Shown piece after piece: positions 1 to 52,915 of a stretch of DNA of 52,915 bases (position 1 is its first letter; every line of letters starts with the position of its first letter). The stretch lies in contig LCIE01000005.1 of NCBI GenBank assembly GCA_001000865.1, positions 1 to 52,915 on the forward strand. Reading direction: 5' to 3'. The notes beneath the pieces were generated by a model, which was not told the DNA's origin, ran no database searches, and worked only from the letters and a program-made list of their open reading frames with translations. The DNA comes from Candidatus Collierbacteria bacterium GW2011_GWC2_44_18 (GTDB taxonomy: Bacteria; Patescibacteriota; Microgenomatia; UBA1400; MFAQ01). The position numbers and the translations under genes are program-made.

Positions 1-170
1 TAACCGAATACTTTCATTAAACCAAATATTACCCGAATGTCAAGCCACACACCCCTCGCTGGATGCCTGCCCGCCCGTGGAGGGGGACCATTTTCGAACC
101 ATTTTCATTAGGTTCTATCCTTTGATGCGGTCGACGGAGATGGTGCACTCCCCTATCAGGGCGGCGACTG

Positions 171-215
171 CCTGGATTGCCACACCCGCCGCGCGGTGGG
201 TTCGCAATGACGAAG
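171..215. repeat. REP-like element (GATTGCC...CGCAATGACG family)
   Basis: cctggattgccacacccgccgcgcggtgggttcgcaatgacgaagatg, between ftsZ and the window edge. Confidence 0.65.
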
Positions 216-219
216 ATGT

Positions 220-1380
220 TTAGAACTTGTTGCGAAGGAAGGTGGGTATGTCGAGATCGTCCTCGATACTGACCTCGTCATGCTGAAGTTTGTATTTACC
301 GGCAGGAGAACTCTTGGGAGGATCAACTATCTCTGAAGTTGAGTCTTGGGGTGCTGATGTGGATTCGGAAACGATCGGTTTAAAGTAAGTATTGGAAGGG
401 GCGGTAGAATTAAAGTGACGAATACTATCGAAGCCGGCGGCAATCACGGAAATTTGAATGTCCTCCCCTAGATCTTCTCTAATGGTAGTACCAAAAATGA
501 TATTAGCGTCCGGATCGGCAGATTGTGTGATGATAGAGGAAGCTTCATTAATTTCCGAAAGGGTCAGGTTCTCTCCTCCCGCGATGTTAAAGAGGATGCC
601 TTTGGCGCCATCTATACTTACCTCAAGTAATGGAGAACTAATGGCGGCATTGGCAGCAATAATAGCCCGTTTTTCTCCGGACGAACGACCAACCCCCATG
701 AGAGCGGAACCGGCGTTGGTCATGACCGATTTTACGTCTGCAAAATCAACGTTTACAAGCCCAGGAATAGTAATTAAGTCAGAGATACTTTGAACTCCTT
801 GTCCGAGAACCGAATCGGCCGTTTTGAAAGCATCCAGAAGAGTTTGATCCTTCTTGACCACGTCCATAAGTCTTTGGTTAGGAATGATTATCAGTGTATC
901 GACATTTTCCTTTAGCTTTTCAATCCCCTCTTCAGCCTGTACTCTGCGGCGAGCTCCCTCAAAAAGAAACGGCTTGGTCACGACCGCGACTGTAAGAGCC
1001 CCGATATCTTTTTTGGCGATTTCGGCGATAATCGGTGCGGCACCAGTACCGGTACCGCCACCTTCGCCGGCAGTGATAAAGATCATATCGGCTCCTGAGA
1101 GAACTTCCTTAATTTTTTCCCGGGATTCTTCTGCGGCCATTTGGCCCACCTCCGGATTTGACCCTGATCCAAGCCCTTTGGTGCTTTTTTCACCAATTTG
1201 TAATTTTATATCGGCATTACTAGCCAACAAAGCTTGCATGTCGGTATTTACAGCAATAAACTCAACGCCCTTGATTTTTCCGGAAGAGATCATAGAATTG
1301 ATGGCGTTATTGCCGCCTCCACCAACTCCAAGAACTTTGATCTTGGCAAAAGTATTTGTATCTGGTTTGACTAGACCCAC
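220..1380 (-). CDS. ftsZ: Cell division protein FtsZ
   Basis: Tubulin-like [10 protein letters not shown] motif, N-terminal [10 protein letters not shown], conserved C-terminal tail [10 protein letters not shown]; adjacent to ftsA. Confidence 0.98.
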
Positions 1381-1381
1381 T

Positions 1382-2656
1382 TTATGGTAAGAAAGATTTT
1401 ATAAATTCAACCGCCTTCCCAACAAATTGTTTGCCGGGAATTCTCTTTATCATACCAGATAGCTTTATTCCACTAGAGGGAATTTCATCTTTTCTTTTGT
1501 AGCCGTAAAGAACCAATCCAACAACGACTGAGGAGATCGGGGTGGATATTTCTTCGACCATCCCGGATAAACCGTTTGGGGTTCCAATTTTGGCTGGTAG
1601 CTGCATAACTCTTCGACAACTTTCAGTACAATTAATAGTAAGAGAACCGCCACCGGTTAAAACAACACCGGCGGGTGTCTGACCTTCAAGCCCTGATTGT
1701 TTGAAAGTATTGTTCACCATGGAAAAAATTTCATTCAGGCGTGGCCTAATAATACCTTCACTGATAGTTTTGCGGGAAACTTTTTTGACGTCTTCGCTGA
1801 TACCGAGCTTCAGAAGATCTATTTCATCTGTGACTTTTTGTTCATCCTCGTCCCTTTCATGTTTTGGACGACTAACGAAATGTTTAATTTTTTCCGCACT
1901 GTCGACACTTATCTGTAGGCCGATGGCAATGTCGTCAGTAATTTTCTTGGCTCCAATAGGAAGTACCGATGAATAAACACACGATCCTTCAAGATAAATA
2001 CAGACGCTGGTAGTGCCGCCTCCGATATCCACCAGAATTACACCAAGCTCCTTGTCGGTTTCGGACAACACAGACTCTGCCGATGCTAATCCGGTGAAGA
2101 CCAGGCCAGAAACGTTGGCTCCTAGCTCACTGACACACCTGGTAACATTCTTGATTGAAGGCGAAAGACCGGTAATAAGGTGGGCCTCAGTTTCCAAACG
2201 AACACCGGACATACCCGTAGGGTCTTTAATACCTTTTTGACTATCAACAATAAACTCTATTGGTAACACGTGGATAATTTCTCGCGAACTGGGAAGGGAA
2301 ACGGCTCTGGCGGCTTCGATTACTCTAAAGACATCTTCTGAAGTAATTTCTTCTTCTGCCTCTCTAATCGCTACTAGGCCGTGAGAGTTCTGGGAAGCAA
2401 TCTGCTCCCCCGAAATTGAGACATAGGCTGCATCAACACCAATACCGGCCATTCGTTCGGCAGACTCGACACAATCGGTAATGGCACTGACACACTCTTC
2501 AATGTTGACTATTTGGCCTTTGCGAACTCCCTTACTGGGTACCGTAGCAACACCAACAACATTTATTTTTGAACTATCCTGCGATGGTACTGAGATCAAA
2601 CAAGTTATTTTGCTCGACCCTATATCTATTGCATTTATCCCCTGCATTTTTGCCAT
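1382..2656 (-). CDS. ftsA: Cell division protein FtsA
   Basis: Actin-like ATPase motifs ([33 protein letters not shown]) and C-terminal amphipathic segment; next to ftsZ. Confidence 0.97.
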
Positions 2657-2657
2657 A

Positions 2658-3449
2658 TTATCTTATGATAGGGTTTTTAAATCGTAAATCAACCACTTTG
2701 GCATCTTTCTTAAGAGTAACAAGATAAGAGTAGGACTTAATTGCCTCACTTACTCGGCCCTCATCGAAAGGTACAGTAACAATAATATCAGGTTGGCCCG
2801 TCTGACTCAAGAAAACTCTCTGACCCAGGATGAGAATCGTCTTAACGTTAAGATATTTGTTTACTATTTTTATGAACCGATAAAGAGATCTGACCGTCTC
2901 TTCGTCCGGCTTTTTGGAAAGAATGTATTTTACCTTTGATTCATCCGTAGCCACCGGTGTCATACGACCATTATCCCATATACCAAAACTACTTGAGCTA
3001 GCGTTTTGGATATATGTCTCAAGTTCCTCTGAAGGTTTGGGCCAGTTGGCGGACTCGGTTGACCCAGGATCTGCATCCATTGAAATAATGGGTAAATCTT
3101 TAACTAGAAAAACCATCGTAAGGACAGGTGGATTGCCACCGTCCAAATTTACTTTGAGAGTGTTAAACATTTTAAAACCAATACCGACTTTTTCGGCCGA
3201 TAACAAATCGACCAGCTCTCTCGATAGCTGTTTTTGGTTCAAGAATAGAACGTTTGAACCGATTAATTTATCCAGTTTTTGGATTATTTCCGGCGGACAG
3301 AGTTCCCAATTGATTTGACACTCAGTTTTGTTGATAATGAAGAGACTGTTAGCTAGAAAAAGAAACAATATAAATAATAAGAGTGGGAGGAGGCTCTTGA
3401 AACGTTTAGATCGATTGACGGATGATTTGGGCAATTTTGTCAGCAGCAT
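2658..3449 (-). CDS. ftsQ: FtsQ/DivIB-like cell division protein
   Basis: Single N-terminal TM segment, POTRA-like extracytoplasmic region, position between murG and ftsA. Confidence 0.65.
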   Translation of the reverse strand: MLLTKLPKSSVNRSKRFKSLLPLLLFILFLFLANSLFIINKTECQINWELCPPEIIQKLDKLIGSNVLFLNQKQLSRELVDLLSAEKVGIGFKMFNTLKVNLDGGNPPVLTMVFLVKDLPIISMDADPGSTESANWPKPSEELETYIQNASSSSFGIWDNGRMTPVATDESKVKYILSKKPDEETVRSLYRFIKIVNKYLNVKTILILGQRVFLSQTGQPDIIVTVPFDEGRVSEAIKSYSYLVTLKKDAKVVDLRFKNPIIR

Positions 3450-4476
3450 TGGTTACTAGTTTGACGGAAGCTTTTTTTACAGGCTTCTTAGATAATTCTA
3501 TGATAGCTTGATATAAACTGTCCGGAGTCAAATCCTTTTCCTCTAAGATTGAGCTGCCAATCTCCTTAGCGGCCAATTGGGCGTTGAGATACTGCTCGTT
3601 GTGAGAAACCCAAGATATTGGTATCAGGACCGCCTTTTTGCCAAGCACCATCAGCTCGTAGACGGTATGCGCCCCCGACCTACTAACGATGATCGAAGCA
3701 GAACGAATGTAAGTAGCCGCCTCTTCCGCAAAGAAATAGGGCGCATAAATATAACGATTCTTATATTCTCCGAGTTTTTCTTTGGTTCGTCTAGCCCGTT
3801 CCAAATCTTTGGTCAAAGTGCTTGAACCTGTCTGATGAATCACGGTGAACCTTTCTACCAATTTGGAAACTATCGGGAAAATTGCTTGGTTGATGAGATG
3901 AGATCCTTGTTTGCCACATGTTATATAAATTAATTTGGGGTCAAATTTTTTAGAGTATTTATTATTAAGTAATGCCTTCCTAATGGGCAAGCCGACCACC
4001 TCTGATTTACCTTCAGGGAAATTAGGAAGAGAAGAAGTATGTGTCAGAAGAATTTTACTTACAAAAGGGGTGATGGCTTTGTTTGCCCAACCTGAGATTA
4101 CGGTTTGTTCGTGAGTGATGGAAGGTATTCGGAGAAGCCAGCCTACGATAACTACCGGTACCGAAAGATAGCCGCCGGAAGAAAATATCAGGGCAGGCCG
4201 ATAGCTAAGGAGATAAACAAGGGACTGGAGGAAACCAAAAACTATTTTTAGCCACTCCGTGATATCAATTTTTTTGTAAAACTTACCGGTTTTTAGTTCT
4301 AAGAACTTAATACCGGTGCCGGTAATTTCCTGATATTCGGCAGACAAACTTTTTTCACCACGAGCGGTAAATTTGTGTCCGATCCAGATAATTCTAAAAC
4401 CGTCTTTTTTAAGAATCTTGGCCACTTCAAGTGCACTATTATGATGACCTCCGGTAAAAATAATAAGTGGCTTCAT
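3406..4476 (-). CDS. murG: UDP-GlcNAc:undecaprenyl-PP-MurNAc-pentapeptide GlcNAc transferase MurG
   Basis: GT28 features: N-terminal FTGGHHNSALEVAKIL, C-terminal ITCGKQGSHLIN and SRSGAHTVYEL; dcw context. Confidence 0.92.
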   Translation of the reverse strand: MKPLIIFTGGHHNSALEVAKILKKDGFRIIWIGHKFTARGEKSLSAEYQEITGTGIKFLELKTGKFYKKIDITEWLKIVFGFLQSLVYLLSYRPALIFSSGGYLSVPVVIVGWLLRIPSITHEQTVISGWANKAITPFVSKILLTHTSSLPNFPEGKSEVVGLPIRKALLNNKYSKKFDPKLIYITCGKQGSHLINQAIFPIVSKLVERFTVIHQTGSSTLTKDLERARRTKEKLGEYKNRYIYAPYFFAEEAATYIRSASIIVSRSGAHTVYELMVLGKKAVLIPISWVSHNEQYLNAQLAAKEIGSSILEEKDLTPDSLYQAIIELSKKPVKKASVKLVTNAADKIAQIIRQSI

Positions 4477-5546
4477 AACCTTTTGGATAAATTAATTAAT
4501 ACACCGAGAGCAATAAAATTGGTTACCAAGGATGATCCGCCATAGGATATCAACGGGAGAGGTATGCCCGTTAGAGGGGTTAAGGCCACCATAGAGCTTA
4601 AATTTACAAATATTTGTAATAAAAATAAGAGAGAGATAGCGCTGCCAAGTAGTTTATCAAACTTATCACCCGCAGACAAAGAAACCTTGAAAGATGCCAA
4701 CGTTAAGCCCACTAGAACGATTATAAACAAAGTACTTCCTATGAACCCAAATTCTTCAGCAATGATAACAAAGATAGAATCGGTGGTTGCCTCCGGAAGG
4801 TAGGCATATTTCTGGCGAGATCGGCCGAGCCCAACTCCGCTCATACCGCCTGAACCAAGACCATAAAGAACTTGGTTGATGTGATAAGAAGAGCCTAAAG
4901 GGTCACTGGTGGGATCCATAAAAGTCTTAACCCGAGTTAAACGATAAGGAGAGGATAAGATAAGCAAAGAGATGGCAGCCAGGAGAATCGCACTAAATAA
5001 TAAAATCTCCTTCAGCTTGGCGCCGGAAAGGTAATAGGTCAGGAATGATACCCCAATAATGATAATGGAGGTACCCAAATCAGGCTGTAGCATAATCAGA
5101 AGTGAGTTAAGACCAACAAGAAGAAGAAACTGCTTGATATTCCTATCCACTTCTAGCCATTTGGCGAGATAGATAGCAAAAGAAATTTTCAGAAGTTCAG
5201 ATGGTTGTAGAATTGCCGGGCCGAGTACTAGCCATCTTCTGGCGCCCATAAATTTTGAACCAATTCCAGGGATCAGGACCAGAACCATTAATAAAAGAGT
5301 AACTCCATACAAGAGATGGGCGTTCTTTTTGATCCAGGGTATCGGTATATTAGAAGTGATCAACGCAGCAATGATTCCAACAATTAACCAAAGTGCTTGC
5401 TGCTTAACGTAATGAAATTTATCGCCAAAAGTGCGATATGCATCTATTACGGAGGCATCATATATTGCCAACAATCCAAAACAGGCAACGATGATGCCTG
5501 TAAAAAGAATTGCCAAAGGCAGCCTGTTTTTTGAATCTTTTCTCAT
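4473..5546 (-). CDS. ftsW: SEDS-family peptidoglycan polymerase FtsW
   Basis: Multi-TM SEDS protein with PSELLKISFAIYLA, QPDLGTS, GSGGMSGVGLGRSRQKYAYLPEATTDSIFVIIAEEFGF, PLISYGGSS; start taken at internal Met (MRKDSK) just after the mraY stop. Confidence 0.95.
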   Translation of the reverse strand: MRKDSKNRLPLAILFTGIIVACFGLLAIYDASVIDAYRTFGDKFHYVKQQALWLIVGIIAALITSNIPIPWIKKNAHLLYGVTLLLMVLVLIPGIGSKFMGARRWLVLGPAILQPSELLKISFAIYLAKWLEVDRNIKQFLLLVGLNSLLIMLQPDLGTSIIIIGVSFLTYYLSGAKLKEILLFSAILLAAISLLILSSPYRLTRVKTFMDPTSDPLGSSYHINQVLYGLGSGGMSGVGLGRSRQKYAYLPEATTDSIFVIIAEEFGFIGSTLFIIVLVGLTLASFKVSLSAGDKFDKLLGSAISLLFLLQIFVNLSSMVALTPLTGIPLPLISYGGSSLVTNFIALGVLINLSKRL

Positions 5547-5548
5547 GG

Positions 5549-6574
5549 CTAAATAATGGATAACCAGATTCCAAATATAACGAGCATAATGCCGACCAAC
5601 CAGGCTCTTTGGACAATTTTTGGTTCCGACCAACCGATTTTGAGAAGCAAGTAATGTAGAGGGGCGATGGGAAATATCCGACGGTGAAAGAATTTAACCC
5701 AGAGGATTTGTAATAAACTACTAAAACCGTCAACCAAGAATGGCAATCCGACTATCATCAGGGCAACTACTTTGCCGGTGAGGAGTCCGACCATGGCAAA
5801 GGTGGCTCCAAAAGCCAGAGCCCCCACATCTCCCATAAAGAGACGCGCCGGGAATACATTAAAATACAGAAAAGCGATTAACCCACCGAGCCAAAGAGCA
5901 ATAAAGATGGAAAGTGGGGTATCTAATATGGAAGTCGACAGTATTAAAAAACCAAAAAGAGAGATCATGAGGAGGCCAGATGCCAGACCGTCCATGCCAT
6001 CGGTAATATTGACCGCGTTCGCAAAGGCTACAATCAAAAAAGCGGAGGTGGGAATAAACCACAAACCAAAATGAATAACCCCAAAAAAGGGTATATGAAT
6101 GATGTCTATACCCAAATTAATAAACATCATGGCACCGATAATGAGACCAAGAACACCCTGAATTAAAAATTTATAGCTTGTTTTTAGTCCGGTATAACCC
6201 TCTTGTCTATCCAGTTCAAAAAATTTGATAATATCGTCGTATAGGCCGAGTAGACCGAAGGAAACGAAGGTAAAGAAAATGATGTTTATCTCGTCGTTGA
6301 TGGGATAAACATGAGTGATCTCAAAACCAAGTCTTCGAAGTAAAGGTAGGGTAAAAGCAAAGATAAAACTGGTTACTACCAGGATGAGGAGACCACCTCC
6401 TTCAGGTGTTCTAGCCTTGGATCTGATATGAACCGAGGCTTCGTCGGTTTTTTCTTCAGCTACAGCGGTGTGATTTTTGAAAAATTTTAGGTTATAGAGG
6501 AAATTTACAAAAGGAACAATCAGAAAGGCGTGAATGATAAACGAAGTAATTAGCACTCCAAGTAAGATATCCAT
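5549..6574 (-). CDS. mraY: Phospho-N-acetylmuramoyl-pentapeptide transferase MraY
   Basis: Multi-TM; motifs FGLLGLYDDIIKF, NAVNITDGMDGLASGL, FMGDVGALAFG, HRR..IAPLHYLL. Confidence 0.96.
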   Translation of the reverse strand: MDILLGVLITSFIIHAFLIVPFVNFLYNLKFFKNHTAVAEEKTDEASVHIRSKARTPEGGGLLILVVTSFIFAFTLPLLRRLGFEITHVYPINDEINIIFFTFVSFGLLGLYDDIIKFFELDRQEGYTGLKTSYKFLIQGVLGLIIGAMMFINLGIDIIHIPFFGVIHFGLWFIPTSAFLIVAFANAVNITDGMDGLASGLLMISLFGFLILSTSILDTPLSIFIALWLGGLIAFLYFNVFPARLFMGDVGALAFGATFAMVGLLTGKVVALMIVGLPFLVDGFSSLLQILWVKFFHRRIFPIAPLHYLLLKIGWSEPKIVQRAWLVGIMLVIFGIWLSII

Positions 6575-6576
6575 AT

Positions 6577-6945
6577 TTACAACGCGCTAATTATCTTTGG
6601 TATAAAAATTAGCGATCCGACAATTAAGGCCATTGCGGCAGAAACCAAAACCAATCCTGCCGAGACATCTTTGGCAATACGGGCATCCTCCCTACGTTCC
6701 AGAGTAATGAGATCGACCATGGATTCGATGGAGGTATTGACCATTTCCGCCACCAGAACCATATTGACAGTGAAAACCAGGGTCAACCACTCGAAATAAG
6801 AGATCGAAAAATAGATTCCAAGAAGGACGGCACAAATAGTAGCCAAGAGATGGAAACGAAAGTTAGGCTGAGTTTTGACGTTATGAACAAAACCGTCAAT
6901 GGCGTGCGCGAAGGAGACCTTGTGGGCTCTAATTCTACTAAACAT
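6577..6945 (-). CDS. dgkA: Diacylglycerol kinase / undecaprenol kinase DgkA family
   Basis: About 120 aa, three TM segments, EMVNTSIESMVDL motif typical of DgkA. Confidence 0.9.
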   Translation of the reverse strand: MFSRIRAHKVSFAHAIDGFVHNVKTQPNFRFHLLATICAVLLGIYFSISYFEWLTLVFTVNMVLVAEMVNTSIESMVDLITLERREDARIAKDVSAGLVLVSAAMALIVGSLIFIPKIISAL

Positions 6946-6972
6946 TAAATCTATTTTAATCTTTTTGGCGTT

Positions 6973-8646
6973 TTATAGCAAAAGTTGTTTGGCAATGCCA
7001 AACCAGAGCGGTGCCGCGGTTTCCGAACCCCACTGCGAGGTTTGAGGCTCTCTTAGAGAAACCAGCATGGTGTAGCGGGGATTCTGGGCCGGGAAAAACC
7101 CGATAAAACTGGCGATTGTTTTTTGGGGATCATAATGGCCTTCAATGGGAATTTGTGCTGTGCCTGTTTTCCCGGCCACGGACATACCCACTGGCTTAGC
7201 CCATTTGGCCTCTCCAGTGTCGACAGCCGTCACCATTATTTGAGTAATTTGAGAAACGGCTTCGGGTCCTAGGACCTCCCATGTGACAGGAGTACTCCCA
7301 TCAATTAGTGTGGGGCTAATATATTTGCCGTTGTTCGCGATCGTATTTAGAGCCGTGATCATTTGTATCGGAGTGATTGCTATTCCTTGGCCGAAGGAGT
7401 TGGTGGCCAAATCAATATCTCCATATTCTTTTCCATCGCGGATGGTTCCGGCGACCTCTTCCTGAATTTCAATACCGGTTTTACTACCAAACCCGTATTT
7501 CTTGAGATAATTGGAAAATTTGTCCGGCCCTAATTTGCGGGCGGCGAAAACCATCCCGGTATTATCGGAGTGAACAATAACGTTGGTCATATTTAACAAT
7601 GGATAGTATTTTTCATCCCATGTCTTGATGGAGTACTTACCGATGATGATTGGACCTGAACAGATGTCGCATTGAGTTTCCGGAGTAACAGTTTTTTCAT
7701 TTAGAGCCGCGGCCATAACTAGCGGCTTAAAGATGGATCCCGGCTCAAAGAGATCAGAGGTCATAGGATTTTTATAAACGCTTTTGCTGAAATCGGAAAA
7801 TTTTCCTGGATCGTAATTGGGATAGGCTGCCATAGCCCGAACTTTGCCGGTACTGACTTCCATGACGATTACGTTACCCGCTGATGCACCATAGCGGGCC
7901 AAACCTTCTTTTAACATATTTTCGACAAGGTATTGAACTTTTTTGTCGACGGTTGTGTTGATGGACTTACCTTCGACCGCATGAAGAAATTGATAGTTAC
8001 CAATCAGAATAGGGTTTCCTTCTCCATCCTTTTCGGTACGGATCTTCCCTTCGCGACCCTTGAGAAGCCTGTCAAAATAACCTTCGATGCCAAAATATCC
8101 CTGCTCTTGGCCAGCGGCATCCTGACCTACAAAGCCCAATATTTGAGCGGCCATACTGGACTCTGGATAAAAACGAACATATTCGTCTTCGAACCCTAGC
8201 CCGGCGATTTTATTACTTTCAATTTTTTCTTTTTCTTCGGCACTTAAATAGTGTTTGAGAGATACCCATTTTGAACTGAGGGATAAACGATCATGTAAAT
8301 ATTTCCGCAGATCACCTTCGGTACTGGCTTCTTGGTCTGGAGTGAGTGAAGAGAGTAACTGTTCGATTAAATCATTATCTGGGATAACAAGTTGAGGCTT
8401 GTAAATAAATAAGTGATAAAGATTTTTGGTGCCAGCCAATATGCCACCATCAGAGTCTAGAATGTTCCCCCTCTTCGCTTTTAGAATTGTGACCATTTGA
8501 TGCTGACGGTCGGACATTGCTTGAAGTTCTGGTCCGCGAAGAATCATCCAGTAAAACAAACGGGTTATAAGAATAAAAAAAACAATAGGAATTAGTAAGG
8601 TAATAACCCGAAGACGGTTATGCGTTGTCCCTAATTTATTTAACAT
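6973..8646 (-). CDS. ftsI: Penicillin-binding protein 2 / FtsI-type transpeptidase
   Basis: N-terminal TM, dimerisation domain, transpeptidase motifs (FEPGSIFKPLVMAA, SDN, KTGTAQIP). Confidence 0.95.
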   Translation of the reverse strand: MLNKLGTTHNRLRVITLLIPIVFFILITRLFYWMILRGPELQAMSDRQHQMVTILKAKRGNILDSDGGILAGTKNLYHLFIYKPQLVIPDNDLIEQLLSSLTPDQEASTEGDLRKYLHDRLSLSSKWVSLKHYLSAEEKEKIESNKIAGLGFEDEYVRFYPESSMAAQILGFVGQDAAGQEQGYFGIEGYFDRLLKGREGKIRTEKDGEGNPILIGNYQFLHAVEGKSINTTVDKKVQYLVENMLKEGLARYGASAGNVIVMEVSTGKVRAMAAYPNYDPGKFSDFSKSVYKNPMTSDLFEPGSIFKPLVMAAALNEKTVTPETQCDICSGPIIIGKYSIKTWDEKYYPLLNMTNVIVHSDNTGMVFAARKLGPDKFSNYLKKYGFGSKTGIEIQEEVAGTIRDGKEYGDIDLATNSFGQGIAITPIQMITALNTIANNGKYISPTLIDGSTPVTWEVLGPEAVSQITQIMVTAVDTGEAKWAKPVGMSVAGKTGTAQIPIEGHYDPQKTIASFIGFFPAQNPRYTMLVSLREPQTSQWGSETAAPLWFGIAKQLLL

Positions 8647-8649
8647 GAA

Positions 8650-8958
8650 TTATCTGGAGGCAAAAGTAGAAGTGGCAGGAACAAAAACAATACTTTTTGA
8701 CCTAATAAATCCACGATCTTCAGCCTGCCTTTCGAGACTAGAGAGAGTGGTGGATTCCTCTATCATAACAGATAGTTTTTGATTCTCTTTTTCCAATTTT
8801 AGCGTCTCGGTTTCTGATTCACTCACGGCAAAACCTTGGGTTGACAGGACGTTGGTACCGACGAGATTGATGGCGGCCAGGCCAAACAAGATGACGCCCG
8901 AAAAAATGAGGACTGTTTTATAACTAAATAATTTTTTTTGCGAATCGTAGTTTGGCAC
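8650..8958 (-). CDS. FtsL/DivIC-like short bitopic membrane protein
   Basis: 102 aa, one TM segment followed by coiled-coil ESETETLKLEKENQKLSVMIEE, between rsmH and ftsI. Confidence 0.7.
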   Translation of the reverse strand: MPNYDSQKKLFSYKTVLIFSGVILFGLAAINLVGTNVLSTQGFAVSESETETLKLEKENQKLSVMIEESTTLSSLERQAEDRGFIRSKSIVFVPATSTFASR

Positions 8959-9880
8959 TTCTGGTACGTTGACTGATTGTTAATTCTTCAATCGAGGGTT
9001 CGATTGGTTTTTGGTTAATAGCGCTGAGAATTCCTTTGTTTTCGAAATCGATAATAAAATTTTTGACAAGTCTGTCTTCCCCAGAATGAAAGCTGATGAT
9101 CCCCATTAGGCCGCTGGTTTTGAGTAAATTCGGAAGCTGAGGTAGGAGCAAGTGGATATTTTCTCTTTCTAGGTTGACGGCCATGCGGAGAGCCATAAAG
9201 ACTTTGGTGGCGGGGTGAATACGTCCATGCCTACCGGCAGGTAAACCTTCTGTCCGAAACTTTTTGATCCGAGTAATTAGATCACTAAGCTGTTTGGTAG
9301 TGGTGATGGGAGCAATTTGTCTTTGTTTGGCAATGATGCGGGCAATGGGCTTGGCAAAGGGTTCATCCGCCATGGAGAAAAGTTTGACCAGTTCTCCTTC
9401 ATTCAGGACTGCTAGGAGGTCAGCGGCGGTCACCCCAAGGGTTTGATCCAGTCTCATGTCAAGTAGTTCGTTCCCTGAAAAGCTAAAACCTCGACCCTCT
9501 GAAAGAAGCTGAAACTGAGAAGGGCCTAGGTCCACCATAACGCCGTCAAAATCCGGTAAAGAAAGTCTTTTGCTGACTTCGGTAACTTTGGTGAAATTAC
9601 TCTGGATGATTATCCAGACAAAATCTTTGGGAACTCGAGTGTTTTCGTCCTTACTGTCGATAATAAGGGGCTGAAAATCCTTGATATAATCGGTGGCTCG
9701 TTTGATAGCCTTTTCGTCAACGTCAAATGAAACAACATGGCAACCGGACTCCAATGCCTCCTGCGTGTGGCCGCCATCTCCCAATGTCAGATCAAGGAAA
9801 AGATAGCCGGGTTTGAATCCATAAAGATGCTTAAGTTCGCCTTTATATGCTGGAAAATGACGCTCAATTATGTGTGTCAT
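8924..9880 (-). CDS. rsmH: 16S rRNA (cytosine(1402)-N(4))-methyltransferase RsmH (MraW)
   Basis: LDLTLGDGGHTQEAL, DGVMVDLGPSQFQL, RGFSF, RIHPATKVFMALRMAVN, ISFHSGEDRLVKNF; next to mraZ. Confidence 0.96.
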   Translation of the reverse strand: MTHIIERHFPAYKGELKHLYGFKPGYLFLDLTLGDGGHTQEALESGCHVVSFDVDEKAIKRATDYIKDFQPLIIDSKDENTRVPKDFVWIIIQSNFTKVTEVSKRLSLPDFDGVMVDLGPSQFQLLSEGRGFSFSGNELLDMRLDQTLGVTAADLLAVLNEGELVKLFSMADEPFAKPIARIIAKQRQIAPITTTKQLSDLITRIKKFRTEGLPAGRHGRIHPATKVFMALRMAVNLERENIHLLLPQLPNLLKTSGLMGIISFHSGEDRLVKNFIIDFENKGILSAINQKPIEPSIEELTISQRTRSAKLRFAKKII

Positions 9881-10305
9881 ATTGCTAGCGAGGCGAGGGC
9901 GTCTCCGTCACTAATTGTTTGCGCTATTAAGTCAAGGTGCTGATGGTATAGCTCTTGGTCCCAGATTTCAATTCTGGTCAGAGACCCGGCGACGACCACC
10001 TGCTTTTTTAGATTGGCTTGATTCCTTAGATATTCCGGTATGAGAGTTCTTCCTTGTCCGTCCAAGTCGAGATTGACGGCTGATTGCACTAAGAGACGTG
10101 TCAAATTTCGGGCCGCCGGATTGGTCAATGGTAGGGAGGCCAGCTTTTCGGAGAACTTCTGCCAATATGAGCTGGGGAAAAGAAATAGACATCCATCCAG
10201 CCCCGAAGTGATGACTCCACCGGATGCCAGTCCTTCTCTGAAGGCCTGTGGAATAGCCAAACGCCCTTTGGCTTCCAGTCGATGGTAGTAGAGTCCAGTA
10301 AACAT
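9877..10305 (-). CDS. mraZ: Transcriptional regulator MraZ
   Basis: Two SpoVT/AbrB-like repeats (LEAKGRLAIPQAFR; LDGQGRTLIPEYLR), first gene of dcw cluster. Confidence 0.95.
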   Translation of the reverse strand: MFTGLYYHRLEAKGRLAIPQAFREGLASGGVITSGLDGCLFLFPSSYWQKFSEKLASLPLTNPAARNLTRLLVQSAVNLDLDGQGRTLIPEYLRNQANLKKQVVVAGSLTRIEIWDQELYHQHLDLIAQTISDGDALASLAI

Positions 10306-10345
10306 AATTCATAGGCAGGCTCAGTGGTATTTATAGGTTACTTCA

Positions 10346-10362
10346 CCACTTGTCACCACTTT
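10346..10362 (-). promoter_or_regulatory. Two MraZ-box-like repeats upstream of mraZ
   Basis: Minus strand reads AAAGTGGTGACAAGTGGTG: AAAGTGG and CAAGTGG in direct orientation with 10-nt period, just upstream of a TATAAA (10330-10335). Confidence 0.65.
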
Positions 10363-10469
10363 CCAGTATGATACACAATATATGACATGTCAAGGGTCTA
10401 TTTGGCCTCAAAACTACATGTGGAAAGAGAATGTGAAAATAAAAAAAGCAGAAATAGTATGATTATGTT

Positions 10470-11096
10470 GTGAATAACAAAGAAGGGTTTGTATTGATGG
10501 ATGTTTTGCTTGCAATGGCTATCTTGACTGTTTTGGCTACTGGTTATTTCTTAAATTCTCGTGGATATATAGCAAGAGCATACGATGTTCGTCGAAAAGA
10601 TGATTTGAATAATATCCAGATATACCTTGAGTCGTACTACGATTCCTTTGATACTTATCCAGAAGACTTGCCAGACTGCGATCAAAGCCTAACCTTCAAG
10701 CAAAAAAAAGTCTCGCCATCCATTCCCTGCGATCCTACCACGAAGCGACCGTACTATTACGAAACACAGGCCGATGGATATCAATCTTACAAAGTCTACG
10801 CACTACTAGAAAACACACAAGATGCGTCAATTGAAAAAGTTAGCTGTACCAAAGGGTGTGGCCCGTCATGTGCATATAACTACGGCGTTTCGAGTCCGAA
10901 CGTAATTCTGAATACCTGTGATGTCTACTATGTCTGCGCTCCCGGTGGTGGGAAGGAGGGTAGCTGTGAAGTGTATGCCGATCCAGTCAAGAGTAACTGC
11001 CCAGAATCATACAAGAACGACCCAACTTGCAGGAATGCATGTTCTGATCCTAAAAACCGTTGTAAAAACGCCTCGGGAAAATTTGTTCCTAAGTAA
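10470..11096 (+). CDS. Prepilin-like / pseudopilin, cysteine-rich
   Basis: Short leader then G^FVLMDVLLAMAILTVLATGYFLNSR, typical type III prepilin cleavage and hydrophobic helix; 12 Cys in C-terminal domain; GTG start. Confidence 0.8.
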   Translation: MNNKEGFVLMDVLLAMAILTVLATGYFLNSRGYIARAYDVRRKDDLNNIQIYLESYYDSFDTYPEDLPDCDQSLTFKQKKVSPSIPCDPTTKRPYYYETQADGYQSYKVYALLENTQDASIEKVSCTKGCGPSCAYNYGVSSPNVILNTCDVYYVCAPGGGKEGSCEVYADPVKSNCPESYKNDPTCRNACSDPKNRCKNASGKFVPK

Positions 11097-11140
11097 TATT
11101 TATGAGAAAGAATTGGGTATCCAAAACGTGTAATGAAAAC

Positions 11141-11172
11141 TATTTGTATAAAACGATAGGGCCGAGAAGGTA
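11141..11172. repeat. 32-bp direct repeat, copy 1
   Basis: tatttgtataaaacgatagggccgagaaggta; 30/32 identical to 12012-12043. Confidence 0.9.
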
Positions 11173-11201
11173 TTAGCTTAGCCGTAACTATGATCGTGGG
11201 C

Positions 11202-11230
11202 TTGAATAGTGGATTAGTTTGTGATAGTAT
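11202..11230 (+). promoter_or_regulatory. Putative sigma70-like promoter of Nfu_N-like gene
   Basis: TTGAAT (11202-11207), 17-nt spacer, TAGTAT (11225-11230). Confidence 0.5.
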
Positions 11231-11245
11231 TCGCCCATAGTCTTT

Positions 11246-11261
11246 TGCCCCTTACGGGGCA
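11246..11261 (+). promoter_or_regulatory. 5' UTR hairpin
   Basis: Perfect 6-bp stem TGCCCC-TTAC-GGGGCA upstream of the AAGGAG Shine-Dalgarno (11302-11307). Confidence 0.45.
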
Positions 11262-11313
11262 TGAGCGGCCTTTGAATAACTATCCCCAAATTCCGAAAGC
11301 TAAGGAGAAAGAA

Positions 11314-11964
11314 ATGACCTCACTTCATGTCGTCTCGATCAAGAAGACTCAGCCTCGTGCTACGTGGGTGGAATACACAACCAGAACCTTGCTACAGAAC
11401 AAGGCGATCGAAATGTTCAGCTTCCCGATGCAACGAATCGACATCGTCGACCTGGTCCAGAAGCATGGTATCGCGATCGCCATGATGGTGGTCGAGCTGA
11501 ATCAAACGAAGCATGTGAACAATGTCTTCGTAAATCCGTACAATGTCAGCATTTCGATGTTCGATGGCTTCGTGGTTGACAAGCACATTGACGCGATTAT
11601 CGAAAAGATGGTTTTGAACTCCGCCGTTATTGAAGCTCTAAAGACCCGAACGCCGGTGCAAGTCGAAGCTTTTCCAAACCAGAATATCCATGATTTCCAC
11701 ACTAAAGTGAATTTGGCCGGTAGTGAAAGTGGCCACTTTCACCGACCTCTACGCACCTCCAACATTGATCTGCTCAAACTGAACAGTAAGGGTCGGTCGA
11801 TTGTGGAGAGGATCATGAAGGTCCCCGGTGTTGTCGAGGTGTCCATCTACCAATACAGTCTGACGGTGGAAAAAGCCGACCTGTTCGACTGGTCGGAGAT
11901 CGAGCCGGCCGTCTTTGAGGCCATCGCCCGGCAATTTGGTGATCTGAAGATCACCCGCAAGTAA
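11314..11964 (+). CDS. Cysteine-free protein with Nfu/NifU N-terminal-like fold (probably two repeats)
   Basis: ATG at 11314 preceded by AAGGAG; C-terminal VEAFPNQN...SIVERIMKVPGVVEVSIYQYSLTVEK..FDWSEIEPAVFEAIARQFG resembles Nfu_N (EATPNPN...LFAIPGVxxVFFGxDFITVTK..W..LKPAIxxAI). Confidence 0.65.
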   Translation: MTSLHVVSIKKTQPRATWVEYTTRTLLQNKAIEMFSFPMQRIDIVDLVQKHGIAIAMMVVELNQTKHVNNVFVNPYNVSISMFDGFVVDKHIDAIIEKMVLNSAVIEALKTRTPVQVEAFPNQNIHDFHTKVNLAGSESGHFHRPLRTSNIDLLKLNSKGRSIVERIMKVPGVVEVSIYQYSLTVEKADLFDWSEIEPAVFEAIARQFGDLKITRK

Positions 11965-11978
11965 ACATCTGTTCGTCA

Positions 11979-12004
11979 CGCCCCGCATTTTGCGGGGCGT
12001 TTTT
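11979..12004 (+). terminator. Rho-independent terminator (may serve both strands)
   Basis: CGCCCCGCA-TTT-TGCGGGGCG stem followed by TTTTT. Confidence 0.9.
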
Positions 12005-12010
12005 ATGAGA

Positions 12011-12100
12011 TTATTTGTATAGGACGATAGGGCCGAGAAGGTAGAGGGTAAGAGATTCTTTGGAGCCCTGTACATCGTCACGAGTGATCTCGGCTTTCAT
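12011..12100 (-). CDS. Candidate 29-aa translationally coupled small protein
   Basis: MKAEITRDDVQGSKESLTLYLLGPIVLYK*; ATG overlaps the TGA of the upstream lipoprotein gene (ATGA); last 10 codons repeated at 11141-11172 with only synonymous differences. Confidence 0.4.
   Translation of the reverse strand: MKAEITRDDVQGSKESLTLYLLGPIVLYK
12012..12043. repeat. 32-bp direct repeat, copy 2
   Basis: tatttgtataggacgatagggccgagaaggta; matches 11141-11172. Confidence 0.9.
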
Positions 12101-12810
12101 TGACCAAGGTTTTTGATTGAGAGGTAACTCTGACCATCATAGATAGCGGCAGAGACAACTCCTGCCTGGTTAAAGGTAAGTGTGCCGGAAATTACTTTGT
12201 CGTTGGTCGAAGAAAACACGACAGGGTAGAGCAAAATCTCTTTTTCTGATGGTTTGGGAAGTCCGAACGAGTTAAGCATTATCAAATTTTCTTTAGCCGT
12301 AAGTTTGGAAGGCTCAAAAATAACCTTGCCATCGGGCATGTTTTTCTGGCCGGTCAAAAAAACAAAATCACCCTTGAGAATATGGGTTACGTCTTGGCCT
12401 GGGAAAGTAAGTTTGAGTTTTTCTGTTCCAGATTTTAGATCTTTATCAAAAGTACACTTACCACCGGTCGAACAGCTACCCAAAATAATTGCTTTGATAA
12501 AAGTACTGGCGATGGGTGAGTCAATTGAGGCTCTAGCACCTTTGAGTAGATCCCCTGACTGATATTCCACATCTATCGAAGCGGACTGGGCTTTGTCGGC
12601 GCCAATAGTGACGAAAGTAAATAGACGATTGGTGGCATGAGGAACCAAAACGGTAAATGGACGTTCCGAGAGAGCTAGTTCGTTGACAAGCAGTTTGGTA
12701 ATAAGTGGCTGATTTTTATCGGTTGCCGGAGTGGTGGAATTTTTTTTGGCCCCACAGCCGGCTAGAAGCAAGGCAAATATAAAGACAGGAAGGATGTGTT
12801 GGATTTTCAT
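12097..12810 (-). CDS. Putative lipoprotein
   Basis: Signal peptide with lipobox LLAGC; rest unrecognised. Confidence 0.7.
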   Translation of the reverse strand: MKIQHILPVFIFALLLAGCGAKKNSTTPATDKNQPLITKLLVNELALSERPFTVLVPHATNRLFTFVTIGADKAQSASIDVEYQSGDLLKGARASIDSPIASTFIKAIILGSCSTGGKCTFDKDLKSGTEKLKLTFPGQDVTHILKGDFVFLTGQKNMPDGKVIFEPSKLTAKENLIMLNSFGLPKPSEKEILLYPVVFSSTNDKVISGTLTFNQAGVVSAAIYDGQSYLSIKNLGQ

Positions 12811-12827
12811 GTTGAATAATTATTATA

Positions 12828-12853
12828 GATTCCGGTTCAAGCCTGGAATGACA
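12828..12853. repeat. REP-like element (TCATTCC..GGAATC family)
   Basis: gattccggttcaagcctggaatgaca, imperfect inverted repeat in the intergenic region. Confidence 0.6.
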
Positions 12854-12869
12854 ATGAATTGATTATATA

Positions 12870-12908
12870 GATTGCCACGGTCGCCTTAGGCGACCTCGCA
12901 ATGACGGT
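12870..12908. repeat. REP-like element (GATTGCC...CGCAATGACG family)
   Basis: gattgccacGGTCGCCttaGGCGACCtcgcaatgacgg with central hairpin; relatives at 171-215, 36689-36733, 36791-36831. Confidence 0.7.
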
Positions 12909-12913
12909 GCTCG

Positions 12914-13453
12914 TTATTTTATATCTTTACTGATAATTTTGCGATTCATAATGACTTCAAAATAGGTAGACAAATTATCTTTTTCGGGAAACTTTGGCGG
13001 AGGATAACCGAGATGGCGAAGAAGAAAAAGCCCAAAACGACGGCTAAGATCATTAACGTCTCTCTGACCTTCAGCCTTTTCCAGCCCGCTCAAAAATGAT
13101 TTCAGGGAAAGAAAGATTTCTCTATCCTCAACGTCAATTGGTAAAGTGTTGGTGAGTATCTCCGCGATAGTCATCGAAACACCGACTTTGGTGTAGTTGG
13201 ATTTAAGGCCTGGAAAGAAGGAAACCGCTTCGACTTGATGCAGGAATCTTGGGCTATCTCCCCTACCAACGCTGAATTTGATCAAGTTAAACAGGTCAAG
13301 ATGAGATGATTTTTTAGAAGTGGGGCGTCTAACTCCCCGGGCCATAAAAATACCCAGACCGTGATTTTCGGAGATAATACTGATAAATTTATCCGCTTCT
13401 CCCGAGTCAACGACTCGCACGATAACGCCTATATCGGAGTAGGAAGCGTTCAC
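12914..13453 (-). CDS. recO: DNA repair protein RecO
   Basis: N-terminal OB-fold features (DIGVIVRVVDSGEADKFISIISENHGLGIFMARGVRRPTSK), LLRHLGYPP. Confidence 0.85.
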   Translation of the reverse strand: MNASYSDIGVIVRVVDSGEADKFISIISENHGLGIFMARGVRRPTSKKSSHLDLFNLIKFSVGRGDSPRFLHQVEAVSFFPGLKSNYTKVGVSMTIAEILTNTLPIDVEDREIFLSLKSFLSGLEKAEGQRDVNDLSRRFGLFLLRHLGYPPPKFPEKDNLSTYFEVIMNRKIISKDIK

Positions 13454-15325
13454 TTAGTTTAGGGTCACTTCCTTATCTTGGTCCACATCAACAACTATCT
13501 GACTACCATTGAAAACAATGGTGTGCCTGATGGAGGGAGTGCCCGGTTGTTTTTGAATGTACATCCTATAGGTAGAGAGTTCCAGGGGAGGCAGTTCATA
13601 TTTGAAAACTATTTTGCTACTTGACTGTGGCCTCATGGTAAAGAAAGCTTCAAAAACTGTTTTATCCATGTCTTCAGAAACTTGCTCCTTGACCTCGGAT
13701 CCGACTACGGATAATAACTTTGAGCCTTTGGGAACTAGTAATCGAATGTAATCTCGATAAACACCATTTAAACAGAGCTGACCAGCTTCCAAATTGCAGT
13801 TACTGCCTTTCCGAGGATTGTTATAGTTGATAGATACTGTTTTGGTGACGGTATCTCCGGATTTTTCTATTTCCTGTTCAACCTCACGAGTGATATACAT
13901 ATCCGACTTGGCTCCGCCAAAATTGGCATCATTGATATGGAGATAATCATAAGAGTATGCCCGGATACGGCCGGCAGCGTTGAAATCCTCGGCCACTTTC
14001 TGAGTTTTGTCCTCCATGAAATAAAAGAGTAGGTGCTTTTGCTTGATAGCATCGAGAACTACATTTACCATCTTTGGCCAGGTGTGTTTGGGGCTGCCTA
14101 TGGCATTAGCCATCATAGAATGCATCAAGGGTCCGAGAACGGCTTTGCGACCCGCCCTTACTCCAGCAACCGGTCGATCAGCAATTTGTTCGAGAGCATA
14201 AACTACCTGTGGGCAATCACAAGCAGGATCATTTTCGGAGCTAAAGTTTCCCCAGCCTCCGACGCCAATAGGTCCAATTACCTTCAATATTTCCACCGGA
14301 AAACGAGTGTCGATGGCGATTATGCCATCCGGTTTCGGAAAACCGGGAATGTCACGATAATATTTATAGAAAAGATCCATAGAAACTTTGTAATCAGGCG
14401 ACATATTGGAATTTCGAAGATTTAGATAAGTCTCATTAAGATATTTTTTAACCGCCTCTGGCGCAGGAACTTTTTTGTTAAAACGGGCATCGAGATCGTA
14501 AATATCAAACGAGGAAAGGGGCTCTATCTTACCCTTGGTAACTCTCAAAAATGCGTATGCGGTCATAAAACCTCCAGTGGGGCGGAGCTCGGCATCGTTC
14601 TGAAAAAGTACCATGTAAGTTTTGGAGTTTGGATTTCCAAGCAAGTCAGGTAAAAGTTTTATCAATGGCTTTGCTTGGGACAATAATTGAGAAGATTCTG
14701 CGACGGTTGTTTTTACTTCAACAATTTTGCTTCGGATATTTTTTCCGGAAATGCTTTCCGGATAACGAGCGGGGTCTATCTGATCGAGTTCTTTTTGAGC
14801 AGCAGCCATGTCAGCCTCGACCTTTTCTAGGTCAGGACTGATTTTATCTAAGGTCTGAGCCATAAAAACTATCCTGTCTTCGATCGATTGAGCTTTGGGC
14901 TGGCCGGAGGGTGTAGCGATGTCTGTTTTGAAACCTAGCAGATCGGCATAAGGCTCTACCGAAGCAATTAATGTTTCAACTGATTTAATTAAATATTTCC
15001 CCGCATTTATACCGTGTTGACCATCTTTTTGGTAGGCACCTAAAAAGGGAATGAAGCTGGTCCAGCCAACTTTTTGATATTTGGTGTCTAGTTCTCCCAT
15101 TAACTTGCTCAAATTCTCAGCTTGAAGCTTGGCAGCGATCAAATCCTGACTTTGAAATGCGGTAGACAACTTTGTCCCCGCTTCTTGGAGGGCTTGTATG
15201 TTGGGAACAAAAGATTTGGAGGTGAAATAACCATAAATTCCAAACCCACCAAGTAATAAAATGATGGCAGCTAAGGGGATGAGAAAATATAGAATTTTTT
15301 TGTTGAACTTAAAATTGATTTTCAT
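13454..15325 (-). CDS. DUF4012 domain-containing membrane-anchored protein
   Basis: N-terminal TM; YMVLFQNDAELRPTGGFMTAYAFLRVTKGKI; resembles DUF4012 family linked to surface polysaccharide loci. Confidence 0.8.
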   Translation of the reverse strand: MKINFKFNKKILYFLIPLAAIILLLGGFGIYGYFTSKSFVPNIQALQEAGTKLSTAFQSQDLIAAKLQAENLSKLMGELDTKYQKVGWTSFIPFLGAYQKDGQHGINAGKYLIKSVETLIASVEPYADLLGFKTDIATPSGQPKAQSIEDRIVFMAQTLDKISPDLEKVEADMAAAQKELDQIDPARYPESISGKNIRSKIVEVKTTVAESSQLLSQAKPLIKLLPDLLGNPNSKTYMVLFQNDAELRPTGGFMTAYAFLRVTKGKIEPLSSFDIYDLDARFNKKVPAPEAVKKYLNETYLNLRNSNMSPDYKVSMDLFYKYYRDIPGFPKPDGIIAIDTRFPVEILKVIGPIGVGGWGNFSSENDPACDCPQVVYALEQIADRPVAGVRAGRKAVLGPLMHSMMANAIGSPKHTWPKMVNVVLDAIKQKHLLFYFMEDKTQKVAEDFNAAGRIRAYSYDYLHINDANFGGAKSDMYITREVEQEIEKSGDTVTKTVSINYNNPRKGSNCNLEAGQLCLNGVYRDYIRLLVPKGSKLLSVVGSEVKEQVSEDMDKTVFEAFFTMRPQSSSKIVFKYELPPLELSTYRMYIQKQPGTPSIRHTIVFNGSQIVVDVDQDKEVTLN

Positions 15326-15337
15326 AGAAAATATTAT

Positions 15338-15988
15338 TTACCACTTACTAATCATAGCAAACGGTGTTTTGAGGATAATATAAATATCATACAAAACGGA
15401 TCGTCTCTTGGCATAATCTGCATCGATAGCTACCCTTTGATTCCAAGGAATTTCATTTCTTCCGGAAACCTGCCAGGGGCCGGTGATTCCGGGTTGGGAC
15501 GAAAGACTTTCTTTGATAACTCCAGCGATAGTTTTGCCATATCTCTTCTTAGCATCCAATAGTTCCGGTTCCACGTAGGCTCTGGGACCGACGATACTCA
15601 TCTCTCCCCTAAGCACATTAATCACCTGAGGCATTTCGTCGATGCTGGTTTGGCGAAGGATTTTGCCGAGCTTAGTAATTCGGGGGTCTTCGTCTAGTTC
15701 CAGCTTCCAGCCGTTTTTTTTGTATTTTTCGAATAGTTTGGGATAATGTTTCCAAAACTCTACCGCATGGACCTCTTTTCCCTCAACCTCAAACATTTTC
15801 ATAGATCTGAACTTATACATATTAAATATTTTTCCATCCTTACCAACGCGTTCGGGCTTGTAAAATACGGGACCTTTTGAATCCAGCTTAAGTAGTATAG
15901 GGATAATGATCCAAATGGGAAGGAAAAGAATACCCATAATCATAGCTCCGACAATATCCATGATTCGTTTTAAAATATCGTAAAACAT
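15338..15988 (-). CDS. Undecaprenyl-phosphate sugar phosphotransferase (bacterial sugar transferase)
   Basis: KRIMDIVGA, PVFYKPERVGKDGKIFNMYKFRSM, DEMPQVINVLRGEMSIVGPRAY, PGITGPWQVSGRN. Confidence 0.93.
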   Translation of the reverse strand: MFYDILKRIMDIVGAMIMGILFLPIWIIIPILLKLDSKGPVFYKPERVGKDGKIFNMYKFRSMKMFEVEGKEVHAVEFWKHYPKLFEKYKKNGWKLELDEDPRITKLGKILRQTSIDEMPQVINVLRGEMSIVGPRAYVEPELLDAKKRYGKTIAGVIKESLSSQPGITGPWQVSGRNEIPWNQRVAIDADYAKRRSVLYDIYIILKTPFAMISKW

Positions 15989-16034
15989 AATGAGGTAGGT
16001 ATATTTTAACCTAAATTGTTATAATAATCCTCTA

Positions 16035-17057
16035 ATGATACCTGTAATAATCTGTGGAGGAGTAGGTGCAAAAATGTGGCCACTGAGCACACCCATTCTC
16101 CCAAAACAATTTTTGCCCCTAATCTCCGATCGTTCGTTGTTTGAGCTTAATTGGGAAATGCTAAGAAACAGATATCAACCTGAAGAAATCTTTATCCAAA
16201 CCAACCAGGAACAGGCAAAGACAATCAGGAAACTAGTTCCGGAGGTAATTGAAGGTAATATATTTATCGAACCAGAGTCGAGGAATCAGGGACCGGCCAC
16301 TGGTTTGGCGGCCGCTTTGTTAAAAAAACTAGGTAGAGGTGACGAACCTTTTTTCTTGATACAGGTGGATGTGTTGAGAAGCCCAACCGAAAAGTTCTTC
16401 CTGAGTATGGACCTGGCTGAGAAGCTGGCGACCAGCTCAGATCAATATATCTCTGGGGGGTTTGTGCCCACGAGGATGTTGAAGGGAGTCGATTTCCTAT
16501 TAAAGGGTAAGCAAATGGGTGAATTGGGTGGAGCTAAAGTGTTTGAGGTGGATGAGTTCGTCTATCGAAACGATATGGAGAAAATCCGAGAGTATTTTAA
16601 ATCCGGCAGGCTTTTGGTTCATACGAACCACACTTCCATGACTCCAAATAATTTATTAAAAATGTTTCATAAATATCGCCCAGACTGGCATGGTCCTCTG
16701 ACAAAAATAGCATCCGGAGCAGACATAAGAACCGAGTTTCAAAAAATGCCCAAAGGCGCTTTGGAGGAGGTCACAAAAAAAGCGATTCCCGACAAAAAGT
16801 TCTTGGTGATCGAGCACACATTCGAGTGGACAGATTTTGGAACATGGGAGTCGCTAGATAAATACTACGCTGATAATGACATGTCACCAAGAAATGGTGG
16901 AACCGTGGAAGTAGAAAGCACCAACTCTTTCTGTTACAGTGAAAATAAAATGAAAATTGCGATTATGGGTTTAAATGATATCGTGGTAGTGGAAGGAAAT
17001 GGTGGAATCCTAGTTTGCAAAAAAGATAAATGTGGCAATGTGGGATTGATCGCCTAG
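16035..17057 (+). CDS. Mannose-1-phosphate guanylyltransferase-like protein (divergent)
   Basis: ManC-like IICGGVGAKMWPLSTPILPKQFLPL, EPESRNQGPATGLAAALL, WTDFGTWESL; several signature residues altered. Confidence 0.75.
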   Translation: MIPVIICGGVGAKMWPLSTPILPKQFLPLISDRSLFELNWEMLRNRYQPEEIFIQTNQEQAKTIRKLVPEVIEGNIFIEPESRNQGPATGLAAALLKKLGRGDEPFFLIQVDVLRSPTEKFFLSMDLAEKLATSSDQYISGGFVPTRMLKGVDFLLKGKQMGELGGAKVFEVDEFVYRNDMEKIREYFKSGRLLVHTNHTSMTPNNLLKMFHKYRPDWHGPLTKIASGADIRTEFQKMPKGALEEVTKKAIPDKKFLVIEHTFEWTDFGTWESLDKYYADNDMSPRNGGTVEVESTNSFCYSENKMKIAIMGLNDIVVVEGNGGILVCKKDKCGNVGLIA

Positions 17058-18151
17058 TGTGGGGGTAGGAAACGATAGTTGAGATGGTCGATCACCTCAC
17101 GAAATTGAGAGGAAAAACTATTAAAGTTAAATCTCCTTGCGTTTCTGAGACAATCTTCGGGAAGGATCTTCTGCTTGTTAAATTTACCGACTGTGGCGAC
17201 AAGTGATTCTGGACTTTGAACGTCAAAAAAATATCCCGTTTCACCGGCAATTACCGTTTCCAGGGCTCCCCCTTTGGCGTATGCAATGACGGGGGTTCCC
17301 GAAGCTTGTGCTTCGATGGGTACTAGGCCAAAATCTTCAACCTGAGGAAAAATCAGAGCCCGGGCGTGACGATAATATTGAATAAGACGTTCGTCATCTA
17401 CAGCCCCGACAAAAGATATATTGCTTCCAGCCATTTTTTTCAGCTTTGCCTCCTCACTTCCGGCACCAACAATAACCAATGGAAGTCTCAATTGGTTAAA
17501 GGCGCGAATGGCCAGATCGACTTTTTTATAAGGGATCAATCTGGAAACAATTAGATAATAATCCCTATTATCAGATGTTATTTGTGTCTTTGAGTAGAAT
17601 TTATCTTCGATTGGCGGGTAGACAACTTCAGAGTTTCTTTTGTAGTATTTTTTTACCCTATTTTGAACTTCATTTGATATAGAAATGTACTCATCTGGTC
17701 TTTGAGAAGTGACCAGATCGACTAATTTAAAATACTCTTTCATGGCTTTGGGGATGAATTTCAGCTTCTTGTCTTCTTTGTAGTCTGATTCGCCACTCCA
17801 AAAATATCGGGTTGGGGTAAGGCAATAACACACGTGGAGTTGGTTTGGTCTGGTAATCACGGATTTTGCGTCACTACTTGTAACGCTAATGACCACATCA
17901 AACTCCGATAGATCGTGAGTTTCGAAAGCTAAAGGGGCAACGGGAGCCAACCACTCATGTCTGGCTCTAAGTGATGGGATTTTATTCAGAAAGGTTGGTA
18001 TTATTCTAATACCCTCTGCCCACAAGGATGTCTTTGGTTCGTGGACCAGAGTGTAGACAGGGGCGGCTGGGTAAAGACGATGAAGTGATAACAAGAGTCT
18101 TTCGGCACCGCCGAACTTATTGATACGATCATAGACAAGTGCAACCTTCAT
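17054..18151 (-). CDS. Glycosyltransferase, GT4 family
   Basis: [62 protein letters not shown]. Confidence 0.92.
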   Translation of the reverse strand: MKVALVYDRINKFGGAERLLLSLHRLYPAAPVYTLVHEPKTSLWAEGIRIIPTFLNKIPSLRARHEWLAPVAPLAFETHDLSEFDVVISVTSSDAKSVITRPNQLHVCYCLTPTRYFWSGESDYKEDKKLKFIPKAMKEYFKLVDLVTSQRPDEYISISNEVQNRVKKYYKRNSEVVYPPIEDKFYSKTQITSDNRDYYLIVSRLIPYKKVDLAIRAFNQLRLPLVIVGAGSEEAKLKKMAGSNISFVGAVDDERLIQYYRHARALIFPQVEDFGLVPIEAQASGTPVIAYAKGGALETVIAGETGYFFDVQSPESLVATVGKFNKQKILPEDCLRNARRFNFNSFSSQFREVIDHLNYRFLPPH

Positions 18152-19284
18152 TTAAGAAATTTATTGTAAATCGCAACAGTTTCGCGACCCATCCTAGCCC
18201 AAGAGTATTTCTTTGCTTGAAGTGGCCCCACATTAGAGAGTTTTTCTCTAAGATCGATATCTGAGATCAAGGTCTCCATTTTTTCGACCAGGTCTTCGAC
18301 ACTATCAGGATCAAAAAATAGCGCTGCTTCTCCGTAAACTTCCGGCAAGCAGCTGGCGTTGCTGGAGATTACTGGAAGGCCGACATTCATTGCTTCCATA
18401 CCGGTCAATCCAAAACCTTCCATCTTACTGGGGTGAACTAGTGCCAGAGCCAGACTATATATCTTGGAAACGTCTTCGTCAGCTAAAAATCCCAGTTGTT
18501 TTACCCAATGGCCGACACCCTTGTCGAGAATTTTCTTTTGCATCCTCTCCCAAAATACCGGCCTGGCTCCAATGAGAGCCAATTGCAGATCTACTTCTTT
18601 AGTCTCATTGTGTTTGATTATGGCGTTGATCAAAAGCTCGACATTCTTGTGAGGATATGTGCTTCCGGTATAAACGACAAAAGGCTGAGATAAACCGTAT
18701 CGAAAAAGAATCTTGTTTTTTTCGGATTCGGTGAGCCTCACTTTTGTAATTCTACTGGAGACAGCTTCGTAAGTAATACTGATCTTTTCCGTCTTGACGT
18801 GAAGCTTTTGAGAAACATCTTGCCGAACAAATTCAGAAGGAACAATTATGTGGGTTGCCCGGCGGACAATGTTATGGGTTAGGAATATATACCCAAGCCT
18901 TTTGATAAAATATATCCAAGGTTGCCTGGTGGTGGTTTCTTTTCCTTTTGACTCGTGTTTTATCAAATCGTGGATAGTAAGAATGAATTTCCCCGGATAG
19001 AAAAGCGGGGCGTTGAAGTGAGGTATGTGGAGAAGATCTAGTTTCTCACGAGTAAAAATAAGGGGGAGCACTATTTGCTCAAGAAAACCGTAAATGGGAA
19101 TTTGGGTGACGATGACCTTAACTCTCTTCCTGTTTTGAAACTCCTTTGCATGACTGGAATCCAGAAACAAAACGTAATCATTTTTGGTGTCGGTTCTAAG
19201 AACTTCATTGACCATCTCGGTGACGTAACGACCTAGCCCTGCGTGTTCCAAACCATAGAGACGAGCATCAATGCCTATTCTCAT
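18148..19284 (-). CDS. Glycosyltransferase, GT4 family
   Basis: [65 protein letters not shown]. Confidence 0.92.
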
Positions 19285-20207
19285 TTTGTCAGCTTGTGTT
19301 TTAATATCCTGATATTTCCGAGCAAAGTAATTCCGGCGATTACAACTGCGGTGACAAAGAGAGGATATTTGTTCTTATAAAACTTTCTATAAAATATTCT
19401 CCAAGCATCAGTAGAGGCTTTGGCCACCCTTAATCGGTTAATTTTGCTGGAAATGGCTATCTTGGAGGTTTCTTTCCTAAGACCTGAGGAGGCTCCCCTT
19501 AAATGAAGAGCGCTTACTTTGGGGTAGTAAATGATTTTATATCCTGCTTGGTTGATACGATAGCAAAGGTCGATATCTTCTCCATAAAAGAAGTATGTTT
19601 CGTCCCACATACCAATCTGACGGAATAGTTTGGAAGGCATCATCAGATACGAACCCGCGGCGACGGGAATTTGATGAATTCTATCGAGGCCACGGTTGCC
19701 CAAGTGATAACTATTGAAAAAAGTCGATTTGGGAAAAAGACCGGAGAGGCCGGAGAACTTGGTAAAAGCAGCCCAAGGCGTGGGGTATCCACGATGGTTG
19801 TCGTGGTCAATGGTACCGTCCTTGAGAAAAAGTTTGATGGTAACGGCACCTACTTTAGGATGATCTTTGAGAAACTTACAGGGCTTAACCAGACTATAGC
19901 GCTTAACGACGGTATCGGAGTTTAAGAAAAGAACATGTTTGGCATTACTACCATCAACCCCGATGTTGTTACTCTTGGCAAAGCCAAGATTCTCCGAATT
20001 GGCAATGGTAAGAAGGTTGAGGTGTTTTTTTTCCATTTGGCCTAGAAGCTCTAAGCTCCCGTCTTTAGAACCGTTATCGACTACTATAATCTGAAGACCA
20101 TCTTTAGGTTGATCGGCCTTAAAAACCGAGTTAAGACAGTCTTCCAATAATTGCTGGGTGTTGTAGTTGACAATAACTACCGCCAAATCGTATTTATATT
20201 TTTTCAT
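19281..20207 (-). CDS. Glycosyltransferase, GT2 family
   Basis: [46 protein letters not shown]. Confidence 0.92.
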
Positions 20208-21403
20208 TTTTTACCGAGTTTGTTGTAGAGGGAGTCGAGTCCCTTGGCGATTATCCGCCAATCGAAGTTCTTTTCGACATGGCGCCTGGTTGACAAAGCA
20301 AGTTGCTCTGCCAAGCGGGGTGATTTTATCACTTTTACCAGTAAATCAGCCATTTTTTGAGGTGTATTACCAATTAAAACGTGTTTGTTATCTTCGACCA
20401 TTAGTCCCTCGACTCCTACTTTGGTAGATACGATTGGTAGCTGGCTAGCCATGGCGGCCAAGTTCTTGAGCCGAGTGCCCCCCGGGCCCTTGATGGTGGA
20501 GGCAAAGACGGTAGCATCGTGCCAAGCGTTAACTAACGATTTGGAGTCATCCTCTGGTACCGACTTCACCAGAATATCTTTGTCTTTGAGATCCAAAATA
20601 TCTTTGGGGACGTGCTGGCCGATAATCCAGAGCTTTATTCCCTTAATCTGTTTTTTGACTAGGGGAAACACCTGTTCGATCAATAAATGAGCCGCCTCGA
20701 CATTCTGTAACCATTTAAAATTGCTTATCTGCAGGATGGCTTTTTCCTCGGTTTCCCAATTAGTCTTTTTTCTAAAAAGATCCAGATTAACCCCGTTTGG
20801 AATTATTTCCACATGCAAATCTGGCTCAAGCGTGAGCATTTCTCTCTTGTCCGCTTCGGAAACAGCTACTACTTGCGAAGCCTTACGCCAGTAGAATCTC
20901 TCTGAGTACTTCATTTTTTCAACATCTATTTGGAGTAGGGGTTTAAGATACCAGGGAGCCGTTTCGTTGACATAGTGTTGATAAACTAGGTATTCGATTG
21001 TCTGATCAACCAGAATAATAGGTAAATTTGTTTTAGGGATACTGGGCATGACATAAAAAGTTTCGGCGTGAACCAAGTCGTACTCTCCTGTTTCCAGCTC
21101 TTTCGTGACAGCCTCTTTGACACCTGGAGCAAAATTGCGAACGATTAAAAAGGGGTCGAAAGAAAAGCCTGTTTTAAGAATGTTTTTCAAGGTCCATGGC
21201 GTGGCACTTCTCTGAAAAGTCATCACCTTCTTGCAATATTTCAGCAAATGCTTGATGTTTTTATCTTCTTTGGGATCCTTAATTAGAGATACCAAGGTAA
21301 TCTCGTGCTTTTTGCACAAATGTTTGAGAAGATTCTGCGTTCTGATCTGCCCACCGGAGCTATCCGGATAAGGCAGATAAGGAGTGAGCATCAATATTTT
21401 CAT
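20204..21403 (-). CDS. Glycosyltransferase, GT4 family
   Basis: [61 protein letters not shown]. Confidence 0.9.
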
Positions 21404-22825
21404 CTATTTGGTGAGCTTGATGATAATAAAACGATCTGTTTTCTCAATTAAAGTGTATTTGTTCTCCAGGGTGCGAGCTTCATCATCGTAAACAACAGAG
21501 ACATAATAGGAGGCTCCTTTAGCTATTTTGTCTTCAATGTCATAACCGATGGGCCAACCGGATCGATGGGTTTGATAGAGAAAGGCAGTATCGCCGTTGT
21601 ATGGCGCGATCACTTTGACATCTTTGGGTGTCAGCCTTTCGACTTCTTTTCCAGCCTCAACTATCGGCCAATTATTGACCTGATAGTAACCTTTTATCTC
21701 GTACCAGGAAAGGGAAATCATAGAGACGAAGATAATTACCGTCATCAGGATCGTAAGTAAACGAGAATAGGTGGTCCGAGACAAGCTTAGAACCAAAACA
21801 ACCCCCTTAGCCAAAATAAAACAAATAAAGGGAATAATAATGGCTTGATAATAATCATGCTGGACATTTCCGCCCGCAACAATCGAGAAATAAAGTAGGA
21901 TACCGATGGCCCAGAGCCAGTAGGAAACCCCCTCCCTCTTAGGTTTGGCGATCAGTCCGAGCATTAGGAAGGCTGTGCCATAAACACCTAGAATCAGCTT
22001 ACCAATCCTTTCGCTAAACAACCATCTAAACCATGCCGGCCGAAAGCGGATACCACTGGAATTTAAGAGCCAATCGCTTGCCGGAATACCGGTAGGATAA
22101 CTGAGAATGTGGTATCTCCACCAAATAAAAGGCGTAACACCTAAAATGCTAAACAAAATGATATCCAAGGTGTTTAGCTCAGCCTTGGCCCAGGAACGGA
22201 AAACTATGGCGGCATGCGGGATGGCAAAAAAGACCGCGAATGGTTTGACCAGGATCGCTATGGCGAAAAGCATTGCGCTAATAGTGAGATATAGTCTTTT
22301 CTTAACTCCTACGCTTTCAGACATTTTGATGAGATACCAATACGAAGCCAATACTGAGGCTATCATCATGGGTTCAGGCAGAACCACTCGTGAATAGTAA
22401 ATGTTAAAGGGAAGTATGGCCATGAAAAGAGCAGCGATAATACCAACAAAGAATCCAGAGAGTTTTCTGCCAATTAAATAGACAAAGTAGATCGAGATGA
22501 GTGATAAGAAAACCGAGGTGAGACGGCCTGCTTTATCGATGCCCCAAGCGGGATGAATTTTGTAGATACTGTAGTGAAGAAGATTGTAAAGTGGAAATTC
22601 AACCATGCGATAACCATTCGGATTGTCTTTACCTGACTGGATGTTGGAGTTGTCGTGATAGATGGGAACCGATAGATTGACCCCTTTTTCAATAAAGTTC
22701 CGGCTGACAGATGCAGTGTCGGCCTGACGGAAAGAGTGCCAATCGGCTATTGGATTGTCGATTTTGTAGAGCCTCAGAAAGAAGGCCAGAACCAATATCG
22801 AAAGAATAAATATCTTCTTGATCAT
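21404..22825 (-). CDS. GT39/ArnT-like membrane glycosyltransferase
   Basis: Multi-TM; FFLRLYKIDNPIADWHSFRQADTASVSRNF near the N-terminus, typical of GT-C/PMT-like enzymes. Confidence 0.75.
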   Translation of the reverse strand: MIKKIFILSILVLAFFLRLYKIDNPIADWHSFRQADTASVSRNFIEKGVNLSVPIYHDNSNIQSGKDNPNGYRMVEFPLYNLLHYSIYKIHPAWGIDKAGRLTSVFLSLISIYFVYLIGRKLSGFFVGIIAALFMAILPFNIYYSRVVLPEPMMIASVLASYWYLIKMSESVGVKKRLYLTISAMLFAIAILVKPFAVFFAIPHAAIVFRSWAKAELNTLDIILFSILGVTPFIWWRYHILSYPTGIPASDWLLNSSGIRFRPAWFRWLFSERIGKLILGVYGTAFLMLGLIAKPKREGVSYWLWAIGILLYFSIVAGGNVQHDYYQAIIIPFICFILAKGVVLVLSLSRTTYSRLLTILMTVIIFVSMISLSWYEIKGYYQVNNWPIVEAGKEVERLTPKDVKVIAPYNGDTAFLYQTHRSGWPIGYDIEDKIAKGASYYVSVVYDDEARTLENKYTLIEKTDRFIIIKLTK

Positions 22826-24135
22826 TTTGATTGTGCACTAAATGCTAATCCCATAAAGGCCCAAAAAAGTATGGCAATCTTGCTTGATTCAAAAACATCA
22901 ATAAAAGTAGCTGTGGATAAGAATGAAACAAAAATACCGATAGCAGAAATAATAATTATTTTGTCTATACCGGTTGCCTTTTTTATCTGGTAGAGTAAGA
23001 ATTTTCCGATACCCAGTAGAAGAGCCAAGAAAGAGAGCAAACCCAAAAGCCCTGTTTCACCTAACGCCCGCAGATAATCATTATCGGTAGCCAAACTAAT
23101 CGATGAATAGCCCGTACCAAGAAATGGGTTTTTGTAAAAAGCCCGGATGGCTCTTGGCCACTCGACATTTAGACGAATACTGGTGGAAATGTCTTGAGGA
23201 GTTGTTGGTGCGGGGTTATTGGTTATTTGAGAGGCGTGAACGGGTTTAATTAACAACTGAGAAGATCGTGAGGAGACGAACTGAAAGATGCTTTTGAAAC
23301 GGCTAATATACTGGGGTGAGGTGGCGATGAAAGCAAAAATCAAACATATAAAAACGAATCCCAATAGATATCGCCGGTATAGGTAACAAACCACACAGAC
23401 CGAAAGCACCAAGCTGACAAGAGAAATCCTGGAGCCCGCTTGCATAAAAAGCCAGAGGAAAACGACAAACAGCGCCAAAAATGGTAGTCTTTTGAACCAT
23501 GAGTTTATCGAAGCACTGATGGCGATTAGAAAAGTGAGAATCATGGTGAGGTAGACAGCCAGATCGTAGTGGCCGGCAAAAGTACTATTTAAGGTGACTC
23601 CTGGACGAAGAAACATGGCAATACCCTTACTTGATTCGGCGTTCATGGTGGAGATGACAGGAGCTTCGAAATAGATCTGGGCAATGCCGTATAGAAAAAC
23701 TCCGATAGCAGGAAGTAAAGACAGTTCTAAGAAGTAACGGCGGGTTCCCGATTCCCTACCTGCCCAATAAATGAGGAAGAATACAGACATGTACTCGAGA
23801 CGTCTCGCTAAATGAAGCAAGACCAGGAGAGGTTCGACGTTCTTAGTTATTAGTATCGCAGAGATACTTGATATTAGAGAAACGAAAAAGAAGACGCCGA
23901 ACTGAAAAGATATTGGAGGGAACTTGATTTTTTTTTGTACCACGAGCCGAAGGAGGAAAACACACCAAACCAGAGCGATAAGAAAATCTTCGGCCCTAAT
24001 AGCCACATAAGTAAAGGGCACGGTGAATAAGGGGAATTTTGGGTACAACGGAATAAAGATTAAGACCGCCGCTAAGAGATGTTTATAGAATGAATTTAAG
24101 AGCATGGAAGTAGGCCTTGCGAGCTTTTTCATCAC
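22822..24135 (-). CDS. O-antigen ligase/polymerase-like membrane protein
   Basis: Multi-TM Wzy/WaaL-like; PFLGTGYSSISLATDNDYLRALGETGLLGLLSF. Confidence 0.8.
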   Translation of the reverse strand: MMKKLARPTSMLLNSFYKHLLAAVLIFIPLYPKFPLFTVPFTYVAIRAEDFLIALVWCVFLLRLVVQKKIKFPPISFQFGVFFFVSLISSISAILITKNVEPLLVLLHLARRLEYMSVFFLIYWAGRESGTRRYFLELSLLPAIGVFLYGIAQIYFEAPVISTMNAESSKGIAMFLRPGVTLNSTFAGHYDLAVYLTMILTFLIAISASINSWFKRLPFLALFVVFLWLFMQAGSRISLVSLVLSVCVVCYLYRRYLLGFVFICLIFAFIATSPQYISRFKSIFQFVSSRSSQLLIKPVHASQITNNPAPTTPQDISTSIRLNVEWPRAIRAFYKNPFLGTGYSSISLATDNDYLRALGETGLLGLLSFLALLLGIGKFLLYQIKKATGIDKIIIISAIGIFVSFLSTATFIDVFESSKIAILFWAFMGLAFSAQSK

Positions 24136-25039
24136 CTTTGATTATCCCAAATATTAATAGCCGAAGCAATGAACCGAAAAGGAAAGCAAATTTAACTAGA
24201 GGAAGCTGCCAGTAAGGCTTGTGTTTCTTCCAAAAGTAGATCATATTTAGTATCTCCATTGTCAAAGCAAGAGAAGAACTCCCCGAAGCCCCACCGATAT
24301 GGATTATGGTGGGATCATCAGTGTAGAAAGTGGGATACCCTATTTTTGCCAAACGATAACAAAGCTCCATTTCTTCCGTGTACATAAATATTTTTTTGTC
24401 GAAGCCACCTACTAGATCAAACAGTTTTTTGGGGACGATCATGAAAGCCCCTGTGACCCACTCATGATGTTCATCCGATACACTTATAACTTCCCCTTCT
24501 TTTTTTTTCCTTAAACTATCGAGGAAAAAGAATCCTTGCTCGTGAGGATGGATTGATTTAATTCTCTTCCCAATCACAGGCAAGTCGTCTAAGAAAAATT
24601 GCCAGGCAATGAGATTCCAAAAATTTGGAAAATATCCGCCTGAGGGCTGAAAGGATTTATCGAAATTTAACAACCTGCAGGAATAAGCGCCGAATTTGAG
24701 GCGTTTCTTGACGATTTCAACCGCTTCTTTCAAGGCATTATCAAAAATTAAAGTATCGGAGTTTAGAAAAAGCAAATACTCTCCCCTGGCTCTTTTGGCT
24801 CCTAGATTGTTTCCTCTGCCAAAACCTAGGTTTTCTTTAGCGTCTACCAGAATTAGCTCAGGCTGTTTCTTGGAAAAATTCCGAAGCATTTCTAGGGAGC
24901 CGTCTTTGGAGCCGTTGTCAACTACAATGGTTTCGAACTTAATTCCTGTGGTGTATTTGAAGATCGACTCAAAACAGTCGTGCGTAATTTGCTTGGTGTT
25001 GTAGGAAATAATGATGATGGAAAGATCGATTTTTGACAT
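24083..25039 (-). CDS. Glycosyltransferase, GT2 family
   Basis: [66 protein letters not shown]. Confidence 0.92.
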   Translation of the reverse strand: MSKIDLSIIIISYNTKQITHDCFESIFKYTTGIKFETIVVDNGSKDGSLEMLRNFSKKQPELILVDAKENLGFGRGNNLGAKRARGEYLLFLNSDTLIFDNALKEAVEIVKKRLKFGAYSCRLLNFDKSFQPSGGYFPNFWNLIAWQFFLDDLPVIGKRIKSIHPHEQGFFFLDSLRKKKEGEVISVSDEHHEWVTGAFMIVPKKLFDLVGGFDKKIFMYTEEMELCYRLAKIGYPTFYTDDPTIIHIGGASGSSSLALTMEILNMIYFWKKHKPYWQLPLVKFAFLFGSLLRLLIFGIIKGDEKARKAYFHALKFIL

Positions 25040-25045
25040 CGGTAC

Positions 25046-25624
25046 TTATTTGATGGATCCCCGCATTCGCGAGGATGACAGAGTGTGTAAAAAAGATAAA
25101 TATACTAGGTAGGTGGCAGGGAATATCAGAAACCAAATGAGCAGTCTGGACCAAAGAGATGAGCTGACCGGTCTCAGAGTGATTTTGGCGTCGTAGACGA
25201 CCCCATGAAGTGATATCTTGGGGACGTCTTTCTTGGCTAGAGTGGCGAATCGGGGGGCGTTCTTCGGCTCCCAGCCATTTACAAAAAGTGATTCCCGAAG
25301 GGGATATACGATTTCTTCAAGATAATTACTGTTTAGCTGATCTCGTACCAGTTCATAAGCCTCCTCAACGCGATAATTCAATCGATAACTAGGAAGAACG
25401 ATATTTCCCCATTTGATAATAAATTTCGACTGGAGATCAGATAATACCTGACTCCGAGTGAGATTACTGTAAAAACCTTTTTGATCTGGGTGTTGCCAGG
25501 TATCTCCCGCCTCGTCGGATCTGGCGGACTCCGAAAGGTCGGGAAGAAAAGGCGAAGGTAAAACTAGATAAATGACGCCGGTTAAAAAAATAACTAGATT
25601 CGCGATGACGGCTGTTTTCTTCAT
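25046..25624 (-). CDS. Hypothetical membrane protein (two TM segments)
   Basis: N- and C-terminal TM helices; C-terminus SSRMRGSIK runs into a REP-like element. Confidence 0.55.
   Translation of the reverse strand: MKKTAVIANLVIFLTGVIYLVLPSPFLPDLSESARSDEAGDTWQHPDQKGFYSNLTRSQVLSDLQSKFIIKWGNIVLPSYRLNYRVEEAYELVRDQLNSNYLEEIVYPLRESLFVNGWEPKNAPRFATLAKKDVPKISLHGVVYDAKITLRPVSSSLWSRLLIWFLIFPATYLVYLSFLHTLSSSRMRGSIK
25054..25087. repeat. REP-like element at a gene end
   Basis: ggatccccgcattcgcgaggatgacagagtgtg; inverted-repeat element of the GGATCCCCGC..GCGAGGATGACA type. Confidence 0.6.
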
Positions 25625-26256
25625 TGGAATAATCTTGGTCTACCCAACTTGTATTTATATTGTCTAATCTGTCTGTCCCTTATTGGCTTGGCTGGTACTC
25701 CCCCAACTATAGATCCGTTTGACACATCCTTAGTTACCACTGCCCCACCGGCGACCACCGCTCCGTCTCCGATATTCACTCCAGGCATAATAATTACCCG
25801 AGGGCCGATAAAACAATAGTCCCCGACAGTAACTGGTTCTTCGATGGCTTTAAAATCGGGGTCAGTCATATCGTGTTCGGAGTTGTAGATCATCAATTGA
25901 GAAGCAATATCCGTGTGGCTGCCTATAGTTACTCTGGCACGGCCATCAATGAAAGCGTGATCGCCAATGATGGTATCCTCTCCAACAGAAATATTTTTCG
26001 GCTGGTAGAATCGGGCTCCCATGTGGAAAGTGGAACCCCGACCGAGTTTGATTCCGGCGAGAAAATAAAACAATTTTCTGATCAAGTGACTGGGAATATA
26101 GCCAATAATCCACAAAAAGAATAATTCTAAATCTAGAACATAATTGGCAAACCGATTAGTTATTTTGCCTAACGCAGTATTTAAGGGTAGCTTATGACCA
26201 CCCTTATCAATAAAATCCACACCTTTGGAGGAAAAGCGCAAATTGCTTATTTTCAT
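25621..26256 (-). CDS. Hexapeptide-repeat acyltransferase
   Basis: Left-handed beta-helix repeats (ISVGEDTIIGDHAFIDGRARVTIGSHTDIA...VNIGDGAVVAGGAVVTKDV). Confidence 0.9.
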   Translation of the reverse strand: MKISNLRFSSKGVDFIDKGGHKLPLNTALGKITNRFANYVLDLELFFLWIIGYIPSHLIRKLFYFLAGIKLGRGSTFHMGARFYQPKNISVGEDTIIGDHAFIDGRARVTIGSHTDIASQLMIYNSEHDMTDPDFKAIEEPVTVGDYCFIGPRVIIMPGVNIGDGAVVAGGAVVTKDVSNGSIVGGVPAKPIRDRQIRQYKYKLGRPRLFQ

Positions 26257-27368
26257 ATGTTTTTTAACATAGAAATAATCCGTTGGGCCGATGTATCCCA
26301 GTCAAAACGTCTAGTGTTTTCCTTACCTGCCTTCACAATTTTTCCCTTGGCGGTTGTAGATAGAGACAGCACTTTCTCTACCGCCAGTTTAATACTATCC
26401 ACAGAGCTGGGATCATCGATAAAAATGCCCGATTCCCCGGTAACTTCCGGAAGTGAACTCACCGCCGAAACGACGATCGGGGTACCGACTGCTTGAGCTT
26501 CGACGACCGGAATTCCAAAACCTTCATATAGACTGGGTAGGACGAATGCCCGACTGGCTTTGATGAGAGCTGGTAAATCTTCTGTGGGGGCAAAACCGGT
26601 GAAGATAACCCGGCTCGCAATACCGAGCTTCTTCGCTTGATCAAGTATCTGATCATAGAGCCAGCCCCTTTTCCCCACAATGACAAGCTTGAGACGAGTT
26701 TCTTTGAGTTTGGAAAAAGCCTCAATCAGTTTGGAAATATTTTTTCTGGGCTGTAAGGTACCCCAGTAAAGAAGAAAACTACCAGTAATGTCATATTTTT
26801 TCCTGACCGCTATCTGCTTGGTTTTAGGAACTTTGCCATGGAATACTTCTTTATCGTAAGCAGGGTAAACGACTTCGATTTTCGCTGGATCGGTTCCGTA
26901 AAGCTTTACAATTTCGTTTTTGCTAAAGTCAGATATAGTAAATATTTTTTTGGCTTTTTTGACAGATACGGGAGTCCATTTTTTAAGCTGATTAATATCA
27001 TAGCTGGTGAAATATTCTGTACCGAAACGCTCAAAGGACAAGTCCATAAGATAGATAGCGCTCTTGACGGGAGAAAAGATGGGGGCATAGTGACTGGGTG
27101 AAAAGAGAACGTCAATTTTGGGACGGCCAAACCAAAGTCGTTTGGTGAGACTGGTGAGCACCCAAGCTTTCTTTGAACCAAATATCTCGTAAGTTAACTT
27201 GTCCGAGGCCGGAGGCATATCCGGAAGCGGCCTCTCTTTGCCTAAGGCAATGATTTCATCGCCTTCTGGTAGATTTTTGACCATAGCCACGAAGATGTTG
27301 TAGGCCACCTGATTCACCCCGACACGCTGAGGAATATTTGCTTCGTTGATATCAAATCCGATATTCAT
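26253..27368 (-). CDS. Glycosyltransferase, GT4 family
   Basis: LYWGTLQPRKNISKLIEAF; VLPSLYEGFGIPVVEAQAVGTPIVVSAVSSLPEVTGESGIFIDDP. Confidence 0.92.
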   Translation of the reverse strand: MNIGFDINEANIPQRVGVNQVAYNIFVAMVKNLPEGDEIIALGKERPLPDMPPASDKLTYEIFGSKKAWVLTSLTKRLWFGRPKIDVLFSPSHYAPIFSPVKSAIYLMDLSFERFGTEYFTSYDINQLKKWTPVSVKKAKKIFTISDFSKNEIVKLYGTDPAKIEVVYPAYDKEVFHGKVPKTKQIAVRKKYDITGSFLLYWGTLQPRKNISKLIEAFSKLKETRLKLVIVGKRGWLYDQILDQAKKLGIASRVIFTGFAPTEDLPALIKASRAFVLPSLYEGFGIPVVEAQAVGTPIVVSAVSSLPEVTGESGIFIDDPSSVDSIKLAVEKVLSLSTTAKGKIVKAGKENTRRFDWDTSAQRIISMLKNI

Positions 27369-27371
27369 AGA

Positions 27372-28466
27372 TTATTTTGCCGACAAAACCTCTTGGTATA
27401 CCTTATAAGTAGCATTGGCTGTATTTTTCCAAGAAAATTTTGAGGCTTGTTTGAGGCTTTTTGGCCTAAGTCCAGCCCTATTCTCAATAGCCTCTATTAT
27501 ACCAGCGACGATCGCCTCGACACTACCCGGATCAAACAGCACCCCCGCCTCTCCTATCACCTCAGGCAAGCTACTAATGTTTGATACTGCCACTGCGGCT
27601 CCACAAGCCATGGCTTGGAGTGGAGGTAGACCGAAGCCTTCATAGACACTCGGAAGCACAAAGGCTAGGCAACCTGAATACAATGCTGGCATGTCCGCAT
27701 CGGGAATATAACCAGGCACAATTACACCCTCAGTCTTCGACAAACCCCCATCCTGGCGAACCCGGCCGGCAATGAGTAATTTTAGATCAGGATAGGTCTC
27801 TCTAACCCTCTCGTATGCCTTGATAAGAACGGCTTGGTTCTTCCGAGGTTCCTGGGTAGACAAGGTAAAGATATAGCTGTCTCCTGTCTTGTAGTGACGT
27901 TTGGCCAGATCAATGATTTCCTGCGGTTGCGGAGTATATCGTTCCTCCACCCCTTCAGGAATAACAACAATTTTGTTATCTGGTACCCGCAAGATAGATA
28001 TTAGATCTCGCTTGGTGGACTCACTAACAGCGATAATTTTCCTAGACTCCCGGATAACCCAGGCAAGTTTCTTTTTGTGAGCATTTCTAATTGAATCGGT
28101 TGTCGTTTGAGGATAAAGAAATGGAACCAAATCGTGAACAGTGGTTACCTTAGGATATTTGGAGGGTGGCTCGGTCCAGTCAGAAGTGTGAACCAGATCT
28201 ATCGGTCCGGTAAAAGTCTCGATGGGGATCAGATGAAGTGAATTCCAAACAAAGTCCATTAGTGTGGGAGCAAAGGGAAAAATCTTGGGAATACCTTTTA
28301 GTTTTTTGGCTAGTGTCAATAGTTCTTTCTGTCTGCGAAGAGATCCTCCAAAAAGAATGAATTCATCCTCCGGAAATTGTTTGATGAGGTTGCCTACCAA
28401 GTTCTTGGTATAGACAGAAACTCCGGTACCATAAATGGCCTGCGAAATATCGATTGCAATTTTCAT
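27372..28466 (-). CDS. Glycosyltransferase, GT4 family
   Basis: MKIAIDISQAIYGTGVSVYTKNL; VLPSVYEGFGLPPLQAMACGAAVAVSNISSLPEVIGEAGVLFDP. Confidence 0.92.
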   Translation of the reverse strand: MKIAIDISQAIYGTGVSVYTKNLVGNLIKQFPEDEFILFGGSLRRQKELLTLAKKLKGIPKIFPFAPTLMDFVWNSLHLIPIETFTGPIDLVHTSDWTEPPSKYPKVTTVHDLVPFLYPQTTTDSIRNAHKKKLAWVIRESRKIIAVSESTKRDLISILRVPDNKIVVIPEGVEERYTPQPQEIIDLAKRHYKTGDSYIFTLSTQEPRKNQAVLIKAYERVRETYPDLKLLIAGRVRQDGGLSKTEGVIVPGYIPDADMPALYSGCLAFVLPSVYEGFGLPPLQAMACGAAVAVSNISSLPEVIGEAGVLFDPGSVEAIVAGIIEAIENRAGLRPKSLKQASKFSWKNTANATYKVYQEVLSAK

Positions 28467-29851
28467 AGACGCCGGAACTCATAAAGTTGTCCCAGATTGT
28501 TAAAATTATATACTCCGATTTGCTTGAGGCCAAATTGACTAAGTGTCTGGAGCCCGGACCGTTCCGAATCGGTGATGTCAGCTAGATAGTCTAAATAGTA
28601 GAAGCTGCTTGCGCTGGTGGCTGTTTCTTCAAACTCAGTTTTTAGTAGTGGTTTTTGAGTATAAGAAGATGTTTCCAGAGGAAGATATCGAGTGTCTCCT
28701 GTATAGAAATAAAGTGGGGCAAACTTATAAGGGAAAGCAATCATCATCAAACCATTTTTCCCTGCCAAGAAAGCATTTAAACCACGCCAGTCTTCCCGCT
28801 GAAAGCGAGGATTGTTCCAGAAATACAGATTGGCAAAAAGAAAAACACCGCAAACCCAAGCGACTGTTCCCAGAAAGACTGTTTTGGGGAGCGACTCTAC
28901 CCCGGCGGCCAATAGTGCCAGGAAAAATGGCAAGATGAATAGAAACCGCCAATAGCCCAATATTGGCGTCTTGAGACTGACAAGGGAGCCAGTTACTAGA
29001 GGCGTCAGAAGTGAAATCCAAAGAGGTAAGGCTTTCTTGATAAGTATGGCCCTGCCGGAAATAATTAGAAATATCGAAGTAATAATGCCACCTGATAAAA
29101 AATAAAGTTTCTGTGGTTCGAGCGAGATCCTACCCAAAATAAACTTAAGGGGAATGAGGGCAAGTGATTTGAAAGTGAGGGAGCCGGAGAGGACTTGCCA
29201 TCCAGGTAGGGCACCAGTCAGATAATGACCGTTGGAGAGCTGAGCAGAAAAAACGGGCCACCAAAACAAGAAGGCCAGGGCGGTGGGAGCAATTAAGGTT
29301 GCTAGAGTTCTGACCATTTTTTTGGGGGGTTGGATAAATAGAAAAATAATTTGGGAAAAATGATTGAAGACTACTCCATAAAAGGTGAAGAAACCAAGCA
29401 AGTTAATAAGTGAGACCAATAGATACTTTTTCCTGATCATGAAATACCAAGAAAGCACTACCAGTAGGGTGGCCAAAGAATACATCCTGAGTTCTTGAGA
29501 ATAATAGATGTGAAGTGGATTGAGAGCAAGAAATAAGGCCGATAGCATCGGAATGCGTGACTTGTCGCTAAATATTTCCCGGCAAAGATGGTAAAGAACG
29601 GGAATAGTTGCAGTGGCCAATATGATAAAGGGAAGGCGAATGAGCCACTCTAATTTATCGGCAAATGGCAGCCAAAAATGAAGAAGAGAGTAATAAAGTG
29701 GCGGATGAAAATCTGTCTTAATAGATTCAATTAATTGAGCTGTCGGAAGTTTCCCGAACATTATTGATGCCCCCTCATCAAGCCAAAAACTTTGGTTGGA
29801 AAGAGTTAGACGGAGGACAAAGCCTAGTACAGTAATTACGGCTAATAACAT
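28463..29851 (-). CDS. GT39/ArnT-like membrane glycosyltransferase
   Basis: Multi-TM; LRLTLSNQSFWLDEGASIMFGK, DFHPPLYYSLLHFWL. Confidence 0.8.
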   Translation of the reverse strand: MLLAVITVLGFVLRLTLSNQSFWLDEGASIMFGKLPTAQLIESIKTDFHPPLYYSLLHFWLPFADKLEWLIRLPFIILATATIPVLYHLCREIFSDKSRIPMLSALFLALNPLHIYYSQELRMYSLATLLVVLSWYFMIRKKYLLVSLINLLGFFTFYGVVFNHFSQIIFLFIQPPKKMVRTLATLIAPTALAFLFWWPVFSAQLSNGHYLTGALPGWQVLSGSLTFKSLALIPLKFILGRISLEPQKLYFLSGGIITSIFLIISGRAILIKKALPLWISLLTPLVTGSLVSLKTPILGYWRFLFILPFFLALLAAGVESLPKTVFLGTVAWVCGVFLFANLYFWNNPRFQREDWRGLNAFLAGKNGLMMIAFPYKFAPLYFYTGDTRYLPLETSSYTQKPLLKTEFEETATSASSFYYLDYLADITDSERSGLQTLSQFGLKQIGVYNFNNLGQLYEFRRL

Positions 29852-29899
29852 GATTAGATGATGACCGAAAGTTTCGGCGACATGGCTCCATTATACGAC

Positions 29900-30325
29900 C
29901 TAGACAGTTATCCGAGGATGAGATTCGATTTTTGCGATCCTTGTTTCGTGGTCTTCAATCTTTGGGGAATGGTCCCGATAGACGCGATAACTAACAACAT
30001 CGTGTTCCTGACGCATATCTTTCATTTCACCCAAAAAATGATCAAGGGTATTCATAATTTTATTCAGCGCTTCATTCATTTCTGTTCTAAAATCGTTTAG
30101 TTCATCTTTGGTGGCAAAGTTCTTGAGATCATCTTTGGTGGCAAAGTTCTTGAGATCATCTTTGGTGGCAAAGTTCTTGAGATCATCTTTGGTGGCAAAG
30201 TTCTTGAGATCATCTTTGGTGGCCAAAGTCGGTTGAATATGCCCGACAATAAGCAGAGCGATTTCCTCATGCATGATTTCACTAGCTGTTTCCTTAACCC
30301 ATTTCTTGTCGGCAGTTGTTAGCAT
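29900..30325 (-). CDS. Coiled-coil hypothetical protein with 9-aa tandem repeats
   Basis: Four ATKDDLKNF repeats plus degenerate ATKDELNDF; charged helical protein. Confidence 0.65.
   Translation of the reverse strand: MLTTADKKWVKETASEIMHEEIALLIVGHIQPTLATKDDLKNFATKDDLKNFATKDDLKNFATKDDLKNFATKDELNDFRTEMNEALNKIMNTLDHFLGEMKDMRQEHDVVSYRVYRDHSPKIEDHETRIAKIESHPRITV
30103..30210. repeat. 27-bp tandem repeat, 4 identical copies plus partial fifth
   Basis: catctttggtggcaaagttcttgagat repeated at 30103, 30130, 30157, 30184. Confidence 0.97.
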
Positions 30326-30404
30326 CCATATTTATTAAATCACAAATTTAAACCTTTGTGATTGCTAATAGCAATAAGGGAATTATATGCTGTAAACTAG
30401 GCCT

Positions 30405-31121
30405 GTGATAAAGAAGCTGTCTATCATCATGCCGGTGTACAACGAAGAGAAGTTCGTAGCGCGTGCCGTTCGCCAGGTTATGGCCGTTAGTTTTGGGAAA
30501 ATACAGAAGGAACTGATTGTTATAAACGATGGGTCAACGGATGGAACCAGTAAAGAACTCAGGAACTCAAGAAATCAAGAACTCAAGAAGGGAAATACGG
30601 TAAAAATAATTACGTTAAGAAAAAATCAGGGAAAGGGTGCGGCGATTAGAAGAGGTTTAATAGAAATCACGGGTGACGTGGTAGTGATCCAAGATGCCGA
30701 TTTGGAATATGACCCAAAAGAAATACCGATCCTGTTGAGACCAATTTCTGATGGTGACGCTGATGTCGTCTATGGGTCAAGATTTTTAGGAGACAGACCA
30801 CATCGAGTACTTTTTTTCTGGCATATGCTGGCAAACAATCTGCTGACATTGGTATCAAATATGTGTACTAATCTGAACCTAACCGATATGGAAACCGGTT
30901 ACAAGATGTTCACCAGAAAGGTTGCCGGCTCACTTGACCTAAAGGAAAACCGTTTCGGAATGGAGCCGGAGTTCACCGCCAAAATCGCCAAAATGAACGC
31001 TCGGGTCTACGAAATGGGCATTAGTTATCACGGTAGGAATTATCAGCAGGGCAAGAAAATTGGCTGGAGGGATGGCTTCCAGTCCCTCTGGTGCATTCTG
31101 AAGTACAACCTATTCGACTAG
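30405..31121 (+). CDS. Glycosyltransferase, GT2 family (dolichyl/polyprenyl-phosphate mannosyl/glucosyl transferase-like)
   Basis: SIIMPVYNEEKFV; INDGSTDGT; QGKGAAIRRGL; QDADLEYDPKEI; GSRF. Confidence 0.92.
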   Translation: MIKKLSIIMPVYNEEKFVARAVRQVMAVSFGKIQKELIVINDGSTDGTSKELRNSRNQELKKGNTVKIITLRKNQGKGAAIRRGLIEITGDVVVIQDADLEYDPKEIPILLRPISDGDADVVYGSRFLGDRPHRVLFFWHMLANNLLTLVSNMCTNLNLTDMETGYKMFTRKVAGSLDLKENRFGMEPEFTAKIAKMNARVYEMGISYHGRNYQQGKKIGWRDGFQSLWCILKYNLFD

Positions 31122-31813
31122 GGTTTTTTGACTATCAGGACTAGGCTTTGGCCGAAGGGGGGGTGAAGATGTTTTTCCAGATATAGTAGGGGGACTATTA
31201 AAGAATCAAATACTTTAGCGAAAAAGTTATCCGACTTGGATGAGCCGAACATTCCCCTACCCCACCAAAGAAAATACCCTGGCCAATTGGCATAATAGAT
31301 ATGCTTGATTTTGAAGCCGGCTTTTAGTGCTTTGGTTTTCAGTTCTGTTTTTGTGTAGCGACGATAATGACCCATGGCTTCATCCATCTTTCCGTAAATC
31401 TCGGGTCTGGCCGGAACGAAGAGAAGTAGTTGTCCATCGGATGCCAACAGTTTGTAACAATTGGCAAAAGCCTGATTATCGTTTTTGATATGTTCAAAGA
31501 CGTTGGAAGAAAAAATGGTATCCATCTTTCCCATGAGTTTGATCGGAGCTTCCTTTTCAATATCTAAATTAAGAACCGGATCGGTAAAGCTTCTTTTGAG
31601 ACCCTCAAGATACTCAGGAATAATGTCGGAAAGTATTACGATGGCTTTTGACGGTAACAGCCTGGATAGCGCTCCTTGACCACTACCAATCTCCAGAATG
31701 GCTTGACCAAAAAAGTCGTCGAAATGGCTTATCAGCCAGTGATTGTAGCGGTGGAGGCCGGTAGCCTGCTCCAGGATGCGATGGCTAGCGTCGGACCACT
31801 TTTCTTTTTTCAT
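31118..31813 (-). CDS. Class I SAM-dependent methyltransferase
   Basis: ILEIGSGQGALSRLL; IFSSNVFEHIKND. Confidence 0.88.
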   Translation of the reverse strand: MKKEKWSDASHRILEQATGLHRYNHWLISHFDDFFGQAILEIGSGQGALSRLLPSKAIVILSDIIPEYLEGLKRSFTDPVLNLDIEKEAPIKLMGKMDTIFSSNVFEHIKNDNQAFANCYKLLASDGQLLLFVPARPEIYGKMDEAMGHYRRYTKTELKTKALKAGFKIKHIYYANWPGYFLWWGRGMFGSSKSDNFFAKVFDSLIVPLLYLEKHLHPPFGQSLVLIVKKP

Positions 31814-33047
31814 AGACTAAAAATCTCACCTTAAGGAATGAAGCGAAAAGAACAAATATATTAGAGACAAAGAGGGCAATTGCCGGGGCGTTGTATCCTA
31901 ACCTGGGAATAAGCAGTAGGTCAACTACCACAATGATCGTGGTTTGAACCGCCATCATCTTGGTATAGAAAGTCAGCTGATTGAAGGCATAGACCAGAGT
32001 AGAGTTACTAATGATCGTGAACAAAAAGGGGATCATAGCCAGAATTAAATATCTGAAGACAGTGATCGACTCGAGATATTTTGGGCCATAAACTAAAGTA
32101 ATAATAGGAGCGGCGAAAAAGGAAATTAAGATCATGGAAATAGCTACTCCCGTGACCAGTAGTAATAATTTTTTGCCATAGGTGAGAATTTTTTGATTTG
32201 AATCAAAGGAAGAAAAACGAGGATTAATTACCGACCCCAGACCGGCGGCCATCATGGCAAAGAGGATGGTGATCCTGCTGGCAGCCGAGTATATTCCAGC
32301 CGCATAGCTTCCAGCGAGAAGATTTAATAAAATAATATCAACACGAGAAATCATGACCGTAAAGATACGCGAAACCGCTATCCACTTGGCAAAGTGAAAG
32401 ATATCCCAAAATGGTTTTTTGAAAAAATCGAACTCGATCGAGTAAAGCTCTTTCCCAAAGGTAATTAATAAGGCAATTAAGGTGGAAATAATATTGGCCA
32501 TCAATGCAGTGCCTATGGAGAGGTTTCCCATGGAAAAAATAAAAAACACGATTACGATCTTGATGCCGGAATCCAATATTTGACTCGCTGAGTATGACCA
32601 AAACTTTCGGCCGGCAGTAAAAATACCTTGGGTGTAGATGATCAGTAGATAGTTAAAGGAGATAACTCCGGTCAAGAGCATATCCGTACTCAGTGACCCC
32701 GGAACGATGATTTGGTGGAAATATGAAAAAATACCGAATAACGAAAGAATAAAACAGCCGATAACAAATTCCATCCAAAAACTGGTAGAAAGATATTGAT
32801 ACCGCTCGGAAACCTTTTTGGGTAAAAAGTTTATTAAAGAGTTCGATATCCCCATATCCCCCAGGCTATAGACAATAGCGGCGAGGGCGGTGAGGGCGGA
32901 GTAGACCCCGAAGTTTACCGGGCCGAGACTGCGGGCCAGGAGAATGGTAAATACAAAACCTATGGTCGCGGAGGCGCCAAGGCCCAGGGCCACAACAAAA
33001 GAGTCTTTGATGGTCTGAGTCTTGAGGATACTAATTATTTTCTTCAC
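31785..33047 (-). CDS. Polysaccharide flippase (Wzx/MATE-like)
   Basis: Multi-TM; ARSLGPVNFGVYSALTALAAIVYSLGDMGISNSLI. Confidence 0.9.
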   Translation of the reverse strand: MKKIISILKTQTIKDSFVVALGLGASATIGFVFTILLARSLGPVNFGVYSALTALAAIVYSLGDMGISNSLINFLPKKVSERYQYLSTSFWMEFVIGCFILSLFGIFSYFHQIIVPGSLSTDMLLTGVISFNYLLIIYTQGIFTAGRKFWSYSASQILDSGIKIVIVFFIFSMGNLSIGTALMANIISTLIALLITFGKELYSIEFDFFKKPFWDIFHFAKWIAVSRIFTVMISRVDIILLNLLAGSYAAGIYSAASRITILFAMMAAGLGSVINPRFSSFDSNQKILTYGKKLLLLVTGVAISMILISFFAAPIITLVYGPKYLESITVFRYLILAMIPFLFTIISNSTLVYAFNQLTFYTKMMAVQTTIIVVVDLLLIPRLGYNAPAIALFVSNIFVLFASFLKVRFLVYEKRKVVRR

Positions 33048-33076
33048 TTCTTTATCTTAACTCACAAAGAATATAC

Positions 33077-34081
33077 TTATTTTCGAACCTCTTTTCCATA
33101 TTTTCTTTGAAATTCGAGTACATCATGTATCATTCTTTCGTATTGAACTTTTGGATTCCACCCGGTTGCCTTTCTCACTTTTTCAGAGCTATAGAATCTA
33201 TTCGGGCCTCCATCCCCAAAGGCCTTATTAATTTCGCGAACAATGGTTAGTCCAGAAGAATTAATCATTGTTGTAAGTACATCTATTAGAGGCCTACTCT
33301 CTTCAGCACATACAATATACTCACCAGGAATTGGATTTTCTTCTGCGATTTTTATGTACGCATCAATAGCGTCCTTAACATCCAGGATTGGTCTTCTGTT
33401 AAGAAGAGGGCCTGAAGAAACAACGCCCAGTTCCTGACCACTTTTAATGATTGTAGCAACTTGTACCGCAAGATCTGGAATTAGGAAGCCTGTTCTTTGA
33501 CTGATTTCACCACTTGGACTGACTCCGGAAACCTGTCCCTGAATTACAACAAATCCTCTGAGATTATTATCTCTACATTTTTCCAAAAACTTTACAGACA
33601 TTTCTTCTTTTTGTCTGCCGTATGGTGTTACAGCGTTTCTGGGAGATGACTCGGTAACCGGATTATCTTCAGTAACAGCCAGCTCACCTTCCTTTGGATC
33701 TCCAAACTGTTCTACAGATCCAGCTACGATAATTATCGGATTATAATCTGGATCTCTTTTTCTAGCTAAAATAATTGCATCAAGTAAATTCATTACAGTC
33801 TCAACGTTTATTTTATGTCCCAACTCTTCATCTCCAGCAACCTCTTTGGGCATAGCAATACCTGCAAAATGAAAAATTGTCGATGGCATCAAGTCCCAAA
33901 TAAATTTATTTGTTGCTTCTTTATCACTGGAATCTAGTCTTTGAAGTTTTAGTTTTTGGGATAATTCCGATTCTATCTGTTTATCCGTTCCAACAACACT
34001 TTCACCCGCATTCCTGAGTAATTCCATGGCAGTGCCACCGATAAACCCGCCTCCTCCGGTAACTAGTATTTCTTTTGACAT
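33077..34081 (-). CDS. NAD-dependent epimerase/reductase, GDP-4-keto-6-deoxymannose reductase (Rmd)-like
   Basis: Extended SDR: VTGGGGFIGGTAMELL, GSVEQFG, SSPRNAVTPYGRQKEEMS; adjacent to gmd. Confidence 0.85.
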   Translation of the reverse strand: MSKEILVTGGGGFIGGTAMELLRNAGESVVGTDKQIESELSQKLKLQRLDSSDKEATNKFIWDLMPSTIFHFAGIAMPKEVAGDEELGHKINVETVMNLLDAIILARKRDPDYNPIIIVAGSVEQFGDPKEGELAVTEDNPVTESSPRNAVTPYGRQKEEMSVKFLEKCRDNNLRGFVVIQGQVSGVSPSGEISQRTGFLIPDLAVQVATIIKSGQELGVVSSGPLLNRRPILDVKDAIDAYIKIAEENPIPGEYIVCAEESRPLIDVLTTMINSSGLTIVREINKAFGDGGPNRFYSSEKVRKATGWNPKVQYERMIHDVLEFQRKYGKEVRK

Positions 34082-34085
34082 GTGG

Positions 34086-35114
34086 CTATTTTACACTATG
34101 AGACTTGAGCCATTCGAGGTCCGAATCAACCATGATCTCCATCAGCTCTTTCATGAAGACTTTGGGTTCCCAGCCAAGTTCTTTCTTAGCTAGGGAGTAA
34201 TCCCCTCTCATGTTGGTAATTTCGGTAGTTCTCAGAAGTTTTTCATTGGAAATGACGTGCTCATTCCAGTTCAGCCCGACGTGGTCAAAAGCGGCTTTAC
34301 AGGCATCCTTGATCGAGTAGTTAGTATCGGTACCGATAACATAATCTTTGGGTTTTTCCCGCTGGAGCATCAGCCACATAGCTTCGACATAGTCCTTGGC
34401 ATAGCCCCAATCACGCATGGCGTTCAAGTCTCCGAGATGAATCTTACCTTCAAAATCGACGAGGGGTTCCCCGAGCTCATTTATGGGAGGATTTATGATC
34501 CCCAACTTAATGCAGGCGACACCCATGCTGATCTTGCGGGTGACGAAGTGAAGGGAACGGCGGGGAGACTCGTGATTGAAGAGAATACCGCCACAAACAA
34601 ACATGCCGTAAGACTCGCGGTAGCAACTTACCATCATGTGGGCATAGGCTTTGGCTATACCATAAGGATTGTTGGCAAAAAGAAGTGTCGACTCATTGGC
34701 TCGTTCGACCCCCTTCACCCCGCCAAAGATTTCCCGAGAGGTGGCCTGGTAAACACGGGCTTTGGGGCAAAAGTGGCGGACAGCTTCAAAAACGCGGACC
34801 GGGCCGAGAGCGGTAACTTCGCCAGTGTAGAAGGGGTGAGACCAGGCGTCACCAGGAACAGATTGAGCCGCAATGTTATAAACCTCATCCGGCTGATATT
34901 TAATCATTACCTGGTTCAAAGATTCCTGGTCAATTAAGTCGGCTGCCTCCAGTGTTATCTTTCCTTTCAGGTGCTCGATATTTTCGTGAATCATGGAGGT
35001 GGACCGTCGAATGGTACCAACTACCAGATAGCCTTTTTCCAGAAGAAGCTCTGCCAGATATGAGCCGTCCTGAGACGAAATACCAATGATGACTGCCGTT
35101 TTTTGTTTAACCAT
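34086..35114 (-). CDS. gmd: GDP-mannose 4,6-dehydratase
   Basis: IGISSQDGSYLAELLLEKGYLVVGTIRRS; YNIAAQS; NESTLLFANNPYGIAKAYAHMM; GDLNAMRDWGYAKDYVEAMW. Confidence 0.93.
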   Translation of the reverse strand: MVKQKTAVIIGISSQDGSYLAELLLEKGYLVVGTIRRSTSMIHENIEHLKGKITLEAADLIDQESLNQVMIKYQPDEVYNIAAQSVPGDAWSHPFYTGEVTALGPVRVFEAVRHFCPKARVYQATSREIFGGVKGVERANESTLLFANNPYGIAKAYAHMMVSCYRESYGMFVCGGILFNHESPRRSLHFVTRKISMGVACIKLGIINPPINELGEPLVDFEGKIHLGDLNAMRDWGYAKDYVEAMWLMLQREKPKDYVIGTDTNYSIKDACKAAFDHVGLNWNEHVISNEKLLRTTEITNMRGDYSLAKKELGWEPKVFMKELMEIMVDSDLEWLKSHSVK

Positions 35115-35145
35115 ATTTTCCCATTCTACACGATAGCCGAGCAGG

Positions 35146-36639
35146 CTAGTACTTGATCAGTTCGTAGTTATTGTAGGTACGTCTATAAAGCTTGAATGGG
35201 TCGATGACTCCCGCCTCGAATTGTGAGAAGTTATGAAGATTCTCCGGGTGAAAATCAAAGAGAACAAATCTGCCGGTAGAAAAAAGCCTGTATGAAAACG
35301 GACAGCGGTCCGGAACCTGACCGTATTTATCACCGTTGTCACAGAGAGCCAGTGGATAACCACTTTCGGAAATTAAATGAGAACGTGAGAGAAAATAGTA
35401 AAGAGAAAAAGCATTTTCATACGACCCGGAAAAGATATATAAGGAGACCGGCTGTCTAATTTGTTCTTTGACAAAATTAAAAAGAGTAAGGGTCTCGGCG
35501 GATTGCGATTTTTGGATATAAATACTTCGGTCAAAAGATAGTCCGGCTAAGAGAAGAAGCAAACAAACGAGGACGGTGAGAACTCTTCGTCCTTCGACTA
35601 CAAAAGTAACGGCAAGGGCAAAAAGATAAATGATAAAGAAGTGGGTGAAGATGAGATATTCAGGTGATCTGGGGCCGCGATAGTTTCTTATTGATAAGAT
35701 TTCCAGGATAAAAACCAAGATGGCAAGAAGCGATATTTTGTCCAGTTTTTTCCGAAAGGTGTAGAAAGCAAGTGAGACGAAGACAAAGAGTGAAAAATAG
35801 AGACCGAGAGCCGAACTTCCCCACAGAATTTCGCCAAAGCGACTGGGCCAAAAAACTGTCAGGTCGGTAAGCCAGCGGACCGGAGTATAGAAACGGTATT
35901 GACCGAAAGTGGCGTAATCAAGCAAACTTTTGCTCCAAGCTAAACTATGTTGAAATTCAAAGATAATAAGAGGTAACATCCCCAGTCCAAAACCAACAAT
36001 AGATAACAAAATGGCGTGAATCTTCGGAAGTATTTTGTGGGCATGAGAAAGAAGCAAGGGCGAAAGAAGAAGGAGAGCGAGGGGCAGGGCTTGTAAATGG
36101 GCATGAAGAGCCAAAGCGATTCCGAAGCCCAAGAGCACTAAATATTTATTATGTTGGAATTTGAAATAGGCGGAAGCGCCATAAAAACTGAGGAAGACCG
36201 CAAAGGAAACCAGGGAAGTGTTTAATAAGTTAGCACTGTTTACAATCTCAGCAAAAGAGATAGCGGTGATCAAAGAAAGTACCAGACCAAAAGTTTTGCC
36301 TCTGGAGTTGATCCCGATGAGATAGGCTAGGAAGACGGAAAGAATCGACAACAAGGTAAAACCAATCCAAGGAGAAAAAATACCTGGAATGACAGCAGTA
36401 AAGAAGATAATGATGTAGTAGTACAGCGGCCCAAAATTGAAACCCCAGCTGGATGAGGGTGGGCCCAAGAGAGGCGCTCGAAGAAGGTGAATTGACTCTA
36501 AACCGATGAGAGCATCTCTGCCCTGATCGACACTGACATTAAGGCGGTCCAGGTATCCAGCGAACCTCAGGATAACTGCCAGAAGAAGAATGAAAATAAT
36601 AAAGTAATTATCTTTCATACCTTTAATCACTTTGTTCAT
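35146..36639 (-). CDS. GT-C-like membrane glycosyltransferase
   Basis: Multi-TM; LRFAGYLDRLNVSVDQGRDALIGLESIHLLRAPLLGPPSS...FGPLYYYII. Confidence 0.7.
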   Translation of the reverse strand: MNKVIKGMKDNYFIIFILLLAVILRFAGYLDRLNVSVDQGRDALIGLESIHLLRAPLLGPPSSSWGFNFGPLYYYIIIFFTAVIPGIFSPWIGFTLLSILSVFLAYLIGINSRGKTFGLVLSLITAISFAEIVNSANLLNTSLVSFAVFLSFYGASAYFKFQHNKYLVLLGFGIALALHAHLQALPLALLLLSPLLLSHAHKILPKIHAILLSIVGFGLGMLPLIIFEFQHSLAWSKSLLDYATFGQYRFYTPVRWLTDLTVFWPSRFGEILWGSSALGLYFSLFVFVSLAFYTFRKKLDKISLLAILVFILEILSIRNYRGPRSPEYLIFTHFFIIYLFALAVTFVVEGRRVLTVLVCLLLLLAGLSFDRSIYIQKSQSAETLTLFNFVKEQIRQPVSLYIFSGSYENAFSLYYFLSRSHLISESGYPLALCDNGDKYGQVPDRCPFSYRLFSTGRFVLFDFHPENLHNFSQFEAGVIDPFKLYRRTYNNYELIKY

Positions 36640-36688
36640 ATAGTTAAGTTAAAACCAGATGTCGGTTTTAATATATTAATATCCCGTA

Positions 36689-36733
36689 CCTGGATTGCCG
36701 CGTCATGAGTACATTCCTCGCAATGACGATAAT
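36689..36733. repeat. REP-like element (GATTGCC...CGCAATGACG family)
   Basis: cctggattgccgcgtcatgagtacattcctcgcaatgacgataatg. Confidence 0.7.
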
Positions 36734-36790
36734 GGACAATTGGTTTTGAGGTTGCTAGATTACGAGTATCGCAGTTTGGCTTTAACCTCA

Positions 36791-36831
36791 CCGTCATTGC
36801 GCGATTCGTACTCGAACCAAAGCAATCCAGG
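36791..36831. repeat. REP-like element, inverted copy
   Basis: ccgtcattgcgcgattcgtactcgaaccaaagcaatccagg, reverse orientation to 36689-36733. Confidence 0.7.
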
Positions 36832-36837
36832 ATAGTT

Positions 36838-36893
36838 CTGGATCCCTGCCTGCCGGCAGGCAGGGCCACGCTACGCTCGCGATGACGAAAGTG
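36838..36893. repeat. Composite REP-like element with nested perfect palindrome
   Basis: ggatccctgcctgccggcaggcagggccacgctacgctcgcgatgacg; CCCTGCCTGCCGGCAGGCAGGG (36844-36865) is a perfect 22-nt palindrome. Confidence 0.8.
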
Positions 36894-36918
36894 CGAAAGT
36901 CGTGTATCTTTATCATTT

Positions 36919-37857
36919 TTACAAATCCTCAAAATCATATTTTTTGCCAATGGATTCAATTTCTTTGAGGTGTTTTCTTCGATATGAAAGACGAAAGTAT
37001 TTGGCGTTGATTAAGAAATAATAGAATCCGTAGATGATGGAGGCAATAAGCCCATGTATCCCCTCTTTATATAGCTGCCAAAGAAAATATTTATAGACAA
37101 ATTCTTTGGCCGGGGCAAAGATCAGACCCCAGAAAAATGACAGGTTCGATTTATGTGGATTTTGATCAAACAGAACGAGAGCCTCTCGGGTCGAGTAGTG
37201 ATCGATTTTTCGGATGAAATCCGCAATCGTAGGGTGTGATAGGTGCACTAGATGACCCTTAAGAGTAACAACGCCTCTTATTTTGTTGAGATACCAGGAC
37301 CTGATAAGAGGTATTTTTAAAAGGTATTGACCGTACCACGAGCCGGAAGAGAGACTGGTCGCTTGAATACCGAAACCTTCTGCAGTAGAACCCGTCTGGT
37401 ATATAAAGGCTCCTTTCCGAAATAAACGAACAAAGGGTTTCTTCTTCTGGTCACTCTTGTCGAAGAACTTGCCGAATTCGTAGTTGATGAAACTGGATTG
37501 ATAGATGTCCACCTGTTTGGAGTAAGTGCCGAGAACGATAGACCGGACTTCTTCCTGTAGTGTCTCGTCCAGTCTTTCATCGGCGTCAAGAATCAAAACC
37601 CAATCATGTTCGGCCTCTGAGGCTCCCCTATTCTTATTGTTAAAGACGATACCTCTTGACTCGCCCTGGTCAAACAAGACTCGACAACCAAAGTCTTTAG
37701 CTATTTTGGCACTATTATCAGTTGTTCGATAGTCAACTACCACGATTATCTCGTCCGCAAAGTCACGAATATGCCCTAGAAAAGCCGGCAAGAACCTTTC
37801 TTCATTGAGTACAGCAGTGATGATAGTAAGGGGGAGTTTGCTAATCTTTTGTTTCAC
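36919..37857 (-). CDS. Glycosyltransferase, GT2 family (WaaE-like)
   Basis: LTIITAVLNEERFLPAFLGHIRDFADEIIVVVDYRTTDNSAKIA; WVLILDADERL; likely GTG start (VKQKISK) inside the longer ORF to 37920. Confidence 0.88.
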   Translation of the reverse strand: MKQKISKLPLTIITAVLNEERFLPAFLGHIRDFADEIIVVVDYRTTDNSAKIAKDFGCRVLFDQGESRGIVFNNKNRGASEAEHDWVLILDADERLDETLQEEVRSIVLGTYSKQVDIYQSSFINYEFGKFFDKSDQKKKPFVRLFRKGAFIYQTGSTAEGFGIQATSLSSGSWYGQYLLKIPLIRSWYLNKIRGVVTLKGHLVHLSHPTIADFIRKIDHYSTREALVLFDQNPHKSNLSFFWGLIFAPAKEFVYKYFLWQLYKEGIHGLIASIIYGFYYFLINAKYFRLSYRRKHLKEIESIGKKYDFEDL

Positions 37858-37864
37858 AAAGTTA

Positions 37865-38341
37865 TTATATAGATAATGTGACGGATTCTGACCTTTTGTA
37901 CAAGGCTCCACGAGTAGCACCTATTTTTTGGACGAAGCCTTTCTTTATAAGCTGAGAGAGGTCGTAATGGAGAGTTTTTTCGTTGACAGCCAAAAAACGT
38001 CGCCTGATCATATCAAAAGTGCACAAGGGGTGATCGGAAATGATTGCCAATAACTCCCTTCTTCTGGGTAAGAGTAAATCTTCTCGTTTTTCTTCACGGT
38101 CGGATAACGATACGATGATTGCCCCTATTTCTGAAGTTAGAGCCTCAAGGAAGTATTTAATAAAGTGGGATATTTCACGGCTACTTTCCAGTGCACGATA
38201 GTATTCTTGACGATGAGACTCAATATACTTTTCAAAGGGAATTAAACCACGGAAGCCGTAGCCAGCCAGGCTAATTTTTTGAGCTTCAAGCTTGATCAGA
38301 AGCTGATTTATTTCAGGAGATATTTCCCAGTGATAGTTCAT
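37865..38341 (-). pseudogene. Apparently core-deleted Fic-family protein (N-terminal helix plus C-terminal wHTH, no Fic motif)
   Basis: N-terminus YHWEISPEINQLLIKLEAQ resembles Fic N-termini; AGYGFRGLIPFEKYIESHRQEYYRALESS..FIKYFLEALTSEI resembles the segment after the Fic core; wHTH follows; HPFxxGNGR absent. Confidence 0.5.
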
Positions 38342-38381
38342 TAGTAAATACTAGTATATATGAGAATATGTTAGCTGAAGA

Positions 38382-39176
38382 CTAAGATATAAAATGAAAC
38401 AGTCTGTTTAGTACAAGTGCCAAACTACCTCGATTTTTTTTCAAATAAATATTCAATCCGTGTTGATAGTTTTTGTTTTTTTGCCGCGTGTCTTGGTCCG
38501 AACTGGCTCCGCCAAGGTGAAGTATCCTTACATCGGGGTCGTACAGGACCGATACACCCTTTTGGTGCAACCGATATGAAAAATCTATGTCTTCGTAATA
38601 CATAAAAAAATTCTTTTCGTCCAGCAGGCCAATCTGTTTGAACACCGAATTGTGAATAAGCATGGCAGATCCAGTAAGAAGATCCACCTGAATGGGCTCT
38701 TTTACAGAAGAACACCTTAGAAATCTTGGGCGGACAAAAAGATAGTTAAGGGGGTGTTTGAAAAAAGAGTCAAGGTAGCCGACATTGTTCTGGATTTTTC
38801 CATCAGGCTGTATTAGTTTTGGGGCGGAGACGAGATATTTACATTTCTTAGTTTCGGACAATAGTTTCAAGACGTCTTCCGTAGATACCAAGGTATCGCT
38901 ATTTAATAAAAAGAGCCACTCTCCCCTGGCTTTGGACAATCCGTAGTTGTTTCCTCCGGAAAAACCAAGATTTTTCCCGGTAAAAAAATACTGAACGTCG
39001 CTTCTCTTGGGTAGCTTATGGTGGAGAGAATCAGTGGGGCTATTGTCGACTATTATTATTTCTACTCCAAGACGGGGAACTAGCTTTTGGACTAGATTCA
39101 CAACCAGATCATCCGTTTGATAATTTATCGTGATTATACTTAGTTCAGGATTATTTTCTTTGCTTTGGGGTGACAC
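38382..39176 (-). CDS. Glycosyltransferase, GT2 family (rhamnosyltransferase-like)
   Basis: SIITINYQTDDLVVNLV; IIIVDNSPTDS; NLGFSGGNNYGL; LLNSDTLV; FFMYYEDIDFSYRL. Confidence 0.9.
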   Translation of the reverse strand: MSPQSKENNPELSIITINYQTDDLVVNLVQKLVPRLGVEIIIVDNSPTDSLHHKLPKRSDVQYFFTGKNLGFSGGNNYGLSKARGEWLFLLNSDTLVSTEDVLKLLSETKKCKYLVSAPKLIQPDGKIQNNVGYLDSFFKHPLNYLFVRPRFLRCSSVKEPIQVDLLTGSAMLIHNSVFKQIGLLDEKNFFMYYEDIDFSYRLHQKGVSVLYDPDVRILHLGGASSDQDTRQKNKNYQHGLNIYLKKNRGSLALVLNRLFHFIS

Positions 39177-39195
39177 AAGTCAATTATCCCACACT

Positions 39196-40017
39196 CTATT
39201 TCAGTTTCTTTTGGTTTGGAAGATGATTTTGTCTAGTACTAATCTTTGCTCCACTGGCTTTTTCGATTTGCTTTCGAGTATTCCCTGCAATTTCCCCGCC
39301 CTCCTTAGCGTCACCTCGAACGGGCGTAAAACCTCTTGAATCTCTTTCTTGGTGTAGCTTCGTAGTAGTCGCCTCTGCCAGCATGGTGAGAATCAGCTCC
39401 AAGTCATTCATGTGGTCGCGAATATTTTCTTTTTCGAGACCCTTGAAGTCTTTGTATTCATCAACTTTCATATCGAAGGTCCCTTGCATAATTTCGTTGG
39501 TTAAGATGGCAAATTCACGACTATTTTTGATTCCCCTATCCTTCCACTCCGTGGTCAGTTCCTGGCGGATAGCGATACCCCTAGATCTTTTTTCAATCCA
39601 CTCTTTGGAATAGCCTTTCTTTTCGTACAGATCTTTCATCCTGGCCATAGCTAACTCCGGATCGTTTATTTCATCAATTCTGTCTTTGCCAATTCTGGCC
39701 AGCCACTGTTTAAATGGCTCGGCTTTGGGTGAGGGAATGGATTGAATAATACGAAGCATGGCTGAGGTGTTCGCACAATCTGTACTTCTATTTTTTCCGT
39801 CAAGAGAGTTCAATTTCAACTGTACGATTTTCTCGTACAGTTCAGAGTACCCCTCGATACCAAGTTTAATTTTGAGATCAGACCAATATCGACGTGGCAC
39901 ACTACTTTCAGTCAAGATTGAAATCACATCTATTACAGAGAACCACCACTCTTTTTGATGCCAGACTCTTCTAACCCGCTTTCTCTCAAACAATGCTACC
40001 TCTCTGTCTTTTTTCAT
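39196..40017 (-). CDS. BRO-N/DinD-like (phage antirepressor-type) protein
   Basis: RVWHQKEWWFSVIDVISILTESSVPRRYWSDLKIKL (BRO-N); C-terminal DAKEGGEIAGNTRKQIEKASGAKISTRQN resembles DinD; Met start at 40017. Confidence 0.82.
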   Translation of the reverse strand: MKKDREVALFERKRVRRVWHQKEWWFSVIDVISILTESSVPRRYWSDLKIKLGIEGYSELYEKIVQLKLNSLDGKNRSTDCANTSAMLRIIQSIPSPKAEPFKQWLARIGKDRIDEINDPELAMARMKDLYEKKGYSKEWIEKRSRGIAIRQELTTEWKDRGIKNSREFAILTNEIMQGTFDMKVDEYKDFKGLEKENIRDHMNDLELILTMLAEATTTKLHQERDSRGFTPVRGDAKEGGEIAGNTRKQIEKASGAKISTRQNHLPNQKKLK

Positions 40018-40095
40018 AGCTAAGTCTAAATAGTAACTGTTTCTATTAAATACCAAATATTACCCGAATTCAAGTATTCGTGACATTTGTCTGAG

Positions 40096-40644
40096 CTATT
40101 TACATGCCTGCCAGAGACCCACTTGAGCTTCTCTTGCCTGTCTTCCGCTGGTGATAAATTGATCTTTGAACTTCACGTCTGGCGGAAAAGTGGAGATCTT
40201 GGCATAGCCTTCTTTTACCAAGGTATCGTTAATCATTTCGTCTCCCAGATATACGTATCTCAAAAGCCGACCGTATTTATCGGTTTCGGAGACATCTTTG
40301 ACCAAGACAACTTCTTTACCGTTCAGCAGTGACTCCACCTTCTGCTTGGCTTCCGTAGCAAAACAGTCGATAGTTCTGTTTTTGTTCTTCATTTCCGGTG
40401 TGTCTATTCCGATGAGTCGCACCTTGATTCCGCCTTCGATCTCAATAGTGTCTCCATCAATAACCCTGGTTACTTTTTCGGTGGAATTGACAGTGTGGGA
40501 AGTTTCTATTGTGAGGTTGCTATTGCTTGGTGCGGTAACGGTGGAGGTGTGATTTAGAAAAAAGAAAAGTAAATAGATATAGGTACCAAGAAAGGAAGCT
40601 GAAAGAAATATTTTGGATAATTTTGCCGGTTTGGCTGTCACCAC
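40096..40644 (-). CDS. Thermonuclease (SNase) family protein
   Basis: RVIDGDTIEIEGGIKVRLIGIDTPEM; TDKYGRLLRYVYLGDEMINDTLVKEGYAKI; N-terminal TM. Confidence 0.93.
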   Translation of the reverse strand: MVTAKPAKLSKIFLSASFLGTYIYLLFFFLNHTSTVTAPSNSNLTIETSHTVNSTEKVTRVIDGDTIEIEGGIKVRLIGIDTPEMKNKNRTIDCFATEAKQKVESLLNGKEVVLVKDVSETDKYGRLLRYVYLGDEMINDTLVKEGYAKISTFPPDVKFKDQFITSGRQAREAQVGLWQACK

Positions 40645-40662
40645 TTAATTATGTCACATAAT

Positions 40663-40704
40663 TTATATTCCCCAGGAATAAACACCGATTCCCCAGTGGT
40701 TATT
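40663..40704 (-). pseudogene. C-terminal remnant of a paralogue of the 41910-43325 membrane protein
   Basis: Encodes NNHWGIGVYSWGI*, matching NDHWGISVYSWGI* of the intact gene; stop at the same position. Confidence 0.75.
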
Positions 40705-40721
40705 CCGGACAAGATCCGGAA
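40703..40721. repeat. REP-like hairpin at truncation boundary
   Basis: TTCCGGA-CAAGA-TCCGGAA. Confidence 0.6.
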
Positions 40722-40777
40722 CCATCCGGTGTTGTCTACTCTCTCACTTTCCAGGGGCCTCTTTTGATTTCCGAGGA

Positions 40778-40966
40778 TTAAAGATTAATTTTAATTTTGT
40801 CTGTCACGTAGTGGTGTATCAAGGTCGAAAGAAGTGTCTGGTAAGGTATGCCGGAACCAGAAGCACGACGAATTTCCTCCTCCATATTTGGAACTTCTTC
40901 GAACTCTCCAGCCTCGAACTGGTCTAGTATAAGCTTTTCTTCTTTTGTAAGTTTAAGTTCTTTCAT
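40778..40966 (-). CDS. Short RHH/CopG-like antitoxin-type protein
   Basis: 62 aa; GSGIPYQTLLSTLIHHYVTDKI typical of short RHH antitoxins. Confidence 0.65.
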   Translation of the reverse strand: MKELKLTKEEKLILDQFEAGEFEEVPNMEEEIRRASGSGIPYQTLLSTLIHHYVTDKIKINL

Positions 40967-41052
40967 TTTTTGTTTTCTTTATTAATTAAATAATCGCGCG
41001 TGGCTTTGATCAACCAATTAGGCCGAATTGGGGGATTAGAGTTCGTTTGGAC

Positions 41053-41418
41053 CTATTTTCTTGGACTGTGAGAGATTTTAAAAATTGATTTATTTGGTAA
41101 CCGCCTGGAAAGCATTGCGACGATCTTCTTATCAATCTCCTCCTCTCGCATTGTCTCTGTGATACAGATCAATTGGACTTTATTGATGTTACACAAATCA
41201 ATCATGTGTTTGTCATTCTTGGAAATTAGTATCCTTTTTTGCTTCTTCGCGAGCAAGACAACATCCTCGTCTTTTAACCCAGACCCCTTGACGTCATGAA
41301 CTATATGCTTAAGATTATGAAGTTTGTTAAGAATCGGAAATTTGTCCCTCTTGGGAAGCATCTCGTCTAAGAGGAGTTTGAATCTATCTTGATGCGGAGA
41401 CACGGTATCCTCCGTCAA
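41053..41418 (-). CDS. DUF5615-like PIN-type toxin candidate
   Basis: LLLDEMLP... DVKGSGLKDEDVVLLAKKQKRILISKNDKHMIDL; partner of upstream DUF433 gene. Confidence 0.7.
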   Translation of the reverse strand: MTEDTVSPHQDRFKLLLDEMLPKRDKFPILNKLHNLKHIVHDVKGSGLKDEDVVLLAKKQKRILISKNDKHMIDLCNINKVQLICITETMREEEIDKKIVAMLSRRLPNKSIFKISHSPRK

Positions 41419-41617
41419 TTAATTTTTTAAAAGCGAGGATCTTTTCCATCGTCAATGAGGGATATTCGTAGTTTATGATCTTGTCTGAATAACCCACCCT
41501 TAAAAGTCTAGCTAGAAGAGTGACTGGAATCCTCGTGCCTGTTATTACCGGTGTGCCTCCAAGTATTTCAGGATCTTTGACGATCAGATCTGACGATGAT
41601 GTTTTTTTGATTGGCAT
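41384..41617 (-). CDS. DUF433 antitoxin candidate
   Basis: IVKDPEILGGTPVITGTRIPVTLLARLLRVGYSDKIINYEYPSLTMEKI is DUF433-like. Confidence 0.85.
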   Translation of the reverse strand: MPIKKTSSSDLIVKDPEILGGTPVITGTRIPVTLLARLLRVGYSDKIINYEYPSLTMEKILAFKKLIDGGYRVSASR

Positions 41618-41664
41618 AGTAATATATTAACACTAAATCCTCAGATCATCTCATCTTGTAATTC

Positions 41665-41781
41665 CCGACCCCCCGCCCGCCAAAGGCCGGAGTTGGATTC
41701 TCTTGCCTGTCTTCCGCTGGTGATAAATTGATCTTTGAACTTCACATCCGACGGAAAGGTGGAGATCTTTGCGAAGCCTGG
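41665..41781 (-). pseudogene. Remnant of a second thermonuclease gene (C-terminal fragment)
   Basis: Reverse complement encodes FAKISTFPSDVKFKDQFITSGRQARESNSGLWRAG versus YAKISTFPPDVKFKDQFITSGRQAREAQVGLWQAC in 40096-40644. Confidence 0.85.
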
Positions 41782-41909
41782 AGAACATTACCCTTTACCG
41801 ACAAAAGTGGGACAAGATCAAACCAGCTATCAAATATCAACTGGCGTTAGAGATGAGGCCCCTCCTACTGGCGGGCAGGCTTAAAGGCTGGATTTATTTA
41901 GTCTTCTCA

Positions 41910-43325
41910 TCAAATCCCCCAGGAATAAACGCTGATTCCCCAATGGTCATTTTCGTTGTATGGTAAATCCTGAACGGTAAACTCAAACTTCAGATTTTTG
42001 CGAACATATTCTTTGATATCTTCATTCATTAGACTTTCCCAGTCTTCAACTATCACAATTCCTGATTCATAAAGTTTTTTCTCTGCTTCAAACTCTTTGA
42101 TAGTTCCCAGTATTTTTTCGCCAAAAACTGGATCTATTTTGCCTGCACCGTCTTTGAAGAGAAAAATATACTTCTGTCCGGGGAGATACCAGGGCACGCG
42201 GTCGTTCCAGGCATCCATTACAATCACATCTTTTTTATCCTTAATTAAATTTTGGATTTTGGCGAAAGCAAACTTGTAATCCACTATCGGATTTTCACGC
42301 ATGTCTGCGTTTATGGAATAGTAGTATTTAGGCCAAAAAACAAATTTACCGGTAAGACTTAAAAGTGCGACGGTCAAGATTACAAGTAACCATCTTAAAC
42401 ATTCTCTCTTGGTGACCTTGTCTATGACAGAGACCACCCCTTCGGCAAATAGAAGATACATGAGAGGAAAGGCGGGAAGCGAGTACCGGACATATCTGGG
42501 GTTAATTTTGAAAATAGCGATAGCAAAAATAAAGACGACCGATCCGCCAAGAAGAACTGCCAACTCTTTGTTTCTTCTGTAAAGAGTAAAAAAGCCGATA
42601 GAGGCTCCAAAAATTAGCCAAAGATAGTTGTGGGTCAGGAAAATACGATAGTGGAGAGGGGAAAAATAGATTTTGAAGATGACGTGATGGACAAACCCCC
42701 ACCCTCCCCCCATAGAACGATACACAACCCACACGCCGGTAATAATAAGGAGTGGAAGAACAGATATATAGACATACTTTTTATATTTTATTATTTTGTA
42801 CATAAAAATTAGGCCAACTATAGCAAGATTTAAAATCCCTGTGCCATGGAAAAGACAGGACAATAAGGAAACGGTGACAGAATAAATAAAATATTTATCT
42901 AATAATTTCCAGGGGGATTTTATATATTGATATAAAAAGTAAGAAATTAGCAGAGTGAAAAGTTCGAGCCAGATATAGGGCCTTAGTTGAGTGGACCAGG
43001 CCAGCTGGATTTGAGAGAAAGTTAGTAAGAAAGCAACTATTGTTGCAGTTCTCAGACTGAAAAGCTTCTTGGCTATGAAATAGCCAGTAATGACAAGCCC
43101 AGCTCCTGCAAGGACAGACGGAAGTCTGCCAGTAAACTCGGAGATCCCGAAAATCTTAAACGAAAGCGCGGTGATGTAATAAAGAATTATCTGATAGATC
43201 CCCGTACTGTAACCAGCGGGTGTTATTGGCCTTCCGTACTCCAAAACCCCACGTGCCATTATTGCAACATGACTCTCATCATTCCAAAAAGAGTGGTTGG
43301 AACTAATCCCCTTCAACAATTTCAA
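41910..43325 (-). CDS. GT39/ArnT-like membrane glycosyltransferase
   Basis: Multi-TM; FWNDESHVAIMARGVLEYGRPITPAGYSTGIYQIILYYITALSFKIFGISEFTGRLPSVLAG. Confidence 0.82.
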   Translation of the reverse strand: MKLLKGISSNHSFWNDESHVAIMARGVLEYGRPITPAGYSTGIYQIILYYITALSFKIFGISEFTGRLPSVLAGAGLVITGYFIAKKLFSLRTATIVAFLLTFSQIQLAWSTQLRPYIWLELFTLLISYFLYQYIKSPWKLLDKYFIYSVTVSLLSCLFHGTGILNLAIVGLIFMYKIIKYKKYVYISVLPLLIITGVWVVYRSMGGGWGFVHHVIFKIYFSPLHYRIFLTHNYLWLIFGASIGFFTLYRRNKELAVLLGGSVVFIFAIAIFKINPRYVRYSLPAFPLMYLLFAEGVVSVIDKVTKRECLRWLLVILTVALLSLTGKFVFWPKYYYSINADMRENPIVDYKFAFAKIQNLIKDKKDVIVMDAWNDRVPWYLPGQKYIFLFKDGAGKIDPVFGEKILGTIKEFEAEKKLYESGIVIVEDWESLMNEDIKEYVRKNLKFEFTVQDLPYNENDHWGISVYSWGI

Positions 43326-43364
43326 AATAATTTTTCTTTATCCGGTTCACAAGTATATTCTAAT

Positions 43365-45041
43365 CTACTTGTAGTTATAGATAAATGGAACTAGGTTTGA
43401 AACACCTCTGTCCAGAGGAAGTAACTGGAGCATTCCGGACTTGGTAATTTCCGGACTAGTTCTAAATATGACCCTTTCATCTGTCCAGTCTACAACATAG
43501 ACACCCTGCTCTATTCCATCGATTGTTATCTTGCCCACGAAAGGTTTGTTTCTGAAATTTCTACCAGTGACAACAACATCCGTCCATGCCTCGCTTGTAG
43601 ACGTGGGGGAGATGCCTAAAATACGAGGTGTCTCTAGCATCTCAGCAGTCCTGCCAAGTGTACGAGGAATGAACAATGTTATCGCTAACGAAAAGGTCAA
43701 TAGTGAAAGAAAAACTCGGTTGGAATGTTTATAGACGTAAAATGATACGAGAAGAACCAGCCCTGTTATAAAAATTGCTGGGGTCAAAACTTTGGTTATA
43801 TAGGGTGTCAAAAATTCCTGATTATAGTAATTTTGATAGGCAATTTTTAGATCCGTGAATTTCTGAGTTGTCTTTGTTAATACGGAGACAAGAACCAAAG
43901 TGGCACCGATGTCTAGTACATGATAATCTCTGTGTTTTGTCAGATGTTTGTAGAGTCTGACTGTAGCCATTGAATTAATTTCTGAAGGGCTAAAGTAGGT
44001 TTTTGTAGCGTTTGTTGGATTCGATAAAACGATACGGACTGAAACTAAAACATTTTTTAAGAAGGAGGCTAACTTGGTACAAAAGTCTGAAATAGTAACT
44101 TTTGGCTTGAAAAGTCCCCATGATTCTAGAGTTAATAATATTGAAAATACGACAAGATAAGAGAGGGTCCAGATGGCTGCATTTTCTGAGGCAACTTTTA
44201 GATTTAACAAAATCAATATAATTCCAAGGACTAGACTCCAAATTGACACTAGGGTGGTAATGTTTGGTTTAAGTCGATGTTTGTATGACACAAGACACCA
44301 GAAGAACATTATTGATAAGATCGAGAAGTAATGAAATTCTGAAGGACTAAATATCTGCCATATTGACACGGCCAAAATCAATAAGAATGAAGGGATGAGA
44401 AAGCCTCCGACTTCGAGAAACAAAGCGTAGGCAACCATCGGTAACATAAAGCTCAAGGCATTTGATCTAAATAAACTATCTTCAATTAAGTTATTAGTTT
44501 TATCGAGGGTGAATATAAAAAGATTTTTAGCCGATGACAGCACTTCTTTTTTGGTAAACACATGATGGTCAACCATGGCCGGAAAAACAGGATGAATAAA
44601 GACACCACTACCAGTAGCACCACTTAATGACTCTATTTCGAATGCATAACTTTTATCTTTGGATTCATTTATAACCGGGAAACCAAAGGGGAACAACTTA
44701 TTTTGCTGGAACTGATCAGTCTTGTAGTCAGCAGAATAGTACCAATCTTTTTGTCCAATTTCTTTAATTCTAAATCTTAGAATGTCTGAATTTGACCTGT
44801 AAAAGGTGTAAAAACGGACTGCCACAATTCCTAAATTGGGAAAACTAGATCGAAATTCTCCTGTCGCAATATCACCTTTTACCATTTCTCCTGATCTGGA
44901 AAACTTGAAGACAGTAGAATCGTGTCGGCCTTCAAGGTTTTTAAAACTGTATTCCTGAGTCGTGAGAAAATTTATAGTTGCAAGAAACCATAACGCGAAC
45001 AGACCAATGAAGGTCAAAAATGTTTTTCTCCTTCTAATCAT
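43365..45041 (-). CDS. Hypothetical multi-TM protein with C-terminal IPT/TIG-like domain
   Basis: Several TM helices; C-terminus ILGISPTSTSEAWTDVVVTGRNFRNKPFVGKITIDGIEQGVYVVDWTDERVIFRTSPE. Confidence 0.65.
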   Translation of the reverse strand: MIRRRKTFLTFIGLFALWFLATINFLTTQEYSFKNLEGRHDSTVFKFSRSGEMVKGDIATGEFRSSFPNLGIVAVRFYTFYRSNSDILRFRIKEIGQKDWYYSADYKTDQFQQNKLFPFGFPVINESKDKSYAFEIESLSGATGSGVFIHPVFPAMVDHHVFTKKEVLSSAKNLFIFTLDKTNNLIEDSLFRSNALSFMLPMVAYALFLEVGGFLIPSFLLILAVSIWQIFSPSEFHYFSILSIMFFWCLVSYKHRLKPNITTLVSIWSLVLGIILILLNLKVASENAAIWTLSYLVVFSILLTLESWGLFKPKVTISDFCTKLASFLKNVLVSVRIVLSNPTNATKTYFSPSEINSMATVRLYKHLTKHRDYHVLDIGATLVLVSVLTKTTQKFTDLKIAYQNYYNQEFLTPYITKVLTPAIFITGLVLLVSFYVYKHSNRVFLSLLTFSLAITLFIPRTLGRTAEMLETPRILGISPTSTSEAWTDVVVTGRNFRNKPFVGKITIDGIEQGVYVVDWTDERVIFRTSPEITKSGMLQLLPLDRGVSNLVPFIYNYK

Positions 45042-47679
45042 TTGAGGTTAGTCTCTTTTTAATCAAAAGAAAAAGTGTACCAATAGTCAATCCCAAAGTA
45101 AGGATTGCTGAAAAAAAGAAAGGCCAATTTTGTTTTTTCTGAAGTAAGAAATGAATGTAAATATCCAGGTCCTGTCCGGGAGAACAATATTTGGATGGGT
45201 CAATAATCCATGAGTTGGCATAACCGTTGGCAGCAAGGTGGTTTACCTCATCAACTGACTTGGTAGATTTGTCGACGTGCACTTGGGGTTTGGCTAAATT
45301 GTCATTTTGAATGGTTCCTCTGATAAGGCGTGAAATGTAAGCCACCGAATAGTCTGAAGTAGAGAACACCTCCTCCTTTTGGTTTTTGATGCCATAGTGC
45401 AAATACTTTTTTGTTTTTCCGTCCCCCAGGGTGCTTACCAGCCCTCTTTCGAATAAACTTGTCAGTTCTGATACTTTTGCCTGGTCGTCACTGCCGCTAA
45501 AGGTTCGGTATCCCTCCAGACTTGCCGCGTGCTGAATACTTTTATTATCGTTTGTCTTATCGACACACGTGACGTATGCCTTCCAGCCGGAATCAAAGGT
45601 CTCAGAAAAAACAAGAGAGAGTGGTTTTGATTCTGGATTGTGGACTATTGCTCGATATTCGGTGGGGTTAAATTTTCGGTATTCAAGCACAGAGTTTTTT
45701 GATACACAGTTATTTCTACAGAGGCTATTAAGATCCTTTCCTTCGTTTTGAGAAGAAAAGATCACTAAGGGATTTGTCTCTTTGTTCATCAAACCAACCA
45801 AGGCTGACAAGGAGGCCGGTTCTCCTTCCGAGATAAATATGTCTGAAGATAAATAAAGGTGTGGAAAATAATCTTCGTCATTAATTTTGTAAACCTTCAG
45901 AGCAGGTTCCCCCACAAGCTGACCAAGCCTCGTATCTGGAGCATCAGTCTTTTCCTCTGAAAGTATTTTGAAAATATCATCTTTGGTAAATTGTCCAAAA
46001 CTTTGAACGAGCATGAGTCCAGAGTCTGTCAAGAACTTATTACTTGTCTTTGGGTCGAATGTGAAGCGCGTACCGTATCGCCAATCAAAATCGTTCATCT
46101 GAAGTACGTATTTGGAGTTCATGAGACCAATGGTCCTGGAAAGGTTCTTTGTACTAGAACTTGTAATAGCTGATTTGACTACTTGTCCCGACATCGTGTT
46201 ATCAATATCCCAACCTTTTAATATCCTGTTTCTGAGAAGATAATCGGCCATGTTCCCTACAGTCCCCACACCGTCTGGCCATAGATGAATACCGCCGTAC
46301 GGCATGTATGGAAGCAAGGTCAATCTTCTATCAGAATAATCTTTTTCCAGAAATTGCTTGGCGTCTGACCAGTATTCCGGAATTTTAATTAAGTTACCTC
46401 CTCGACCACCAATCCATTTTTTGACCGGTATTGCTTGTCCCACGAAAAACGGGTAAGCGTTGATTAGTATAGTCCCGGTAACTAAGATGAAAATGATATA
46501 TCTCCAAAGCGGTTTCGCTTTTGAGAATATTATTTGGAGAACAAATGTCAAAAAAATACAGAGAGCAATGATATACATAGGGGTGAATTTGGCGAATGGT
46601 TCCCTAAATATTCGAAAGAAAAAGGTCTCGTTGTAAAGGTGATTAAAGATAAAACCGAGAGGTCCTTTCCCGCCTGCCAAAAGTAATAAGGACACCGGAA
46701 TGATTATAGCCGTAAACGTTAATAGACGTCGCCGAGATTGATCTACAACTCTATCCAAGAACACTAGTCCTGAGAGTGCCAATAAAGGTATTTCTAGTGT
46801 CAAGACTAGAAACAAAGGACTATCAAAGACAGTATATGACGGATAGTACTCGGCGCCTGCGTGTCCATTTCTCCACGCCCATGATCCAATAAAACGGAAA
46901 TGATCAAGAAAGTAGCCACTGGCGGTAATAATAAAATTGTTTGATCCTGCAAAAAGACTTTCGGACTGAGCAACGAGGCCAATATAGAGCGGAACTAGCC
47001 AAAATAAGTTTATGGAAATTATGATGAAAGCTAGTGAAATGTTTTTTGCTACAAAGTTAATTATTTTCTCACTTCTGAACTTGAGATAAATCCCTAGGTA
47101 GTAGACGAACATAAAAAATAGAAGTAAGTACGGAATCATAAAGACCGGAAGATTTCCTCCCATGGAAGAGGTAGCAATTGAAAGCAATCCAAGCAGAAAG
47201 ATATGAATCCACCTCCGACTTTCACAGATTTTCCAATATAATAGTATAAATATCGGCAAAGATACGAATAGCAAGTTCTGCCTCTCATTTAGAGGACCAA
47301 GTAGCCTGAAGGTATTAAAGGAATATAGCAGAGCGCCAGGAATATACAAAAAGACGTTTTTTTTGCCAAATAGAGAAATACAGAGAATATAGAACGCAAC
47401 ACTGCTCAGAAAGAACGATAAGAAAATAAAAATGACAGAAGGATGAATCGTTGGGATTCTTTCTAGTAATCTCCAAAATATTCCAAATAGAACAAAATTA
47501 TTCTGATTTCCCGAAGCTTGTCCAAAATTAAATTTATCTTCCCAAGAGTAGAAAAAGTTTAAATAGTTTGGATTGACATATAAGTAAGATTCTCCGCCGG
47601 CAACGATTCCTCCGATAAAGCCTCGAATAAGCAAAAATGCTACAAATAGAAATATCAAAAAGGCTGAAGTGTGTTTCAC
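45034..47679 (-). CDS. Large GT-C/YfhO-like multi-TM membrane protein
   Basis: 881 aa, many TM helices then a long extracytoplasmic part including SLVFSETFDSGWKAYV and a C-terminal TM. Confidence 0.65.
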   Translation of the reverse strand: MKHTSAFLIFLFVAFLLIRGFIGGIVAGGESYLYVNPNYLNFFYSWEDKFNFGQASGNQNNFVLFGIFWRLLERIPTIHPSVIFIFLSFFLSSVAFYILCISLFGKKNVFLYIPGALLYSFNTFRLLGPLNERQNLLFVSLPIFILLYWKICESRRWIHIFLLGLLSIATSSMGGNLPVFMIPYLLLFFMFVYYLGIYLKFRSEKIINFVAKNISLAFIIISINLFWLVPLYIGLVAQSESLFAGSNNFIITASGYFLDHFRFIGSWAWRNGHAGAEYYPSYTVFDSPLFLVLTLEIPLLALSGLVFLDRVVDQSRRRLLTFTAIIIPVSLLLLAGGKGPLGFIFNHLYNETFFFRIFREPFAKFTPMYIIALCIFLTFVLQIIFSKAKPLWRYIIFILVTGTILINAYPFFVGQAIPVKKWIGGRGGNLIKIPEYWSDAKQFLEKDYSDRRLTLLPYMPYGGIHLWPDGVGTVGNMADYLLRNRILKGWDIDNTMSGQVVKSAITSSSTKNLSRTIGLMNSKYVLQMNDFDWRYGTRFTFDPKTSNKFLTDSGLMLVQSFGQFTKDDIFKILSEEKTDAPDTRLGQLVGEPALKVYKINDEDYFPHLYLSSDIFISEGEPASLSALVGLMNKETNPLVIFSSQNEGKDLNSLCRNNCVSKNSVLEYRKFNPTEYRAIVHNPESKPLSLVFSETFDSGWKAYVTCVDKTNDNKSIQHAASLEGYRTFSGSDDQAKVSELTSLFERGLVSTLGDGKTKKYLHYGIKNQKEEVFSTSDYSVAYISRLIRGTIQNDNLAKPQVHVDKSTKSVDEVNHLAANGYANSWIIDPSKYCSPGQDLDIYIHFLLQKKQNWPFFFSAILTLGLTIGTLFLLIKKRLTSND

Positions 47680-47681
47680 TG

Positions 47682-48362
47682 CTATCTTTTTTTAGCTTTT
47701 AAGATTAACCTCCACCCTAGAGTTGGAAACAACCTCCCAAGATATGCACTAACTACTGGTCCCATGGCTAAATAGTCCGAAGTAATTTCTTGAACCAAAA
47801 AGCCGTTTGCCTCGATTAAAGATTTAAGTGACTCTGCTGTGAAATACCGAAGATGTCCTACCGGAGTAGATCCCCATATTTTTTGTTTTAAAGATGTTTC
47901 AATAAATGGGTTTTTCCCTAATAAAAGCAACAATCTTCTACCCAGAGAGGCAAGATTCGGAGTAGTAACTACAAGAATGCCTTTAGGCTTAAGTACTGAT
48001 CTTAATTTAAGGAGAAAATCGTCGGTATCTATAATATGTTCAATTATTTCGCCGGCAATAACGCAATCAAATTTGTTTTTTGGGAATGGGATTTTCTCGG
48101 TAGAGATATCGCAAACTTTTGCAATAATTCCGCCTGCGACAGCACGTTTAACTGCCTGCACTGAAATATCAATTCCAAATATTTTTTTACCCTGACCCAA
48201 TAGATATTTATTCTCAGACCCATCGTTGCAACCAACATCTAGTATTACCTTGGACGTATTTATCCAGTCACCTATTATTTTTGATCGCCGAGCGGTTATT
48301 CCACCATTTTGCTTTGATACCTCTCTAATATTTTTATTGTAGAATTTTTTAATTACTTCCAT
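47682..48362 (-). CDS. Class I SAM-dependent methyltransferase
   Basis: ILDVGCNDGSENKYLLGQGKKIFGIDIS; DCVIAGEIIEHIIDTDDFLLKLRSVLKPKGILVVTTPN. Confidence 0.92.
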   Translation of the reverse strand: MEVIKKFYNKNIREVSKQNGGITARRSKIIGDWINTSKVILDVGCNDGSENKYLLGQGKKIFGIDISVQAVKRAVAGGIIAKVCDISTEKIPFPKNKFDCVIAGEIIEHIIDTDDFLLKLRSVLKPKGILVVTTPNLASLGRRLLLLLGKNPFIETSLKQKIWGSTPVGHLRYFTAESLKSLIEANGFLVQEITSDYLAMGPVVSAYLGRLFPTLGWRLILKAKKR

Positions 48363-48368
48363 GTATGA

Positions 48369-50675
48369 TTAGAATATTTTTGTTGAAAGTGACACTGTTG
48401 TTGTCTTGAGGGCGTAAGTTTTTGGCAATGTATAGGAGATGAAACCGTAGTTTGCCCTGTTATATATTACCAGTTTACCGTCTACGAATAATAGCAGGTT
48501 TTGGTCGAAAGGCATGGATATTAAAAGAGTATCCTCAGAATCGGCTTCTACGCTGGCAGAAAATACCGGTGGTAATTGGGGGGCGTATGAGCGAATTGTT
48601 TGTGGAGACTGGACTGTATCTGAGGCGACCATAAATTTACGGAAATCTTTTCCCTCTAGGGCGAACTTTTCGACAAGCCTGAGCTGAGCATCTTTACTAT
48701 TTTCAATTACAACTTCGGGGTTGTGTAGTACCTCTATCCTTTTGAAATAATCTGTGTTTTGATAGACGGAAAATATTTTACCAGGGGGGCAGGGTACCCA
48801 CGCTACTGATCCTGGACAGAAATAGTCAGTGTCTTCAGGGCTTACTTTGTAGGTAAAAACCTGTTTGTATCCGGGCCAGTTAAAAGTTTCGTCTGAAACA
48901 ACATACTTTTGATTCATAAATCCAGCAATCTTGGAATAAGAGGCTGTTTGAGCGTGCTTCGCGAGAAGTTGTTGTAAATTACTAGAGACTTCGGGAATAA
49001 GTGAAGAATACCCGCCTAAATTTTCGACCTCAACAACTTCTGGAGCATAGTTTGCGGGGAGTGGACCTGATGGATAGGATACCCTAAAGATATCTTTGTC
49101 GGTTTTTAAATAGCTGAGATATGAGTTTTGGCTATATGCCCTAGCGGGGTCTAGCGGAGAATTATTTTGCGGAACATGGTGGTTGAAGCGAGTAATGTCG
49201 ACGACGGCAAATAAAGAGAGGAGAAAAACAGGGAAGGTATTTTTCTTTGATCTCACTAAGTAGAGCAAAGCGATTATGATTACCGCAAAAAATAAACCTT
49301 GCAGTAGAATATCTTCTGATTGTTTTTTGAAAAGCGAAATTTCTTGGGCCACCGGTGGGTTCTGAGCCAATGAAGTTCTAAAGTTAATCAGCGGCTGAGA
49401 CACGAGCATCCCAAACACAAACATTGAAATCAAAGAGAGCTGTAGTAGCACGGTACTGATTTTCCTTCTCAGGGTTTGAGTAAGGTTCATAAGTCTGTCT
49501 GTCACCATTGCGACCACCATCGCACCGGATAAAGACACCAGTAGGTTTAACTTTGAGATATTTCTAAACAGCTTTACTCCAGGTACAAAGAGGTAAGACC
49601 AATCATGGAGTAGGGACTCCCCTCCCATACCTAAAATTAGGAAAAGGAAGAAGGAAAAGAAGAAAAAATAATTCTTTCTTGTCTTGATTAAAAAAGGGAA
49701 GAGCGTCAAGGAAATCACAAAAATGGCACCTAGATAGGTCTGAGAGAAGTAACTTTTGACAATGTTCTCTTCGGAATCAAAAAAGTGCGGAATAAAATAA
49801 TCAGTGACAAATATCGGTGAGATGCTTCCCTGAAGTGCCGTATTCGTGTAGCTCATGGTATTTCTGTTCGACCCAGAAGATATAGGCAATTGAAAAAATA
49901 ACGGAACCGAGATGATTACTCCTAATATAAACAAGATAATGACCTGTGTTGATATAACAGCACGGGTTTTAGCTCTAAAATCGACCTCTTTCTTGTGAAC
50001 AAACTCCCAGACAGAAATAAGTATTCCGAAGAGAAATGTGTACAAGGTAATTTGTGGAATGCCTGCCAAAAAGCTCATGGCTAGAGAGACCGCCGCTCCC
50101 AGTAAGGTACCAAAGTGCTTCTTACGAATGAAGCTAACCAGAAAGAAGCAGTATGCCGGTAACCAGACAGACGAGTTTACCAATGATAATGCGTTTATCG
50201 ATACGAAGAAATAGCCACTAAAAGCAAAGGTTATGCCAGCCAATAATGAACCGATGAAGCTGTTTATGAATTTTCGAGCAAAGATATAAGCAAAAAAACC
50301 GGCTAAACCAATATGTAGTACGGCGAGGAACTCGAGTGCTACATAAAAACTAAATGGGTTTAGGGAAAGTAATTTGCCTGCCAAAACCATGAGAAGTACC
50401 GGTGGGTAAAAAATTCCCAGATCGACCCTGCCAATTAGGGAGGACCCCAAAAACTGGTAAGGATCAAAAAAAAGATCTTTCAGGGAGTATTTAACTGCAT
50501 AGAAAAGAATGTTCCAATAATGTACAAAGTCTGATGTAAGGTAAAGGCGTTCTCCTGACGATAACAAAAAAAGTTTCCAGAATACCAAGATAGATAGAAC
50601 GAAAAATAGTATTAGAATGGAAATGTTTGACTTTAAAACTCTTTTCATACGTGGTCTAAATAAACGATACAACAA
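48369..50675 (-). CDS. YfhO-like large membrane protein (putative GT-C glycosyltransferase)
   Basis: Multi-TM; DFVHYWNILFYAVKYSLKDLFFDPYQFLGSSLIGRVDLGIFYPP resembles YfhO-family proteins. Confidence 0.75.
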   Translation of the reverse strand: MLYRLFRPRMKRVLKSNISILILFFVLSILVFWKLFLLSSGERLYLTSDFVHYWNILFYAVKYSLKDLFFDPYQFLGSSLIGRVDLGIFYPPVLLMVLAGKLLSLNPFSFYVALEFLAVLHIGLAGFFAYIFARKFINSFIGSLLAGITFAFSGYFFVSINALSLVNSSVWLPAYCFFLVSFIRKKHFGTLLGAAVSLAMSFLAGIPQITLYTFLFGILISVWEFVHKKEVDFRAKTRAVISTQVIILFILGVIISVPLFFQLPISSGSNRNTMSYTNTALQGSISPIFVTDYFIPHFFDSEENIVKSYFSQTYLGAIFVISLTLFPFLIKTRKNYFFFFSFFLFLILGMGGESLLHDWSYLFVPGVKLFRNISKLNLLVSLSGAMVVAMVTDRLMNLTQTLRRKISTVLLQLSLISMFVFGMLVSQPLINFRTSLAQNPPVAQEISLFKKQSEDILLQGLFFAVIIIALLYLVRSKKNTFPVFLLSLFAVVDITRFNHHVPQNNSPLDPARAYSQNSYLSYLKTDKDIFRVSYPSGPLPANYAPEVVEVENLGGYSSLIPEVSSNLQQLLAKHAQTASYSKIAGFMNQKYVVSDETFNWPGYKQVFTYKVSPEDTDYFCPGSVAWVPCPPGKIFSVYQNTDYFKRIEVLHNPEVVIENSKDAQLRLVEKFALEGKDFRKFMVASDTVQSPQTIRSYAPQLPPVFSASVEADSEDTLLISMPFDQNLLLFVDGKLVIYNRANYGFISYTLPKTYALKTTTVSLSTKIF

Positions 50676-50725
50676 CTTAGCTTCCAGGTCTAGCCAGATA
50701 TGGTTGAATGGTGTTTGGATTCTTG

Positions 50726-51742
50726 TCAGATTATTTTTGGGATACCAATATGGAAAAAAGTAACAAGTTTGTTTGGTAAGAAAGTCATCTGTTTAACAAT
50801 CTCCCAGTCACTAACCTTTCTACGTTTTTGAATAATGATCCTTTCCCTTAGAGTATCATCTATGTTAATGAAGTTCCACCATAGAGAACTGGTTATTTTG
50901 CGAGCAACCCTTGGTTGTCTTGTCATTAGATATAATAGAGCCTCTGCCAGGTTTAATAGGCAAAATAGGGGTAAAATGAAAATAAGTGTCAGGAATTGAT
51001 AGTTTTTAAGTATATTCCTCAAATTATTTTTTTCGACCTCATAGCGCCTAAACTGAGGAACCATGTGCTTGGTTTTGGATAATAGATGAGTAGATGATGA
51101 TGATCCACCTCCGAAATGCTTGATATTAACTTCGTCATAAACCGCCAACTTTTTATCAAACAACCTTGCCCTCCAACTTAAGTCAATATCCTCACTATAC
51201 ATAAAGTACTTTTCATCAAATTTTCCTAAGTCAATAAAGTCTTTTTTTTTGATCATGATAGAGCAACCATCAATATAAAATAGCTTCTTAGACAATCCAG
51301 GTGAGGAAAAAATATCTAAACCCATCTTTTTTCCGCGGGTTACCTCGAACCCATCAAAGTCAACGATCCTTGGACCGAGGATAAAGACTTTTTTGTCCAA
51401 AAGATATTTGGCCATTTTGTTAAGTACGTACGGATCCGGAATCTCTATATCCGTGTTTAGGAAAAACAGAATTTCTCCAGATGCTATTTCCACCCCCTGG
51501 TTATTTGCTTTGCCGAAACCGAGATTTGATTTGTTTTGAATTATTTTAGCCTTGGGAAATAGTTTCTGGGTAATTTTAAGACTGTCGTCGTTAGAATTAT
51601 TGTCGACAAATATCATTTCAACATTGACCCCTTTTTGATTTCGTATCGATTTAAAAAAACCAGGAAGCCACTTTTCACCGTTGAAGTTAACGCTAATCAC
51701 CGACACCGAGGGATTTTTAGTTCTTGAGATAAATTTTGTCAT
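50726..51742 (-). CDS. Glycosyltransferase, GT2 family
   Basis: SVISVNFNGEKWLPGFFKSIRNQ; NLGFGKANNQGVEIASGEILFFLNTDIE; YFMYSEDIDLSWRARL. Confidence 0.92.
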   Translation of the reverse strand: MTKFISRTKNPSVSVISVNFNGEKWLPGFFKSIRNQKGVNVEMIFVDNNSNDDSLKITQKLFPKAKIIQNKSNLGFGKANNQGVEIASGEILFFLNTDIEIPDPYVLNKMAKYLLDKKVFILGPRIVDFDGFEVTRGKKMGLDIFSSPGLSKKLFYIDGCSIMIKKKDFIDLGKFDEKYFMYSEDIDLSWRARLFDKKLAVYDEVNIKHFGGGSSSSTHLLSKTKHMVPQFRRYEVEKNNLRNILKNYQFLTLIFILPLFCLLNLAEALLYLMTRQPRVARKITSSLWWNFINIDDTLRERIIIQKRRKVSDWEIVKQMTFLPNKLVTFFHIGIPKII

Positions 51743-52674
51743 TTGAATGCAGAAACCTTAATCATGGGCCAGAACAAAGGAGATTTTTTAGCCAAGTAAA
51801 CAAATGGTGCTCTCATAGTTTTGGGTATAAAGTTGAATTCTGGCTCGATTTCAAAGTTTTTTACAGTAGTTTTTCTAAACTTAGCCTCAGTATGGAGTTT
51901 TGTAAGATGACTTGGCAAAAATGATAACTCATACCCAAACACCATATGTTTACCCCTAAGTATGTGGATATGAATAAATTCTGCAAACTGACGTAAAACC
52001 GGGAAATTAGGAATATTTCCCCACACTTGTCGGTAGGTTAATGAACCAATGTTTAAACATGGGACGGTATTTATAGATACGCCGCCTTGTTTAGTGACCC
52101 GATATAACTCAGAAAGACACTTTTTTGTATCGTTAAAGTGTTCGATCACACCTCCCCCATAAATAAGATCCACCGTGTTTGACTTAACAGGTAGTGCTAG
52201 GATATCAGCTTGTATCAAAAGATAATTTTTTATACTTTTTTCATCAAGCATTTTTTTGGCAATCATCAAGGCGTGAGGACAAAAATCGACTCCGACAATC
52301 ATCTTGCATTCATTTGCTATTAATTGTCCAATAAAGAATGGTCCGCAACCGATCTCTAAATAGATTGAGTTTTTTGAAAGCTTTTTTTCTAATTTTATTT
52401 GTGAATAGACGGAGTCAAAGTATCTTTCTTTGTACACCTTAAAATCCTGATAAAAAGTTTGATCATCGAATTGTTTCTTGTAGAGCTCGTCCCACTTTCT
52501 GATTGATAGTTTGATATCATTAGTAGAATCAGACATCATTCTGACATAACCATTCGAAACTGTAAATATTTTTCCACAAGTTTTGCATGTTAGTCTAGTT
52601 CCTGTTTGGCTGACGTCAGACTTGCAGATTGGGCAGCAAATATAATTCAAGATAGTTTTTTTGTCTAGGCTCAT
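51739..52674 (-). CDS. SAM-dependent methyltransferase with N-terminal zinc-ribbon-like region
   Basis: CCPICKSDVSQTGTRLTCKTCGKIF; YLEIGCGPFFIGQLI; GGGVIEHFNDTKKCLSELYRVTKQGGVSINTVP. Confidence 0.9.
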   Translation of the reverse strand: MSLDKKTILNYICCPICKSDVSQTGTRLTCKTCGKIFTVSNGYVRMMSDSTNDIKLSIRKWDELYKKQFDDQTFYQDFKVYKERYFDSVYSQIKLEKKLSKNSIYLEIGCGPFFIGQLIANECKMIVGVDFCPHALMIAKKMLDEKSIKNYLLIQADILALPVKSNTVDLIYGGGVIEHFNDTKKCLSELYRVTKQGGVSINTVPCLNIGSLTYRQVWGNIPNFPVLRQFAEFIHIHILRGKHMVFGYELSFLPSHLTKLHTEAKFRKTTVKNFEIEPEFNFIPKTMRAPFVYLAKKSPLFWPMIKVSAFK

Positions 52675-52679
52675 TTGTT

Positions 52680-52915
52680 TTATATTTTATATTCCAGCAT
52701 GTGAAAGGCACAAAACCAGTTGATCAAAGGGAACATGCACAGCCACTCATTTAATTTTTTAACAAAGAAATACTTGTTGTAGAGGTAAGTTGGGAAAAAA
52801 GCATATCTTATTCTTGCATATCTTAAATACACCTCGGATGGTGGCAGGCTGAAGCAAAGCGAAAGCCATGACTCCTCCGAGGTGGATAGTGAAGAATTAG
52901 TCTCAGGAATTTTAA
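52680..52915 (-). CDS. Partial CDS, C-terminus only (runs off the right edge)
   Basis: Open minus-strand frame ending SLPPSEVYLRYARIRYAFFPTYLYNKYFFVKKLNEWLCMFPLINWFCAFHMLEYKI*; upstream part lies beyond the window. Confidence 0.6.
   Translation of the reverse strand, partial: KIPETNSSLSTSEESWLSLCFSLPPSEVYLRYARIRYAFFPTYLYNKYFFVKKLNEWLCMFPLINWFCAFHMLEYKI

What the first reader, a model, noticed from the sequence alone, without database searches (positions are those of the whole stretch)
11141..12043. Self-contained single-gene cassette flanked by 32-bp direct repeats that duplicate the 3' end of a small ORF
Direct observation: 11141-11172 and 12012-12043 are 30/32 identical in the same orientation, 871 bp apart. 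Between them lies a complete transcription unit: promoter-like TTGAAT-17-TAGTAT, hairpin leader, AAGGAG, ORF 11314-11964, strong terminator. The ORF looks richer in G/C-ending codons than its neighbours. On the minus strand both repeats encode YLLGPIVLYK*, and the only two differences (GTC CTA versus GTT TTA) are synonymous. Copy 2 is the end of a 29-codon ORF coupled to the lipoprotein gene; copy 1 has an in-frame TAA directly upstream. Inference: a small cassette may have inserted at the 3' end of a gene and restored that end, as integrating elements do at tRNA or conserved gene 3' ends, but here with one cargo gene and no visible integrase. A local duplication is the alternative.
Basis: partly seen in the sequence, partly recalled or inferred. 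Interest (0 to 1): 0.75.

Follow-up and report, generated by a model that had tools for sequence, protein, structure and literature searches.

The report
Scar of a swapped-in gene cassette
In this ultra-small bacterium a one-gene cassette was added behind a lipoprotein gene in a spot where related species carry different genes, and the 32-base repeat is the left-behind tail of the neighbouring gene, most likely a scar of imperfect DNA exchange and not the mark of a mobile element with its own integrase.

Summary
The repeat is real: 30/32 bases, the only two copies in the organism's genome, chance expectation zero. Copy 2 is the true 3' end of the lipoprotein gene. Copy 1 is a detached duplicate; no relative has two copies. 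The stretch between this gene end and mraZ is an exchange slot: congeners carry RAYT-type transposase genes, small lipoproteins, unrelated small ORFs, or (one species) a diverged relative of the window's Nfu_N-domain gene with similar flanking signals. The cassette ORF has GC3 0.66 against 0.41-0.50 in sampled window genes. The same genome has two more loci with the same anatomy, both toxin-antitoxin-like pairs behind a gene whose 3' end reappears beyond them. At one, sister and outgroup synteny place the detached copy at the ancestral position, so cassette plus restored end came in. No integrase or common target sequence was found; repeat lengths and divergences differ; flanks are interspecies mosaics. 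Insertion at a gene's 3' end is supported; an integrating element is not. Most likely cause: one-sided homologous recombination with illegitimate second joining (HFIR-like), inferred. New member of a known kind; moderate interest.

The parts
9877..10305 (-). mraZ; fixed left border of the exchange slot
   Evidence: 71-95% identical orthologue found in 14 of 15 relatives, on the far side of the slot
10306..10469 (.). mraZ upstream region; its last ~50 bp, up to the GTGAATAAC start codon, match the 5' flank and start codon of the RAYT gene of relative G005
   Evidence: local alignment score 50 against null maximum 37; 98% to G002 over 95 bp but 85% to G006
10470..11096 (+). pseudopilin-like gene, extra cargo in the slot
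   Evidence: not in this slot in any relative examined; nearest homologues (51%) lie elsewhere in G009 and G013
11141..11172 (-). copy 1: detached duplicate of the last 10 codons plus stop of the lipoprotein gene
11173..11313 (+). upstream region of the cassette; contains a stretch alignable with the region upstream of the G004 cassette (TGATAGTATTCG-CCCATAGTC)
   Evidence: shuffle p = 0.004
11314..11964 (+). cassette gene, 216 aa, C-terminal Nfu_N domain (PF08712); N-terminal half 26% identical to the G004 slot protein
   Evidence: Pfam E = 1.7e-10; G004 E = 8.5e-10; PF08712 found in none of the other 93 genomes of the order searched
11978..12005 (+). intrinsic terminator of the cassette
   Evidence: 10-bp stem plus T run, z = -5.2
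12012..12043 (-). copy 2: true 3' end of the lipoprotein gene
   Evidence: in-frame orthologous end in relatives
12011..12810 (-). lipoprotein gene, frame broken by a 43-bp deletion near 12123; right border of the slot
   Evidence: alignment with G006, G008, G002; orthologue in 14 of 15 relatives
40667..40704 (-). second locus: detached 3' end (HWGIGVYSWGI*) of the PMT_2-type gene 41910-43325
41053..41617 (-). second locus: DUF433 + DUF5615 toxin-antitoxin-like pair lying between the two gene ends
   Evidence: Pfam PF04255 E = 4.9e-17, PF18480 E = 2.5e-8
41675..41779 (-). second locus: 105-bp fragment (84% identical) of the nuclease gene 40096-40644
41914..41951 (-). second locus: true 3' end (HWGISVYSWGI*) of the PMT_2-type gene

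Best explanation
The interval between the 3' end of the lipoprotein gene and mraZ is a variable slot whose contents are exchanged between strains and species by recombination through the conserved flanking genes. In this lineage DNA carrying 'lipoprotein 3' part - Nfu_N cassette' entered a chromosome whose slot already held the pilin. One end recombined homologously within the lipoprotein gene; the other end was joined without homology a few codons before the recipient's own gene end. The recipient's last 10 codons plus stop were thereby left detached beyond the cassette as copy 1. Shown: the repeat, slot variability, mosaic flanks, the same anatomy at two other loci, and at one of them that the detached copy is in the ancestral position. 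Inferred: the donor allele, the entry route (possibly natural transformation), the order pilin first then cassette, and that the second joint was illegitimate.
For: Slot contents differ between relatives and recur patchily across the two clades of the genus: RAYT in G002, G008, G005, G007; Nfu-type in G000 and G004; small lipoprotein-like ORF in G001 and G006. Cassette non-coding flanks resemble those of G004 in the same slot. Flanking identity is mosaic: 10300-10394 is 98% to G002, while the matching region is 85% to G006; most of 14100-14900 is closest to G008. Copies 1 and 2 share a base (CCT) that sister G006 lacks, so they appear to come from within this lineage. No relative has two copies. 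At the second locus the inserted segment also carries a nuclease-gene fragment, as a fused pair of alleles would. At the RimK locus (contig C25 of this genome; also in G006) DNA beyond the detached end in G006 is orthologous to DNA after the intact end in G002, G003, G009, G014 (z = 21-71), while the toxin-antitoxin DNA matches only G000. No sequence common to the three junctions was seen by eye, and repeat length varies. HFIR is described in competent bacteria (PMC3240628) and proposed for displaced genes and gene tails in V. cholerae (PMC5361080); Patescibacteria are reported to retain recombination and DNA-uptake genes (PMC12455944).
Against: No genome carries the predicted donor or recipient allele. 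RAYT-tail remnants beside copies 1 and 2, which would have tied both alleles to one ancestor, were not significant. The complete relative G002 has no clear case of a detached gene end, so the process is sporadic. In this genome 3'-end duplicates are not more numerous than 5'-end matches in the raw scan (4 against 8, the latter mostly repeated motifs). At the RimK locus of G000 itself the contig ends 98 bp past the detached copy and that sequence does not align with G006, so the synteny evidence is from G006 only.
Confidence: 0.58

Rival explanations
1. Local tandem duplication: a segment [lipoprotein end + cassette] was duplicated in place, then the distal cassette copy was lost or replaced by the pilin gene.
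For: Copies 1 and 2 are closer to each other than to G006 (shared CCT); a repeat in the same orientation is what such a duplication leaves.
Against: Needs an additional replacement step; no trace of a second cassette copy remains; does not account for the nuclease fragment at the second locus, or for the orthologous DNA beyond the detached end at the RimK locus unless every distal copy was precisely lost.
Confidence: 0.2
2. A site-specific integrating mini-element: the cassette circle carries the 32-bp gene end as attachment site and integrates at the lipoprotein gene with an integrase supplied in trans, restoring the end.
For: Classical topology with a direct repeat at both borders and a restored gene end; single-gene unit with its own terminator.
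Against: No integrase inside; the three loci use unrelated gene ends with repeats of 32, 38 and 82 bp and 6-18% divergence; homologues of the cassette gene in other genomes have no comparable flanking repeats; congeners with the 32-mer do not share the insertion.
Confidence: 0.1
3. Assembly chimera: two strain variants of the slot were joined by the assembler.
For: This is a 38-contig assembly; sister G006 has a contig ending 19 nt into the repeat.
Against: The longest exact shared word of the two copies is 20 bases, short for a usual assembly k-mer, and the critical junction (11172/11173) is the outer edge of a repeat copy, not its interior; the RimK-locus arrangement recurs in a second, separate assembly.
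Confidence: 0.08

Closest known systems
Homology-facilitated illegitimate recombination (HFIR) in naturally competent bacteria (PMC3240628; de Vries and Wackernagel 2002 and Prudhomme 2002, cited in PMC5361080)
   Same: One homologous anchor plus one non-homologous joint adds foreign DNA next to a conserved gene
   Different: Here inferred from genome anatomy only; the duplication of a short gene end is a particular outcome; I found no demonstration in Patescibacteria
Sequential displacement at T6SS effector-immunity loci of Vibrio cholerae (PMC5361080) and C-terminal displacement in rhs genes (Jackson 2009, cited there)
   Same: A conserved upstream gene part anchors the event; the old piece is shifted downstream of the newcomer
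   Different: There the displaced pieces are immunity genes or toxin tails of the same system; here they are 11-28 codon ends of lipoprotein, PMT_2-type and RimK-like genes, and the cargo is unrelated
Integrative elements that target the 3' end of genes and restore it (general knowledge)
   Same: Topology: gene end on both sides of the insert, gene end restored
   Different: No integrase, no constant attachment sequence, variable repeat length
Moron genes of temperate phages (general knowledge; only listed papers)
   Same: Single gene with its own terminator, odd base composition, between conserved genes
   Different: Chromosomal slot without phage genes around; no match of the cassette protein in phage records or PHROGs

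Membership tests
HFIR-type displacement scar | homologous anchor gene upstream of the insert, with a detached duplicate of its tail beyond the insert | tested here: met
HFIR-type displacement scar | detached tail sits in the ancestral position (followed by DNA that follows the intact end in relatives) | tested here: inconclusive
   met at the RimK locus via G006; at the lipoprotein locus copy 1 faces the mraZ side but the pilin gene intervenes
HFIR-type displacement scar | donor allele with the cassette directly next to the gene end and without the detached tail | tested here: inconclusive
   G004 carries a diverged relative of the cassette directly after the single gene end, but it is too distant to be the donor
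Integrative element at a gene 3' end | integrase or recombinase gene inside | tested here: not met
   only one gene between the repeats, an Nfu_N-domain protein
Integrative element at a gene 3' end | same attachment sequence used by related insertions | tested here: not met
   three different gene ends; Nfu_N homologues elsewhere lack comparable flanking repeats
Integron gene cassette | attC site, next to an integron integrase gene | not tested
   no attC model was run; no integrase among the genes of the interval
Nfu_N domain protein (PF08712) | score over the Pfam gathering cut-off | tested here: met
   41.2 bits against cut-off 27

The most novel reading that the evidence does not exclude
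Patescibacteria add small single-gene or toxin-antitoxin units behind conserved genes by a recurrent, integrase-free route in which a donor gene end acts as the homology arm, so that detached gene ends are readable records of each import.
Probability: 0.2. Interest if true: 0.65.

Novelty: new member of a known kind. Interest (0 to 1): 0.42.

Why it matters
It gives a sequence-level signature (a detached gene end beyond a small cassette, with outgroup empty sites) by which gene import into reduced Patescibacteria genomes could be counted and oriented without integrases or transposases. It also shows one intergenic slot next to the division-gene cluster whose content turns over between closely related species.

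Tried and rejected
RAYT-tail remnants next to copies 1 and 2 looked suggestive by eye but were mostly not significant against shuffles. The synonymous-difference argument for coding constraint was dropped because the two differences are adjacent bases. Homologues of the cassette protein: none in genome contigs by the pattern search, phages, plasmids or PHROGs; viral contigs gave no answer twice. Rfam: no match above gathering. PADLOC: none for the cassette or the toxin-antitoxin-like genes. G002 whole-genome scan for detached gene ends: no clear case. Structure prediction was not run; it would not bear on the repeat.

Full report
Observation. The repeat pair 11141-11172 / 12012-12043 is real, 30 of 32 bases, same orientation, 871 bp apart. 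A 26-base core with three mismatches allowed finds no third copy in the 861-kb assembly. Between the copies lies one gene, 11314-11964, with a Shine-Dalgarno AAGGAG and a strong terminator (z = -5.2). The promoter is weak by consensus and was not called; the leader hairpin is not unusual. GC is 0.498 and GC3 0.664 for this gene; seven sampled window genes have GC3 0.41-0.50. The encoded 216-aa protein has an Nfu_N domain (PF08712, 41.2 bits, cut-off 27).

Correction. In relatives the lipoprotein reads through to ...YLLGPIVLYK* or a close variant. In the window a 43-bp deletion breaks the frame, so the '29-codon ORF' is the gene's own severed C-terminus. Copy 2 is therefore the true gene end and copy 1 a detached duplicate. 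The two differences between the copies are adjacent (CC versus TT) and may be one event.

The site. The lipoprotein gene and mraZ are each found in 14 of 15 genus and family members, and the interval between them varies: 158-186 bp without a gene in G013 and G014; a Y1_Tnp (RAYT-type) transposase gene in G002, G008, G005, G007 (Pfam checked for G002; the others by evident sequence similarity); a small lipoprotein-like ORF in G001 and, on the mraZ-side contig, in G006; an 89-aa ORF in G003; a 98-aa ORF in G012; a glmS-like gene in G009; and in G004 a 108-aa protein that is 26% identical to the N-terminal half of the window protein (E = 8.5e-10). The G004 unit lies at the same place and orientation, and its upstream and terminator regions align with the window's (p = 0.004 and 0.002 against mononucleotide shuffles). 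A tree of three proteins puts G000 with G006 in one clade and G004 in the other, so cargo types recur across clades. The 32-mer is single in G001-G005, G007, G008 and G014. In G006 the lipoprotein contig stops 19 nt into it.

More cases in the same genome. Scanning 855,653 of 860,944 bases gave two loci with the same anatomy. In the window, a DUF433/DUF5615 pair lies between the end of gene 41910-43325 (HWGISVYSWGI*) and a detached copy (HWGIGVYSWGI*, 40667-40704); the inserted segment also holds a 105-bp fragment of the adjacent nuclease gene. On contig C25 a toxin-antitoxin-like pair (HigB-like toxin and RHH-like antitoxin, both below Pfam cut-offs) lies between the end of a RimK-like gene and an 82-bp, 82%-identical copy. 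The RimK arrangement is shared by sister G006. DNA beyond the detached end in G006 is orthologous to DNA that follows the intact gene end in G002, G003, G009 and G014 (z = 21-71), and the pair's DNA matches only G000. So at that locus the detached copy is in the ancestral position and the pair plus the restored end came in. In the complete relative G002 no clear case was found.

Mechanism. The three target ends are unrelated, repeats are 32, 38 and 82 bp, divergence is 6-18%, no integrase is present, and Nfu_N homologues in other genomes lack comparable flanking repeats. Flanks of the slot are interspecies mosaics: 98% to G002 at 10300-10394 where sister G006 is about 85%, and mostly nearest G008 at 14100-14900. 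A one-sided homologous exchange anchored in the conserved gene, with the second joint made without homology inside the recipient's copy of the gene end, yields this anatomy in one step. This is HFIR (PMC3240628), and a like mechanism was proposed for displaced genes and tails at V. cholerae effector loci (PMC5361080). Patescibacteria are reported to keep recombination genes and DNA uptake (PMC12455944). The mechanism itself is inferred; the donor allele was not seen. Local tandem duplication (0.2), a trans-mobilised mini-element (0.1) and assembly chimera (0.08) remain.

Verdict. New member of a known kind, interest 0.42.

Noticed in passing
window 40096-43325: DUF433/DUF5615 toxin-antitoxin-like pair between a PMT_2-type gene end and its detached copy, with a 105-bp fragment of the neighbouring nuclease gene inside the inserted stretch.
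   Followed up: partly
own genome contig C25 (L097:99-1719): Toxin-antitoxin-like pair behind a RimK-like gene whose 82-bp 3' end recurs beyond the pair; shared with sister G006, empty sites in G002, G003, G009, G014.
   Followed up: yes
window 12097-12140: Lipoprotein gene broken by a 43-bp deletion absent in relatives; the severed part overlaps the upstream frame by ATGA.
   Followed up: partly
window 10420-10480: The pilin start codon and its 5' flank match the start and 5' flank of the transposase gene in relative G005, as if the pilin replaced that gene from its start codon on.
   Followed up: partly
window 14100-14900: Stretch closer to G008 (about 84%) than to sister G006 (about 75%), a sign of interspecies homologous exchange.
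   Followed up: no
L067:1123-1899 (G180:C60): 258-aa protein with two Nfu_N-like stretches in a distant genome of the phylum, suggesting a small family of tandem Nfu_N proteins.
   Followed up: no
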